Part shown: one piece after another, positions 1 through 52,859 of the stretch
Layout of the letters: the number at the start of each line of letters is the position of its first letter
Position numbering within the stretch: position 1 is the first letter of the stretch
Source: Clostridia bacterium
GTDB lineage: Bacteria; Bacillota; Clostridia; Oscillospirales; Acutalibacteraceae
Direction: 5' to 3'
Length of the DNA stretch: 52,859 bases
NCBI GenBank assembly: GCA_017449935.1
Contig: JAFSYP010000004.1
Coordinates: 1 to 52,859 of the forward strand
The notes under the pieces: model-generated
The model's input: only the letters and a program-made list of their open reading frames with translations
Databases searched by the model: none
Told to the model about the DNA's origin: nothing
Position numbers and translations under genes: made by a program

Positions 1-110
1 TGCACGCCTTGCTCGAATCTTATTCCGTCATGCTGCACAAAAATCTCTTGACTTGCGTCAGCAAGCCTTCGAGCTTTTTGTACAACCTGACGAAAAATCT
101 TGCTTCGCAA

Positions 111-133
111 ACCGCACACCGGAATTGTGCGGT
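111..133 (-). terminator. hairpin after the sugar kinase gene
   Basis: An 8-bp perfect inverted repeat (ACCGCACA / TGTGCGGT) lies just past the stop codon of the minus-strand kinase gene. No good T-run follows, so it is either a weak terminator or an mRNA-stabilising 3' hairpin. Confidence 0.4.
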
Positions 134-139
134 ATTGCC

Positions 140-1105
140 TTAAATTTCCATTTCTTCGGCTGTCGGATACGACGCGATCGCGCCGAGCTTCTGCACGCTC
201 GCGGCACAGAACGCGTTGGAGAACCGCACGCACGCAGAGAGCATCTGCGCATCGAGCGCGTCGAGATCGTCCCGTCCGACGCCGAGCGAATACAGCTTCC
301 ACAAAAACGAGCCGGCAAAGCCGTCTCCTGCGCCGGTCGTATCCAGCACGGGCGCCCGGACGCCATCCGCGTGCGCTTCGGCACTTCGCGTATAGGCGGA
401 CGCGCCGTTTTTGCCGCGGGTATACAGCACCAGCCGCACGTGGCCGACGAACAGTTTGTCGAGCGCTTCCTCGATGCGGTCGGTGCCGGTGATGAACTCC
501 AGCTCTTCATCCGACACCTTTACGACGTCCGCCGTCGGCATGAACTCCCGCACCGTACGGCGCAGCGCCTCGCGGTCGTCCCAGAGCGGGAAGCGCAGGT
601 TCGGATCGAAGCTGACGATGCAGCCCTTCTCCCGCGCATAGCCGATCGCCGCGCGGTGCGCCTGCTTCATCGGGAAGTCGCCGAGCGACACCGAACAGAA
701 ATGCAGCGCGTACGCGTCGTCAAAATACTGCGGCAGAACGGACTGCGGCGCATAGAGCATATCCGCCGAGGGCTTGCGGTAAAACGAAAACGTCCGGTCG
801 CCGTCGGCGCTGCTGCTGACGAACGCCAGCGCGGTATTGGCCTTGTCCGTCAGTTGCACGCAGTCGGTCTCGATGCCGAACTGCGAAAGCTCGTCGAGGA
901 TCTTGTGCCCGAACGGATCGTCGCCGAGCTGCGTGAGCAGCCGTCCGCGTCCGCCCAGCCGTACGAACGCGCCGCACACGTTTGCCGGCGCGCCGCCGAC
1001 CTTCGGCATGAACGCGCTCACTTCGGAAAACGCGCAGCCGCGCTTATCGGGCATGAAGTCGATCAGTGCCTCGCCGATCGCCACAAGCGTATCTTTTTTC
1101 TGCAA
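140..1105 (-). CDS. PfkB-family carbohydrate kinase (fructokinase-like)
   Basis: Ribokinase/PfkB-family sugar kinase that phosphorylates a sugar in the cytoplasm with ATP. It opens with the family pattern LVAIGEALIDF and the GGAPANV sugar-site motif. It ends with the signature DTTGAGDGFAGSF, where the Asp of GAGD is the catalytic base. About 321 residues is normal for the family, and GEALIDF plus GGAPANV fit fructokinase best. The start is a TTG eight bases after a clear GGAGG. An upstream ATG in the same frame has no ribosome site and adds residues unlike the family. It is divergent from the MBOAT gene and has its own promoter. Substrate is an inference. Confidence 0.85.
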   Translation of the reverse strand: MQKKDTLVAIGEALIDFMPDKRGCAFSEVSAFMPKVGGAPANVCGAFVRLGGRGRLLTQLGDDPFGHKILDELSQFGIETDCVQLTDKANTALAFVSSSADGDRTFSFYRKPSADMLYAPQSVLPQYFDDAYALHFCSVSLGDFPMKQAHRAAIGYAREKGCIVSFDPNLRFPLWDDREALRRTVREFMPTADVVKVSDEELEFITGTDRIEEALDKLFVGHVRLVLYTRGKNGASAYTRSAEAHADGVRAPVLDTTGAGDGFAGSFLWKLYSLGVGRDDLDALDAQMLSACVRFSNAFCAASVQKLGAIASYPTAEEMEI

Positions 1106-1133
1106 TCGGAACACCTCCCTGTCGTCTGCATCC

Positions 1134-1162
1134 AGTATAGCAAACTCCGCCGCCGGTTGCAA
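1134..1162 (-). promoter_or_regulatory. sigma-A promoter of the sugar kinase
   Basis: On the minus strand TTGCAA, 17 bases, then TATACT, about 30 bases upstream of the TTG start. Confidence 0.6.
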
Positions 1163-1171
1163 GTGCGGAAC

Positions 1172-1200
1172 TTGTATTCTTCAAAACAATCGTGTATAAT
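1172..1200 (+). promoter_or_regulatory. sigma-A promoter of the MBOAT operon
   Basis: TTGTAT, a 17-base spacer and TATAAT, about 24 bases before the ATG. It sits back to back with the kinase promoter. Confidence 0.65.
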
Positions 1201-1223
1201 AAGGCGTGGAAAGGAGGGGTGGT

Positions 1224-2663
1224 ATGCTGTTCAATTCCGTTTCGTTTGCCGTATTTCTGCCGATCGTCTTTGCGCTGTACTGGCTGGTCCCGCAGCGGCG
1301 CCGCTGGGCGCTCCTGCTTGCGGCGAGCTATTATTTCTACATGAGCTGGAACGCAAAGTATATCGTGCTGATCCTGTTCACGACCGGCGTTTCCTATCTG
1401 TGCGGCCGGCTGCTCGAAAAAACGGCGGACGCGCGCAGAAAAAAGCAGCTCGTCGCGCTGGCGCTCTGCCTGTGCTTCGGCGTACTGTTCCTCTTTAAGT
1501 ATTTCGGGTTCTTCTGGGAGACGGCAAACGCCGTGCTGCGGCGCTTCGCCGTTCCGATGCATCCGCTGACGCTGCGTCTGCTGCTGCCCGTCGGCATCTC
1601 GTTCTATACGTTCCAGACCGTCGGGTACGTGCTGGACGTGTACCGCGGCGACGCGCGCGCGGAGCGTCACTTCGGAAAATACGCGGCGTTCATCTCCTTT
1701 TTTCCGCAGCTCGTGGCCGGGCCGATCGAGCGCACGAACGCGCTGCTGCCGCAGATCGCCGATCCGCCGGCCTTCGATTACGACAAGGCCGTGGACGGTA
1801 TGCAGCGCATGGCCTGGGGCTTTTTCAAAAAAATGGTCGTCGCGGACCGTCTGGCCGTGTTTGTCGACCGCGTGTGGGGCGACGTGTTTCAGTTCCGCGG
1901 CCTCTCGCTCGTGCTGGCGAGCGTCCTGTTCGCCGTGCAGATCTATTGCGACTTTTCCGGCTATTCCGACATCGCCGTCGGCTGCGCAAAGCTGCTGGGG
2001 ATCGACCTTGCGGAGAACTTCCGGCGGCCGTATTTGTCCGCGAGCATCCGCGAATTCTGGAGCCGGTGGCATATCTCTTTGTCCACGTGGTTCCGGGATT
2101 ACCTGTATATCCCGCTGGGCGGCAGCCGCGTCAAAAAAAGCAGACACTGCTTCAACCTGCTCGTCACCTTCCTCGTCAGCGGCCTGTGGCACGGCGCGAA
2201 CTGGACGTTCGTCCTCTGGGGCGGCGTCCACGGTCTTTTGCAGATCCTCGAAAACGTACTGCACCTCGCGCCGAAAAAAACGCCGCACGGACTTCGGCGG
2301 GCAGTGCGCGTCGTCGCGGTATTCGCGCTCGTCACCGCGGCGTGGGTCTTCTTCCGCGCCGATTCGCTTGGCGGTGCGCTGCATGTGTTCCGCCATGCGC
2401 TCGACGGGATCGCCGCGCCCTATTCCTATGTGTACAACGGTTTTCTGGATATAGGCATGTCGCCGGGCGAGCTGTGCGCGACGCTGCTCGTTTGTCTGCT
2501 GCCGCTTGCGCTGTTCGAGATTGTTTCGGAAAAGGTCGATATCCCGACGCGTCTGCGCCAATGCAAAGCGCCGGTGCGCCACGCATGTTATGCGCTGCTC
2601 GTGCTGTTCGTGCTGCTTTTCCACGCGACGGGCGAGGTCTCCTTCGTCTATTTCCAATTCTGA
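1224..2663 (+). CDS. MBOAT-family O-acyltransferase (AlgI/DltB-like)
   Basis: Polytopic membrane-bound O-acyltransferase of about 479 residues, expected to move an acyl group across the membrane for envelope-polymer acylation. Family hallmarks are the WHISLSTWFRDYLYIPLGG stretch (from about residue 282) and the catalytic His in SGLWHGANWTF (about residue 323). Its last six residues are FVYFQF, which matches the C-terminal acyl-shuttle hexapeptide (aromatic, hydrophobic, Tyr, x, x, Phe) described for DltX and for MBOAT proteins that carry the motif fused. ATG 1224 follows AAGGAGGGG. The SGNH-like partner gene starts 15 bases downstream. The acyl group and target polymer cannot be read from sequence. 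Confidence 0.9.
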   Translation: MLFNSVSFAVFLPIVFALYWLVPQRRRWALLLAASYYFYMSWNAKYIVLILFTTGVSYLCGRLLEKTADARRKKQLVALALCLCFGVLFLFKYFGFFWETANAVLRRFAVPMHPLTLRLLLPVGISFYTFQTVGYVLDVYRGDARAERHFGKYAAFISFFPQLVAGPIERTNALLPQIADPPAFDYDKAVDGMQRMAWGFFKKMVVADRLAVFVDRVWGDVFQFRGLSLVLASVLFAVQIYCDFSGYSDIAVGCAKLLGIDLAENFRRPYLSASIREFWSRWHISLSTWFRDYLYIPLGGSRVKKSRHCFNLLVTFLVSGLWHGANWTFVLWGGVHGLLQILENVLHLAPKKTPHGLRRAVRVVAVFALVTAAWVFFRADSLGGALHVFRHALDGIAAPYSYVYNGFLDIGMSPGELCATLLVCLLPLALFEIVSEKVDIPTRLRQCKAPVRHACYALLVLFVLLFHATGEVSFVYFQF

Positions 2664-2678
2664 GGGGGTGGGTGCAAA

Positions 2679-3677
2679 GTGAAAAAGTTTTGTCTGAAAG
2701 CCGCGGCATATCTGCTGCTGTTTGCGCTGCTGCCCGCCGTGTTCAGTGCGGCGGTCGATCCCTTCAACGTATTCCATCCGCTGTCCGTCCGCGACAACGG
2801 TGTGGAGATCAACAAAAACTTTGTCAAAATGACCTATATCCTCCACGAGTCAGACCGCTTTGACGCGCTGCTGTTCGGCTCGTCGCGCGTGGGCGACATG
2901 CACGTGGAGAAGATCGAAGACGTCCGCTGCTACAACATGACGTATTCCAACGGCACGCCCGCGGAGCATCTTGCGAATCTGCGCACGCTGGTCAAAAACG
3001 GCGTCGTCCCGCGGCGCGTCTATCTGGGCGTGGACGTGATGTCCTACACGCAGGACCCCGATTCGCATTTGTCGGACGGCCTGCGCGCGCCGTACGAGCT
3101 GTCGAAGGAAAAACCGGCCTCTTTCTGGAAGCTGTATCTCGATCCCGCCGTCACATGGAAGGCCGTCATGACGGTCATGCGCGGCCATACGAAAGATCCG
3201 ACGCTGCGCGAGCGCTTCTATACCTACGGCTGGAACCACGACTACGACACGCCGACCGGCGCGCGTATGTCGGTCGGCGACGACCAGGCGCTCGTCAGCT
3301 CCGTGCGGCGTATGCCGCAGACGCTCGACGAGATCGCGCAGATCGTGGCGCTGTGCCGGGAGAACGGGATCGAGCTTGTGACGTTCACCGTCCCGAACTA
3401 CGGCGCGCTGTTCGATGAAGCGTGCCGGGCAGATTTCCCGGCGTTCCTCAAGGGTCTGAGCGAGATCACGCCGTTTTACAATTTCAGCGGGCATAACCGC
3501 GTCGCGGACGATCCAAAGTCGTTTTACGATCCGAGCCACCCGTCGGCCCAGACCGGCGACCTCGTCCTGTCGTGCATGTGCGGGGGCGAACGCATTGACG
3601 ACCTGTACGCAAAAGGCTTCGGGTGGTACGTCACGCCGGACAACGTGCAGGCGCTGCTCGCCCTGCTGGAAGCGTAA
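2679..3677 (+). CDS. SGNH-like acyltransferase partner of the MBOAT protein
   Basis: 332 residues with an N-terminal signal-anchor (about residues 5-24) and an extracytoplasmic SGNH-hydrolase-like domain of the DltD/AlgJ type. Ser-containing GSSR lies at residues 67-70 and the Asp-x-x-His pair in DPSHPS at about 284-289; these are the expected catalytic elements. In such systems this protein takes the acyl group from the MBOAT shuttle tyrosine and passes it to an envelope polymer. It starts with GTG after GAGGGGGTGGG and is surely cotranscribed with the MBOAT gene. The family assignment rests on motifs and context rather than on strong overall recognition. Confidence 0.75.
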   Translation: MKKFCLKAAAYLLLFALLPAVFSAAVDPFNVFHPLSVRDNGVEINKNFVKMTYILHESDRFDALLFGSSRVGDMHVEKIEDVRCYNMTYSNGTPAEHLANLRTLVKNGVVPRRVYLGVDVMSYTQDPDSHLSDGLRAPYELSKEKPASFWKLYLDPAVTWKAVMTVMRGHTKDPTLRERFYTYGWNHDYDTPTGARMSVGDDQALVSSVRRMPQTLDEIAQIVALCRENGIELVTFTVPNYGALFDEACRADFPAFLKGLSEITPFYNFSGHNRVADDPKSFYDPSHPSAQTGDLVLSCMCGGERIDDLYAKGFGWYVTPDNVQALLALLEA

Positions 3678-3726
3678 ACCGTCCGCGATCGGAAAGAGCC
3701 GGCGGAGCCGAGGCGGGGAGCAAAGA

Positions 3727-3756
3727 TTGACAAGCCGTACAAAAATGTGGTATAAT
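3727..3756 (+). promoter_or_regulatory. sigma-A promoter of the small membrane protein
   Basis: Consensus TTGACA, 18 bases, TATAAT, placed about 45 bases before ATG 3803. Confidence 0.75.
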
Positions 3757-3802
3757 CCGGTTAATCCGATCGGAGAATATTTATAGAAAGGAATCTTCTG
3801 TC

Positions 3803-4036
3803 ATGAACAAAAAGTATTTCAAACGTATATTGGCCGTCTGTCTGGTGCTGCTGTTCTGCTTTGCCGCGACGCTTTCGGTATCTGCCGTTCTCGCTGAGCC
3901 GAGCATTATTGCGGCCCCCGAGTTTCATCTGCCGCTGCTGGAAAAGATCATCGCGATGAACATTCCCGTCATCAGCCAGATCGCTGCATATGTTTACTCG
4001 GCAATTGCTTTTTTATACGGTCAATTCCAGTTCTGA
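3803..4036 (+). CDS. small membrane protein, possible acyl-shuttle microprotein
   Basis: 77 residues: a basic start, a hydrophobic segment (about 9-30, signal peptide or anchor) and a second hydrophobic stretch near the C-terminus (about 55-72). It ends ...AIAFLYGQFQF, so its last three residues (FQF) equal those of the upstream MBOAT protein, and FLYGQF resembles the F-hydrophobic-Y-x-x-F acyl-shuttle motif two residues in from the end. It has its own strong promoter and terminator. I do not recognise it as a named family. A role as shuttle or adaptor in the acylation unit is inferred from position and tail only. Confidence 0.65.
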   Translation: MNKKYFKRILAVCLVLLFCFAATLSVSAVLAEPSIIAAPEFHLPLLEKIIAMNIPVISQIAAYVYSAIAFLYGQFQF

Positions 4037-4054
4037 ACCTGATTCGGAGAAAAG

Positions 4055-4096
4055 GGCTGCCGCTGTAGGTTTTTCCTACTGCGACAGCCTTTTTTT
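4055..4096 (+). terminator. rho-independent terminator
   Basis: GGCTGCCGCTGTAGG pairs with CCTACTGCGACAGCC (two imperfect pairs) around a T-rich loop, followed by seven T. Confidence 0.85.
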
Positions 4097-4170
4097 ATAT
4101 TATATTTGTGTCATTTGACTGCCCCGCAAAAAACGCGACGCACCTTTTTCGGCCACGGCGCACGGCCGCT

Positions 4171-6042
4171 TCAGAACGTCACGCGCTTCACGTCGCCCGG
4201 CCGGAGCAGGCATTTTTTGAAGTCGCGCAAACTTTTATGCGGGATATATTCAAACTGCAGGACGGTGTAGTTGACGGGCAGACTGCCCTTGTACGTCAGC
4301 AGGACGGTGCTGTCGTCCTCCCAGTTTTCTTCGACCTCGCCGTAGGTCAGGCCGAAGCCGAACGGGTACAGCGGATCGCCTTTGAAGAACTTATAGGTGC
4401 GGCCGTCCATCGCGTAATCCTCGAACGGCGGTAGATCGTCCGCGCTGCGGTAGAAGGTGACCGGCAGGCGGCCGGACGGCGCAGTCTTTCCGAATAGGAT
4501 GTTCGCCAGTGCAAGACCGCCCATCGCGCCGGGATAGAAGCACTGCACCACGGCGTTTGCCGTTTCCTGCTGGCGGCAGAGCGATACGCAGCTGCCGCTG
4601 ACGTTGACGAAGACGATCGGCGTGCCCGTTGCCAGCACCGCCTCATACAGCTCCTTCTGCACGGCGGGCAGTTCCAGATCGGCGCGGTCGCCGCCTGCGG
4701 TCGAATCGCACGCGTCGCCCTCCTCGCTCTCCATGCGGGGAGACATGCCCATCGTCATCACGACCGCGTCCGCGCGGCGTGCGCGCAGGACCGCCTCGCG
4801 CAGCAGCGCCGGCGCAGACTGTTCGTCCGTACGTACAAGTCCGCACCCCTCGGCGTAGAGCGTTTCACCCTCGCAGACCGTCTGAATACCGCCCAGAAGC
4901 GTATAATACTCGGACGGCGTACCGTTGTAGTTGCCCAGCAGCACGTCGCGGCTGTCGGCGTTCGGCCCGATCACGGTGACGCGCATTCCCTGCCGCAGCG
5001 GCAGGACGCCGTCATTTTTCAGCAGCACGATGCTCTCCTCGGCCATGCGCAGATTGCGCGCACGGTGTTCGCCGCACTCGATCACTTCGGGGCCGATCCG
5101 ATCGTACGGGCAGTCGTCGTCGAACATCCCCAGCCGCATCCGCGCCGTGAACAGCCGCTCGACGCTGCGCGTGACGGTCTGCTCCGAAACCAATCCCTGC
5201 CCGACCGCTTCCAGCAGCCATTCGTACGCCTTGCCGCAGTTGAGATCGCAGCCGCGGTTGACAGCCAGCGCCGCGCTTTCGGCGGGGGAGTTCGTCAGAT
5301 GATGGTGCTCGTGGATGTCGCAGATCGCGCCGCAGTCGGAAACGACGTACCCGTCGAACGCGAATTCACCGCGCAGGACGTCGCCGAGCAGCCGTTTGCT
5401 CGCGCAGCACGGCTCGCCGAACGCGCGGTTGTACGCGCCCATAACGGCGGCGGGATGCGCGTTTTCGATGATATAGCGGAACGCAGCGAGATACGTTTCG
5501 TACAGATCCCTGTTGGACACGGACACGTCGAATTCATGCCGCAGCGTTTCGGGACCGCTGTGCACGGCGTAATGCTTGAGCGTCGCGTCGAGCTTGCGGT
5601 ATTTGCCCTCGCCCTGCAGGCCCCGGACAAACGCCGCGCCCATTTTGCCGGTCAGACACGGGTCCTCGCCGTACGTTACCTGGCCGCGTCCCCAGCGCGG
5701 GTCGCGGAAAATATTGATGTTCGGCGACCAGTAGGTCAGCCCCTGGTACCACTGCGTGCCGCCGAAGGTCCTGAACTCGTTGTATTTCGCGCGCGCCTCG
5801 TCGGAGATCGCGTCCGCGACGTCGCGCATGAGCGCCGTATCAAAGCTCGCCGCCATGCCGATCGCCTGCGGGAAGACCGTCGCGCAGCCTGCGCGCGCCA
5901 CGCCGTGCAGACATTCGTTCCACCAGTTGTACGCCGGAACGCCCAGCCGTTCGATCGCGGGGGAGCGGTACTGCATCTGGCTGCATTTTTCCGCAAGCGT
6001 CATGCGGGAAACCAGTTCTTTTGCACGTTGTTCAAAGGACAT
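4171..6042 (-). CDS. glycoside hydrolase family 3 protein (beta-glucosidase/xylosidase-like)
   Basis: GH3 enzyme of 623 residues without a signal peptide, so likely cytoplasmic and acting on imported oligosaccharides. The N-terminal barrel carries NWWNECLHGVAR (39-50), DPRWGRG (114-120), KHYAVHSG (156-163) and the nucleophile motif SDCGAI (Asp236). The SDCGAI spelling and ECLHGV are typical of the xylosidase-like GH3 branch. The second domain follows (NDGVLPL, VIGPNAD). The C-terminal fibronectin-like domain ends abruptly at GDVKRVTF, shorter than usual for about 700-residue relatives. ATG follows GGAGG. Substrate specificity is inferred. Confidence 0.9.
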   Translation of the reverse strand: MSFEQRAKELVSRMTLAEKCSQMQYRSPAIERLGVPAYNWWNECLHGVARAGCATVFPQAIGMAASFDTALMRDVADAISDEARAKYNEFRTFGGTQWYQGLTYWSPNINIFRDPRWGRGQVTYGEDPCLTGKMGAAFVRGLQGEGKYRKLDATLKHYAVHSGPETLRHEFDVSVSNRDLYETYLAAFRYIIENAHPAAVMGAYNRAFGEPCCASKRLLGDVLRGEFAFDGYVVSDCGAICDIHEHHHLTNSPAESAALAVNRGCDLNCGKAYEWLLEAVGQGLVSEQTVTRSVERLFTARMRLGMFDDDCPYDRIGPEVIECGEHRARNLRMAEESIVLLKNDGVLPLRQGMRVTVIGPNADSRDVLLGNYNGTPSEYYTLLGGIQTVCEGETLYAEGCGLVRTDEQSAPALLREAVLRARRADAVVMTMGMSPRMESEEGDACDSTAGGDRADLELPAVQKELYEAVLATGTPIVFVNVSGSCVSLCRQQETANAVVQCFYPGAMGGLALANILFGKTAPSGRLPVTFYRSADDLPPFEDYAMDGRTYKFFKGDPLYPFGFGLTYGEVEENWEDDSTVLLTYKGSLPVNYTVLQFEYIPHKSLRDFKKCLLRPGDVKRVTF

Positions 6043-6071
6043 GATAAACCTCCGATGAAGTTAATAGATCA

Positions 6072-6414
6072 TTATTCTTCGCCCATATTCTGTTTTGTGG
6101 TGTTTATGGATGAGATCAGCATTACCCTTATGCCCGCACAGGCGGAATCGAGCGCTTTGTATGTTTGCTCCCCAATGTAGTCGGTTTTATAAAGCAGTTC
6201 AAGCCAATAGCCGGTTTCGTTTGCCTCTTTCAAAGCGATTTGCAGTTTTGCGATGAAATCAGGCTTGCCATGCGCATACTGCGCCTCGCGGATATTCGCG
6301 CCGATGGACGTGCCGCTTCTTCCGATTTGATTGGAAATGATAGTTTCGTGTTTGTATTTAAATGATTTGTACGGCGAAGTTCATTGATTGAATTGATAAC
6401 TCATCTTTACGCAT
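6072..6414 (-). pseudogene. four-helix-bundle (S23/IVP-type) protein, frameshifted
   Basis: The minus strand encodes MRKDELSIQSMNFAVQII, then a stop at 6358-6360. The protein resumes in another frame as KHETIISNQIGRSGTSIG and runs to NMGEE before TAA at 6072. Joined, these give the four-helix-bundle family that includes 23S rRNA intervening-sequence ORFs, with the conserved RSGTSIGANIREA-type and NETGYWLELL-type segments. The break falls where relatives have a short LYKYL-like stretch, so a small deletion probably both removed residues and shifted the frame. The function of the intact family is poorly known. It lies between the tRNA/repeat array and the GH3 gene, on their strand. Confidence 0.75.
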
Positions 6415-6433
6415 ATTGTTCATCTTCAGTGCT

Positions 6434-6462
6434 ATGATAACACATTATTGTGACGAAATCAA
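6434..6462 (-). promoter_or_regulatory. sigma-A promoter before the four-helix-bundle pseudogene
   Basis: Minus strand TTGATT, 17 bases, TATCAT. It is also the nearest promoter-like site upstream of the GH3 gene, which may now be read from it. Confidence 0.55.
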
Positions 6463-6474
6463 GAAAACGGGAGT

Positions 6475-6655
6475 TTAATGAAGACGGGCTTACGCCCTAA
6501 TGAAGTCACTCGCATTTGCTCGTTAATGAAGACGGCGGCTTCGCCCGCCTGATGAAGCGAAGTCACCCGTGTTCTTCATTAGTCCCGCAGGGGCGACTTC
6601 ATTAGCGAAGCGTCTTCATTTCTTCATTAGCCCCCAAAAGGGGCGACTTCATTGC
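6475..6655. repeat. array of AATGAAG motifs separated by mini-hairpins
   Basis: About 180 bases in which TAATGAAG-type heptamers alternate with short hairpins. The heptamers point one way in the first half; the second half carries the reverse complement CTTCATTA. Hairpins include GGGCTTACGCCC, GGCGGCTTCGCCCGCC, TCCCGCAGGGG and GCCCCCAAAAGGGGC. There is no ORF and spacing is irregular. It looks like a noncoding interspersed repeat cluster next to the four-helix-bundle pseudogene. Confidence 0.7.
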
Positions 6656-6659
6656 AATA

Positions 6660-6685
6660 GGCGCTTGCGTAAGCAAGCGCCTTTT
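6660..6685. terminator. perfect hairpin downstream of tRNA-Gln
   Basis: GGCGCTTGC, loop GTAA, GCAAGCGCC, then TTTT on the plus strand. The only gene it follows is the minus-strand tRNA, where the T-run is on the wrong side, so it may act as a processing or termination hairpin or be part of the repeat cluster. Confidence 0.45.
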
Positions 6686-6687
6686 GA

Positions 6688-6761
6688 TGGCTGGGGAATA
6701 GGGATTTGAACCCCAACAAACAGAGTCAGAGTCTGTCGTGCTACCGTTACACTATTCCCCA
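6688..6761 (-). tRNA. tRNA-Gln (anticodon CTG)
   Basis: Cloverleaf on the minus strand: acceptor TGGGGAA/TTCCCCA, D arm with AACGGTAGC, anticodon stem ACAGA/TCTGT around loop CTCTGAC (anticodon CTG), T arm TGGGG-TTCAAAT-CCCTA, discriminator G and an encoded CCA end. It has its own promoter at 6800-6827. Confidence 0.93.
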
Positions 6762-6799
6762 ATGTGCGCAAACGAAGCATCTCGTTTGTTTACTTGACT

Positions 6800-6827
6800 A
6801 TTATACATCTTTTTTTGAAAAAGTCAA
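6800..6827 (-). promoter_or_regulatory. promoter of tRNA-Gln
   Basis: Minus strand TTGACT, 16 bases, TATAAT, about 40 bases before the mature tRNA 5' end. It starts just after the stop of the preceding membrane-protein gene. Confidence 0.75.
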
Positions 6828-6855
6828 CACTTTTTTTAAATCTTTTTCAGAAGCC

Positions 6856-7413
6856 TTACGTCACGATCCAGTAAACAAGGAACGCGACGCTCAGCAGGAA
6901 GGTGACGGAATACTTTTCCAGATAGGCGCCCGCGGTCATTACGCACGCGGGAAGGAACGCGAAGACCTTTGCGGCGGCGCCGGCTTTGCTGTCGTGTCCG
7001 TAATGCATACGCCACATATGCACGGCGTCTTCGACGACCGGGAACAGGCTGCACAGGCACGACGCGCCGAACAGATACAGCAGCACGTAGACGAGGAACA
7101 GCGGGCAGAACTTCCCGGTCAGCGGATCGACCACGTCCACGCCCAGAAAGCCGAGCGTCATCGCGCCGGCGGAAAAGGCGGGGAAGCCGATCAGGAAATT
7201 CAAGACCATCGGCCAGAAGCAGACGAAAAAGCTCTTGCGCGCGGTGGGCGCCGGCATCATGGACACGTGCCCGCACAGGCGGTTGCGCGTGATGTACGCG
7301 TCCGCGGCGAAGATCTGCACGTTCAGCGCGCGGCAGATCAGATGCTCCCAGAAGCCCTTGAGAAACGTGCCGGGGAAGAAGACGGTTTTGGTCAGCACAT
7401 ACAGCCACGTCAT
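6856..7413 (-). CDS. uncharacterised integral membrane protein
   Basis: 185 residues, not recognised. It has about four hydrophobic segments (roughly residues 66-90, 102-125, 147-165 and 168-183) and a basic N-terminal part without a clear signal peptide. Its ATG overlaps the stop of the upstream zinc-ribbon TPR gene in an ATGA arrangement, and GGAGGT inside that gene serves as ribosome site, so the two are translationally coupled. This makes it the last gene of the five-gene operon that starts near 11.8 kb. The partnership suggests that the two proteins form a membrane complex; no enzymatic motif is visible. Confidence 0.75.
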   Translation of the reverse strand: MTWLYVLTKTVFFPGTFLKGFWEHLICRALNVQIFAADAYITRNRLCGHVSMMPAPTARKSFFVCFWPMVLNFLIGFPAFSAGAMTLGFLGVDVVDPLTGKFCPLFLVYVLLYLFGASCLCSLFPVVEDAVHMWRMHYGHDSKAGAAAKVFAFLPACVMTAGAYLEKYSVTFLLSVAFLVYWIVT

Positions 7414-8702
7414 ACGACTTCACCTCCGCCGGTGAGGAAAATATCCTCGAGTGTGATCTCTCCCGCCGCGAACAGATCGACCTGCTCGAAGGGCACATAG
7501 CTGTCGAGCAGCGTTTTGTATTCCTTGTATACCGCTTTGTCCCCGGCGGCATGGGCGCACAGCGCGATCGTCGCCAGATGCTCGAGCGTCGCGGTCGACG
7601 GATCGTACGACTCGACCAGAAGCGTCTGCGCCTCGTCGTACTCGCCCCGGAGCATCAGAACGATGGCCTTCTGCCGCTGCATCTCGCTGCTCGGCTCGGT
7701 CAGCGTCAGCGCGCGGTCATAGACTGTCAGCGCGTTGTCGTATTGCTTCATCAGACGCAGCTGCATGACGGTATACGCGACCGTAGCGGTATTGGACGCG
7801 TCAAGCCGCGACAGGTCTTTGCAGATATCGAACGCCTTTACGTACTGTCCGTCCTGATCGTAAGCGTGAATGCCCTCGCTCGCGTAGAGCCAGAGCGCGT
7901 CGGGTTGCATTTCGATCAGTTTGTCCAGAAGCGCACAGGTCCGCGCGTTGTCGTCGGCCGCCGAGTAGGAGACGGAGAAACGGTAGTACTGTGCCAGATA
8001 GGAGGGCGTCCGCGGCAGCTTTTCGACCGCGGCGTCCACAAGCGCGTTCATTTCGTCGTAATCGCCCGTCGCGCCTGCGGGCAGGCTGTCCCGATAGTCG
8101 GAGACGGCCTGCTGCATCTCGATGACGAAGGCGGAAATATCCTGATACTCCTCGTAGATCCCGCGCAGCGCTTTGGGCGGATTCTGTCCGTAGTTCGATT
8201 CGATCGTCAGACCTGCCTGATACGGCCCGTTGAGCCGCGCCTGGGCGAGGATCTGTTTTTCCATCGTGCGCGAGCCGTTGGTGAAAAAGGACAGCTCGGC
8301 GTGCGGGAACAGCAGATCGTTCAGCCGCGTCGCGACGTTGTAAGAGTCGGCATAGTAAGTGAAGCACGTCTTCAGATCGTCCGCGGCAAGCGCTTCGTCG
8401 CCCTGCACGACAGGGTGCGCGATCAGCAGATTCACGCCCAGAACGAACAGGCCGAACAGACCGACCAGCGCGCACAGGATCGCGCCGATCCATGCGCCGG
8501 GCGCGACGGGGTAAGCCTGCATGGCCGACAGGCAGTCGTCGCAGTATTCTTCATTTTCCGGTATCCCGCAGTCGCAGCGCGCACAGCGGTTGACAGGCTG
8601 CTCTTCCTGCGGCTCCGTTATGTCGGACTGCGGGATGTCTTCCAGATCCTGTATGAGGATATCCGGCTCTTCCGGGATCGGAGAAGGGACGTGATCAGAC
8701 AC
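7410..8702 (-). CDS. zinc-ribbon, single-TM, TPR-repeat protein
   Basis: 430 residues in three parts: an acidic N-terminus with a zinc ribbon (Cys40, Cys43, Cys54, Cys57), one membrane helix (about 70-95), and a long helical region with TPR-like repeats (for example ALTVYDRALTLTEPSSEMQRQ and EYDEAQTLLVESY). The ribbon would be cytoplasmic and the TPR part outside. The start is GTG after GGAG, nine bases away, 16 bases after the stop of the oxidoreductase gene. Such ribbon-TM-TPR proteins are common in Clostridia and mostly unstudied. It probably acts as a scaffold with the coupled membrane protein. Confidence 0.8.
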   Translation of the reverse strand: MSDHVPSPIPEEPDILIQDLEDIPQSDITEPQEEQPVNRCARCDCGIPENEEYCDDCLSAMQAYPVAPGAWIGAILCALVGLFGLFVLGVNLLIAHPVVQGDEALAADDLKTCFTYYADSYNVATRLNDLLFPHAELSFFTNGSRTMEKQILAQARLNGPYQAGLTIESNYGQNPPKALRGIYEEYQDISAFVIEMQQAVSDYRDSLPAGATGDYDEMNALVDAAVEKLPRTPSYLAQYYRFSVSYSAADDNARTCALLDKLIEMQPDALWLYASEGIHAYDQDGQYVKAFDICKDLSRLDASNTATVAYTVMQLRLMKQYDNALTVYDRALTLTEPSSEMQRQKAIVLMLRGEYDEAQTLLVESYDPSTATLEHLATIALCAHAAGDKAVYKEYKTLLDSYVPFEQVDLFAAGEITLEDIFLTGGGEVV

Positions 8703-8718
8703 TTGAATTCACTCCGGA

Positions 8719-9756
8719 TCAGTCAAAGATAACGGGCTTGCCCGTGCGTGCGGATTCGTACACGGCGTTGACGATGCGAACGCTCTTGATGGCTTCCAGC
8801 GGCAGGATCTGCGGATCGCGGTCGTCGAGCACGGCGGCGATCATATCCTCGACCATCGAAGCGTGGCCGGTGCAGAGCGTCGGATCGAGCGCGGCTGCGG
8901 CGCTGTTGCCGGAATAGTCGGCGAGCATCTTTTCTTCCTCGTCCTCCGGCGCGCCTTCGATCTTCCACATTTCCAGCGTGTCGCCGTTGGCTTCGATGGA
9001 GCCCTTCGTGCCGTAGATCTTGATGCCGGTATTCAGTCCCGGATAGGCGCAGGTGGTGCTGACGAACGTCGCGATCGCGCCGGACTTGAATTCCACGATC
9101 GAGGCGGTGAAGTCCTCGGTGGAGATCTTGTGGTTGTAGATGTTCATTTTGGACGTGACGGACTTGACGTCGCCCATGATCCACTGCATCAGGTCGACGG
9201 TATGCACGGCCTGATTCATCAGCGAACCGCCGCCGTCCATTTCCCATGTGCCGCGCCAGCCGCCGTTGTCATAGTATTCCTGTGTGCGGAACCATTTGAC
9301 CTCGAAGTCGCCGTAGTAGAGATCGCCGATGCGGCCGCTGCGCACGGCGTCAAGGATCGGCGCCATATCGGCGTTGTTGCGGTTCTGGTGGATGACGCCG
9401 GCCTTCATGCCCGTGCGCACGCGCGCCTCTTCGATGCGCATGGCGGCGTCGACGGTGATGTCGATGGGCTTTTCGACCAGAACGTGCTTGCCCGCTTCCA
9501 GCGCGCGGACGGCGAGATCGGCGTGCATACCGCTGGGTACGCAGATGCTGACCACGTCGATGTCGGGGTTTTTGAGCATCTCGTCGAAATCGAGATAGGT
9601 CAAAACGCCGGGGTACTTTTCGGCAGCCTTATCCAGTTTTTCCTGGATCAGATCGCACACCGCGACGAGGTCTGCGCGCGCCGACTTTGCGGCTGCGTCT
9701 GCATGATTGACGCCGACGCCGAGTCCGACGACGGCATAACCGACTTTTTCTTTCAT
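8719..9756 (-). CDS. Gfo/Idh/MocA-family NAD(P)-dependent oxidoreductase
   Basis: 345 residues. The N-terminal Rossmann fold begins VGYAVVGLGVGVNHADAA and carries the EKP signature (HVLVEKPID) that places the catalytic Lys by the nicotinamide. The C-terminal alpha/beta domain includes GGGSLMNQAVHTVDLMQW, with the conserved Asp/His pattern of sugar dehydrogenases. The substrate is probably a sugar, inositol or sugar acid. ATG 9756 follows GGAGGGAACATC. It lies 13 bases after a second, distinct Gfo/Idh/MocA gene; two such enzymes in one operon often perform successive oxidation and reduction of one sugar. Confidence 0.9.
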   Translation of the reverse strand: MKEKVGYAVVGLGVGVNHADAAAKSARADLVAVCDLIQEKLDKAAEKYPGVLTYLDFDEMLKNPDIDVVSICVPSGMHADLAVRALEAGKHVLVEKPIDITVDAAMRIEEARVRTGMKAGVIHQNRNNADMAPILDAVRSGRIGDLYYGDFEVKWFRTQEYYDNGGWRGTWEMDGGGSLMNQAVHTVDLMQWIMGDVKSVTSKMNIYNHKISTEDFTASIVEFKSGAIATFVSTTCAYPGLNTGIKIYGTKGSIEANGDTLEMWKIEGAPEDEEEKMLADYSGNSAAAALDPTLCTGHASMVEDMIAAVLDDRDPQILPLEAIKSVRIVNAVYESARTGKPVIFD

Positions 9757-9769
9757 GATGTTCCCTCCG

Positions 9770-10744
9770 TTATTTCTTTTGGAATGTAATATCCATGATC
9801 TCGCGCGTGCGGTCCAGAATGGATAGCGCACAGCGAGTGACTTCCAGATAGGGTTCGGGCGAAGCGCCGTCCAGACACGCGAGGAAATCGGACAGCTCAT
9901 ACGCCATGTCGACCGGGCCGTCCGGCGTACGGACAGTCTCACGCGTACCGTCGCGCAGCATCAGCGTCACCTCGCGCGGACGGGAAGCGCGGTCGATGCG
10001 GATGCAGCCGCCCTCGCCCTGTATCTCGCACGGCTGGGCGCTGTCCGAGATCTTGGAGTAGGCGACGCGGCACAAAAGCTCGCCGTACCGCGCCGTGAAC
10101 GCGCCCGCGGCGTCGATGCTCTGCGGCAGGAACGTGCAAGCGCCGCAAATCTCGTCCGGCTCGCCGAACAGCGCCGCGAGCCACAGCACGCAGTACACGC
10201 CGATGTCCATGAGCGCGCCGTTGCCGAGCGTCGGATCGAACGCGTTCTCGACGACGCCGGCCTTGAATTTATCGTAGCGCGAGGAGTATTGGCAGTAGGA
10301 AAAGTCCGCCATACGCACCGGCGCGATGCGCGGCAGGAAGCCGCATACCGTCCGGAATGCCGGCATATGCACGGGCATCATCGCTTCCATCAGCACGCGG
10401 CCGTTCCGCTTTGCGGCGTCGCACATGCGCTGAAGGTCCGCACAGCCCGTCGCGGCCGGCTTTTCCACCAGCACATGCTTGCCGCCCTCCAGAAGACGGA
10501 CGGTCTGCCGGGCATGGCAAAGGTTCGGACTTGCGACGTAAACAAAATCTATGTCGGGATCGTCCGCCAGCGCGGACAGATCGGTATACACGCGCGATGC
10601 GCCGTGTTTGTCGGCAAAGGCGCGTCCGGTGTCCTCCCGCCGGGAGTATACGCCCAGAAGACGCAGGTCGTCCCTTGCCGCGGCCGCTTCAAGAAAGCTG
10701 TCGACGACAAAGTTCCGACCGATCACAGCAAAGCTTCTCATCAT
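9770..10744 (-). CDS. Gfo/Idh/MocA-family oxidoreductase, GRNF variant
   Basis: 324 residues. The usual GxGxxG loop is replaced by FAVIGRNFVVDSFL, a variant known in a Firmicutes subgroup with GTN-type N-termini. The EKP motif (HVLVEKPAA) and the C-terminal dehydrogenase domain (GALMDIGVYCVLWL) are present. It starts three bases after the stop of the upstream membrane gene with two adjacent ATG codons; no strong ribosome site is visible, which suggests translational coupling. Substrate unknown; it probably works with the neighbouring Gfo/Idh/MocA enzyme. Confidence 0.87.
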   Translation of the reverse strand: MMRSFAVIGRNFVVDSFLEAAAARDDLRLLGVYSRREDTGRAFADKHGASRVYTDLSALADDPDIDFVYVASPNLCHARQTVRLLEGGKHVLVEKPAATGCADLQRMCDAAKRNGRVLMEAMMPVHMPAFRTVCGFLPRIAPVRMADFSYCQYSSRYDKFKAGVVENAFDPTLGNGALMDIGVYCVLWLAALFGEPDEICGACTFLPQSIDAAGAFTARYGELLCRVAYSKISDSAQPCEIQGEGGCIRIDRASRPREVTLMLRDGTRETVRTPDGPVDMAYELSDFLACLDGASPEPYLEVTRCALSILDRTREIMDITFQKK

Positions 10745-10747
10745 CGT

Positions 10748-11833
10748 TTAAACGTCCAGTTTCAGGTCGCCCGGACGGATCAGTCCGGCGCGGCGCATCG
10801 GCTCGCTGACCGCGAGCGTCAGCAGGGCAGGGCCGACGAAAAACAGCGCGGCGATCTCGATCAGCACGACCGTCGGGCTCTTGCCGGCCTCGATCATCGT
10901 CTGGTACGTCATGATCGGACCGATCAGCCCGGAGGTACCCATGCCCGCGCCCGTGGCGTTGCACTGCACGGACAGGAGCGTCGTGACGGGGCCGAGAACG
11001 GCGGAAGCGACGATCGGCGGCAGCCAGACGAGCGGCCGCTTGACGATGTTGGGCATCTGGAGCATCGAGGTGCCGACGCCCTGCGCCACAAGACCGCCGA
11101 AGCGGTTTTCGCGGAAGCTCATGACGGCAAAGCCGATCATCTGCGCCGAGCAGCCCGCGCACGCCGCGCCTGCGGCGATGCCGGACAGACCGAGGATCAC
11201 GCCGATGGCGGCGGAGCTGATGGGCAGCGTGAGCGCCATGCCCATCAAAACGGACACGACGATGCCCATGAGGATCGGCTGCTGAACGGTGCCCCAGTTG
11301 ATGAGGTTGCCGAGCGCGGTCATCATGTTGGAGATCGGCGTGCCGATCAGAAGACCTACCGCGGAGCCGCCGGCGATGGCGACAACGGGCGTCAGAAGAA
11401 TATCCAGCTTTGTTTTGCCGCTGACAAGACCGCCGAGCTCCGCCGCGACAAACGCCGCGAGGAACGCCCCCAGCGGCTCGCCGGGGCCGACGAGCTGCAC
11501 GGCGCCGTCCACCAAAACAGCGCCGGCGATCAGCTTGGAGGAGAATGCGCCGACGAAGCCCGCAACGCCGCTCGAAACGACGACCAGCGGCGCGCGCTTG
11601 AATTTGGACGCGACGCCCACGCCGATGCCTGCGCCGGTGAGCGCCTTTGCCAGTGACGCGGCCGCGCCGATGTAGAAGCCGAGAGAACCGTGGAAAAACG
11701 CGGCGACCTGCGCGAGAATGGTACCGACGATCAGCGTGGCAAACAGGCCGAGCGCCATGCCGGACAAACCGTCGATGAAAATGTGCCGCAGGTACCCGAC
11801 GACCGCGGAACCGACGCCTTTTCGTTCAGACAA
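10748..11833 (-). CDS. PfoR/PTS_EIIC_2-type membrane protein
   Basis: 361 residues and about ten hydrophobic segments, rich in Gly and Ala. The sequence fits the PTS EIIC-like family that includes PfoR of Clostridium perfringens (for example GAGIGVGVASKF, AELGGLVSGKTKLDILLTPVVAI, GCSAQMIGFAVMSFRENR and QCNATGAGMGTSGLIGP). No EIIA, EIIB or HPr gene is nearby, so phosphotransfer-driven transport is not supported. It may be a transporter or sensor for the substrate of the two dehydrogenases. First gene of the operon, with its own strong promoter and SD-like GGGGAG before the start. Confidence 0.83.
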   Translation of the reverse strand: MSERKGVGSAVVGYLRHIFIDGLSGMALGLFATLIVGTILAQVAAFFHGSLGFYIGAAASLAKALTGAGIGVGVASKFKRAPLVVVSSGVAGFVGAFSSKLIAGAVLVDGAVQLVGPGEPLGAFLAAFVAAELGGLVSGKTKLDILLTPVVAIAGGSAVGLLIGTPISNMMTALGNLINWGTVQQPILMGIVVSVLMGMALTLPISSAAIGVILGLSGIAAGAACAGCSAQMIGFAVMSFRENRFGGLVAQGVGTSMLQMPNIVKRPLVWLPPIVASAVLGPVTTLLSVQCNATGAGMGTSGLIGPIMTYQTMIEAGKSPTVVLIEIAALFFVGPALLTLAVSEPMRRAGLIRPGDLKLDV

Positions 11834-11864
11834 GCCAATCTCCCCTTATACAAAACTAATAATC

Positions 11865-11893
11865 ATTATATCACACGCCGACTTTTTCGTCAA
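11865..11893 (-). promoter_or_regulatory. sigma-A promoter of the five-gene operon
   Basis: Minus strand TTGACG, 17 bases, TATAAT, about 30 bases before the PfoR-like gene. The -35 box abuts the terminator of the upstream XRE gene. Confidence 0.75.
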
Positions 11894-11896
11894 GTA

Positions 11897-11926
11897 AAAG
11901 CAAAACCGCGCGCACACAGCGCACGG
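11897..11926 (-). terminator. terminator after the XRE gene
   Basis: Minus strand CCGTGCGC, loop TGTGT, GCGCGCGG, then a T-rich tail (TTTTGCTTTT). Confidence 0.65.
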
Positions 11927-11935
11927 CGTTTCGGT

Positions 11936-12145
11936 TTATTCTTTTGTGGTCGGCGTTTCGTCCGCGTCCGCAGCGCAGCCGAACAGCTCGCCGAGCTGCC
12001 GCAGACGCTCCCGAGGGATCGGGACTTTGCCGGTTTCGTACCATGCATAGACGACGCGATGGACGCCCAGATGATCGGCAGCCTGCTGCTGCGTCAGATG
12101 CGCCGCACAGCGCGCGTTCAGGATGTTGTCAGGTGTCAGCCGCAT
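11936..12145 (-). CDS. small XRE-family transcriptional regulator
   Basis: 69 residues, essentially one Cro/C1-type helix-turn-helix: NARCAAHLTQQQAADHLGVHRVVYAWYETGKVPIPRERLRQLGELF carries the QQQAADHLGVHR recognition helices and the W-Y-ETG turn. There is no extra domain. ATG follows AGGAGAATCGTTTT. It has its own unit, with a long leader containing hairpins and repeated TTGCCACACA motifs and a terminator behind it. Autoregulation or control of the adjacent PfoR-like operon is inferred from position. Confidence 0.85.
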   Translation of the reverse strand: MRLTPDNILNARCAAHLTQQQAADHLGVHRVVYAWYETGKVPIPRERLRQLGELFGCAADADETPTTKE

Positions 12146-12160
12146 AAAACGATTCTCCTA

Positions 12161-12194
12161 AAAAAAGTGTGTGACTCCAAAGGAAGCCACACAC
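12161..12194 (-). terminator. terminator-like hairpin in the XRE leader (possible attenuator)
   Basis: Minus strand GTGTGTGGCTTCC / GGAGTCACACAC around TTT, followed directly by seven T, and only then the AGGAGAA ribosome site of the XRE gene. It would end transcripts from the upstream promoter before the gene. Confidence 0.65.
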
Positions 12195-12211
12195 CGAAAA
12201 ATGCACGGCTC

Positions 12212-12322
12212 CATTTGTTGCCACACAAATGAGTAATCGTCTGAACACACGCACTCAGAACCTGCATTTTTACCATAGGTATAATGCATGGTTCAAACGA
12301 AATCTATTCAAATGTGTGGCAA
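12212..12322. repeat. inverted TTGCCACACA motifs in the XRE leader
   Basis: TTGCCACACAAAT at 12218-12230 on the plus strand and CTTGCCACACATT as the reverse complement at 12311-12322; a related AGCCACACACC lies at 12186. The first copy also sits inside a CATTTGT/ACAAATG stem-loop. They are candidate operator sites or RNA pairing elements. Confidence 0.45.
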
Positions 12323-12326
12323 GAAA

Positions 12327-12355
12327 ATCATACCATATCCGCCGCCGGATTGCAA
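12327..12355 (-). promoter_or_regulatory. sigma-A promoter of the XRE leader
   Basis: Minus strand TTGCAA, 17 bases, TATGAT, about 180 bases upstream of the XRE start. One TTGCCACACA copy covers the expected transcription start. Confidence 0.55.
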
Positions 12356-12359
12356 GGGG

Positions 12360-12915
12360 ATAAAAGAAAAAACGCCGACGGAATCCCGAATCCCGAAAGC
12401 GTTCCGTGCGCACGGCCGACTTCCTCCGCCGGGAAGGCAAACGCGGCGTCGGAAATCAACGGCCTGTCCCTGTATGGAAACGGATCGCCGCGCTTCACTC
12501 GCGATGACAACGCCGGAAATGACATCGGGAGATCGCTCGCCGTCGGAATTGCATTAAAATGCAACTCGGCCAAACGGACGTATTTCGCGTCGACGGCACG
12601 TGTAAAAACCTAACCGTTCGCGCCCGTAAGGACGGCCGCCCGCAAAAATCCGTTGTATATCAACATTCTCGGTATCCACAAATGAAAAACATCCGTCATT
12701 CCGAGCGCGACAGCGCGTGGGAATCCGTACCCCGAAAGCGCATAAATGCAACAACACAAAAGGGAAACGGATCGCCGCGCTTCACTCGCGATGACAATGC
12801 CGAAAATGACATCGGGAAAATACGACGGGCGGTCATGCCCGCCCCTGCGCACCGCCGGGAACAACATCGGAAAACCATGTCGGGCGGTCCCGCACGCCAA
12901 TGCTCCGGCGCATAA
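12360..12915. repeat. gene-free repeat mosaic
   Basis: No credible gene here. It holds two near-identical 55-base copies (12476-12530 and 12763-12817) containing CGCGCTTCACTCGCGATGAC. It also holds a GTCATTCCGAGCG-type segment near 12695, a segment CGCCCGTAAGGACGGCCGCC (about 12620-12640) and a GGGCGGTCATGCCCGCCC palindrome (about 12827-12844). Related pieces occur again at 27.6-27.9 kb, so these are interspersed repeats of this genome. Confidence 0.7.
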
Positions 12916-12916
12916 C

Positions 12917-12945
12917 AAAAAGCTCCCCGCGTGGTTGCGGGAAGC
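12917..12945 (-). terminator. terminator of the 3D/G5 protein gene
   Basis: Minus strand GCTTCCCGC, loop AACCAC, GCGGGGAGC, then TTTTTG. Confidence 0.8.
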
Positions 12946-12969
12946 CTTTCTAAACGCTGTATTCGCTTG

Positions 12970-14214
12970 TCACAGAATATAGATCCGCACGCCGCGCACG
13001 CCGAACTGCCGGCACGCTTCCTCGTTTTCCATATACAGATCCATATCCACCTTGCCGCCGTACACGAATCCGCCGGTATCCGCGGCGATCGCATAGCCGT
13101 ACACATACTGGCCGTCCAGCGACACGACCCAGAGCTTCGTCCCGTAGGGGATAACTTTGGGGTTGACGGCGACGTAGCCGATGCCGGCAGGCAGGCCCGA
13201 CGCGGTATACGGATCGTCGGTATACGCTGTGGCGACGCCGTCAAAGTACGATTTGTAGTTGGTGGGCACGCCGTTTTCGTCCAGCCGGTGTTCGTCGGGC
13301 AGCGGCAGCGGAGAGATCGTCGTGCGCCCGGAGACGGTAAACAAGTGTGTGCCGACCGCCTTGACCTCGTCGACCGGATCTTTGATCACGGTTTTGGAGA
13401 TCACCTCGGATGATACGCATTTCTTGCCGACGTACTTGTCGCGATAGCGGACCTCCTGCAGGCCGTATTCGCCCTGCGAAACGACGCGGCTGTGTCCGCT
13501 CGTCATGCTGCTGTCGTCGATATATGTGGTGTCGTATTTGACCTTTTCCAAGGCGGTGCGCTTCTCGTAGACGCAGCGCAGCACCCGCACGGTCGTTTCC
13601 TCGGTCAGCTCGGTTTGCGGCGGGACGTCCAGTTCGTCCTCGTCGCCGAGCTGCAGCCCCAGCGAATAGATCGCCTCGCCGGCCTTGCAGCCGGTCGTCC
13701 GGTAGGTATAGACCGTGTCGCCGTCTTCGACGTGCACGTCGAATGCGCGGTCGATCCGGATCTTCATCCCGTCATAGGCCAGCGAATCGAGATCGACGTT
13801 GACCTCGTCGCCGTCCCGCAGGCTGATGCCGTTGCCGGCGATGGTTTGCGCGACGTTGCCGTCGGTGTCGACCGTTCGTTCCTCGCCGTCGACGTCCACG
13901 GTCGCCTTGCCGCTTCTGTACACGATCACGTTGCTGTTGACGCCGCCGTTGATCGGCGTGACGTCGATCTGATCGTCCGACTGCAGACGGACGCCGACGC
14001 TGTTGACGATCTCCACGGGATCGCTGCGGAATGTGTGCACCTGCGTCAGAGCCGGTTTGCCGGCCACGCCGACGTTATAGACCGTGGCGGCGAGAGAAGT
14101 GAAAGTCATGGTCAAGGACGCGGCAAACAGAATGCTCACGGCTGCGCCGAGACAAATCCTGCGCACCGAGGTATGATTCTGTCTGTTTTGCTGCGGAGAA
14201 GCAACGCTCGTCAT
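12970..14214 (-). CDS. DUF348/G5/3D-domain cell-wall protein (YabE-like)
   Basis: 414 residues: a short cytoplasmic start, one membrane segment (about 18-42), DUF348-like repeats (SDPVEIVNSVGVRLQSDDQI and RAFDVHVEDGDTVYTYRT), a G5-like stretch (KVKYDTTYIDDSSM...GLQEVRYRDKYV), and a C-terminal 3D domain (GVATAYTDDPYTASGLPAGIG ... DTGG...GGKVDMDL). 3D domains resemble the catalytic barrel of lytic transglycosylases, so the protein probably cleaves or remodels peptidoglycan, as in resuscitation- and spore-germination-type proteins. I chose ATG 14214, eleven bases after AGGAG, over a GTG that overlaps that site. Confidence 0.88.
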   Translation of the reverse strand: MTSVASPQQNRQNHTSVRRICLGAAVSILFAASLTMTFTSLAATVYNVGVAGKPALTQVHTFRSDPVEIVNSVGVRLQSDDQIDVTPINGGVNSNVIVYRSGKATVDVDGEERTVDTDGNVAQTIAGNGISLRDGDEVNVDLDSLAYDGMKIRIDRAFDVHVEDGDTVYTYRTTGCKAGEAIYSLGLQLGDEDELDVPPQTELTEETTVRVLRCVYEKRTALEKVKYDTTYIDDSSMTSGHSRVVSQGEYGLQEVRYRDKYVGKKCVSSEVISKTVIKDPVDEVKAVGTHLFTVSGRTTISPLPLPDEHRLDENGVPTNYKSYFDGVATAYTDDPYTASGLPAGIGYVAVNPKVIPYGTKLWVVSLDGQYVYGYAIAADTGGFVYGGKVDMDLYMENEEACRQFGVRGVRIYIL

Positions 14215-14304
14215 TGATCTTTTCACTCCTTTCCGGGCTCCGTTCCGAACGATTTTGCGCGCTTTTTTTCGTCCTGAAAAACGAGTCGCGCTTATGCAAA
14301 AAAG

Positions 14305-14333
14305 ATTATATTGTTTACTTTATCGTTTGTCAA
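14305..14333 (-). promoter_or_regulatory. sigma-A promoter of the 3D/G5 gene
   Basis: Minus strand TTGACA, 17 bases, TATAAT: both boxes match consensus. Confidence 0.8.
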
Positions 14334-14771
14334 TTTTTTAACGACAGAGGAATTTGTGCAATATATACAAAAAGCTGTTTTGAATCGTTTTTTAAATGCG
14401 AAAAAAACAAATCGTATCTGTCGTTTGACCCAGAATATGGGAATTTCTTTTGTGCAAAAGTAAAGAAGATTAAAATGATGGATTTTGGGCGAAAAAATCG
14501 CCTGTAATTCCCATAATATAACAGAATATAACAAAAATATTAAATATTACAATTCAGGATCGGACGCAAAAAAACGGCCGCTCTTCGGGCCGGAAGGATC
14601 GTCCCGCGCTCGCGCGCAGCGGCGGCGTCCGCGGACGGAAAACCGACGCTTGCGCGTACGGAAAAAACGGGAAAAAACAGCAAAAATATGTGTCGATTCC
14701 TTACACTTTGTTCTTGAACAGAATCAAAAAATGCACAAAAAAACAGACTATGCAAACGCGTAAAAATGTGG
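14334..14771. other. intergenic region without a gene
   Basis: The first part to about 14560 is strongly AT-rich with runs such as AATATAACA. The rest is GC-rich with short inverted repeats (CGGCC/GGCCG near 14575). I see no gene with a ribosome site. The yhaM promoter lies at the right end. Confidence 0.5.
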
Positions 14772-14777
14772 TATACT
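14772..14777 (+). promoter_or_regulatory. extended -10 box of yhaM
   Basis: TATACT preceded by TG and one base (TGTGGTATACT), 30 bases before the ATG. The -35 region is poor, as is usual with extended -10 promoters. Confidence 0.5.
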
Positions 14778-14807
14778 ATACGCGGAAATCTGAAAAAGGA
14801 GAGCGTT

Positions 14808-15779
14808 ATGGAGTTTCGGATCATCGACAACAAGGGCACGGCAGAGGGCTACTGTCTGGTCAAATCGGTAGAAAAAAAGATCAACGTGAAGGGCGTGCCG
14901 TATCTGGATATGACGCTGACCGACCGCACCGGCGAGATCGGCGCGAAGCTGTGGGACTACCACGAGGATATCCACGGCTGGATCAGCCCGAATATGCTTG
15001 TGAAGGTGCGCGGCGTCATCACGGAATTCAACGGCGCCGACCAGTTCCGCACCGAGCGCATACGTCCCGTATCCGACGCCGACGGCGTGCGGATCGAGGA
15101 TTTCGTACCGTCCGCGCCGTACGACGGCGACGAGATGTTCCGGGCGATCGGCAAGGTTGTGGACGAGTTTGAGAACGCGCAGCTGCGCACGCTGGTGCGA
15201 ACGATCCTGGACGAACGCAAGGCGAAGATCCTCTATTGGCCGGCGGCGTTCAAGCTGCACCACGCGATCCGCGGCGGTCTGCTGTATCATACGCTGTCCA
15301 TCCTGCGGCTGGCGCAGCAGGTCTGCGCCGTCTACCCGTTCATCGACCGGGAGCTGCTGCTGGCGGGCGTCATCCTGCACGACGTGGCCAAGACCGAGGA
15401 GTTCGACGTCGCGCAGACCGGCATCGCGTCCGGCTACACGGCGCAGGGCACATTGATCGGCCATCTGGTGCGCGGCGCGATGATCGTGGAGAAGGCGGGC
15501 GAAGCGCTCGGCACGGACCCGCAGCTGCTGATGCTGCTCGAGCATATGCTCCTTTCGCACCACGGCGAACCGGAGTTCGGCGCCGCCGTCCGTCCGATGT
15601 TCCTGGAGGCGGAGGTCCTCTCGCAGCTGGATCTGATGGATGCGCGGATCAACGAGCTGCAAAGCGCCGTCAGCGGCGTTGAGGCAGGGGAATTCTCCGC
15701 ACGGCAGTGGGCGCTGGAAAACCGCAAGTTCTTCAATCACGGACGCACGGCCGGCGGAACGGACGCGCATCTGATCTGA
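14808..15779 (+). CDS. yhaM: 3'-5' exoribonuclease YhaM-like (OB fold plus HD domain)
   Basis: 323 residues: an N-terminal OB-fold nucleic-acid-binding domain (GVPYLDMTLTDRTGEIGAKLWD...VKVRGVITEFNG) followed by an HD phosphohydrolase domain (HHAIRGGLLYHTLSI, metal-binding pair in GVILHDVAKTEEF, and LEHMLLSHHGEPEFG). This order and length match YhaM, a Mn-dependent 3'-5' exonuclease that trims RNA and single-stranded DNA ends in Firmicutes. The C-terminal NRKFFNHGR-type tail also fits. ATG 14808 follows AAGGAGAGCGTT. Confidence 0.9.
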   Translation: MEFRIIDNKGTAEGYCLVKSVEKKINVKGVPYLDMTLTDRTGEIGAKLWDYHEDIHGWISPNMLVKVRGVITEFNGADQFRTERIRPVSDADGVRIEDFVPSAPYDGDEMFRAIGKVVDEFENAQLRTLVRTILDERKAKILYWPAAFKLHHAIRGGLLYHTLSILRLAQQVCAVYPFIDRELLLAGVILHDVAKTEEFDVAQTGIASGYTAQGTLIGHLVRGAMIVEKAGEALGTDPQLLMLLEHMLLSHHGEPEFGAAVRPMFLEAEVLSQLDLMDARINELQSAVSGVEAGEFSARQWALENRKFFNHGRTAGGTDAHLI

Positions 15780-15829
15780 CGAACCGAATTACGAAATTAT
15801 ATAATAATGTATAGAGAAAGGTGAGAACG

Positions 15830-16855
15830 ATGAGAAACCATGAAGTTACGACCGTGCAGCCTCTGCTGAAGGAGGACGGCACGCTGCGTGAACCGGGCTG
15901 GTCGCGCAAGATGGTCCAGATCTATGACCGCAGCAAGATCAAAGCGCCGGCTTTTCGCATCAAAGAGTGGGATTACTATCTGATCCTCTCTCAAAAGCAT
16001 GAGTTCGGCGTGGCGCTGACGATCTCCGACGACGGTTACATCGGCCTGCAGAGCGCGTCGCTGCTCGATTTCCGCAACTGCTGGGAACATACCGAAACGG
16101 TGCTGAACGCCTTTCCCCTGGGCAAGCTGAAGCTGCCGTCCGATTCTTCGGCCGGTACGACGCTCTACCGCGACAACCGGCTGGATATGCAGTTTATCGT
16201 GCGGCCCGGCAAGCGCATCCTGATGTGCAACTTCAAAAACTTCTGCGACGGCAAGCCCTTCAGCTGCGACATCACGCTTGAACAGCCGGAGATGGACTCC
16301 ATGGTCATCGCGACGCCGTGGGACAAGAAGGGCGCGTTCTACTACAACCAGAAGATCAACTGTATGCGCGCCAAAGGCAGCGCCACGTTCGACGGCAAGA
16401 CCTACACGTTTGATCCCGAGACCGATTTCGGGACGCTGGACTGGGGACGCGGCGTCTGGACGTATGACAACACATGGTATTGGGGCAGCGGCAACGGCGT
16501 GGTGGACGGCAAGCCCTTCGGGTTCAACATCGGCTACGGCTTCGGCAACACGAAAGCCGCCAGCGAGAACGTCCTGTTCTACGACGGCAAGGCGCATAAG
16601 CTCGACGACGTGACGTTCCACATTCCGCCCAACAGCTATCTCAAGCCCTGGAAGTTTTCTTCCAGCGACGGACGGTTCGAGATGGATTTCGAGCCGGTGC
16701 TTGACCGCGCCGCCAAGATCGACGCCAAGGTCATCATCTCCGACCAGCATCAGGTGTTCGGCCTGCTGAACGGCACGGCCGTGCTGGACGACGGCACGAA
16801 GCTCGAAGTGCGCGATATGCTCATGTTTGCGGAGAAGGTACATAACCGGTATTGA
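15830..16855 (+). CDS. DUF2804 family protein
   Basis: 341 residues. It matches the DUF2804 family: an N-terminal QPLLKEDGTLREPGWSRKM, a DWGRGVWTYDNTWYWGSG core and repeated beta-rich segments, probably a calycin-like or lipocalin-like barrel. There is no signal peptide or membrane segment. ATG 15830 follows GGTGAGAACG, about 50 bases after yhaM; an AT-rich TATAATAATG upstream may be its own -10 box. Function is unknown in the family, so none is assigned. A strong terminator follows. Confidence 0.85.
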   Translation: MRNHEVTTVQPLLKEDGTLREPGWSRKMVQIYDRSKIKAPAFRIKEWDYYLILSQKHEFGVALTISDDGYIGLQSASLLDFRNCWEHTETVLNAFPLGKLKLPSDSSAGTTLYRDNRLDMQFIVRPGKRILMCNFKNFCDGKPFSCDITLEQPEMDSMVIATPWDKKGAFYYNQKINCMRAKGSATFDGKTYTFDPETDFGTLDWGRGVWTYDNTWYWGSGNGVVDGKPFGFNIGYGFGNTKAASENVLFYDGKAHKLDDVTFHIPPNSYLKPWKFSSSDGRFEMDFEPVLDRAAKIDAKVIISDQHQVFGLLNGTAVLDDGTKLEVRDMLMFAEKVHNRY

Positions 16856-16874
16856 TCCGGCCTAAAAAGCATAG

Positions 16875-16907
16875 CCTCCCTCTGTGTGTGAACAGAGGGA
16901 GGTTTTT
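16875..16907 (+). terminator. rho-independent terminator after DUF2804
   Basis: CCTCCCTCTGT pairs perfectly with ACAGAGGGAGG, then five T. It lies between convergent genes. Confidence 0.88.
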
Positions 16908-16916
16908 GTAACCGTC

Positions 16917-18299
16917 TTATTTTTGCACGACGTACGTCGCGTAGGCGAGCATCTGATTTTGCAGGAAGTCGCACGCCGTGAGAACGTAATGGTCCGGATA
17001 GACCGTGACGAGATACCCTTCGGAGCGTTTCATCGTGTCGGACGTCCACACCAGCGTCGCGTTGTTGCTGATGCGCGGGCTGCTGACGCTGGAGATATGT
17101 ACCATTGTGGCGGTCGTGCCGTCGTAATCCGTGATGTTGAGGTCCGGGTTGAGGGACTGCAGGTAGTACGCCCAGTGCGAATGGCCGTTGAAGAACGTCA
17201 CGTTTTTGTACGTCTCCATGAGCGAGCGGAACCGCCGTTCATCCTTGGAGCCGATCGCGTAGAACAGCGGATAAAAGCTCAGGCTGCGCGTCAGGAGATT
17301 GCCCTCGCCCATCAGCGGATTGCCGGACGACGCGTTGAGGAACGTGTGGAAGAACAGGTAGACGCGTTCGTTCTTGTACGTTTCCAGCTGCTTTTCCAGC
17401 CAGTCGAGCTGCGCGTCCGTGACGATGCGCGACGTCGGCAGCACATACTGTCCGCTGATCTGACTGAAGAAAATGAACACGTCGCCATGCGTTTCCTCGC
17501 CGCGGAACACGAAATCCAGTCCGTTTTCGGCGACCTCAAGCACGCCCTCGCGCTTGTTCTCGCCGTACACGCCGGGGTTGATGTAGGTCTGCCAGTTTTC
17601 GAGCGTATACTCGGCATAGCAGTCGTGGTTGCCCTTGCAGGTGAAGACCGGGAAATCATACTGCGACGTAATGCGGTTGAACTTTTCGTAGGCGTCCTTC
17701 TCGCCTTTTTTGGACAGATCGCCGCTCATGGCGACCATGGACACCTCGAAGTCCCGGAAGAAATCGAGCGCCGCCGGGAACGTGATGCACGCGTCGTCGC
17801 CGGTCTTGGACTTGTTGTAGCGGTTGAAGTGGACGTCGCTCAGAGCGCCGAAGCTGTACGTCGACGCGGTCGGCGCGAGCTTGTTCTGCGGCAGATCGCA
17901 GGCCCCCGCGGCCGTGTCGCCGCCGTAGACCAGAACGCTCTGCGCGCCCTGCGGGATCGCCAAAAAGTCGTGCAGCGCCGTTTCGCCTTTGCCGCCTCGG
18001 ACGGCGACGCTCGCAAATTCCGTATACGGCACGTCGCGCTCGCCCGCGTGCGCGGTCAGCTTTTCGCCGTCGGCGTCGCCCCAGAACAGCGTGTATTTTC
18101 CGTCCTGCTCCGCGGTCAGCGTCAGCGTGCCGGCGGCGCTGCCGGGCGTGTCGTCGGCAAACGACAGCGTGACGACGGCGGAATCGGGCTGCACGTCATG
18201 CGGTTCGGCCGGTTCGCCCAAGTCGACGCGGACGCCGAGCAGCAGCAGAAACGACGTGAGAAATGCGGTGATGCGTCGGATAATGGGATAAAAGTCCAT
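16917..18299 (-). CDS. exported calcineurin-like metallophosphoesterase
   Basis: 460 residues. A signal-anchor at about residues 8-22 precedes a beta-rich N-terminal domain (about 35-140) and a metallophosphoesterase domain with its metal ligands: GALSDVHF, MSGDLSKKG, CKGNHDCY and FFNGHSHWAY. It probably hydrolyses a phosphoester outside the membrane; the substrate is not predictable. ATG follows GAGGGGGAAACAAA. It begins 44 bases after the flavin reductase stop on the same strand, so the two may be cotranscribed. Confidence 0.88.
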   Translation of the reverse strand: MDFYPIIRRITAFLTSFLLLLGVRVDLGEPAEPHDVQPDSAVVTLSFADDTPGSAAGTLTLTAEQDGKYTLFWGDADGEKLTAHAGERDVPYTEFASVAVRGGKGETALHDFLAIPQGAQSVLVYGGDTAAGACDLPQNKLAPTASTYSFGALSDVHFNRYNKSKTGDDACITFPAALDFFRDFEVSMVAMSGDLSKKGEKDAYEKFNRITSQYDFPVFTCKGNHDCYAEYTLENWQTYINPGVYGENKREGVLEVAENGLDFVFRGEETHGDVFIFFSQISGQYVLPTSRIVTDAQLDWLEKQLETYKNERVYLFFHTFLNASSGNPLMGEGNLLTRSLSFYPLFYAIGSKDERRFRSLMETYKNVTFFNGHSHWAYYLQSLNPDLNITDYDGTTATMVHISSVSSPRISNNATLVWTSDTMKRSEGYLVTVYPDHYVLTACDFLQNQMLAYATYVVQK

Positions 18300-18343
18300 T
18301 TTGTTTCCCCCTCAAATTAAGCGTATGCGGTCTGTGCTCATGC

Positions 18344-18910
18344 TCACAGCAGCTCTTTGCCGCAGCTCCATGCGGCGCCGACCGCATCGCCCACGGCGTA
18401 ATACAGATGACGGAACGGATCGAAGCAGATCGCGTTCAGCTTGGACGCGTCGATTTGACCGTCCGCGTCCTGGACGTCCTCGTCGGCGACGACGTTCACG
18501 ATCCTGCCGATCACGGCGTGGAAATGCTCCGTTTTAACGACGTCGCACAGCTCGCACTCCATCGCGATCGGGAAGTCTTCGACGATGGGCGCGTTCACGC
18601 GGCTGCTGGGCACGGCCTTCATGCCCGTGCGTTCGAACTTGTCGTCCGTTTTATTGCCGGACGCGATGCCGAAATAGTCCGCTTCCCTCACATGCGCCGT
18701 ATCCGCGAGACTGACGGTGAACGCGCCGCTCTTGCGGATGTTGGCGAACGTCTTGTGCCCCTCGCTGATGCACAGCGCGATCTTGTCCGTGCCGCAGATC
18801 GTGCCCCACGCGGCGTTCATCACGTCGACTTTGCCGTTTTCGTCATAGCTGGCGATCATCAGCACCGGCATCGGGAATACCGCGGTCTGAACGCCCAGAT
18901 CTTTTTTCAT
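18344..18910 (-). CDS. flavin reductase / flavoredoxin-family protein
   Basis: 188 residues of the flavin-reductase-like FMN-binding fold: PMPVLMIASYDENGKVDVMNAAWGT, then SEGHKTFANIRKSGAFTVSLAD, the usual FMN-site segments, and a C-terminal region (FHAVIGRIVNV) typical of flavoredoxins. It probably binds FMN and passes electrons or acts as a flavin reductase in the cytoplasm. ATG 18910 follows GGGAGGGTTGTTTGT, and it has its own promoter. Confidence 0.9.
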   Translation of the reverse strand: MKKDLGVQTAVFPMPVLMIASYDENGKVDVMNAAWGTICGTDKIALCISEGHKTFANIRKSGAFTVSLADTAHVREADYFGIASGNKTDDKFERTGMKAVPSSRVNAPIVEDFPIAMECELCDVVKTEHFHAVIGRIVNVVADEDVQDADGQIDASKLNAICFDPFRHLYYAVGDAVGAAWSCGKELL

Positions 18911-18941
18911 ACAAACAACCCTCCCGTATGATGATACGTTT

Positions 18942-18971
18942 ATTATACAGGAGGGTGGAAGATAAAGTCAA
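18942..18971 (-). promoter_or_regulatory. promoter of the flavin reductase gene
   Basis: Minus strand TTGACT, 18 bases, TATAAT. Confidence 0.7.
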
Positions 18972-19015
18972 GAGTTTTTCACACAAGCGCCCTTTTTCAA
19001 TGCCTTGACTTATTC

Positions 19016-19044
19016 TTGACAACGCAGCTGCTTTTTGGTAAAAT
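19016..19044 (+). promoter_or_regulatory. promoter of the pseudokinase gene
   Basis: TTGACA, 17 bases, TAAAAT, about 58 bases before ATG 19103. Confidence 0.7.
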
Positions 19045-19102
19045 AAGAATAGTTTATTCTGTATTATTATCTCCTATTATCCTTTTACGGAGGGATCGAC
19101 GA

Positions 19103-20872
19103 ATGAATACGGACAATTTGTGCATGGGCTGTATGCGCGAGATCGGTCGGGAAAAGCAGTGCCCGCATTGCGGTTTTCAGGCGAATTCTCTGCAGGTCGC
19201 CCCGTATCTGCCGATCCGCACGGTCGTCGGCGGGCGCTATGTGATCGGCAAGCTGCTCGAATACAACGGCGAGGGCGCAACCTATATCGCGTACGACGTG
19301 TCCGCTTCGCGCGCCGTCTGTGTGCGTGAATTCTATCCCCTCGGCCTTTGCAAGCGCATGATCGACGGCACCGCCGTCATGTCTTTGAACGAAACGCAGG
19401 ATCTGTACGACGACTGCTACCGCAGCTTCCGGGAGCTGTGGGTCCGTCTGGCGCGGATGCATGAGCAGCCCGGTCTGATCCGCGTCACGCACGTGCTGGA
19501 GGATTACAACACCATCTACGCCGTGCACGAGAATCTCGACGGCATCAGCCTGCGCGAATTCCTGCTGGGCAGCCGCACGGGGTACATATCCTGGGACAAG
19601 GCGCGGCAGCTTCTGATGCCGGTGCTCGACACGCTCGGCGCGCTGCATTCCGGCGGGATCATCCACCGCGGTCTTTCGCCGCATACGCTGATCCTCGGCC
19701 GCGACGGGCGCATCCGGATCTCCGGGTTCTGTATCCCGCAGGTGCGCACGGCGCGCAGCGGTCTGCAGGAGCAGCTTTTCCCCGGCTATGCCGCCATCGA
19801 GCAGTACGGCTACAAGGGCCAGCAGGGGCCCTGGACGGATATTTATGCGTTCGGCGCCGTGCTGTATCGCGCGCTGATCGGCACCGATCCGATCGAAGCG
19901 ACGACGCGCGTCACGAACGACCGGCTGATGGTGCCCGGCAAATTTGCCGAGCAGCTCCCTGCCTACGTCATCAACGGTCTTGTCAACTCCCTGCAGATCA
20001 TGCCGGAGGACCGTACCCGCACCGTGCAGCAGCTGCACGCGGAGATCACCGCGTCGCCTTCCGCCGCGATCGCGGAGGAGAATTACGTCGAATCCATGCG
20101 CAGCGCGCAGCGGCCGGAGCCTGTCCGGCACGCCGAAACAAACGCCTCGTCCTCTTCCCGCAAGCGCGGCAGGAGCGGACTGAGCACCATGGCGCTGACG
20201 GCGCTGATCTGCGTCGTGGTGGGATTCATCGGATTCGTTCTGGTCAGCATGTATGTGCTGCCCGAAAAATACAACGTCTTCCACGACCTTATGACCAAGG
20301 AGCCTGTGACGGAGGTCGAGACGGCCGCCGCCGGCCAGTACAAGGTGCCGGATTTCCGCACCAAGAGCTACACCGAAGTCATCTCGAGAGATTACAACAA
20401 GACGCGCTTCAAGTTTTCCAAGATCGACGTGTACAGCGACGAAGTGGAAATGGGCTACGTCATCGATCAGAGCATCGAGCCGGGCGCGACGGTCTATGCC
20501 GGCACGGAGATCCGTCTGACCGTCAGCCGCGGCGTGGAAAAGATCACGCTGCCGAACGCGTTGGGCATGAACTACGCCGACGCGTATGAAAAGCTGACCG
20601 CGCTGGGCTTCGCCGTGTCCAAGACCGAGCGCTCCAACGACGGATCGCATCCCGGCGGCACGGTGATCCAGATGAGTCATGAGCCGGAAAAGCAGTACGA
20701 AAAAGGCACGCACATCACGCTGCAGGTCTATGCCGAGCCGGTCACCGAACCGCCGACGACGACCACCACGCTCCCGCCGACCACGACGACCGCTCCGCAG
20801 ACCGAGCCGGAGCCGGAGGAAACAGAAGAACCCTATGAGCCCGACGAGCCGGAAACCTACGCGGAAGACTGA
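19103..20872 (+). CDS. zinc-ribbon Ser/Thr pseudokinase with TM and PASTA domains
   Basis: 589 residues: a zinc ribbon (Cys7, Cys10, Cys20, Cys23), a protein-kinase-like domain (about 40-315), a membrane helix (362-384), two PASTA-like domains (about 413-545) and a Thr/Pro/Glu-rich tail. The layout mimics PrkC/PknB, but the catalytic residues are gone: the VAVK lysine region reads VCVREFYP (72-79), the HRDLKPxN loop reads HRGLSPHT (188-195), and DFG reads ISGF (206-209). The structural GPWTDIYAFG helix is kept. It is probably a pseudokinase that senses muropeptides or wall precursors. ATG follows GGAGGGATCGACGA. Confidence 0.87.
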   Translation: MNTDNLCMGCMREIGREKQCPHCGFQANSLQVAPYLPIRTVVGGRYVIGKLLEYNGEGATYIAYDVSASRAVCVREFYPLGLCKRMIDGTAVMSLNETQDLYDDCYRSFRELWVRLARMHEQPGLIRVTHVLEDYNTIYAVHENLDGISLREFLLGSRTGYISWDKARQLLMPVLDTLGALHSGGIIHRGLSPHTLILGRDGRIRISGFCIPQVRTARSGLQEQLFPGYAAIEQYGYKGQQGPWTDIYAFGAVLYRALIGTDPIEATTRVTNDRLMVPGKFAEQLPAYVINGLVNSLQIMPEDRTRTVQQLHAEITASPSAAIAEENYVESMRSAQRPEPVRHAETNASSSSRKRGRSGLSTMALTALICVVVGFIGFVLVSMYVLPEKYNVFHDLMTKEPVTEVETAAAGQYKVPDFRTKSYTEVISRDYNKTRFKFSKIDVYSDEVEMGYVIDQSIEPGATVYAGTEIRLTVSRGVEKITLPNALGMNYADAYEKLTALGFAVSKTERSNDGSHPGGTVIQMSHEPEKQYEKGTHITLQVYAEPVTEPPTTTTTLPPTTTTAPQTEPEPEETEEPYEPDEPETYAED

Positions 20873-20912
20873 TCCGGCGGCAGGCGCATGGGCCGAAACA
20901 TAATAGAAATGC

Positions 20913-20960
20913 AAGGCTTTTCCTGGGCAGAATACTCTCCGGAGAAAAGCCTTCTTGTTT
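20913..20960 (+). terminator. terminator after the pseudokinase gene
   Basis: AAGGCTTTTC pairs with GAAAAGCCTT across a 21-base loop region, then a T-rich CTTGTTT. Confidence 0.65.
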
Positions 20961-20981
20961 ATGCGGATGAGAGGTATTTAT

Positions 20982-22076
20982 ATGATCTTACAAACACTTG
21001 CCCGTTTTTCCAACCTGTACGGCGGCAACCCCGAGCTGGTGCTTGCCGGCGGCGGAAACACCTCCGCCAAGGACGGCAACACGCTCTATATCAAGGGCTC
21101 CGGCACCAGATTGGCGACGGTCGCGCCGGAGGATTTCGTGGCGATGGACCGCGGACGGCTCGCCGCCATGCTCGACAAGACGTACCCGCAGGAGGATGCC
21201 CCGCGTGAAGCGGCGGCGCTCGCCGATCTGATGGCCGCGAAGCTCCCCGGCCAGGAAGCCAAGCGTCCGAGCGTCGAAACGCTGCTGCACGCGCTGTTCC
21301 CGATGCGCTACGTGCTGCATCTGCATCCCGCGCTCGTCAACGGACTGACATGTGCCGCGGACGGCAAAGCGTGGGCGGAGAAGTTGTTCCCGCAGGCCGT
21401 GTGGATCGAGGCGTGCAAGCCGGGCTATATCCTCGCCATGCTCTGTCGGGAACGCATGGCGCAGTACAAATCGCGTACCGGCCGCGACGCGCAGATCCTG
21501 CTTTTACAGAACCACGGCGTCTTTTTCGCCGCGGACGACGTACAGACGCTCGATACGCTGCTCTGCGACCTGCTCGGCACGCTGCGCGCGCACTGTGCGC
21601 AGACGCCGGACTTTTCCGCCAGTGCCGACGAGGACGCCGCGCTCGGCAGCCGTCTGGCGGCGCTGTACGCGCCGGGCGCCGTTTACCGGTTCTGCGGCGC
21701 CGCGGAAGCCGTTCGCTTTTCCGAAAGCCTTACGTCGATGCAGCCGCTTCTGGAACCGTTCACGCCCGATCACATCGTCTACTGCAAGGCGCATCCGCTG
21801 TATCTTCCGCGCGGGTGCGACGTGCAGGCGGCCTTTGCGGATTACCGTGCGCTGCACGGTTATGCACCGAAGATCTGCTACGTGCAGGGCGGCGGGTTCT
21901 ACGCGCTGTCCGAGACGGCGAAGCAGGCCGATACGGCGATGCTGCTCGCGCTCGACGCGGTAAAGATCGCCGTTTACAGCCGCGCCTTCGGCGGCGCGCT
22001 GCCGCAGAGCAAGGCGCTGACGGAGTTCATCGTCAACTGGGAAGTCGAGGCCTATCGCGCCAAGCTGGCGCAGTAA
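20982..22076 (+). CDS. class II aldolase/adducin-family protein
   Basis: 364 residues. The metal-dependent class II aldolase fold shows GGGNTSAKDGNTLYIKGSG (nucleotide/phosphate-like loop) and HLHPALVNG with metal-binding His residues. A later LQNHGVFFAAD supplies the third His region. The length beyond residue 220 fits the long rhamnulose-aldolase/dehydrogenase-like subgroup seen in Clostridia, with a C-terminal half of unclear role. ATG 20982 follows GAGAGGTATTTAT. It is followed after 12 bases by a PHP-domain gene, probably in one operon for phosphosugar metabolism. Exact substrate unknown. Confidence 0.82.
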   Translation: MILQTLARFSNLYGGNPELVLAGGGNTSAKDGNTLYIKGSGTRLATVAPEDFVAMDRGRLAAMLDKTYPQEDAPREAAALADLMAAKLPGQEAKRPSVETLLHALFPMRYVLHLHPALVNGLTCAADGKAWAEKLFPQAVWIEACKPGYILAMLCRERMAQYKSRTGRDAQILLLQNHGVFFAADDVQTLDTLLCDLLGTLRAHCAQTPDFSASADEDAALGSRLAALYAPGAVYRFCGAAEAVRFSESLTSMQPLLEPFTPDHIVYCKAHPLYLPRGCDVQAAFADYRALHGYAPKICYVQGGGFYALSETAKQADTAMLLALDAVKIAVYSRAFGGALPQSKALTEFIVNWEVEAYRAKLAQ

Positions 22077-22088
22077 CGGAGGGACGGC

Positions 22089-23252
22089 ATGAACACCCTG
22101 CAATACCTGAACGCGCCCACGGCGTCGGAGCGTCTGCGGAATCTGCAAACGCTGGTGGACGCCGAGACCGAAAAGCCGCGGTTTTCGGACGTGTTCGTCA
22201 ATAACCATATCCACACGACGTATTCCTTCTCGCCCTATTCGCCTACCGCCGCGGTCTATTTCGCGCGCGCGGCGTCTCTGCCGGCGGCGGGGATCGTGGA
22301 TCACGATTCGATCGCCGGCGCGCGGGAGTTCATCCGCGCCGGAGAGATCGCGGGCGTGGCGACGACCGTCGGCGTCGAGTGCCGCGTGCACATGACCGGT
22401 ACGCCGCTGGAGGACCGATTCATCAACAACACCGACCAGCCCGGCATCGCCTACATGGTCTTGCACGGCGTCCCGCACGGACAGATCGACCGCGTGCAGG
22501 CGTTCTTTGCGCCGCTGCGTGAAAAGCGCAACGCGCGCAACCGCGAGATGGTGTGCAACATCAACGCGCTGCTGTCCGACGCGGGCATCGTGCTGGACTT
22601 TGACCGCGACGTTCTGCCGCTTTCGCAGTACGCGAACGGCGGCAGCGTGACCGAACGGCATTTGATCTTCGCCCTGTGTCGGGCGATCACGGCGCTTTGC
22701 GGCCGGGAGAAGACGGCGCGGTTCGTCGAGAACGTACTGTCCGTGCCGCTGTCAGAAAAGCAGCGCGCATACCTCACGGACGCGGACAATCCTTATTTCG
22801 ACTACGATCTGCTGGGCGTGCTGAAAAGCGCGTTCGTCAGCCGCATCTACGTGCCCGCCGCCGCGGAATGTCCACACGCGACGGAGCTGGCCGCGCTCGC
22901 CGCGGAAACGGGCGCGCTGCTGTGCTACGCCTATCTCGGCGACGTGACGGTCAGCGCGACCGGCGACAAGCGCAGCGGCAAGTTTGAGGACGACTATCTG
23001 GACGAGCTGTTCGAGGTGCTGCGCCGATTCAACGTGGACGCGGTGACGTATATGCCCTCGCGCAATACGCTCGCGCAGCTGCGGCGCGTGCAGCAGATGT
23101 GCGCGGACGGCGGTTTTTTGCAGATCTCCGGCGAGGACGTCAATTCCCCGCGCCAGAAATTTGTCTGTGCACAGCTTGAAATGCCGGAGTTCCGGCATCT
23201 GACGGACGCGACGTGGGCGCTGATCGAGCGCGAACGCGCGCTTTCCGAATGA
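22089..23252 (+). CDS. PHP-domain metal-dependent phosphoesterase-like protein
   Basis: 387 residues with PHP features: NNHIHTTYSFSPYSP (first metal His pair), GIVDHDSIAGAREFIRAGEIAGV, and VECRVH, the usual order of metal ligands. The remainder is a helical region with a further conserved site near DAVTYMPSRNTLAQ. PHP proteins hydrolyse phosphoester bonds in histidinol phosphate, nucleotides or sugar phosphates; which applies here is unclear. ATG follows ACGGAGGGACGGC right after the aldolase stop, so the two are cotranscribed. Confidence 0.85.
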   Translation: MNTLQYLNAPTASERLRNLQTLVDAETEKPRFSDVFVNNHIHTTYSFSPYSPTAAVYFARAASLPAAGIVDHDSIAGAREFIRAGEIAGVATTVGVECRVHMTGTPLEDRFINNTDQPGIAYMVLHGVPHGQIDRVQAFFAPLREKRNARNREMVCNINALLSDAGIVLDFDRDVLPLSQYANGGSVTERHLIFALCRAITALCGREKTARFVENVLSVPLSEKQRAYLTDADNPYFDYDLLGVLKSAFVSRIYVPAAAECPHATELAALAAETGALLCYAYLGDVTVSATGDKRSGKFEDDYLDELFEVLRRFNVDAVTYMPSRNTLAQLRRVQQMCADGGFLQISGEDVNSPRQKFVCAQLEMPEFRHLTDATWALIERERALSE

Positions 23253-23271
23253 TCTCAAGGAGGCTTTTATC

Positions 23272-24036
23272 ATGAAAAAGACGATCGCCGTTCTGCTGGC
23301 TTTCTGTACGGTGTTCTCCATGCTGTCGCTCGCGGCGCACGCGGCGGAGAAGGTCTACGCGCTGACGATGGGCGTGCACCGATACGCCGCCAACAGCACC
23401 GTCGCCGACGGCAGCGATATTGCCGAGGTGACCTACACGCGCCACGCGACCGGAGAAACAGGCAGCGCCGACCGGATTTACGACGTCCGCGCGGGCGAGA
23501 CGTTCACGCTCGAAACGGCCGTCAAAGCGGAGATGGCCGATTACTTTATGTTCATCGCCTGGCTGGACGTGAACGGCGAGATCATCGGCAGAGAGCCGAC
23601 GCTCGAGCTGACGATGGACAGCTCCAAGGCCGCGTTCGCCACATACGCGGAGATCGCCGACCGGCACGTGCTGACCTATACGGTCGTCGGCGAAGGAACG
23701 GTCAGCGTTTCTTCGGATCTGAAGCTCAAAGACGGCGACGGCTGTGTGAGCGTGCTGCACGGCGCGCGCGCTTCCGTTAAATTCACGCCCGCCAAAGGGT
23801 ACAGCGCAAGCTATATCAAGGTCGACGGCGACCGGGTGAGCTTTTTGCAAAACGCGACGGCGGCGCTCGGCGACGCGATCCGGTCCGGAAAGATCAAGTC
23901 GGTCTTCAACGCGCTGCTGAACATCGTCAAGTATTATATCGGCAAGGAAGCCGTCTATACGATTGCGTCGGTCAAGTCTGATATGACGTTTGAAGTCGGT
24001 TTCACGAAGCCGTATTTTCAAAAAGAAAAACGATGA
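23272..24036 (+). CDS. exported protein with B-repeat-like domain
   Basis: 254 residues. The signal peptide MKKTIAVLLAFCTVFSMLS ends near AHAA. The middle (IAWLDVNGEIIGREPTLELTMD) resembles the InlB B-repeat/Listeria-Bacteroides repeat pattern of small exported adhesion or scaffold modules. The C-terminal part ends FTKPYFQKEKR without an anchor. It begins 19 bases after the PHP gene with an AAGGAGG ribosome site and may be its last operon partner. Function unknown. Confidence 0.75.
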   Translation: MKKTIAVLLAFCTVFSMLSLAAHAAEKVYALTMGVHRYAANSTVADGSDIAEVTYTRHATGETGSADRIYDVRAGETFTLETAVKAEMADYFMFIAWLDVNGEIIGREPTLELTMDSSKAAFATYAEIADRHVLTYTVVGEGTVSVSSDLKLKDGDGCVSVLHGARASVKFTPAKGYSASYIKVDGDRVSFLQNATAALGDAIRSGKIKSVFNALLNIVKYYIGKEAVYTIASVKSDMTFEVGFTKPYFQKEKR

Positions 24037-24112
24037 TTTCCGGTTTCTTCCTGCATACTTCGCCGGCGACTGTACATACTAAAGGCGAAAAGCAGAGAAG
24101 GAGTTGAAAGAA

Positions 24113-24337
24113 ATGCTTGACAGAATCTCGCTGATCCTGGTCGTGATCGGCGCATTGAATTGGGGCAGCATCGGCTTGTTCCGATTTGACGTCGTGGCGT
24201 GGATCTTCGGCGGTCAGGGCGCAGTCATCAGCCGGATCATTTACACATTGGTCGCGCTTGCCGGCGTATGGTGTCTGTCCCTGCTGTTTCGGGAAAACGC
24301 TGTGCTCTCCGAATCCGGCGACGACGGCCCCCATTAA
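24113..24337 (+). CDS. DUF378-family small membrane protein
   Basis: 74 residues, with two membrane helices (about 4-22 and 40-58) and the family signature LILVVIGALNWGSIGLFRFDVVAW. DUF378 proteins are small and unstudied. I chose ATG 24113, eight bases after GGAG, over an in-frame TTG inside that ribosome site. A strong terminator follows immediately. Confidence 0.88.
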   Translation: MLDRISLILVVIGALNWGSIGLFRFDVVAWIFGGQGAVISRIIYTLVALAGVWCLSLLFRENAVLSESGDDGPH

Positions 24338-24353
24338 AAAGGTAAAAAGAAAA

Positions 24354-24398
24354 CAGAGATGTGTACAATGAACGGCGTACGCATCTCTGCTTTTTTTA
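24354..24398 (+). terminator. rho-independent terminator
   Basis: CAGAGATGTGTAC pairs with GTACGCATCTCTG (one mismatch), followed by C and seven T. Confidence 0.88.
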
Positions 24399-24419
24399 TT
24401 ATGTTCAACGACTTGAAGG

Positions 24420-24449
24420 TTGATTCGGGAGGGCGGATTATGATATAAT
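24420..24449 (+). promoter_or_regulatory. promoter of the alpha/beta hydrolase gene
   Basis: TTGATT, 18 bases, TATAAT, about 57 bases before the ATG at 24506. Confidence 0.65.
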
Positions 24450-24505
24450 GCTGTCGGCAAATGTGAGGACAGTCGTGTGAACTTGTTACAGCTGGGGAGA
24501 CGGAA

Positions 24506-25303
24506 ATGAAAAACGGAAGCGTCATGATCGGTCAGACGGATATGGATTATGCGGCGTTTGGCGGCGGCAAGAAGAATCTGGTCGTATTGCCGGGTTTGTC
24601 AGACGGACTTGCAACCGTGAAAGGGAAGGCGCTTTTGCTGGCGCCTGCCTATCGGCGGTTCTTTGACGCCTTTCGCGTGTATATGTTCAGCCGAAAAAAC
24701 GAAATGCCGGAAGGGTACACGATCCGGCAAATGGCGGAGGATCAGGCTGCGGCGTTAAAGGCGCTGGGGATAGACAAGGCGTCTGTACTCGGCGTGTCGC
24801 AGGGCGGCATGATCGCGCAGTATCTTGCCGCCGATCACCCGGAAATGATCGACAAACTGGTTCTGGCGGTCACGGCGAGCTATACGAATGAAGTCGTGAA
24901 GCGCACGGTGGAGTCATGGATCGAGATGGCAAAAGCGGGCGATCACGTATCCCTGATGACGGATACCGCGGAGAAAATGTATTCAAAGGCGTATCTTGAG
25001 AAAAACCGAAGGCTGTTCCCGATCGCAGCAAAGCTTACAAAGCCGGAAAGCTACGAGCGCTTTTTCCGGAACGCATACGCGATCCTCGGCTTCGATGCGC
25101 GCGAAGTCCTGCCCGGGGTACACTGTCCGACGTTCATTATTGCCGGAGCCGATGACAATACGGTCGGAAAGTATGCGGCGGACGAATTACACAAACTGAT
25201 CCCGCACAGTCAGTTGTTCACGTATGAGGGGCTCGGCCACGGGGCGTTTGAGGAAGCCCGGGATTTCTACGACAAAGTATACGAATTCTGCGCGGCGGAA
25301 TAG
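24506..25303 (+). CDS. alpha/beta-hydrolase fold protein
   Basis: 265 residues. The nucleophile elbow GVSQGG holds Ser98; GADDNTVG gives the acid region, and GLGHGAFEEARDF the catalytic His near the C-terminus. No signal peptide, so a cytoplasmic esterase or hydrolase of unknown substrate. ATG follows a GGGGAGACGGAA stretch. The pyridoxamine-oxidase-like gene lies 76 bases downstream with a ribosome site of its own. Confidence 0.88.
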   Translation: MKNGSVMIGQTDMDYAAFGGGKKNLVVLPGLSDGLATVKGKALLLAPAYRRFFDAFRVYMFSRKNEMPEGYTIRQMAEDQAAALKALGIDKASVLGVSQGGMIAQYLAADHPEMIDKLVLAVTASYTNEVVKRTVESWIEMAKAGDHVSLMTDTAEKMYSKAYLEKNRRLFPIAAKLTKPESYERFFRNAYAILGFDAREVLPGVHCPTFIIAGADDNTVGKYAADELHKLIPHSQLFTYEGLGHGAFEEARDFYDKVYEFCAAE

Positions 25304-25379
25304 ACGCCTCGGTAAATAACACAGGACAGGATCTCCCGAATGTGTTTTTAACGACGTAAATATAGGAGGATGCAATCAA

Positions 25380-25781
25380 ATGTCAAATGTTGAAAAAGTG
25401 AACGCCTTTCTGGATAAGGCACAGGTGTTTTATTTCCTGACCACGGACGGCGATCAACCGAAAGGCAGACCGTTTGGATTTCACATGTTGTCGGACGGCA
25501 GGCTGTATTTCGGCTGCGGTACGTTCAAGAACGTATTTCGCCAGTTGTCCGAGAACCCGAAGGTTGAAGTGCTGGCGCTCGACGGCGATACGTTTTTGCG
25601 TTATGACGGCACCGCCAGGATCGTCAAAGACGACGCACTGCTCCAAAAGGTGCGTGGCGCTATGCCGCAGATCATGGATCTGTATGACAAAAACGGTTGG
25701 GAAATGGGACTGTTTTATCTGGAAAACGCGCATGCCGAGATCCGCGGATTGTTCGACGTCAAAGAACAGTTTGACCTGTAA
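25380..25781 (+). CDS. pyridoxamine 5'-phosphate oxidase-like FMN-binding protein
   Basis: 133 residues, a single split-barrel domain: VFYFLTTDGDQPKGRPFGFHMLSDGRLYFGCGTFKNVFRQLSENPKVEVLAL is the family core. It lacks the C-terminal segment of true PdxH, so it is one of the many small FMN- or F420-type proteins of unproven activity. ATG follows AGGAGGATGCAATCAA. Its position beside a MocR/PdxR-like regulator is suggestive of B6 chemistry but does not prove it. Confidence 0.87.
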   Translation: MSNVEKVNAFLDKAQVFYFLTTDGDQPKGRPFGFHMLSDGRLYFGCGTFKNVFRQLSENPKVEVLALDGDTFLRYDGTARIVKDDALLQKVRGAMPQIMDLYDKNGWEMGLFYLENAHAEIRGLFDVKEQFDL

Positions 25782-25810
25782 ACCATACAAATAACAGATT
25801 ATCTGAACAG

Positions 25811-25867
25811 ACAAGAGCAACCGATCCTATACGCATAATGTGCAGATTGGATCGGCTGCTCTTTTCA
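25811..25867. terminator. hairpin terminator between convergent genes
   Basis: AAGAGCAACCGATCC pairs with GGATCGGCTGCTCTT across a long loop, then TTTTC. It lies between the FMN-binding gene and the MocR-type gene that end toward each other. Confidence 0.7.
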
Positions 25868-25906
25868 TAATGTTTTTGGTTCATCACGGATCTGCGCACT
25901 AACCCG

Positions 25907-26998
25907 TTATTGGTTTGCGTTCTCCCGGCGCATTTTGCGGCGCACGCGGTTGATGTGTCGCTCGAAATCGCCGTTGACGATCAGCTCGGTCAGCACGGCC
26001 TGCATAAACGTCGGCACGGTGCAGGCATAGAAGCCCAGACGCGCTTCAAATTCGGGCACAAGGTGCCGCGGCAGCACCAGATACCCCGCGCGGATGGACG
26101 GCGAAACGGTTTTGGAAAACGTGTTCAGATACAGGACGTTGTCGCGGTCGGTGTGCGCGAAGAGCGTTTCGACCGGCTTTTGCGAAACGGAGAACTCCGA
26201 TTCAAAATCGTCCTCGATCAGATACCGTCCCGGCCGGCTCGCCCAGCGCAGATACTCGTGCCGCTTGGAAGCGCCGGCTGTGACGCCGCTGGGAAAGCTG
26301 CGGTACGGCGTGATGTGCAGTACGTCGGCGTCGGACGAAGCCAGCGCGGCGCTGTCGATCCCGTCGTGCCCGAGCGGGAGCATCTGTGTGCGCACGTCGC
26401 ACGCCGCATAAACGCGGCGGATCTGCTTGTAGGACGGCGATTCCAGCGCCCAGACCAGCTCGCGCCCCAGAAGCTCCACGATCCGTCCGTAGAGATACTC
26501 CGAACCGGAGCCGATCACGATCTGCTGCGGCTGTACGCGTATGCCGCGGCTGCGGGCCAGGTATTGGCCGATCGCCTCCCGAAGCTCCGGCAGTCCCGCG
26601 CCGGGTGAGCGCGCAAGGATCGCGTCGCCCCAGTCGCTTATCACGCGGCGCATGGTCCGCGTCAGCACGGATACCGGAAATTCCGGCGCGTCGGATACGC
26701 CGTGCACCGGATACGGGCGCGGCGCGCTCTGCTGCGGCGCGGCGGCAAACGGATCGCCCGGCTGAAACAGCACGTAATATCCGCTGCGCTCACGCGCGGC
26801 GGCATAGCCCTCGTCGCACAGCAGCGCGTAGGCGTGCTCTGCCGTCACCAGACTCACGCCCGTCTCCTCCGCGATCAGCCGCTTGGACGGGAGCTTCCCG
26901 CCGTAGGCGTACACCCCGCGGATGATGTCGTCGCGCAGGCAGCGATAGAGCTGCACATAGGCCGGCTGCGCGTGATTTTTTACCACTTCATAATTCAT
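25907..26998 (-). CDS. MocR/PdxR-like GntR-aminotransferase regulator, short C-terminus
   Basis: 363 residues: a GntR winged helix (QPAYVQLYRCLRDDIIRGVYAYGGKLPSKR...VTAEHAYALLCDEGY) joined to a fold-type I aminotransferase domain with IEDDFESEFS and the PLP lysine at about 296 in NTFSKTVSPSIRAGYLVLP. Relatives run to about 450-480 residues; this one stops at RRKMRRENANQ, losing most of the small C-terminal domain. It is divergent from an ECF S component, as PdxR-type regulators often are from vitamin B6 genes. No clear ribosome site at the only available ATG. Confidence 0.85.
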   Translation of the reverse strand: MNYEVVKNHAQPAYVQLYRCLRDDIIRGVYAYGGKLPSKRLIAEETGVSLVTAEHAYALLCDEGYAAARERSGYYVLFQPGDPFAAAPQQSAPRPYPVHGVSDAPEFPVSVLTRTMRRVISDWGDAILARSPGAGLPELREAIGQYLARSRGIRVQPQQIVIGSGSEYLYGRIVELLGRELVWALESPSYKQIRRVYAACDVRTQMLPLGHDGIDSAALASSDADVLHITPYRSFPSGVTAGASKRHEYLRWASRPGRYLIEDDFESEFSVSQKPVETLFAHTDRDNVLYLNTFSKTVSPSIRAGYLVLPRHLVPEFEARLGFYACTVPTFMQAVLTELIVNGDFERHINRVRRKMRRENANQ

Positions 26999-27029
26999 CT
27001 GGTCTTATAAAATACTCCTTTTCTGACTA

Positions 27030-27058
27030 TTTCAATAAATCCAGATACAGTATATACT
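27030..27058 (+). promoter_or_regulatory. promoter of the ECF S-component gene
   Basis: TTTCAA, 17 bases, TATACT in the divergent space with the MocR gene; the regulator would be expected to bind here. Confidence 0.5.
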
Positions 27059-27090
27059 AAACCAAAAATAATTGCAAGGGGTGAACCGGA

Positions 27091-27618
27091 ATGCAATTGA
27101 AACAAAAACACTCCCTGGTCTGGCTGACGACGACGGCGCTGTTCACGGCGATGACCGTCGTGATGAGCAGCTTCAGCATCCCCGTCCCCGGCGGGCACCT
27201 GTATCTGTGCGACGCCGTGATCTGTACGGCGGCGATCCTGCTCGATCCGCTGGCGGCGTTTGTGGTCGGCGGCGTCGGCTCGTTCCTCGGCGACCTGCTT
27301 TTCTATCCTCTGCCGATGTTCGTCTCTCTCGTCAGCCACGGCGTGCAGGCGGTCGTGATCTCGCTGTGCGCGCACTACATACTCAAAAAGCATCCCATGC
27401 TCGCAGCCGGGATCGGCGTGACGCTCGGCGGCATCCTCATGGTGATCGGCTACTCTCTCGGCCGGGCGTTCGTATACGCCACGCCTGAGACTGCCCTCGT
27501 CAAACTGCCGTATGAGATATTGCAGGCGTTTGTCGGCGCGGCGGCGGCGATGCTGCTGTGCGGCAAAGGCGGCCTGCGGGAGCTGTACCAAAAGATCCAG
27601 AAGCGGATGCTTTCCTGA
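27091..27618 (+). CDS. ECF-transporter S component, probably for vitamin B6
   Basis: 175 residues and about five to six membrane helices, with the S-component pattern: a basic start, ALFTAMTVVMSSFSIPVPGGHLYLCDAVICTAAILLDPLAAFVVGGVGSFLGDLL, and a Lys/Gly-rich end. The N-terminal Ala-x-x-x-Ala-type helix contacts the EcfT subunit. The energising EcfA/T genes are not here, as is usual for group II transporters. Divergence from a MocR/PdxR-like gene suggests a PdxU-type pyridoxine transporter; that substrate call is inference. ATG follows AGGGGTGAACCGGA. Confidence 0.83.
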   Translation: MQLKQKHSLVWLTTTALFTAMTVVMSSFSIPVPGGHLYLCDAVICTAAILLDPLAAFVVGGVGSFLGDLLFYPLPMFVSLVSHGVQAVVISLCAHYILKKHPMLAAGIGVTLGGILMVIGYSLGRAFVYATPETALVKLPYEILQAFVGAAAAMLLCGKGGLRELYQKIQKRMLS

Positions 27619-27624
27619 CGGCGC

Positions 27625-27945
27625 GCATCGGCCGGCCGCCCGCAATTATTCATGGCGTTTCACGACACCGCAGCGGACGCTCAATGTGCATCCCTACAAA
27701 AAATCGTTATATACCAACAATCTGCGACGTTCGTGCCCGTAGGGACGGCCATTGGCCGTCCGCAAAAACACATGGCATTTCACAGCGATGCGGCGGACGC
27801 GAAACGAACCGACAACGCTTTTGTGAGAATGGGGCGGGCATGACCGCCCGTCGCCCCCTTGTACGCTGCCGTTTCCGGCGTTGTCATCGCCGCGCTTCGC
27901 TCGCGATGACGCCGGAAGAACAGAAGCCCCGCAGCTTTCCGTGAT
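27625..27945. repeat. gene-free repeat mosaic, second locus
   Basis: No credible gene. The palindrome at 27875-27915 (CCGGCGTTGTCATCGC ... GCGATGACGCCGG) is related to the 55-base repeats at 12.5 and 12.8 kb. CGTTCGTGCCCGTAGGGACGG at about 27728-27748 matches the segment near 12615-12640. GGGCGGGCATGACCGCCCGTCG at about 27833-27853 is the inverted form of the palindrome near 12825. Confidence 0.7.
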
Positions 27946-27958
27946 GATCCTTTTGTTT

Positions 27959-28627
27959 TTAGGAAAAGCTCTGCATATCCGCGGTCAGGAACTCACGGCG
28001 TCGGATGCGGACAAGGCCGTCCGTGCCGATCGCCTTTTGCAGCGCATCCGTCAGCAGCGCGGGATTGAGCGGCTCGCCGCCTGCCTGCAGCACCGCGTCC
28101 AGCAGCACGCATTGGCCCTCGGTCCGGAACGCCGCCGACTGCACCTTGTCGCAGATGCGCACCTGCTTGACGACCTTGCGCTTGCCCTGCTTGCCGGTCT
28201 TTTCCGCGGTCAGCTCGCCGCGCAGCAGCAGCGCGCGCGCTTTCTCGCAGAACGCCTGCGCCGCGGCGGCGGTGGGCAGCTCGATGCCGATGCTGTACCG
28301 CGCGAACGCGATCTGCGCCGGCTTCGTCACGGCGTCGTGCACGCGCACGACGGTTATGCCCTCCGGCAGCACGTCGTTCATGCGCCGCAGGATCTGCGCG
28401 TCGGTCATGTCGTCCTCGATGCGGATATCCAGCGGTTCTCCGTCGCTTTCCTGTCCGAGCGAGAGCGGCGTGAGGAAATTGAGATACGGGTGCGGGTTGA
28501 AGCCCTCCGTATACCACAGGGCAAGTCCGGCGCGGCGCACGGCGCGCGTAAAGCAGCGGTTCATATCCAGGTGGGAGATGTACTTTGCCCGGCCTTCTTT
28601 TTTGATCCAGAGTCTAACAGCGCGCAT
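27959..28627 (-). CDS. TIGR03936-type radical-SAM-linked protein (DUF2344)
   Basis: 222 residues, a DUF2344/TIGR03936 protein: WIKKEGRAKYISHLDMNRCFTRAVRRAGLALWYTEGFNPHPYLNFLTPLSLG is the family core. These always accompany the TIGR03960 radical SAM protein, with which it overlaps by 14 bases here. They are thought to modify tRNA or ribosomal targets, but the reaction has not been established. In other Clostridia the pair sits by ribonuclease G and ribosomal protein L21 genes; those are not seen here. Confidence 0.9.
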   Translation of the reverse strand: MRAVRLWIKKEGRAKYISHLDMNRCFTRAVRRAGLALWYTEGFNPHPYLNFLTPLSLGQESDGEPLDIRIEDDMTDAQILRRMNDVLPEGITVVRVHDAVTKPAQIAFARYSIGIELPTAAAAQAFCEKARALLLRGELTAEKTGKQGKRKVVKQVRICDKVQSAAFRTEGQCVLLDAVLQAGGEPLNPALLTDALQKAIGTDGLVRIRRREFLTADMQSFS

Positions 28628-30458
28628 CGCATTTCCCTCCGTTCAGTTTGTCCGCGCCGCACCCGCCGCAGCGTATGCGGCAATGCGGCGTCGTCCGGCT
28701 TTCGGCCGCGCGCTCGTTCTCGCGCTGCAGATACGTCTTGGACACGCCGTAGTCGAGATGGTCCCACGGCAGCACCTCGTCGAAGCTGCGGCGGCGGTTG
28801 GCGTAGAACGCCATGGAGACGCCCGCTTCGTCAAAGGCCTCCCGCCACAGGTCGAAGCGGAACTGATCGTCCCAGCCGTCGAACCGGCAGCCCTTGCGCC
28901 ACGCGCTTTCCAGCACGTCGGCGAGCCTGCGGTCGCCGCGCGCGAAGACGGCTTCGAGAAAGCTCGTGTCCGCATGGTGACAGCTCAGACTGACCTTGCG
29001 CGTATGGATGCTCTCGCGCAGCAGCGCCTGCTTGCGCAGGACGGTCTCTCCGTCGTCCTGTCCCTCCCACTGGAAAGGCGTGAAGGGCTTCGGGACGAAG
29101 GTGGAGGCGCTGACGGACACCGTGACCGATTTGCCCTTGGGCTTGTCGGGGTTGGCGTAATACGCGTCCACGACCTTCTGGGCGAGCGCAGCGATGCCCT
29201 GCACGTCCTCGTCCGTTTCGGTCGGCAGACCGAGCATGAAGTAGAGCTTGACCGCGGTCCAGCCGCCGGCAAACGCCTGCGACGCCGTTTGCAGCACTTC
29301 TTCCTCGGTCACGTTTTTATTGATGGCGTCGCGCAGACGCTGCGTGCCGGCTTCGGGCGCGAAGGTCAGCGAGCTGCGCCGCACGCCCGCGAGCTTTTCC
29401 ATCAGCTCCTTCGGGAAATTGTCGGCGCGCAGGCTCGGCAGCGCGATGTTGATCTTGGCGTCGTCCGTCCACGAGATCAGCTTGCGGATCAGCGGCTCCA
29501 TCTGCGTGTAGTCGCTCGAGGACAGCGAGCACAGCGAGATCTCGTCATAGCCTGTGCTTTCGCAGACGGCTCTGCACTGCGCGTCGATGACGTCGGCGCT
29601 CTTTTCGCGGATCGGGCGGTAGATGAAGCCCGCCTGGCAGAACCGGCAGCCGCGGATGCAGCCGCGGAAGATCTCCGTCGTGGTGCGGTCGTGGACCACC
29701 TCGATCGACGGGACGACAAAATCGCTCGGGCTGAACATCGTATCCAGATCGGACACGATGCGTTTTCGGACGGTCTTCGGCGCGCCGTCTTTGGGCGTGA
29801 CCGCCTGCACGGTGCCGTCTTCATTGTACGATACGTCGTACAGCGACGGCACATAGACGCCCTCGATCTGCGCCGCTGCGCGCAGGAACGTCTGCTTGTC
29901 CGAGCCTTTTTTCTTGTGCTCGATCAGCAGATCGATCAGCTCGTTCGTCACTTCCTCGCCCTCACCGAGCATACACAGATCGACGAACGCGTGCACCGGC
30001 TCGGCGTTGCAGACGCAGGGACCGCCGGCGGCGACGATTGGCAGAAGCTCCGTGCGGTCCGTCGCGCGCACCGGCAGCCCCGCAAGATCGAGCATATTGA
30101 GCATATTCGAGTAGGACAGTTCATACTGCAGCGTGAAGCCGATCAGGTCGAAATCGCGGATCGGATCGCCGCTTTCGAGCGCGTACAGCGGTACGCCGTA
30201 TTTACGCATCTGTTCTTCCATATCGGTCCACGGCGCGAACACCCGTTCACACCACGCGTCCGCGCGCGCGTTGACCAGACTGTACAGGATCTTCAGCCCC
30301 AGATGCGACATGCCGATCTCGTAGGTGTCCGGGAAGCAGAAGGCATAGCGCAGATCGACGGCGTTTTTGTCCTTGACGACGCTGTTCAGCTCGCCGCCGG
30401 TATAACGGCCGGGCTTCTGCACGGCGTTCAGGATGCGTTCCTTTGTTTTATCCAGCAT
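28614..30458 (-). CDS. TIGR03960-family radical SAM protein
   Basis: 614 residues. The N-terminal B12-binding-like region (FCFPDTYEIGMSHLGLKILYSLVN) leads to a radical SAM domain with the FeS motif FRGCIRGCRFCQAGF (Cys267, Cys271, Cys274; CX3CX2C) and the SAM-binding segment SLSSSDYTQMEPLI. The C-terminus carries the TIGR03960 tail with Cys-rich RIRCGGCGAD. Its partner DUF2344 gene overlaps its end. ATG follows GGAAGGAATGGAATT. Promoter at 30491-30519. Confidence 0.92.
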   Translation of the reverse strand: MLDKTKERILNAVQKPGRYTGGELNSVVKDKNAVDLRYAFCFPDTYEIGMSHLGLKILYSLVNARADAWCERVFAPWTDMEEQMRKYGVPLYALESGDPIRDFDLIGFTLQYELSYSNMLNMLDLAGLPVRATDRTELLPIVAAGGPCVCNAEPVHAFVDLCMLGEGEEVTNELIDLLIEHKKKGSDKQTFLRAAAQIEGVYVPSLYDVSYNEDGTVQAVTPKDGAPKTVRKRIVSDLDTMFSPSDFVVPSIEVVHDRTTTEIFRGCIRGCRFCQAGFIYRPIREKSADVIDAQCRAVCESTGYDEISLCSLSSSDYTQMEPLIRKLISWTDDAKINIALPSLRADNFPKELMEKLAGVRRSSLTFAPEAGTQRLRDAINKNVTEEEVLQTASQAFAGGWTAVKLYFMLGLPTETDEDVQGIAALAQKVVDAYYANPDKPKGKSVTVSVSASTFVPKPFTPFQWEGQDDGETVLRKQALLRESIHTRKVSLSCHHADTSFLEAVFARGDRRLADVLESAWRKGCRFDGWDDQFRFDLWREAFDEAGVSMAFYANRRRSFDEVLPWDHLDYGVSKTYLQRENERAAESRTTPHCRIRCGGCGADKLNGGKCDARC

Positions 30459-30490
30459 AATTCCATTCCTTCCGGGAAGCGTTATCTGTT

Positions 30491-30519
30491 ATTATAACAC
30501 ACTTTCGGGTTTGATGCAA
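30491..30519 (-). promoter_or_regulatory. promoter of the radical SAM pair
   Basis: Minus strand TTGCAT, 17 bases, TATAAT, back to back with the promoter of the sigma-LRR gene. Confidence 0.7.
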
Positions 30520-30523
30520 ATCC

Positions 30524-30552
30524 TTGACTTTCGTCGGGAAATGCTATATACT
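30524..30552 (+). promoter_or_regulatory. promoter of the sigma-LRR fusion gene
   Basis: TTGACT, 17 bases, TATACT, about 42 bases before ATG 30594. Confidence 0.7.
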
Positions 30553-30593
30553 ATAACCTGTATATGTATAAGTGTTTCCTTTGGAGGGTAAAT

Positions 30594-32771
30594 ATGAACC
30601 AACGCGGTATTTGGCAGCTTCTCCTGATGGCGCGTGAAGGCGACCGCCACGCCATTGACGAGCTGTTTTATTCCTCTTTTCGTCCTGCGTTTCTGATCCT
30701 GTCGTCCGTCACGGGGGACAGGAAGGTTTCGCTGGATCTGTTGGCTGAAGGGTACGTGCAGACATTTCAGAATCTGGATACGCTGGAGACCGGCAGGGAT
30801 TTTGCGCTGGCGCTGAACCGTTTCACGCTCGGCCGCGCTGCGTCGCTGCCGCCTGAAAAGGACCTCTCGCTTCTGCCGGACGGCTGTGAATCCGCGGCCG
30901 AGGCGTTTCGCGAGGCGCCGCCGATGCTGCACGATTTCGACACGCTGCCGGCGATGAATCTGTCGTCGAAGGCGGACGGTATCCTGTGCGCGCTGCAGAA
31001 GCTGCCGCTTGCGCAGCAGATCTGCGCATATCTGTTTTATTACGTCGAGGCCGATCCGGAGACGATCGCCGACATACTGAAAACGACGCCGGACAAAGTC
31101 TGCGGCGCGCTGCAGCAGACGCGCGACGCCGTTCTGCCGCAGATCGAAGAACTGCTGGGCAATACCGCGGCGTTCCGCGGTACGGACGCCGAATCTGCAA
31201 TCCTCTGGGCACTGCGCCGCACGACGAAGTTCGTCCCTGCGCCCGGCGAGATCGAGACGTTCTACCAGATGCTGATCGAGAAGCTGGTCGCGGCCGAGGT
31301 GATGGAAGCGCCGATCTCGGAGGAAGAGGAGCCGAAGCCGGACGATGATATCCCGCTGCGCGACATCGCACCGCCGAAGGAGCATACCGTGCTGCGCACG
31401 ATCTTTTCGCTGCGCACGCTGATCATCGTTCTGGCGCTGCTGGTGGTGATCGGTCTGTTTGTCGGCATGAAGCAGCTGCACACATACAACGCCCGGCGCA
31501 GTCGTTTGGAAACGCACGCGGAGCGTACGACGCTCTCGCTCACGGCGACCATGTTCCCCTCGGAGCGCTATATCTTCTCCACCGAATACGAAGCGCCGAC
31601 GGAGGCGCCGACCGAGACGACGACGGAGGCGTCGACCACGGCGTCGCCGACCGAGCCGGTGACTGAGACTGCCCCCTCCACGACCGAAAAACCGACGCCG
31701 ACCTTCACCGAGCCGACCGTGCCGGTCATCACGACGACCAAGCCGAACACGGAGTTTTCCTATACCGAAAGCGCCAATCTTTTGACAATCACGGGCTATT
31801 CCGGGACTAAGACGGCCATCACCATCCCCGACAAGATCGACGGCAAGACCGTGGTCGCCATCGGAGAAAACGCGTTTTTCAACGCGTCGATCACGTCGGT
31901 CAAATTCCCGACGACGATCCGCACCATCGGCAAGAACGCGTTCCGCAGCTGTACGAGTATGCAGAGCGTCTCGCTGCCCTCGGGCCTGACGACGATCGAC
32001 TCCGACGCGTTCCGCGGCTGTACGGGGCTCAAGACCGTGTCCCTGCCGTCGTCGCTCAAGCAGATCGGCTCGCAGGCGTTTTCCGGCTGTTCCGCGCTTG
32101 CCGGCGTTACGCTGCCGACGTCGCTGACGACGATCGGCGACTGGGCGTTCGCGTACTGCACGAATCTGTCCAGCATCGCGATCCCCGCGTCGGTCACGAC
32201 GGTGGGCAACTCCGTCTTCTATGAATGCAAATCGCTCGGCCGCTGTGCGGTGGAAAACAGCTCCCGCCTGAAGGCGCTCGGCGACGCGATGTTCTTCGAC
32301 TGCACGTCGCTCAAATCCTTTACGATCCCGTCGCAGGTCAAGGTCGTGCCGAACAACTGCTTCGCGGGCTGCCGTTCCATGACGTCGATCGCGCTCTCCA
32401 CGTCGATCACCACGATCGGCCAGAACGCGTTCTCCGACTGTATCTCGCTCAAGGATTTCTCGTTCAGCAGAAATCTGCAGAAGATCGATAGCGGCGCGTT
32501 CAGCGGCTGCTCATCGCTCAAGAGCATGACGATCCCGTCCGGGACGACGACGATCGGCGACTCTGCGTTCAGCGACTGCACCGGCCTGCGGTCCGTGACG
32601 ATCCCGGCGTCCGTCACACAGATCGGCGTCAAGGCGTTCTCGGGCTGCGATGATTTGGTGATCTCCTGTCCGTCCGGCTCCGCCGCGGAGAAGTACGCGA
32701 TCGCCAATCATATCGAGATCGAGGGCAGGAGCAGCAGTACCACGTACAGCGACGACAAAAACAACGTATAA
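30594..32771 (+). CDS. sigma-70-like/transmembrane/BspA-LRR fusion protein
   Basis: 725 residues. Residues about 9-82 resemble ECF sigma region 2 (LLLMAREGDRHAIDELFYSSFRPAF) and about 136-187 resemble region 4 (LPLAQQICAYLFYY...ADILKTTPDKVCGALQQTRDAV). A membrane helix (273-292) follows, then a Thr/Pro/Glu-rich spacer (about 330-385) and at least a dozen BspA-type LRR_5 repeats to about 705, with motifs such as IGENAFFN and AFSGCSSLKSMTIPSG. The sigma-like part would be cytoplasmic and the repeats outside. I know of no described protein of this order. ATG follows TTGGAGGGTAAAT. Confidence 0.85.
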   Translation: MNQRGIWQLLLMAREGDRHAIDELFYSSFRPAFLILSSVTGDRKVSLDLLAEGYVQTFQNLDTLETGRDFALALNRFTLGRAASLPPEKDLSLLPDGCESAAEAFREAPPMLHDFDTLPAMNLSSKADGILCALQKLPLAQQICAYLFYYVEADPETIADILKTTPDKVCGALQQTRDAVLPQIEELLGNTAAFRGTDAESAILWALRRTTKFVPAPGEIETFYQMLIEKLVAAEVMEAPISEEEEPKPDDDIPLRDIAPPKEHTVLRTIFSLRTLIIVLALLVVIGLFVGMKQLHTYNARRSRLETHAERTTLSLTATMFPSERYIFSTEYEAPTEAPTETTTEASTTASPTEPVTETAPSTTEKPTPTFTEPTVPVITTTKPNTEFSYTESANLLTITGYSGTKTAITIPDKIDGKTVVAIGENAFFNASITSVKFPTTIRTIGKNAFRSCTSMQSVSLPSGLTTIDSDAFRGCTGLKTVSLPSSLKQIGSQAFSGCSALAGVTLPTSLTTIGDWAFAYCTNLSSIAIPASVTTVGNSVFYECKSLGRCAVENSSRLKALGDAMFFDCTSLKSFTIPSQVKVVPNNCFAGCRSMTSIALSTSITTIGQNAFSDCISLKDFSFSRNLQKIDSGAFSGCSSLKSMTIPSGTTTIGDSAFSDCTGLRSVTIPASVTQIGVKAFSGCDDLVISCPSGSAAEKYAIANHIEIEGRSSSTTYSDDKNNV

Positions 32772-33298
32772 TCGCGTCTGCCCCGAATAAATAACAATAT
32801 CCCGACCGCCGCCAACGGAACGACCGTACAGGCGGCGGCCTTTTTGCTTATTTTTTGCGCTTCGTCCGGCAGAAAACGGCGGCAGAGCAGCGCATACAGG
32901 ATCGCGCCGCCGTCCAGCGGTCGGATCGGCGTCAGATTGAAGGCAGCGAGCAGGAGATTGATCTGCACGCCGCGGCGCGCGCGGGCGGAACCGCCGCGCC
33001 AAAGCAGCAGAAGCAGCGCCAGCAGCACGTTGGCCGCCGGCCCCGCCGCCGCGCAGAGCAGCTCTTTCGCGTAGGAAAGGCGCGTCGTTTCCGCGCGTTC
33101 GATCCGCATCCCGTATACGCCGAAGCAGAGCTTCTGCGGCGTGTCGCGCAGACAGACGAGCGCGAGCAGATGGCCGCACTCATGAAAAACGGCGGCGCAG
33201 ATGCTTTGCACCGCGTCGCCGCTTCGATCGTAATAGAGCCAGAGTGTGATGTAAACTGCCGCAGCCAGAGAAAACTGCCAGCGCATGGGCTTACGCAT
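32708..33298 (-). CDS. SpoIVFB-like site-2 (M50) metalloprotease
   Basis: 196 residues and about five membrane segments. The zinc motif HECGH (residues 39-43) and the second motif NLTPIRPLDGGAILY (the Asp ligand in LDGG) identify an M50 intramembrane protease. In spore formers this type (SpoIVFB) cleaves pro-sigma-K and lies directly downstream of SpoIVFA, as the M23 gene lies directly upstream here. ATG 33298 overlaps the M23 gene by eight bases. Its 3' end overlaps the convergent LRR gene by 64 bases, tail to tail. Role in sporulation inferred. Confidence 0.85.
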   Translation of the reverse strand: MRKPMRWQFSLAAAVYITLWLYYDRSGDAVQSICAAVFHECGHLLALVCLRDTPQKLCFGVYGMRIERAETTRLSYAKELLCAAAGPAANVLLALLLLLWRGGSARARRGVQINLLLAAFNLTPIRPLDGGAILYALLCRRFLPDEAQKISKKAAACTVVPLAAVGILLFIRGRRDYTLFLSSLYVVLLLLPSISI

Positions 33299-34082
33299 AT
33301 TCCAATCCCTCCAGCACGTACGCCGGATCGCATCGGATGCCGTCCACACGCACCTCGAAGTGCAGATGCGGCCCTGTGGACATCCCGGTCGAACCGACCA
33401 GGCCGATCGTATCGCCCGCGCCGACCGTATCGCCGGTTTCCGCGTCGATCCGCGAGAGGTGGCAGTACAGCGTCTGCAGGCTGTCGCTGTGTTCGATCAG
33501 AATATAGTTGCCGCGTCCGGAGGTATAGCCGGCCTCGATCACCTTGCCGCCGTATGCCGCGGCGACGCCTGTGCCCTCGGCGGCGGCCAGATCGATCCCC
33601 GTATGAAAGCTGCGGTTGCCGGTGATGGGATGGATGCGGTACCCGAAGCCGGACGTGACCGTTCCCTGCACGGGCATGACGGCCCGCTGCGAAACCGTGA
33701 CCGCCGCGAACGAGGAATCCTGCAGCGCGTCCAGCACGCGGATATCCTCGCCGCCGGAGGACGTCACCGTCTCCACCGGCGCGCGCGCGTCGACACGCGC
33801 CACGGCCTCGGCCGACTGCGGTTCGGTCTGCGTCTGCGGCTCCAGCACGTCCTGCGCGGCGCGCTTTGCCGCCGTCCATACGCCGTCCGCGCAGTAATCC
33901 TGCGCCATCCACGACTGATACTGCGCGCGCAGGCGCGCGTATGCCGCGCTGCCGGAACGGCTCAGCCCGAACACACTCAGCACCAGTATCGCGCAGACGA
34001 CGCACTGGACCAGCGGCGCCGTCAGACGGCTTTGTTTTTTCTTCTCCTGCTTTGGCGGGTTGAGCCATTCGTTCTGCTGCAT
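33291..34082 (-). CDS. SpoIVFA-like M23 (LytM) membrane protein
   Basis: 263 residues: a cytoplasmic basic start, one membrane helix (about 22-41) and a C-terminal M23 peptidase domain (SGFGYRIHPITGNRSFHTGIDLAA ... HLHFEV). Both metal-binding motifs, HxxxD and HxH, are intact, so it may be an active endopeptidase, unlike typical SpoIVFA in which they are degenerate. Position before the M50 protease supports the SpoIVFA/SpoIVFB pairing. ATG follows GAAAGGAAGGGACGCGA. Confidence 0.82.
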   Translation of the reverse strand: MQQNEWLNPPKQEKKKQSRLTAPLVQCVVCAILVLSVFGLSRSGSAAYARLRAQYQSWMAQDYCADGVWTAAKRAAQDVLEPQTQTEPQSAEAVARVDARAPVETVTSSGGEDIRVLDALQDSSFAAVTVSQRAVMPVQGTVTSGFGYRIHPITGNRSFHTGIDLAAAEGTGVAAAYGGKVIEAGYTSGRGNYILIEHSDSLQTLYCHLSRIDAETGDTVGAGDTIGLVGSTGMSTGPHLHFEVRVDGIRCDPAYVLEGLEYA

Positions 34083-34157
34083 TCGCGTCCCTTCCTTTCC
34101 GCATCGAAAACGCAGGCGTTTGTCCTATTTCTATGCAGCGGGAAGGGCGGTTATGCA

Positions 34158-35735
34158 TCAGGCAAAGAGTTTTTTATACCACGGCAGGCTTTGCGTGACC
34201 GGCTCCGCGGTCGGTTCGGCTGCCGCGTGCAGCGACGGCGTCATGTAAATGAACAGCAGACTCACGTTTGTGCCGTCCGCCGCGTCGGTGAACAGTCCGT
34301 ACGATTTACCGAACGCGACGTACTTCTGCAGGTTTGGCAGCAGCGAATCGGCGTCCTCGCTGAGCGTCGAGAGCAGCGTCTGCGCCTTCTGCGAATCCGA
34401 GAACGACTGCAGCGCGGGCAGCATATTGTCGTTTGCCAGCTCGCCGAGCAGATTGACCAGATCGCTGTTTTTGTCCAGCGTTTCCTTCAGCGCGGACAGC
34501 GTTTCAAGCGTTTCGGGCATTTTGTCCAGCGCCGCCTTGACCTTCGGGTCCTTCAGATCCTCCTGCAGCTCGCTGAGCATCGGCGTGAGCGCCTGGACGG
34601 ATCCGAGCAGCTCCGGCATCCCGGACAGCAGGCTCTTGATCAGCGGATTGTTGAGCTTGTTCAGCATATCGACCGTGTCGGGGTCCTGCAGCGCCGTCAG
34701 GAGAGTGGAGATGTTTTCAAGGTTTTCGGCGGTGAGATGCTTGCTCAGCACATCCAGCAGCGCCTCGTTCTGATTATACACCTTGATCGCCTGCGTGAGC
34801 ATGTCGGAGATCTCCGCGATCCGGTCGCCGCTGAGCACCTCCAGCAGACGGTCGACGTCGAGCTTGCCGATCGCCTTGAGCAGATTTTCAACCTGGCGGA
34901 AAAATTCCGCCGCTTCCTCGTCGCTGCCGGGGATGATCATCGTCAGATCGGTCGAGCACAGCGGCACGACGGCGAGATACAGATTGTCCAGTGAAAAGTC
35001 GGTCACGTCTGCCGTCACGGTGAAGCTGTCGCTGATTTTCAGACTGCCGAGCTTCGCGCCGTTTTTGAGATGCAGGCTTTCCGCCATGCCGGGAAGTCCC
35101 GCGCCGACGACGACCTCCTTCGCGCCGTCGCCGATGGACAGACCGTTCTGCACCTGCACGCCGGAGAACACGCCCTCCGGCAGAACCAACAGACCGCCCG
35201 CGAGGACGGGCAGATACACGCCGTCCTGCTTGCAGACGTTCTGCATCTTCACGCAGATCTCCGCCTTGCCGCTCTTGCCCGCGATCTTTTCAGGCGGGAG
35301 CTTTTTGCCGTCCAGCTTGTATTCAATGGTGAATTCGACGGGCAGCTTCTTTGTGCTGGTGCCTTTGTAGTACAGGTCGGTCGTCGGCATGTTCCACGTC
35401 AGCGTATCGCCGTTTTGCACGGGCACGACGGAGCCCTTAATGTCCGCGATGTCGTCCAGATCGCTCTTGTCGGGCACGGCGACCTCGCCCCGGTCGGTAT
35501 GCAGCCAGTCTGTCACATGGACGGCCTGCACCTTGCCGGTATTGTCGAGATTGGCGTACACCGTCTCCGATTTGCGCACCGAAGCGGGCGCGGCGTCGTA
35601 GGAGATCTGCTCGACCGCGCTCGCGGCGTCCGCCGCCGCGGCGACGTCCGGCTCGGTGGTCTTGCCGCAGGACGCGGCGCCGAACAGCAGCGTGAGCGCA
35701 AGCGCAAAGGCGGCGGCACGTTTGTATTTACGCAT
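34158..35735 (-). CDS. putative lipoprotein partner of the MMPL transporter
   Basis: 525 residues. The N-terminal signal ends at a lipobox-like AASC (Cys23), so probably a lipoprotein. The first half is beta-rich; the second half (about 255-480) is a long run of helices with Leu heptads (for example QVENLLKAIGKLDVDRLLEVL), consistent with a coiled-coil periplasmic-style arm on the outside. Last gene of the TetR-MMPL operon, overlapping the transporter gene by eight bases. It probably works as the extracytoplasmic adaptor of that exporter; not a recognised named family. Confidence 0.75.
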   Translation of the reverse strand: MRKYKRAAAFALALTLLFGAASCGKTTEPDVAAAADAASAVEQISYDAAPASVRKSETVYANLDNTGKVQAVHVTDWLHTDRGEVAVPDKSDLDDIADIKGSVVPVQNGDTLTWNMPTTDLYYKGTSTKKLPVEFTIEYKLDGKKLPPEKIAGKSGKAEICVKMQNVCKQDGVYLPVLAGGLLVLPEGVFSGVQVQNGLSIGDGAKEVVVGAGLPGMAESLHLKNGAKLGSLKISDSFTVTADVTDFSLDNLYLAVVPLCSTDLTMIIPGSDEEAAEFFRQVENLLKAIGKLDVDRLLEVLSGDRIAEISDMLTQAIKVYNQNEALLDVLSKHLTAENLENISTLLTALQDPDTVDMLNKLNNPLIKSLLSGMPELLGSVQALTPMLSELQEDLKDPKVKAALDKMPETLETLSALKETLDKNSDLVNLLGELANDNMLPALQSFSDSQKAQTLLSTLSEDADSLLPNLQKYVAFGKSYGLFTDAADGTNVSLLFIYMTPSLHAAAEPTAEPVTQSLPWYKKLFA

Positions 35736-37818
35736 GAGAATCCACTCCTTTTGTCCAATGGAACGTCGTTTTACGGATCAGCCCTTCGCACAGATACAGC
35801 ACGGCGGGCAGGATGAGCATGATGACCAGCGCGCTGATCACGGAGCCTCTGGCGAGCATGGCGCAGATGCCCTTGACCATGGCGATGTCGCAGATCAGAT
35901 AGACGCCGAAGGTGGCGCTGAAGAAGACAAGCGCGCTCTGGAAGATGGATCGGCACGAAGCCGACGCCGCCTCGATGACGGCGGTTTTTTTGTCCTTACC
36001 TGCGCGAAGCTCCTCACGGAAGCGTGTCGTCATGAGGATGGCGTAGTCCACCGTGGCGCCCAGCTGCACGCAGGACACGACGGTCGGCGCGATAAACGAA
36101 ACGCTCGTGCCGGTGAAGAAGGGGACGGCTTCGTTGACGAAGATCGAAAACTCGATCATGGCGACCAGCAGGACAGGGATCGTAAACGACCGGAACACGA
36201 GGCCGATGAGCACCATGATCGCGGCGATGGAGATGAAATTCGTGACCTTGAAGTCGCGGTCTGTCACCTCGATGAGGTCCTTGGCCATGACGCCCTCGCC
36301 GGTCGTCAGCGCGGTGGGATCGTACTTTTTGACGATGGCGTTCATCGCGTCCACCTGCGCGTTGCACGCGTCGCCGGCCGTTTCGTACGCGGAGTTGACC
36401 ATCATCATCTGCATGCCCGCCTTTTCGCACACGGCGCGGATCTGATCGGGCAGGATGTTCTCATGGATGGCCGGCCCGACGTAGGCGTTGAGCGCGATCA
36501 CGTCTTCGATCCCGTCGAGCGCTTTGATCTCGGCGAGCATCCGGGAAATATCGCCCGCCGGCAGGTCGGCGTCGATCAGGATGAAGTGCGTCGTCGCCAT
36601 ATTGAAGTCGCTTTTCAGCTTCTTGAGCGCGGAAACGGAATTGAGATCCTGCGGCAGAGAGTCCACGACGTTGTAGTATTTTTCGGGCATCACGCTGAAA
36701 ATGCCCATCGGCACGATCAGCGCGAGCAGCAGGATCGCCAGAATGCGGCGATGCTTGACCGAGAAGCGGCTCATGCCGCCGAAGTGCGGCACAAGATTGC
36801 GGTGGCCGAGGCGGTAAATGGGCTTGAAGAACAGCAGTATCATGCTTGGCAGCACCGTGATGACCGTCACGATGCCCAGCAGGACGCCCTTCGCCATCAC
36901 CAGACCGATGTCCAGCCCCAGCGTGAAGGTCATGAAGCACAGCGCCAAAAAGCCGAAGACCGTCGTCAGCGAGCTTCCGATCACGGACGTGAAGGTGCCG
37001 CGGATCGCCTCGCCCATCGCGCGGACGTTGTCGTCCGGATAATGCAGCCGCTCCTCGTTGAAGCGGTCGATCAGGAACACGGAATAGTCCATCGTGACGC
37101 CCAGCTGCAAAATGGCGGCGATGCTCTGCGTGATGAACGAGATCTCGCCGAAAAAGAGGTTGGTGCCCATGTTGTACACCACGGCGAAGCCGAGACTCAG
37201 CAGCACCACGATCGGCAGTGCCCAGGAATTCATCGTGAAGCTCAGAACGATCAGCGCGAGCACAATGGCGACGGTGATATAGATCGGCGCCTGCGAATCG
37301 GTCAGGTCGCGCGTGTCGACAAGCAGCGTCGCAAGTCCCGACAGGAAGCACTGCTTGGTCATGATCGTGCGGATCTGGCGGATGCATTCCATCGTTTCAT
37401 CCGACGCGCTGCCGTTTTTGTACAGGATCATCATCATCGTCGACTTGCCGTCGGCCGAATAGAAGATGTTGCGCAGCACGTCCGGCAGCATCTCCTTCGG
37501 GATGGTGACGTCGGCGATCGAATCGACCCACAGCACCTGCGAGACGCCGTCGATCTGCTCGATCTGCGACTTGATGCGCAGCACGTCGGCGGAATCCATG
37601 CCCTCGATCATGAGCGTGGAGCTGGACGCTTCCTGAAACACCTCGTCGAGGACGATCTCTCCCTGTACCGATTCCAGATCCTTCGGCAAATACGTCATGA
37701 TGTCATAGTTGACCGGCGTCGCGAGGAAGGCAAGCAGCGACGGTACGAGCAGCGCGGTCGCGACGAGGAGGATCAGCCGCGGATGGCGGGCGATCCAATA
37801 GGACATTTTTTCGATCAA
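35728..37818 (-). CDS. MMPL/RND-family exporter
   Basis: 696 residues and about twelve membrane segments in two repeated halves, the RND/MMPL layout: an N-terminal helix (YWIARHPRLILLVATALLVPSLLAF), a large outer loop, and matching DYSVFLIDRFNEE and DYAILMTTRFREE segments with the charged residues of proton-driven exporters. Such proteins export lipids or hydrophobic compounds. It begins with an ATGA overlap with the TetR gene and is followed by the lipoprotein. The substrate is unknown; drug or lipid export is only a possibility. Confidence 0.88.
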   Translation of the reverse strand: MIEKMSYWIARHPRLILLVATALLVPSLLAFLATPVNYDIMTYLPKDLESVQGEIVLDEVFQEASSSTLMIEGMDSADVLRIKSQIEQIDGVSQVLWVDSIADVTIPKEMLPDVLRNIFYSADGKSTMMMILYKNGSASDETMECIRQIRTIMTKQCFLSGLATLLVDTRDLTDSQAPIYITVAIVLALIVLSFTMNSWALPIVVLLSLGFAVVYNMGTNLFFGEISFITQSIAAILQLGVTMDYSVFLIDRFNEERLHYPDDNVRAMGEAIRGTFTSVIGSSLTTVFGFLALCFMTFTLGLDIGLVMAKGVLLGIVTVITVLPSMILLFFKPIYRLGHRNLVPHFGGMSRFSVKHRRILAILLLALIVPMGIFSVMPEKYYNVVDSLPQDLNSVSALKKLKSDFNMATTHFILIDADLPAGDISRMLAEIKALDGIEDVIALNAYVGPAIHENILPDQIRAVCEKAGMQMMMVNSAYETAGDACNAQVDAMNAIVKKYDPTALTTGEGVMAKDLIEVTDRDFKVTNFISIAAIMVLIGLVFRSFTIPVLLVAMIEFSIFVNEAVPFFTGTSVSFIAPTVVSCVQLGATVDYAILMTTRFREELRAGKDKKTAVIEAASASCRSIFQSALVFFSATFGVYLICDIAMVKGICAMLARGSVISALVIMLILPAVLYLCEGLIRKTTFHWTKGVDSHA

Positions 37819-38417
37819 GCCGGTTCACCTCCCAGCAGCTTCTTCAAAAGTGTATGCAGCACAGGCAGCAGCTCGTCAACGGTGCAGGGACGCTCGCTGA
37901 GAATGGCGTCGCAGCAGACGGAGCCGACCATATCCGCAAGGATATACAGCTTCGTGCGCGCCTGCGCTTCGCCGCAGTCCGGCGTCGTCAGCAGTCCGGT
38001 CAGGTATTCCGCCGCGCTGTTGAGGCCCGGATACGCTTCGAGCGCGGCGGGGGTAAAGCAGATCGAGAATCGTTTGTCGATCAGCGCGGTGACCTTGCGG
38101 TCCTCACACAGCCGCGCGACGATCGTGTCCGTCAGCAACAGAAACTGTTCTGTACGCGTCATGGCGCGTTCCGCGGCGCTGCGTCGCAGCTGATTGCAGC
38201 TTTCGGTAAAGATCTCGGCGGTGCGGCGGATCACGATCTGATCCAAAAGATCGTATTTGTCGCGGAAATACAAATAGAACGTGCCCTTCGCCACGCCCGC
38301 GAGCTTGACCACGTCGTCGATCGCGGTGCCCGCGACGGAACCGTCGAGGAACAGCCGCGTCGCCGCGTCGAGGATCCTGGACTGCTTGTGCTGTTTGTTT
38401 TCGGCAGCCGTCGGCAT
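37815..38417 (-). CDS. TetR-family repressor of the MMPL operon
   Basis: 200 residues: an N-terminal TetR helix-turn-helix (ILDAATRLFLDGSVAGTAIDDVVKLAGVAKGTFYLYFRDKYDLL) and a variable C-terminal ligand domain. First gene of the operon. I chose ATG 38417, nine bases after AAAGGA, over an ATG two codons upstream that is too close to it. Two palindromes, TGACTnnnnGTCA, overlap its promoter, so it very likely represses itself and the exporter, with release on binding the exported compound. Confidence 0.88.
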   Translation of the reverse strand: MPTAAENKQHKQSRILDAATRLFLDGSVAGTAIDDVVKLAGVAKGTFYLYFRDKYDLLDQIVIRRTAEIFTESCNQLRRSAAERAMTRTEQFLLLTDTIVARLCEDRKVTALIDKRFSICFTPAALEAYPGLNSAAEYLTGLLTTPDCGEAQARTKLYILADMVGSVCCDAILSERPCTVDELLPVLHTLLKKLLGGEPA

Positions 38418-38441
38418 ATACATACATCCTTTCCAAAAAAA

Positions 38442-38490
38442 TGACCAACAGTCATCATTGCCAGTATACGCAAAAAATGACTGTTAGTCA
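38442..38490. promoter_or_regulatory. paired TetR operators
   Basis: TGACCAACAGTCA at 38442-38454 and TGACTGTTAGTCA at 38478-38490, two copies of an almost perfect 13-base palindrome. One overlaps the -35 box and the other the start region of the promoter. Confidence 0.75.
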
Positions 38491-38491
38491 A
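38463..38491 (-). promoter_or_regulatory. promoter of the TetR-MMPL-lipoprotein operon
   Basis: Minus strand TTGACT, 17 bases, TATACT. The -35 box lies inside the distal operator. Confidence 0.7.
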
Positions 38492-38515
38492 TATTATGGA
38501 GCGAGAATTCATATT

Positions 38516-39811
38516 TTATTCACGATTGCCGTATTCTCGCACGAGCTGCTTGAAATGCCGTCCTTTTTCCTCAAAGCTTTTATAGACGTTGTAGCTGGCG
38601 GCGGCAGGGGAGAACAGGCAAGCTTTTCCCGGTTCGGTCAGACGGTACGCCGCCCGCACCGCCTCGTCCATGTCGGCGGCCTTGACGGTCGTTTTGCCCG
38701 CGGCGTGCAGCATCGGATCGTCGCAGATCGCGTGTCCCGTCTGCGGCAGACCGATCAGATTGCGCACGCCGCTGTCCGCGAGCGCGCGGATGAACGCCGT
38801 ATAGTCCAGTCCGCGGTCCAGTCCGCCGAACACCAGCGTGTCGACGTTCTGCAGCGCCTCCAGCTCGAGCAGCACGACCTCCGGCGCGGTGGCGATGCTG
38901 TCGTTGACGAACGAAACGCCGCGGAAGACGCCGACCGGCTCCATGCGGTGTTCGATCCCGCCAAAATTGCGGATGCCGCGCTCGATCGCGTCCCGGCCGA
39001 CGCCGAGACATTCGGCCGCCGCCGCGGCGAAGAAGGTGTTCTGCGCGTTGTGCTTGCCGGGCAGACGCGCGTTGCACGAGGCGATGCGCCGCAGAAACGC
39101 GTCGTCCGTGTCATAGCCGACGGGGATCTGCCGGCCGCGAAGCGGTTTGTCCGCGAGGTATTCCCGCAGTCCCGGCACGTCGCCCCAGATCAGCACGTCC
39201 TGCGGCGTCTGATACTGCGCGATGTGCAGCTTGGCCGCCGCGTAGCCCGCGAAGCCGTCGTAGTGGTCGAGATGCTCGGCGTACAGGTTCGTGAATACCG
39301 CAATATGCGGGGATGTGCGCATGAATTCCAGCTGGTGGCAGGACAGCTCCAGCACGGCAATACCGCCCGCATACTCGTCGATCACGTCCAGCACCGGCAC
39401 GCCGATGTTGCCGGCCAGCACGTGCGGGAGCTCCGCCGCCTGCAATATCTCATGGATGAGCGTGGACGTGGTCGTTTTGCCCTTCGTACCGGTCACGCCG
39501 ACGCAGGTGCAGCCGGAGAAGCGCAGAAACAGATCGGTCTGGCAGGTCACCTCCGTGCCCTCGGGGATCGGCACGCCGACGAACGGGATGCCCGGCGATT
39601 TGAGCACGACGTCGAACTGCGCCATATGCGACAGGTAGTCCGCGCCGAAAAAGCCGGGAACGCCGTCGATGTGCGGATCGGCGCGGTCGGCTATGGCGAT
39701 CTGCGCCGAAGGGATGTGCGAGCGGATATAGGCGAGGGAGGAGCGGCCTTCGCGCCCCATGCCCAGGATCAGGATCTTCTTGTTTTGTAAATACTCACTC
39801 AGCCGAGACAA
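38516..39811 (-). CDS. murD2: MurD2-type UDP-MurNAc-L-alanine--L-glutamate ligase
   Basis: 431 residues, a Mur-ligase fold with GMGREGRSS in the first domain, the ATP P-loop GVTGTKGKTTT (about 105-115) and the three-domain layout of MurD. Because the neighbouring gene is a MurL-type epimerase, it most likely adds L-glutamate, which MurL then converts to D-glutamate on the nucleotide precursor. The start is TTG, ten bases after GAGGAG, inside the end of murL (17-base overlap). Whether it uses L- or D-Glu cannot be read from sequence alone. Confidence 0.83.
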   Translation of the reverse strand: MSRLSEYLQNKKILILGMGREGRSSLAYIRSHIPSAQIAIADRADPHIDGVPGFFGADYLSHMAQFDVVLKSPGIPFVGVPIPEGTEVTCQTDLFLRFSGCTCVGVTGTKGKTTTSTLIHEILQAAELPHVLAGNIGVPVLDVIDEYAGGIAVLELSCHQLEFMRTSPHIAVFTNLYAEHLDHYDGFAGYAAAKLHIAQYQTPQDVLIWGDVPGLREYLADKPLRGRQIPVGYDTDDAFLRRIASCNARLPGKHNAQNTFFAAAAAECLGVGRDAIERGIRNFGGIEHRMEPVGVFRGVSFVNDSIATAPEVVLLELEALQNVDTLVFGGLDRGLDYTAFIRALADSGVRNLIGLPQTGHAICDDPMLHAAGKTTVKAADMDEAVRAAYRLTEPGKACLFSPAAASYNVYKSFEEKGRHFKQLVREYGNRE

Positions 39812-41159
39812 AGCGGAACATCTCCTCGATATAGGGTAAGAACGTGTCGGGCACGTTGTGTTCGGGATTGAATTCCCGCAGCGGATCGTCGGGACGCGGC
39901 GCATCCGCCTGCACAAAACGCTGCAGCAGCGCCGGCAGCGCGCGCGCGGCGGCGCGGTAATTACCCGCCGTGCGCCAGAGCGCGGCGCGCACCTCCCGCA
40001 CGGTGCCGATGCATTCAAAGGGCTTTACGTCCGTGAAGCCGCACAGCGCGTCGAAGTCGGCCGTCAGCGATGTCTTGTCGAGCAGCGCTTCGCCGAAGAT
40101 GCCCTCAAGCGCTTCGGGGGACAGAAACGGGGAGAGGATGCAGTACACGAACAGACACTTGGCGCAGTTGCAGCACCAGACGTTCGTTTTGCTGCCGGCG
40201 TTGCAGCTGCGGAAGACGGCGTGATACTGCGGCAGCGCGGCGAACTGCTTGGCGATCTGCATCTCGTTGAATGGCCGCAGCAGGCTGAAATAGCGCGTCG
40301 GCAGGCCCAGACAGTCGCGAACGTAGGCGGTGAAATCCTGCTCGAAGGTGTAGGATTTGGAATACTGATGGTTGACGTCCGCGCATTTGACCGTCGATTC
40401 GTTGGCGCTCGATTCGTTGGAGAGGATGATCTCGCCCGCGCCGGTCAGGTACGCGCAGTACAGCGACAGGAACGCCACGATCGCCGAAAACGGCGTGTGG
40501 CCGTTGAGAAAGCCCTCGCGGTTGAGGCGCAGGAGCTGCGGATCGATGGTGCGTTTGGTGCGGATGATGCGCGACTGCGGCAGCCCTGCGGCCGCCGCCG
40601 TTTCGGTGCGCGCCGGCTGGTCGTTCACGGTGAAGCCGTAGATGCGGTCGATCCGTTCACCGAGCAGCGACAGCGTGACCGCCGAATCCTTGCCGCCGCC
40701 GATGGGGACGATATGCGTCCCGCTTGGCCGGAAGTCCGCCGGCGGCACGGCCCATGCTTCGTCGCAGCGGATCTGCACGAGCTCCTCCTGCGTCGTGTTG
40801 ATGCCGTTGCGGTATAAAAACTCGCCCAGCCCGTTGAACCAGAGCTTTTGCCACCAGCGCTTCTGCTCTGCGGTCAGCGTGCCGCAGCGCACCTCCATGA
40901 CGGGTGAGCAGACGGCTTTGTAGTAGCTGACCGCCTCCGTCAGGCCGAGCGAATAGACGATCGCCTGCGCCGCCGGGGAGTCGAACGCGCCGCAGAGCGT
41001 CAGATCTTTTGTAAAGATAAAGGTTTCGGGATGGAACGAACACAGGCCGTCCACCGAGAAGTCAAAGGAAAGCCGGACGCCGTCCGGTTCGCGTTCGATC
41101 CTGTATCCGTCGTAGGCGAATACGGGATACCGTTCGCGCAGCTCGTCAAAGGAAAACAT
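39795..41159 (-). CDS. murL: MurL-type UDP-MurNAc-L-Ala-L-Glu epimerase
   Basis: 454 residues. It shows the PP-loop-like ATP motif VPIGGGKDSAVTL (151-163), the SNESSANEST segment (247-256) and a Cys cluster CCNCAKC (329-335), as in MurL first shown in Xanthomonas. MurL flips the terminal L-Glu to D-Glu using ATP, so the cell can make D-Glu-containing peptidoglycan without glutamate racemase. It overlaps murD2, the usual pairing. ATG 41159 follows GGGAGGTATCAAT. Promoter at 41194-41222. Confidence 0.85.
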   Translation of the reverse strand: MFSFDELRERYPVFAYDGYRIEREPDGVRLSFDFSVDGLCSFHPETFIFTKDLTLCGAFDSPAAQAIVYSLGLTEAVSYYKAVCSPVMEVRCGTLTAEQKRWWQKLWFNGLGEFLYRNGINTTQEELVQIRCDEAWAVPPADFRPSGTHIVPIGGGKDSAVTLSLLGERIDRIYGFTVNDQPARTETAAAAGLPQSRIIRTKRTIDPQLLRLNREGFLNGHTPFSAIVAFLSLYCAYLTGAGEIILSNESSANESTVKCADVNHQYSKSYTFEQDFTAYVRDCLGLPTRYFSLLRPFNEMQIAKQFAALPQYHAVFRSCNAGSKTNVWCCNCAKCLFVYCILSPFLSPEALEGIFGEALLDKTSLTADFDALCGFTDVKPFECIGTVREVRAALWRTAGNYRAAARALPALLQRFVQADAPRPDDPLREFNPEHNVPDTFLPYIEEMFRFVSAE

Positions 41160-41193
41160 ATTGATACCTCCCAAAAAGGCAAGCCTTTGTCCC

Positions 41194-41222
41194 ATTGTAG
41201 CAGACGCGCGGCCGTAATGCAA
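41194..41222 (-). promoter_or_regulatory. promoter of murL-murD2
   Basis: Minus strand TTGCAT, 17 bases, TACAAT. Confidence 0.6.
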
Positions 41223-41251
41223 GCGGAACGCGTCGATTATTTCGCAGACGG

Positions 41252-41280
41252 TTGGCAATCGCGCAAAAAGCTGCTATAAT
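41252..41280 (+). promoter_or_regulatory. promoter of the glycosidase-like gene
   Basis: TTGGCA, 17 bases, TATAAT, divergent from the murL promoter. Confidence 0.65.
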
Positions 41281-41310
41281 GTATTTAAATAATGAAACGG
41301 AGGCGCATCC

Positions 41311-43254
41311 ATGCATCCCATACACAAGATCTTTGAAAAAACGGTGCAGATCTTTTTTGACCGGATGGCGGCGGGGCAGACACGCTTCAAGCGCGGCGCG
41401 TTCGGCATGGATCTTTTGTGCAAAAGGTATTACGGCCTGGTCGGCGTGTTCGGCTGGGAGGGCGACCGCCACGCGGCGATCGCGTTCATCGACGGCAGTT
41501 ATCTGCTGCGCGACCGCGGGAACGTGATGATTCATTTCGGCTTTACCGCAAAGCAGATCACGTCGAAGATCGGCTGGGAGAACCGCGAGGATTTTCTGCC
41601 CTGTCTGGTCAGCCGTTTTCAGGCGGGCGAGCTGCAGGTCGGGATCGAGAGCTTTGCGGACAAGCTGACGGTGGGCGGGCGCGATTACGTCGCGGCCTAT
41701 TCGCGCCTGACGCTGCGCAATACCGGTACGCAGCCGGTCGTGACGCCGCCGGTTTCCGCGTATCTCGTGCCGCTGACGCAGACGCCGGATTTTGTGATGC
41801 CGGGCGAGACTTTGCGGCTGGATTACGTCGTCGGCGCGGACCGGTTCGGCGGCAAATATCCGTACCCGTCCGACGAATCGCTGCAAAGCGCGGGGAGCTT
41901 CGACGCGCATTACAGCCATATGCGCTCGTATTGGCTCGAACGGCTGCAGGCACTCTGCGAGCCGGAGCTGCCGGAGCCGCAGCTCGTCCACGCGTACAAG
42001 GCGGGGTATATCTACACGATGATCGTCAAGGACGGCGACTGTCTGCACGTCGGGGAAAACGGCTACGACGCAGTGTTCGACCACGACGTGATCGGCATCC
42101 TGGCGTCGCTGGTGACGATGGGCGACTTCCGCGATTTTCACGCGTACGCGTCGCACATCCTCGACCGCGTGCAGTATCCGGACGCGCGGTGGAAGTACAG
42201 CTTCCCCTTTGCGCTGTACCTGATGAAAACGGGCGACGAAGCGTATCTGCGAGAGATGATGCCGCTGATCCGGGAAAACACGCACACGATCGAAGCGGAC
42301 AGGACGGAGCGCGGCATGATGCGCCGCACGAACGCCATCGACTCGCTGGGCTGCTGGACGGTCGACGACTGGTCGGCGCTGACGGGTCTTTCCGCATACT
42401 ATTATATATGTACGCAGCTCGGCGAGACGGACGAAGCGGCGTGGGCGTCGGCGCAGTACGACGGACTGCTGTCCGCGTGCCGCACACAGCTCGACACGCT
42501 GCGCGCGCAGACCGGGATTCGGTACATCCCGATCTCGATGACCGAACCGAACGAGCGCGGGCCGCGCAGCGATCCGCGCGACGCGAACGCGCTGTCGATG
42601 TTCCTGTTCGGCCGATGGGCGTGGGACGGGTATCTGTTCGGCGCGCCGCAGCCGGAGGATCTGGCGCAGCGGATCGACGAAACATACGACTGGGTGCTCG
42701 CGCGGCGCAGGGACGTTTCGGACAGCGACCGCAACTTCGGCGGCTATCCGCACGGCTGGTACAGCAGCGCCTACAACGCGGGCTACGGGAGCGCGGCGCT
42801 GCGCGGTGAGCGGTACCGCGCGGCGGGGATCGAGGCCTATCGGTTCATGATCGACCGCGCCATGAGCGGACCGTTCTGCTGGTGGGAGGGGATCCACCCG
42901 CCGCAGGCGGACAGTCCGTGGGACCGGCCGCACGCTTCGGGCGGAGGCGGCTCCTGTCCGCACATGTGGGGGCAGGCGACCGCGACCAAGACGCTGCTGG
43001 ACGCGCTGATCGCGGAGAAGGCGGACGGGACGCTGGTGCTTTGCCGCGGCATACCGGACCGCTGGAAAGCGCCGGGGAAGCACATTCGCGTGCGCCGCTA
43101 TCCGGTGCGCGGCGGGCATGTCGATTTGCTTATTTTTTTCGGAGAAGAAACGAAAATTGAACTGTCCGGCGCCGTGGGCGGCCGGCGGATTGAGACGGAT
43201 CGCGGCGTCCTGCAGATCGGCGAAGGGGAGACAAAAGCCGCGTTTTCGTTATAA
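41311..43254 (+). CDS. uncharacterised six-hairpin glycosidase-like protein
   Basis: 647 residues, no signal peptide. An N-terminal beta-rich part (to about 225) precedes a helical domain with features of (alpha/alpha)6-barrel enzymes: YDAVFDHDVIGILASLVTMGDF, RWKYSFPFALYLMKTGDEAYLREMMPLIREN, DSLGCWTVDDWSALTGLSAYYYICTQLGE and CWWEGIHPPQADSPWDRPHASGGGGSCPHMWGQA. Asp/Glu-rich loops could hold a catalytic pair. I cannot place it in a numbered glycoside hydrolase family. ATG follows ACGGAGGCGCATCC; it stands alone with its own promoter. Confidence 0.7.
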   Translation: MHPIHKIFEKTVQIFFDRMAAGQTRFKRGAFGMDLLCKRYYGLVGVFGWEGDRHAAIAFIDGSYLLRDRGNVMIHFGFTAKQITSKIGWENREDFLPCLVSRFQAGELQVGIESFADKLTVGGRDYVAAYSRLTLRNTGTQPVVTPPVSAYLVPLTQTPDFVMPGETLRLDYVVGADRFGGKYPYPSDESLQSAGSFDAHYSHMRSYWLERLQALCEPELPEPQLVHAYKAGYIYTMIVKDGDCLHVGENGYDAVFDHDVIGILASLVTMGDFRDFHAYASHILDRVQYPDARWKYSFPFALYLMKTGDEAYLREMMPLIRENTHTIEADRTERGMMRRTNAIDSLGCWTVDDWSALTGLSAYYYICTQLGETDEAAWASAQYDGLLSACRTQLDTLRAQTGIRYIPISMTEPNERGPRSDPRDANALSMFLFGRWAWDGYLFGAPQPEDLAQRIDETYDWVLARRRDVSDSDRNFGGYPHGWYSSAYNAGYGSAALRGERYRAAGIEAYRFMIDRAMSGPFCWWEGIHPPQADSPWDRPHASGGGGSCPHMWGQATATKTLLDALIAEKADGTLVLCRGIPDRWKAPGKHIRVRRYPVRGGHVDLLIFFGEETKIELSGAVGGRRIETDRGVLQIGEGETKAAFSL

Positions 43255-43318
43255 TGACTAAAAACTCGGCGTCAACATCGGACAAAGTCGGAAAAAATAA
43301 AAAAGCTGAAAAAAACTC

Positions 43319-43347
43319 TTGATTTTTTGGAACGCTTCCTGTATAAT
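43319..43347 (+). promoter_or_regulatory. promoter of the exported-protein pair
   Basis: TTGATT, 17 bases, TATAAT, about 47 bases before ATG 43394. Confidence 0.7.
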
Positions 43348-43393
43348 ACATTTGACTATAAGCGTAAAAGTTTCTTCCGGTAGGAGGGGTTTC

Positions 43394-44578
43394 ATGCAGC
43401 GCAAAACCTATAACAAACGGGTTCTGTCGATTATCGTTGCGATGGCGCTGGTCTTCACCTGTTTCCTGACAAGCTATGCCGGCACGCTCACGAGCTTTTT
43501 GGGCGACGAGGGCTTCGGTACGGGCGAGGTTTCGGTCGGGACCAACGGCGGCAGGGTCTACTATACGATCGGAGACGATCCGAGAGAATCCTCACGGACC
43601 GGGTATATCGGTTCTCCGCCGCTCGGTACGGTCTGTATCTTCGAGGCGGAGGACACGGCGACGCGTGCATTCATGTACTGGCAGGACGAGTATGCCCATC
43701 GCGTGTATTCCTATGACCGCGTCATCACCGTGACCGTCGGCTCGCGCATCAGCCTGCGCGCGGTGTTTGCAAACGTATCGGATACGAAGCATTTCGTTTC
43801 CTTCGTCAACTACGGCAACACCGTCATGAAGGATACCGTGATGGTGAACAACGGCGCGGACGTTTCGTTCCCGACGGACACTAAACTGCCCGGCTTCACG
43901 TTCCGCGGCTGGTCGAAGTCTGCGAATGAGATCAAGAACGACGACGGCGACATGATCGTCTATCCGCAGTACACGGTCAACGACGAGTCCTTCACGGTCA
44001 ATATCACCAACGAAGCCTATGTTTCCGGCGCCGGTACATACTCGAATTTCCAGACGGTCAACATCAAGGCCGAGGAGAAGAACGGCTCCGGCGAGACGTT
44101 CTCCTACTGGAAGGACAGCGAGGATACGATCGTCAGCTACGAGCGCAATTACAGCTTCCGCATCAACTATGACGTCACGCTGACCGCCGTGTACGGCGAG
44201 AGTGTCACGCCGCAGCCCGTCGTCCGCATCACGAAGATCAACCGTGACGAGGAGGACATGAAGCTCACCTTCTACGCCGAGCGCAGCGTGCCCGATTCGT
44301 ACACGGTCGTTTCCCACGGTATGCTGATGGCGACCGGCAACATCCCGGATGCGCAGATGCTCGTGTCCGAGGCGGGCGAGCTGGACACCTCGTCCATCCG
44401 CAAGGTTTACGGCGCGTCCAACGAGCAGTGCGGCACCTTCTCGCTGGCAAAGGCGAAGGTCAGTTACGTTACGACGGTGACGGCGCGTCCCTTTGTGATC
44501 GTGCAGAACGCCGCCGGCGAACAGTTCGTCGCTTACGGCGACACCGTCCGCACGACCAATCAGCAGCAAGGCTCCTGA
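43394..44578 (+). CDS. exported B-repeat-like protein with shared C-terminal module
   Basis: 394 residues. The signal peptide (about 1-28) ends near SYAGT. Beta-rich repeats follow, such as PGFTFRGWSKSANE and GETFSYWKDSEDTIVSYERNYSF, of the B-repeat/Listeria-Bacteroides type. The last about 110 residues (from TFYAERSVPDSYTVVSHGML to ARPFVIVQNAAGEQFVAYGDTVR) form a module also found at the C-terminus of the next, much larger exported protein. No cell-wall anchor motif is visible. ATG follows TAGGAGGGGTTTC. It is probably a surface scaffold, co-expressed with its paralogue. Confidence 0.78.
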   Translation: MQRKTYNKRVLSIIVAMALVFTCFLTSYAGTLTSFLGDEGFGTGEVSVGTNGGRVYYTIGDDPRESSRTGYIGSPPLGTVCIFEAEDTATRAFMYWQDEYAHRVYSYDRVITVTVGSRISLRAVFANVSDTKHFVSFVNYGNTVMKDTVMVNNGADVSFPTDTKLPGFTFRGWSKSANEIKNDDGDMIVYPQYTVNDESFTVNITNEAYVSGAGTYSNFQTVNIKAEEKNGSGETFSYWKDSEDTIVSYERNYSFRINYDVTLTAVYGESVTPQPVVRITKINRDEEDMKLTFYAERSVPDSYTVVSHGMLMATGNIPDAQMLVSEAGELDTSSIRKVYGASNEQCGTFSLAKAKVSYVTTVTARPFVIVQNAAGEQFVAYGDTVRTTNQQQGS

Positions 44579-44590
44579 ATCCGGAATAAC

Positions 44591-44623
44591 GCAAGAGAAA
44601 GATAAGCAGCATATTTCTCTTGC
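44591..44623 (+). other. hairpin between the two exported-protein genes
   Basis: GCAAGAGAAA pairs perfectly with TTTCTCTTGC over a 13-base loop. There is no T-run, so it is more likely a processing or stability element than a terminator. No separate promoter was seen for the downstream gene. Confidence 0.5.
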
Positions 44624-44662
44624 CTTAGATATTCAAAAAAAAAGAAAAGGAGATTGATTATC

Positions 44663-47600
44663 ATGAAAATGGCAAAACGTGTCCTTGCGATCGTTGTCAC
44701 GGTTATCATGGTGATCGGCACCTGTGCGATCGCAGTTTCTGCGAGCTATCAGGACAAGATCAACAGCGGTAACACGCTCATCGAACTCACAGGCGACACA
44801 AGAGAAACCCTCACGATCAACAGCGGCGACGTCACGATCGACCTGAAAGGTTATGACCTGAAGGGCGAATACGGCAAATCCGCGATCATCGTGAACGGCG
44901 GTAATGTTACCGTCAGAAACGGCCGTGTTTCTTCGTGGTATGCTCAGGTCAAGAGTGCTGACCTGATCAAGAACGTGTTCACGAAGAGCCCGTCCGGCAT
45001 CACTGTCAACGGCGGTTCCCTGACCGTCGAAGGCTGCCGCGTCATTGGCAGCATGGCTCGCGTTCCCACCACGACGGATTACTTTGTCCCGACCGGCAGC
45101 GCGATCATGTCGAAGAACGGCGCGACCGTTACGCTCAGACAGGCTTCCCTGATCGGCGATTACGGCGTCAACAATAAGGTCACGGGCAGCCAGCCCGGCG
45201 GCGAAGTCCACATCGAGGATGCGATTATTGTTGCGTACAACACGATCATTAAGGACGCAAGCAAATTAGTCGTTGAAAATGGAACCCAGAAGATCAATGC
45301 TGCTGATCGCGTTGCTGGTTTCCTGAACGACGGCATCACCCTTACCGCGCATGAAAAGAAGCTCATCAAAGATCTGTTCGACGAGAGAGCTTATGTTTTC
45401 ACCAAGGAGCCGACCGATGCAGAAGTCGGTACCATCTATGTGACCGAAGGTCAGCCCTATGCGGAAGTTGTCGCTCCCGACATTGAGCATCTTTGGGACA
45501 ACATCACCAGCACGGACTGCTCCTACAAGCTCGTTGCGGAATCCGTCAAGCTGAGCGACGGCACGACGGTTGCGCTTGACAAGGTCGACGCTGCGAAAGT
45601 CGATACCGATGCGCAGATCGTTTACCGCGTATACTTCAATCTGATGGACGACACCGCCGAGTATCTCAGCAACATCGATGAATACATCGATCTCGCGTGG
45701 TGGGCCAACTACATTGAAGAAGGTTATCAGTGGCTTGAAGACAACTCGGACAAGAAGAGCATGGATTCCTATGAGGAAGTCATGGATATGCTCGGCGAAG
45801 TCCTTCTGCTGATCGACAAGCTCGGCGTCCAGAGCGTGACGGTTGATGGCCAGACCGCTTTCATCAGCGACGTTCCCGAGTGGAAGACCCTTCGTCAGAA
45901 GATCTTCGCGATCGGCGGCGCAGTGGTTTACAACCACGGCGATCGTGACTTCTCCGCTCTTGAGAACAACAAGTGCGGCCCGAACCAGTACAGAAGCTAC
46001 AACGGTCTTGACGAGGACGCCCCCGTTCCGGCAAACTATATGTACGGTACGCTCGACCGCGTCGAGAAGCTCAGAGTTGAACTTCGCGAGAAGTGCCCGA
46101 ACTTCAGAGACACCTCGAAGTGGGCTGACACGCTCCTTTGGGTGTATGACAACTACAACGAAGTCCTTGATATTCTGCACACGCTCGTCGGTACGAACGA
46201 CACGACCGACCGCGGCCAGCTCGGCGATCTGCAGGAGCTGCTGAAGGGCGATATGTATCAGGCAATTCTTGACAAGAATCCGAAGGTCAAGGAGAACATC
46301 GGCAAGATCAGCAAAGTGATCGAGTACGGCCGTCTTGCGTACACAGAGATCAACAAGGCTCTTGCGTATTCCGACGTCCAGGCGACGATCAATGCGATCG
46401 ATGCGAACAGACCGGTTCTCAAGGATGACATCAACAAGGTCATCACTATCCTTGAAAACTACAGAACCTATTTCACTCCCGAAGATTTCATCATTGACGG
46501 CGCTGTTGTGAAGGGCTACCTTGCAACTCCGTGGCCGGCCAATATTGAATATCTTGAGGGCAGCAAGAAGCTCGACGTCAGACTGAACGGCCTTGGCTAT
46601 GCGAAGGTCACGCTCGACGGCGTTGCGACGGATGACGCGGAAGAATCCTTCCAGTCCTACGAGTTTGAAGAGAGCTTCACGCTGACCGCTGTTGCGGATG
46701 AAGACTTTGAATTCCTGTATTGGGTCAACGCAGAAACCGGCCGTATCTACAGCACCGAGCCGACGATCGAGATGAACACCGCGGTCAGCAGATCTTTCAC
46801 CGCATACTTCGGTGAGACTGCAAAGCCGAACGTCACGTTCGTCAGCGTTACCGGTCAGATCTGCGGCTTTGGCAATAAGACCGCGGACGGCGACATCCCG
46901 ATCACGAATGTCTCCGATCCTTACATCCCCGGTTATGCGTTTGTCGGCTGGACCGGCACGACGGAAGAGAACAGAGCGCTTATTGCTGCGGCTAAGATCG
47001 CGGATGCCGACAAGCAGGATTACTATGCCGGTTCTTCCCCGTTCGCAGTTCTGGGTGCTTACTACGGACAGGAAGGCGCGCTCCTGAGCGTACGTCCCGG
47101 TTCAGAGTTCCTGATGGTCCTTCCGGAGTACTCGGCGGATCGTGACTACAAGGTCTACTTCGTCGATGGCGCTAAGAAGTATGTTGCAACCGCTCCGTTC
47201 GGCAGCACGGCTACCTACACGGCAGTGGGCGAAAACTTCAGCTACTGGAAAGACAGAAACAACAACATCGTCTGTCTGACGCCTGAATTCAATTGCTCGA
47301 TGGTCCGTGAGATGACCTACACGGCTGTTTACAACGATACCGAAACCGTACTTCCGGATTACCTGCTGTCCGTGACCGGACACCTTCTCAAGGGTGACAG
47401 AGTTGCGTTCTTCGTAGAGAGATCCGTCTCTCCGCAGTACAGCGGCAAGATCCTGACGACTGGTGCGATCGTTTCCTACAGCAATCCGAATCCTGTCAAC
47501 GGCGGTGAAGGCTGCATGAAGGGTACCGCGAAGGTCCTTACCGACAGCGGCGCTTATATCCCGACCATGCGTACTGCTCTGATGACGACCGGCAAGGCGT

Positions 47601-47671
47601 ATGTCCGTCCGTACATCGAAATCGAAGGCATCGGCTTCCAGTATGGCGAAACTTACACCTACGGCGGCTGA
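44663..47671 (+). CDS. large exported repeat protein with distinct codon use
   Basis: 1002 residues. Signal peptide (about 1-31, ending VSASY), then a beta-helix-like region (SGDVTIDLKGYDLKG, NGGNVTVRNGRV, NGGSLTVEGCRVIGS), a helical middle (about 350-610), and B-repeat-like modules (YVAKVTLDGVATDD-type, GENFSYWKDRNNNIVCL). It ends in the same C-terminal module as its neighbour (FFVERSVSPQYSGKILTTGA ... YVRPYIEIEGIGFQYG). AGA, CTT and GTT codons are visibly frequent, unlike the CGC/CTG bias of neighbours, which may mark strong expression. ATG follows AAAAGGAGATTGATTATC. It is probably a major surface or secreted protein; function unknown. Confidence 0.8.
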   Translation: MKMAKRVLAIVVTVIMVIGTCAIAVSASYQDKINSGNTLIELTGDTRETLTINSGDVTIDLKGYDLKGEYGKSAIIVNGGNVTVRNGRVSSWYAQVKSADLIKNVFTKSPSGITVNGGSLTVEGCRVIGSMARVPTTTDYFVPTGSAIMSKNGATVTLRQASLIGDYGVNNKVTGSQPGGEVHIEDAIIVAYNTIIKDASKLVVENGTQKINAADRVAGFLNDGITLTAHEKKLIKDLFDERAYVFTKEPTDAEVGTIYVTEGQPYAEVVAPDIEHLWDNITSTDCSYKLVAESVKLSDGTTVALDKVDAAKVDTDAQIVYRVYFNLMDDTAEYLSNIDEYIDLAWWANYIEEGYQWLEDNSDKKSMDSYEEVMDMLGEVLLLIDKLGVQSVTVDGQTAFISDVPEWKTLRQKIFAIGGAVVYNHGDRDFSALENNKCGPNQYRSYNGLDEDAPVPANYMYGTLDRVEKLRVELREKCPNFRDTSKWADTLLWVYDNYNEVLDILHTLVGTNDTTDRGQLGDLQELLKGDMYQAILDKNPKVKENIGKISKVIEYGRLAYTEINKALAYSDVQATINAIDANRPVLKDDINKVITILENYRTYFTPEDFIIDGAVVKGYLATPWPANIEYLEGSKKLDVRLNGLGYAKVTLDGVATDDAEESFQSYEFEESFTLTAVADEDFEFLYWVNAETGRIYSTEPTIEMNTAVSRSFTAYFGETAKPNVTFVSVTGQICGFGNKTADGDIPITNVSDPYIPGYAFVGWTGTTEENRALIAAAKIADADKQDYYAGSSPFAVLGAYYGQEGALLSVRPGSEFLMVLPEYSADRDYKVYFVDGAKKYVATAPFGSTATYTAVGENFSYWKDRNNNIVCLTPEFNCSMVREMTYTAVYNDTETVLPDYLLSVTGHLLKGDRVAFFVERSVSPQYSGKILTTGAIVSYSNPNPVNGGEGCMKGTAKVLTDSGAYIPTMRTALMTTGKAYVRPYIEIEGIGFQYGETYTYGG

Positions 47672-47707
47672 TTCCCGCAAAAAGCAAGGATAGCTTAAAA
47701 CCAACCT

Positions 47708-47739
47708 CGGGCAGGCAGCCTCGGCTGTCTGCCCGTTTT
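47708..47739 (+). terminator. rho-independent terminator after the large exported protein
   Basis: CGGGCAGGCAGCC pairs with GGCTGTCTGCCCG (one mismatch), followed by TTTT. Confidence 0.82.
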
Positions 47740-47754
47740 CAGGTCTTTGCTTCG

Positions 47755-47785
47755 GCAGGCGTGTATGCGTGTCATACACCCCTGC
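47755..47785 (+). promoter_or_regulatory. leader hairpin before the HprK-like gene
   Basis: GCAGGCGTGTATG, loop CGTGT, CATACACCCCTGC: a 13-base stem with one mismatch. No T-run follows; it sits about 42 bases before the start codon of the kinase-like gene. Confidence 0.5.
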
Positions 47786-47826
47786 GAAATCAAAGAAGAC
47801 ATAAATCTTACCGAGGAGGGAGCGCC

Positions 47827-48543
47827 ATGCATTGTTACAGAATCGCGGATCTTACGGTCCGGTACGCTTCGGCGTATACCACGCTGGCGGCCCGCAGCTT
47901 AAAGTATTCCTGTCCGGAGTCGGACGACGCCTTGACGCTTTCTGTCGATCCGGCCCAGATCGAGGCGTTCCGGCCGATCTCGCCTGGACTTAACGACGAT
48001 TTGCGTGAATACATGCTCATGGGCAAGGCGTTCTATGAAAAGCTGATCGAATTCGGCGGCATGATGCTGCATGCTTCGGCCGTCGTGGTGGACGATCGCG
48101 CGTATCTGTTCTCTGCGCCGAGCGGCACCGGAAAGTCGACACACACTGAATTGTGGCTTCGTCTGTTCGGCACGGACGCCTATATTCTCAATGACGATAA
48201 ACCCGCTTTGCGCGTCGTGGACGGCACGCTTTACGCGTACGGAACGCCGTTCAGCGGCAAATACGACATCAGCGAGAATCGGCGCGTTCCGCTCGCCGGG
48301 ATCGCGTTTATCGAACGCAGCGAGACCAATTCTATTGCGCGCATGGCGCAGAACAAAGCGATCTATTCGCTGCTTAACCAAACGGCGCGTCCGGCGTCCG
48401 TCTCGCTCTATTCGGTCCTGCTGCAAAATCTCGACCGCGTTCTGCGTTTGACGCCGATCTATCAGTTGAAATGCAATATGGATATCGAGGCGGCGCACGT
48501 CGCCTATGAAACCATGCGGAAAGGAAACTGTGATGAAGATTAA
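47827..48543 (+). CDS. HPr-kinase-like P-loop protein of a PqqD-type cluster
   Basis: 238 residues, resembling the C-terminal half of HPr kinase/phosphorylase as it occurs in RiPP clusters. It has LHASAV (81-86), P-loop SAPSGTGKSTH (96-106), a Walker-B-like LNDDKPAL (121-128) and YGTPFSGK (138-145). No HPr-binding N-terminal domain is visible, so the target is probably a peptide or small molecule rather than HPr. In the paeninodin lasso pathway an enzyme of this family phosphorylates the peptide. ATG follows GAGGAGGGAGCGCC. Its stop overlaps the first PqqD gene, so all four genes are one operon. Confidence 0.8.
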   Translation: MHCYRIADLTVRYASAYTTLAARSLKYSCPESDDALTLSVDPAQIEAFRPISPGLNDDLREYMLMGKAFYEKLIEFGGMMLHASAVVVDDRAYLFSAPSGTGKSTHTELWLRLFGTDAYILNDDKPALRVVDGTLYAYGTPFSGKYDISENRRVPLAGIAFIERSETNSIARMAQNKAIYSLLNQTARPASVSLYSVLLQNLDRVLRLTPIYQLKCNMDIEAAHVAYETMRKGNCDED

Positions 48544-48793
48544 AGACGGCTACCTCTTGACCAATGTCGGCGACAGCTATATCGTCATGGCGGTCGGCTC
48601 CACGATGCATCTGAACGGTCTGATCACGATCAACGAAACAGGCGCGTTTATCTGGAATTGTCTGAAAACAGACACGGATGAAGCGTCGATTGTTCGATCG
48701 CTGTGCGCGGAGTTCGATACGGACGAACATACGGCGGGCGAGGATGTGCACACGTTCGTGCAGACTTTGCAAAAAGCCGGATTCTTAGAGTGA
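48533..48793 (+). CDS. PqqD-family RiPP-recognition protein, copy 1
   Basis: 86 residues, a winged-helix PqqD fold: MKIKDGYLLTNVGDSYIVMAVGS, then NETGAFIWNCLKTDTDEASIV, with the conserved Asn-Glu-x-x-x-x-Ile-W pattern. PqqD domains (RRE) bind the leader of a precursor peptide. The ATG overlaps the kinase stop by eleven bases with GGAAAGG upstream. Confidence 0.88.
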   Translation: MKIKDGYLLTNVGDSYIVMAVGSTMHLNGLITINETGAFIWNCLKTDTDEASIVRSLCAEFDTDEHTAGEDVHTFVQTLQKAGFLE

Positions 48794-48807
48794 AGGGACG
48801 GATTCGC

Positions 48808-49065
48808 TTGAAGCTTGCATCCGGATTTCAGACGGTCGAGGTCGACGGCAAGCGTTATCTGACGTCCGGCGTCCGCGGATTCAGCGGACAGATCGTCTGC
48901 AACGAAACGAGTTCTTTCATCCTCAAAAAACTCTCACGTGAAACAACGCCGGAAAAGATCGTGCGCGCGATGTGCCGTAGATTCGACGCGCCGCGCGATC
49001 AGATCGCGTCGGATGTGGAGGATGTTTTGCAGACGCTGCGCCGGATCGGCGCGCTCGAAGAATGA
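48808..49065 (+). CDS. PqqD-family RiPP-recognition protein, copy 2
   Basis: 85 residues, a second PqqD fold clearly related to the first: KLASGFQTVEVDGKRYLTSGV and NETSSFILKKLSRETTPEKIV. I favour TTG 48808, about ten bases after AGGGA, because it aligns with the start of copy 1. A GTG 18 bases upstream, overlapping the stop of copy 1, is the alternative. Two adjacent but divergent PqqD copies suggest two different leader-binding roles. Confidence 0.8.
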   Translation: MKLASGFQTVEVDGKRYLTSGVRGFSGQIVCNETSSFILKKLSRETTPEKIVRAMCRRFDAPRDQIASDVEDVLQTLRRIGALEE

Positions 49066-49529
49066 GCGGCCGCGAGCCCGGCTCCTTTGAGCGTGTTCTG
49101 GACGCTGAGGGAGTGCTGGTGTATCGGATCGAAGGGATCAGTATGCTGCCGCTGCTGCGTCAGAAGCGCGACATCGTCGTGATCACGAAGCCGCAGGGCC
49201 GGCTGAAAAAATATGACGTGGCGCTGTATCGGCGGCAGACCGGGAATTATGTGCTGCACCGTGTCGTCAAGGTGACGGACAGCGGATATGTGATCCGCGG
49301 CGATAATCTGTTCTTTGACGAGACGGACATAACAGACAACGAGATTGTCGGCGTACTGTCGCGCTTTCGCAGGCGCGGCAGGGAATACAGCGTCAACGCG
49401 CTGTCCTACCGCCTGTATGCGCGGCTTTGGGTAGGAACGTACCGGCTTCGCCGTTTTTTGCGTCTGGCCAAGGGCTTTTTGACCGAAGGCCTTTGGGTGC
49501 ATTTGCGCCGGAAGCTCAAAAGAAAATAA
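49062..49529 (+). CDS. S26-type peptidase without membrane anchor
   Basis: 155 residues. The catalytic Ser27 lies in GISMLP; the general base appears to be His66 in NYVLHRVVKV, as in the archaeal/ER (SipW-like) type rather than Lys, with Asp81 in IRGDN. There is no signal-anchor helix before the Ser, unlike ordinary signal peptidases; a basic amphipathic C-terminal tail (about 114-155) might contact the membrane. ATGA overlaps the second PqqD gene. It probably cleaves a precursor, perhaps the leader of a peptide bound by the PqqD proteins (inference). Confidence 0.8.
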   Translation: MSGREPGSFERVLDAEGVLVYRIEGISMLPLLRQKRDIVVITKPQGRLKKYDVALYRRQTGNYVLHRVVKVTDSGYVIRGDNLFFDETDITDNEIVGVLSRFRRRGREYSVNALSYRLYARLWVGTYRLRRFLRLAKGFLTEGLWVHLRRKLKRK

Positions 49530-49533
49530 AAAA

Positions 49534-49562
49534 CACCCTGCGGCTTTCACCGCAGGGCTTTT
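49534..49562. terminator. bidirectional terminator
   Basis: CCCTGCGG, loop CTTTCA, CCGCAGGG, with T-runs on both strands. It lies between the S26 peptidase gene and the convergent CPBP gene. Confidence 0.85.
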
Positions 49563-49572
49563 CTTTGGCGGA

Positions 49573-50442
49573 TCAATTATTGGCTTGCATCTGCGCTTCC
49601 TGCTGCATCTCGTGGATCTTTTTCTTTTTATACACATAATAGACGTATGTGATGATCAGCGCGATCGCCTGATACGCAATGATGCGGGTATAGTATCTGC
49701 TGTCGTCATTCAGGTGGACGATTTCCATGATAAAGCCGAAACCGATGTGGTCAAAGATACAGGCCCATACCGAACCGGTCGAGAAGCGCAGCAGGCCGAG
49801 CTTGAGAGCGGTCATGATCTCGTATACGAGTATGATGACAAGCAAATAGATGATTTGATTTGTGGTGTATTTGTCGGATTGGTATACAACAAGACTCAGC
49901 CAACGCATCAAGTACCAGACCGTGAACAGCGCAGCCTGAATGATGTTGATCGCATAGAAATGCAGCGAGCGCGAGCCGAGCGTGATCAGCAGGCCGCGGA
50001 ACGACAGCTCGTAGAAAAAGGCTTCGACAACGCTGATCATCAGGCACGCAACAGCCCAGGCCAAAAATACGGCCGGACCTGCAGAGGAAAAGGAACGAGC
50101 GGGCTTGTCGTAATAGAGTGAGAACACGGCGCCGCCCTGCAGAGACAGGATACGGTATTCCCACAAATACACGATCGCCGCAGGCGCCAGGTTCAGAAGA
50201 AACGCCAGCAAGATCCCCTTGCGCACCTTGTGGCCGGAGAAGATCATGCCGATCTCGTCCAGCGGTTTGTTGATGAAACGAATATAAATGAGCAGCACGA
50301 TCAGTCCGCCGACGCTGGAGATCAGGTGCATCGTATTGATGACGTGCGGTATGATCACCAATTCTTCGAGAATACACAGCGCAAGGAACACGAGAAAGCA
50401 CTGCACAACGCGTCGGATCGCTTTATTTTTTTGAACGTCCAT
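49573..50442 (-). CDS. CPBP (CAAX/ABI)-type intramembrane protein
   Basis: 289 residues and about eight membrane segments. The core reads VEAFFYELSFRGLL, a match to the EExxxR motif except that the first Glu-Glu becomes Tyr-Glu; FDHIGFGFIME supplies the last His motif. A second His motif region (ALFTVWYLMRW) has Tyr or Trp where His is usual, so activity is uncertain. CPBP proteins process or give immunity to peptides such as bacteriocins. ATG 50442; promoter 50477-50505. It converges on the PqqD/S26 operon. Confidence 0.8.
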   Translation of the reverse strand: MDVQKNKAIRRVVQCFLVFLALCILEELVIIPHVINTMHLISSVGGLIVLLIYIRFINKPLDEIGMIFSGHKVRKGILLAFLLNLAPAAIVYLWEYRILSLQGGAVFSLYYDKPARSFSSAGPAVFLAWAVACLMISVVEAFFYELSFRGLLITLGSRSLHFYAINIIQAALFTVWYLMRWLSLVVYQSDKYTTNQIIYLLVIILVYEIMTALKLGLLRFSTGSVWACIFDHIGFGFIMEIVHLNDDSRYYTRIIAYQAIALIITYVYYVYKKKKIHEMQQEAQMQANN

Positions 50443-50476
50443 CTGTTAACACCCTCCAATCAATGATATCATATCT

Positions 50477-50505
50477 ATTATATCTGCTTGCGTGTCGACT
50501 GTCAA
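50477..50505 (-). promoter_or_regulatory. promoter of the CPBP gene
   Basis: Minus strand TTGACA, 17 bases, TATAAT, both consensus. Confidence 0.78.
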
Positions 50506-50558
50506 GCGCGCAAACGTAAGAAGATCGTAGAAAATGCGAGATTTTTTTGCATAAAGTC

Positions 50559-50587
50559 TTGTATTTCATTTCAAGAGAATGTATAAT
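50559..50587 (+). promoter_or_regulatory. promoter of the Nudix fusion gene
   Basis: TTGTAT, 17 bases, TATAAT, about 55 bases before ATG 50642. Confidence 0.65.
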
Positions 50588-50641
50588 AAAATCAGAACAG
50601 GTTTAGGCTGTACAGCCTTCGGAGAATAGGGTGGATGAACT

Positions 50642-51397
50642 ATGCTCGGCAAATACGTGCGCGTCCGCGTGACGAAGCCGATCCATTCCAAAAGCGAACA
50701 ATACGGATTTGAATACGGACTCAATTTCGGTGTGCTGGAGGGCGGCAAACAATTTGATAGTAAAGATGTGCGCGGCGCATTCATTATGGGCATCAATCGT
50801 CCGGTCCGATCGTTTGACGGCCGGGTGATCGCACTGCTGCGCAGAAATACCGAACCCGGGTATTTCATCGTCGTCGCGCCGAAGAGCACACGTTTTATCG
50901 ACACGCAGATTATGCAGGCAGTCGCGTTCGCGCAGCAGCCGGACGATCCGTTCGTTCCGGAGTGCCTGTATGAGCGCTCCTGCGGCGCCATCGTATACCG
51001 GATCATTCATGACGAGCTGCGCTTCTTGCTGATCAAGAACAAGCGCAGCGCGCACTGGGGATTTCCCAAGGGACACGTGGAGCTGGGCGAAACGCCGGAG
51101 GAGACCGCCACGCGCGAGGTGCTCGAGGAGACCGGCATACATATCCGCATCCTGCCGGACTTTTCCTACAAGTCCGAGTACACCATACAGGGCAAGGTCG
51201 AGAAAAGCGTTGTCATCTTCCTTGCCGGCACGAAAGACGTGCAGACCATCATCCAGCGCGAGGAGATCGACGATTACATCTGGCTCGCCTATGACCGTGC
51301 GGTGGAGATGCTGCGGTTTGACAACGACAAAATGATACTGACGAACGCCAAAAACTTTCTACTCGACCGAAAGATCGTGCAGGATGTGGTCGTGTAG
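50642..51397 (+). CDS. pyrophosphatase-like/Nudix fusion protein
   Basis: 251 residues. The first about 100 residues look like the inorganic-pyrophosphatase fold (KYVRVRVTKPIHSKSEQYGFEYGLNFGVLEGG ... DVRGAFIMGINRPVRSFDGRVIALLRR). The rest is a Nudix hydrolase with a complete box, GHVELGETPEETATREVLEETGI (144-166), preceded by RSAHWGFPKG. It probably hydrolyses a nucleoside-diphosphate derivative and perhaps the released pyrophosphate. ATG 50642; a terminator follows at 51399-51426. Confidence 0.85.
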   Translation: MLGKYVRVRVTKPIHSKSEQYGFEYGLNFGVLEGGKQFDSKDVRGAFIMGINRPVRSFDGRVIALLRRNTEPGYFIVVAPKSTRFIDTQIMQAVAFAQQPDDPFVPECLYERSCGAIVYRIIHDELRFLLIKNKRSAHWGFPKGHVELGETPEETATREVLEETGIHIRILPDFSYKSEYTIQGKVEKSVVIFLAGTKDVQTIIQREEIDDYIWLAYDRAVEMLRFDNDKMILTNAKNFLLDRKIVQDVVV

Positions 51398-51398
51398 A

Positions 51399-51426
51399 AA
51401 TGCTGCGCCTCGGTGCGGCATTTTTT
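51399..51426 (+). terminator. terminator after the Nudix gene
   Basis: AATGCTGC pairs with GCGGCATT (one G-U) around GCCTCGGT, then six T. The next gene starts 14 bases later. Confidence 0.75.
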
Positions 51427-51439
51427 CAACAGGTGCAAG

Positions 51440-51838
51440 ATGAATGTACAGCGATCCGGCAGACCGTTTTTTGCCGCGGCTTTGGTACTGCTCTGTGTGA
51501 GCGGGATACTGGTGCGCCGATGGAGCGGCGTTTCGCCGAATTTTTTCAATGTGTATTTCCCCGATACGGCGTGGACGATGGCCGTTTACTGCGGCTTCGG
51601 GCTGTTGTTTGACCGGGGTACGCGCCGGAACTTTCCCGCGGCGCTGGGCGTGTCGTATCTCGTGGAGCTTTCGCAGCTGCTGCACTTCCCGCTTCTCGAT
51701 GCGCTGCGGCGAACCGTGCTCGGCGGTCTGATCCTCGGCAGCGGCTTTTTGTGGAGCGATATCCTCTGTTATACGGGCGGCGCGTGTGTCTGCGCTGCTG
51801 CGGAAATGTTTTTTCGATATAGGCGCCGTGTGCGGTAA
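51440..51838 (+). CDS. DUF2809-family membrane protein
   Basis: 132 residues, about four membrane segments. It matches DUF2809: GILVRRWSGVSPNFFNVYFPDTAWTMAVYCGFGLLF and GVSYLVELSQL. It is a small polytopic protein of unknown function. ATG 51440 follows AGGTGCAAG; an upstream GTG lies inside the terminator and is less likely. Confidence 0.82.
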   Translation: MNVQRSGRPFFAAALVLLCVSGILVRRWSGVSPNFFNVYFPDTAWTMAVYCGFGLLFDRGTRRNFPAALGVSYLVELSQLLHFPLLDALRRTVLGGLILGSGFLWSDILCYTGGACVCAAAEMFFRYRRRVR

Positions 51839-51903
51839 TGCGTCTGTATCTCAGGCAGTTTCATATACCGGAAAGAAAGCGAAAAGGAAAGGAGAGAGTC
51901 AGT

Positions 51904-52859
51904 ATGAAAAAGCTATTGGCCGGTTTCCTTGCTGCGGTCATGCTTCTGACGATGGCATTTCCCGCCCTGGCCGTGGATGTGAAGTTGTATTCCGAGGAGT
52001 TTTATTGGGACAAGGCGGGCGAAGACGCCGACAACGGTTACAAGGCGTATGAAGTGCCTTACGGCAGTCCGTTGAAGATCCCGGAGGACCCGGAGCGGTA
52101 CGGCAGCACATTTCTCGGGTGGAAGGATTGGTACACCGATCAGTTTGTGAACCTTGCCCTGGAGATCATGGACGCGCCGGGCAGGCGGTTCTATGCCGCA
52201 TGGGAAAAGGATACGTATACGTCGCGGTTCTATGTGAACGGCGGGCTGTTCACCGAGGTCGTAAATACGGTCGGCGAGCCGTTCATTCATCCGCGTCTGC
52301 CGGAGCTGGCGGGCTATACGTTCGCCGGATGGGACCCGAAGCTGCCGGAAGTGACGCCGGCGCAGGAGCTGGAATTCAACGCAGTGTTCGAGCCGAACCT
52401 TTATACGTCGCGGTTCTATGTGAACGGCGAGCTTTTCACCGAGGTCGTGAATACTTTCGGCGAGCCGTTCATTCATCCGCGTCTGCCGGAGCTGGCGGGC
52501 TATACGTTCGCCGGATGGGACCCGAAGCTGCCGGAAGTGACGCCGGCGCAGGATATGGAGTTTAACGCGGTCTTTAAACCGAACGGTTATATCGCGACGC
52601 TGATGGTGGACGGGGAGGTCTATATGGAGATCCCCTACACCTACGGCCAGAAGTCGATCGACCTGCCGCCCGTCCCGAAGAAGGACGGCTACACCAGCGC
52701 ATGGGAATCGTATTCGCTGGGTATCGGCGGCGTGACGATCCACGCGATCTATACGCCGATCGAGTATATCGCGACGCTGATGGTGGACGGGGAGGTCTAT
52801 ATGGAGATCCCCTACACCTACGGCCAGAAGTCGATCGACCTGCCGCCCGTCCCGAAGAA
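51904..52859 (+). CDS. exported tandem B-repeat protein (partial, runs off the window)
   Basis: At least 318 residues, no stop inside the window. The signal peptide MKKLLAGFLAAVMLLTMAF ends near AVDV. Two 62-residue repeats follow (TSRFYVNGGLFTEVVN ... and TSRFYVNGELFTEVVN ..., ending EFNAVF) and then 59-residue repeats beginning YIATLMVDGEVYMEIPYTYG. They are B-repeat/Listeria-Bacteroides-type modules with YTFAGWDPKLP-like cores. ATG follows AGGAAAGGAGAGAGTCAGT. Probably a secreted or surface protein; the missing C-terminus may hold the anchor. Confidence 0.85.
   Translation, partial: MKKLLAGFLAAVMLLTMAFPALAVDVKLYSEEFYWDKAGEDADNGYKAYEVPYGSPLKIPEDPERYGSTFLGWKDWYTDQFVNLALEIMDAPGRRFYAAWEKDTYTSRFYVNGGLFTEVVNTVGEPFIHPRLPELAGYTFAGWDPKLPEVTPAQELEFNAVFEPNLYTSRFYVNGELFTEVVNTFGEPFIHPRLPELAGYTFAGWDPKLPEVTPAQDMEFNAVFKPNGYIATLMVDGEVYMEIPYTYGQKSIDLPPVPKKDGYTSAWESYSLGIGGVTIHAIYTPIEYIATLMVDGEVYMEIPYTYGQKSIDLPPVPK
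52216..52859 (+). repeat. tandem in-frame DNA repeats in the exported protein gene
   Basis: Copies at 52216 and 52402 are 186 bases apart and nearly identical; copies at 52588 and 52765 are 177 bases apart and the second is identical over its visible 95 bases to the window end. Both keep the reading frame. Confidence 0.9.

Follow-up and report, generated by a model that had tools for sequence, protein, structure and literature searches.

An ECF sigma-derived part joined through a predicted membrane helix to BspA-type leucine-rich repeats in Clostridia

We analysed a window of 52,859 nucleotides from a member of the Clostridia and found a gene whose 725-residue product carries, in one chain, an N-terminal part of ECF sigma descent, a single predicted membrane helix, a spacer rich in Pro, Thr, Ser and Glu, and LRR_5 repeats. 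Its branch, found in one genus, has lost several canonical sigma residues, and the first 62 residues are the most constrained of the protein. We put at about even the chance that it is a single-pass membrane sensor whose sigma-derived inner part signals by protein contact and is probably no ordinary sigma factor. The protein is kin to a larger set of membrane-fused ECF proteins of the same class, most of which keep the canonical residues.

Layout of the protein and ancestry of its N-terminal part

The features of the gene and its surroundings are as follows (positions in the window).

30524..30552, + strand: sigma-A-type promoter-like site, TTGACT-17-TATACT, from a scan of the window
30583..30588, + strand: ribosome-binding-site-like GGAGGG
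30594..32771, + strand: whole gene, 725 amino acids plus stop (ATG at 30594, stop ending at 32771)
30594..30869, + strand: sigma region 2-like part, residues 1-92, of which residues 1-62 are the protein's most constrained
30780..30869, + strand: segment corresponding to sigma 2.3-2.4 (residues 63-92), which has lost the canonical Trp
30984..31142, + strand: sigma region 4-like part, residues 131-183, with NCBIfam and profile matches
31095..31139, + strand: segment corresponding to the 4.2 recognition helix (residues 168-182), with most basic residues gone and the hydrophobic ones kept
31182..31217, + strand: juxtamembrane motif around ESAxxWALR, residues 197-208, aligning with APxPLxxWALK of fused ECFs
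31398..31469, + strand: transmembrane helix predicted from hydropathy, residues 269-292
31494..31751, + strand: Pro/Thr/Ser/Glu-rich spacer, residues 301-386
31752..32693, + strand: LRR_5 (BspA-type) repeat domain, about residues 387-700

The gene start is supported by the GGAGGG shortly 5' of the ATG, and the orthologues share the same start position. Across the whole protein, a single stretch rises above the hydropathy threshold, with its peak at residues 273-291. The Pro, Thr, Ser and Glu fraction is 0.60 over the first 80 residues past the helix, and the repeat domain matches LRR_5 at E 7.1e-80 (265.6 bits against a Pfam cut-off of 27.7), with 11 repeat matches spaced 23 residues apart, or 25 in one case. 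An earlier sequence-only reading had described this order of sigma-like part, single helix, Pro/Thr/Glu-rich spacer and LRR_5 repeats, and the description holds. Another 28 matches to the protein occur on other contigs of its own genome, where LRR proteins are plentiful; all are to the stalk and repeat part.

The same reading had claimed a resemblance to sigma regions 2 and 4, for which it proposed a profile search. Taken alone, the window protein gave a weak signal. Its residues 1-189, 1-269 and 1-299 had no Pfam match at E<=1, and phmmer with residues 1-269 found nothing among PDB sequences at E<=10. NCBIfam sigma models matched residues 1-189 at 8.8e-4 (residues 127-181, region 4) and 2.2e-3 (residues 5-75, region 2), far under their cut-offs (best 19.2 bits against 198). 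The curated Pfam and NCBIfam cut-offs are thus not reached by this protein but are passed by fused relatives; the three tested against TIGR02937 scored 88-92 bits against a cut-off of 42.9. Searched one by one, three of the ten orthologues matched Sigma70_r4_2 at E<=1, the best at 0.0035.

With relatives included, the resemblance is clear. A profile of ten orthologues (window included) matched ECF sigma structures among PDB sequences over residues 8-180 (8z6g, 7.5e-7; 6in7, 8.3e-7; 1or7, 3.2e-4; 6jbq, 4.7e-4). The eight top matches (E<=0.17) are all sigma factors, and non-sigma matches (ribosomal protein S6 and others) begin at E 0.22. Profile-profile comparison of the ten orthologues with ten fused ECFs gave a probability of 99.9% and E 1.4e-31 over 208 columns, in an alignment that spans region 4 and reaches the juxtamembrane W-A-L-R/K motif. 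Homology to ECF sigma regions 2 and 4 is therefore found by both the profile and the profile-profile comparison, and the claimed resemblance is real at the level of sequence families, though weak in the single sequence.

A modular set of membrane-fused ECF proteins and its divergent branch

Orthologues occur in nine of the ten other genomes of the genus (32-66% identity over residues 1-299), and the sole genome that lacks one is 59% complete. Counting the window's own genome, 10 of the 11 genomes of the genus thus carry the branch with an open frame, and one of these copies (L013) runs into a contig end. Nothing else came near it when the orthologue profile was searched against 295 genomes of the order: the window protein scored 447 bits and the next match 87. 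Its own genome (87% complete) holds soluble ECFs, and no second fused sigma protein was found there.

The orthologue search of the genus also gave 16 more distant matches, five in short and 11 in long frames. The long frames combine an ECF sigma part, a hydrophobic stretch and an outer part, with Sigma70_r4_2 in 11/11 and Sigma70_r2 in 9/11. A profile of ten of these 11 (A3) found 25 matches of at least 185 bits in at least 18 of the 295 order genomes, in frames of 359-1303 residues. This count of genomes is a lower bound since at most seven candidates were scored per genome, and two of the 18 had supplied rows of A3. Below 185 bits the next score is 162.6; most of the lower matches are soluble-sized frames and some are long. 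A search of 291 class genomes gave 12 matches that pass 1e-50, spread over nine genomes. Within the genus, fused members of at least 186 bits occur in 5/11 genomes, of which two supplied A3 rows and one has a frame of only 387 residues. Five of the ten genomes that have the window's branch carry no such fused member.

A common profile alignment was built with 39 fused proteins (11 from the genus, 16 from the order search, with one locus per genome looked at, and 12 from the class search), some of them truncated where the retrieved sequence stops, together with ten orthologues of the branch and 16 soluble ECFs, which are those with loci to hand and no random draw. The 39 leave out L074 and L075 (the same proteins as L023 and L022), seven fused order rows without a locus, the same-genus L127-L129 and L134, and lower-scoring long frames. 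Scanned at E<=0.001, the 39 fused proteins contain Sigma70_r4_2 in 39/39 and Sigma70_r2 in 37/39. Among the 25 of 31 families listed, their outer parts include LRR_5 in five, WG in three and Big_2 in two, and single cases of CAP, SH3_3, Lipocalin_4, Cu_amine_oxidN1 and others. By these predicted domains, the membrane-fused set is modular across order and class: an ECF sigma, a helix and a varied outer part.

One genome of the genus (G007) encodes two fused proteins, L128 and L134, with an ECF part, a helix, a Thr-rich stretch and LRR-like repeats (judged by eye), beside the degenerate copy; the three offer a good natural comparison. Separately, L142, L143, L144 and more frames of 877-1155 residues join an ECF sigma to a C-terminal part of roughly 700-900 residues. 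We considered these frames for the fused set and set them aside as a different kind, as none of three cases examined has a hydrophobic stretch over the threshold.

The roles of the scored residues in sigma 2.2, 2.3, 2.4 and 4.2 are established; their frequencies were measured here in the common alignment. The 2.2 Gln is present in 36/39 fused, 14/16 soluble and 0/10 branch proteins, and the Asp/Glu that follows it in 34/39, 16/16 and 9/10. In the same order, the 2.3 Trp is found in 35/39, 15/16 and 0/10, the 2.4 Asn in 30/39, 12/16 and 2/10, the 4.2 Lys in 31/39, 13/16 and 1/10, the 4.2 Arg (KSR) in 37/39, 11/16 and 0/10, and the second 4.2 Arg in 33/39, 14/16 and 5/10, the window protein among the five. 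Scored over the seven residues, 34/39 fused proteins have 6-7 and three have 4; 12/16 soluble proteins have 6-7, and their lowest score (3) belongs to a truncated row; branch proteins have 1-3. The mean net charge of the 4.2 helix is +4.4 in fused, +4.6 in soluble and +0.5 in branch proteins (fused and soluble against orthologues, Mann-Whitney p 1.6e-6, for rows that are not independent). The branch thus lacks the combination of 2.2 Gln-Asp/Glu, 2.3 Trp and basic 4.2 helix that marks an ECF sigma. Because its 4.2 helix still carries the hydrophobic Val/Ile and Leu/Ile, the fold has probably survived. Missing canonical residues are no proof of lost DNA binding. Two other fused relatives, L026 (score 3) and L036 (score 2), are also without most of the canonical contact residues, and such loss within the fused set may have happened more than once.

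Selective constraint was estimated by the Nei-Gojobori method on four orthologue pairs, in which dS was often above 1, making the values rough. Residues 1-62 have the lowest dN/dS of any segment in all four pairs (0.06-0.11), compared with 0.25-0.65 in residues 63-92, 0.25-0.70 in region 4 (three pairs, dS being saturated in the fourth) and 0.13-0.34 in the LRR part. All segment-pair values with unsaturated dS (31 of 32) are below 1. Among the ten orthologues, 14 of the first 26 positions are invariant, as are 61 of 314 columns of the LRR part. Judged from the open frames, the low dN/dS and the invariance of residues 1-26, the protein is maintained and not decaying, and the strongest conservation lies in the sigma-derived part and not in the repeats.

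In the tree (64 of 65 rows; S_L029 was dropped for too few aligned columns), the branch forms one clade (100/99) and lies inside the fused set (95/95 for 16 fused proteins and the ten orthologues). The split between soluble and fused proteins in the same tree is weak (68/99), and in a quick tree minus three long rows the soluble proteins did not group as one. With F_L026, S_L042 and S_L043 also left out, an AU test on the reduced set did not reject a position of the branch outside the fused set (p 0.451). We take the branch and the fused set to share an origin mainly from their layout and the profile match.

Membrane topology and gene neighbourhood

In the wider fused set, mean net charge falls from +2.2 in the 20 residues before the helix to -2.3 after it, as expected for an inside-to-outside span. 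The corresponding values in the branch are 0.0 and +2.6, and here the charge rule does not support a sigma part on the inside. Just past the helix (31470-31529), all ten orthologues have 4-6 Lys/Arg per 20 residues around an invariant Tyr298, a cluster that reverses the usual charge balance. Despite this balance we favour an inner position for the sigma-derived part, because the protein has no second hydrophobic stretch able to export 270 residues and because LRR_5 repeats and spacers rich in Pro, Thr, Ser and Glu typically lie outside the cell. The direction of the chain through the membrane is thus a prediction from composition and layout.

A zinc anti-sigma domain between the sigma part and the helix was considered and rejected: its HxxxCxxC motif is absent before the helix in 49/49 proteins. 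Pfam found no fused anti-sigma domain in residues 1-269 of the window protein; inhibitory segments of a non-zinc kind are possible.

TTG-box and TATA-box pairs similar to the promoter-like site of the window were seen by eye 5' of 10/10 orthologues, window included, which suggests ordinary housekeeping expression rather than autoregulation. No Rfam family reached its gathering score in 25000-38000. The gene upstream is a divergent radical SAM gene (TIGR03960) that lies beside seven copies; it is missing near the G007 copy and within the 1.2 kb examined at G001.

On the other side, adjacent M50 and M23 peptidase genes (32708-34082, - strand) are convergent with the sigma-LRR gene. The M50 neighbour was considered as a dedicated partner, and this is not supported. 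The gene adjoins five of nine informative orthologues, window included, and was not found beside the other four (tblastn, E<=1e-8); the tenth (G004) ends at a contig edge and is thus uninformative. A dedicated partnership is therefore unproven. No NCBIfam model matched the M50 protein at E<=0.001. A plausible alternative is that the two genes are a SpoIVFB/SpoIVFA-like sporulation pair, since M50 lies beside M23 and Spo0A is present in 11/11 genus genomes. A neighbour that is not conserved neither proves nor excludes release by another protease.

Candidate functions and known systems

In the mechanism we propose, BspA-type LRRs on the Pro/Thr/Ser/Glu-rich stalk would sample a ligand or the cell wall outside, and the part inside would be the one descended from an ECF sigma factor. 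IutY and ECF52 serve as models for the wider set, where the membrane probably retains a normal sigma until a signal frees or exposes it. In the one-genus branch, several promoter-contact residues are gone, so promoter reading has most likely been lost, and the inner part most likely signals through protein contact of its conserved first 62 residues (the 2.1-2.2 part). In sigma factors, the 2.1-2.2 part faces core RNA polymerase, and the 2.2 Gln is a core-binding residue; with that Gln lost in 10/10 orthologues, the inner contact may be something other than RNA polymerase. It is from the residue loss together with the constraint on residues 1-62 that the branch is probably a protein-contact sensor and not an ordinary sigma. 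A bolder reading, which we rate as less likely than not, is a DNA-blind sigma receptor: one genus would have made near-universal a copy that signals by protein contact through the conserved 2.1-2.2 part, for example by keeping RNA polymerase or an anti-sigma factor at the membrane or competing for one of them there. The class-wide modular set would then have an intact sigma inside and LRR, WG, Ig-like, CAP or other domains outside.

The sequence-only reading had instead proposed that an outside ligand could affect a tethered, possibly proteolytically released, transcription domain. Worked out as an active membrane-tethered sigma with an unusual promoter, the protein would be cut near the helix once the ligand binds, and the N-terminal fragment set free would direct RNA polymerase. 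Its idea of a one-protein receptor gains from the sigma ancestry, the single helix, the LRR part and the recurrence of the layout in many relatives, including those with intact sigma residues, and the M50 gene does adjoin five informative orthologues; IutY, moreover, is activated by Prc and RseP cleavage (PMC5411451). A working transcription domain is nevertheless doubtful. Several promoter-contact residues are missing in 10/10 orthologues, regions 2.3-2.4 and 4 are loosely constrained, M50 was not found beside 4/9, and the zinc anti-sigma motif is absent before the helix. Regions 2.3-2.4 serve promoter melting and -10 reading in canonical ECFs. We consider an active tethered sigma rather unlikely for the branch. 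The window protein may be a receptor of the membrane-fused ECF kind; the features tested speak against classing it as an active ECF sigma.

The loss of DNA-contact residues would also suit a surface LRR protein, an adhesin or wall-binding protein, whose sigma-like part is a leftover cytoplasmic anchor from a fusion. Such a protein would account for the well-kept LRR part and for the stalk-and-repeat matches elsewhere in the genome, but one would not expect the strongest constraint in a mere anchor, and residues 1-62 are firmer than the repeats; we regard this as improbable. The constraint on residues 1-62 in a part without the usual promoter residues is what a sigma mimic would show, binding an anti-sigma factor or competing for core RNA polymerase and so setting the activity of another sigma, for which soluble ECFs are at hand in the same genome. 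However, a scan of five neighbouring proteins in the window found no sigma-control family, the branch has lost the 2.2 Gln, and half of the genomes having the branch are without a canonical fused relative, which could thus not be its fixed partner. To this mimic we give a slim chance. Returning to the protein-contact sensor, the degenerate branch, if the reading is true, would show a sigma factor put to new use in signalling without DNA binding and would directly test what sigma region 2 does without promoter reading. With one-piece sigma receptors such as those of the wider set, these bacteria would pass a signal from outside on to transcription with no need of a separate anti-sigma protein, and the swapped outer domains of these receptors are a ready set for ligand finding.

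Among known proteins, BspA-type LRR_5 surface proteins have the outer repeats in common with the window protein; to our knowledge, ordinary ones carry no sigma-derived part. RsgI sensors have the single-pass sensing layout in common with it. In the RsgI sensors of Clostridium thermocellum, the transmembrane helix is described as cut by RseP, with release of the N-terminal fragment (PMC12203970). RsgI is an anti-sigma factor, whereas the inner part of the window protein is itself descended from a sigma, and its residues 1-269 had no Pfam match at E<=1 to an RsgI-type N-terminal anti-sigma domain.

The sequence-only reading took as background that ECF sigma factors are soluble and restrained by separate anti-sigma proteins. 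This picture is incomplete, as membrane-fused ECFs are described (PMC8999054, PMC5826349, PMC5411451). SCO4117 of Streptomyces coelicolor (ECF52) carries an ECF sigma domain, a transmembrane region, a proline-rich extension and an outer binding domain in one protein (PMC5826349), and the window protein resembles it in having a sigma part, a membrane span, a Pro-rich extension and an outer domain in one chain. ECF52 has a zinc finger and a carbohydrate-binding domain and is described in that paper as exclusive to Actinobacteria (PMC5826349); the window branch differs in its LRR_5 outer domain, in lacking HxxxCxxC and several DNA-contact residues, and in its host. IutY of Pseudomonas putida (ECF243) likewise joins a cytosolic ECF sigma across the membrane to an outer part, with release by Prc and RseP (PMC5411451, PMC8999054). 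On the periplasmic side, IutY has an anti-sigma domain that acts together with an outer-membrane receptor, whereas the outer part of the window protein consists of LRR repeats, and any cleavage of it is putative. The review expects activation of ECF48, ECF52 and ECF53 by proteolysis and gives IutY as the one case shown (PMC8999054). Titles and abstract openings listed by targeted searches of open-licence PubMed Central papers named no sigma-TM-LRR protein and no membrane-fused ECF family of Clostridia, though ECF classification papers may describe one, and a search there for a pseudo-sigma gave no matching paper. Compared with the known fused ECFs, the set described here has a different host, no zinc motif and different outer domains, and the window's branch has in addition lost sigma hallmarks. 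Membrane-fused ECFs are thus already known, and the present proteins stand apart from them by the host, the outer domains and a branch with lost sigma hallmarks.
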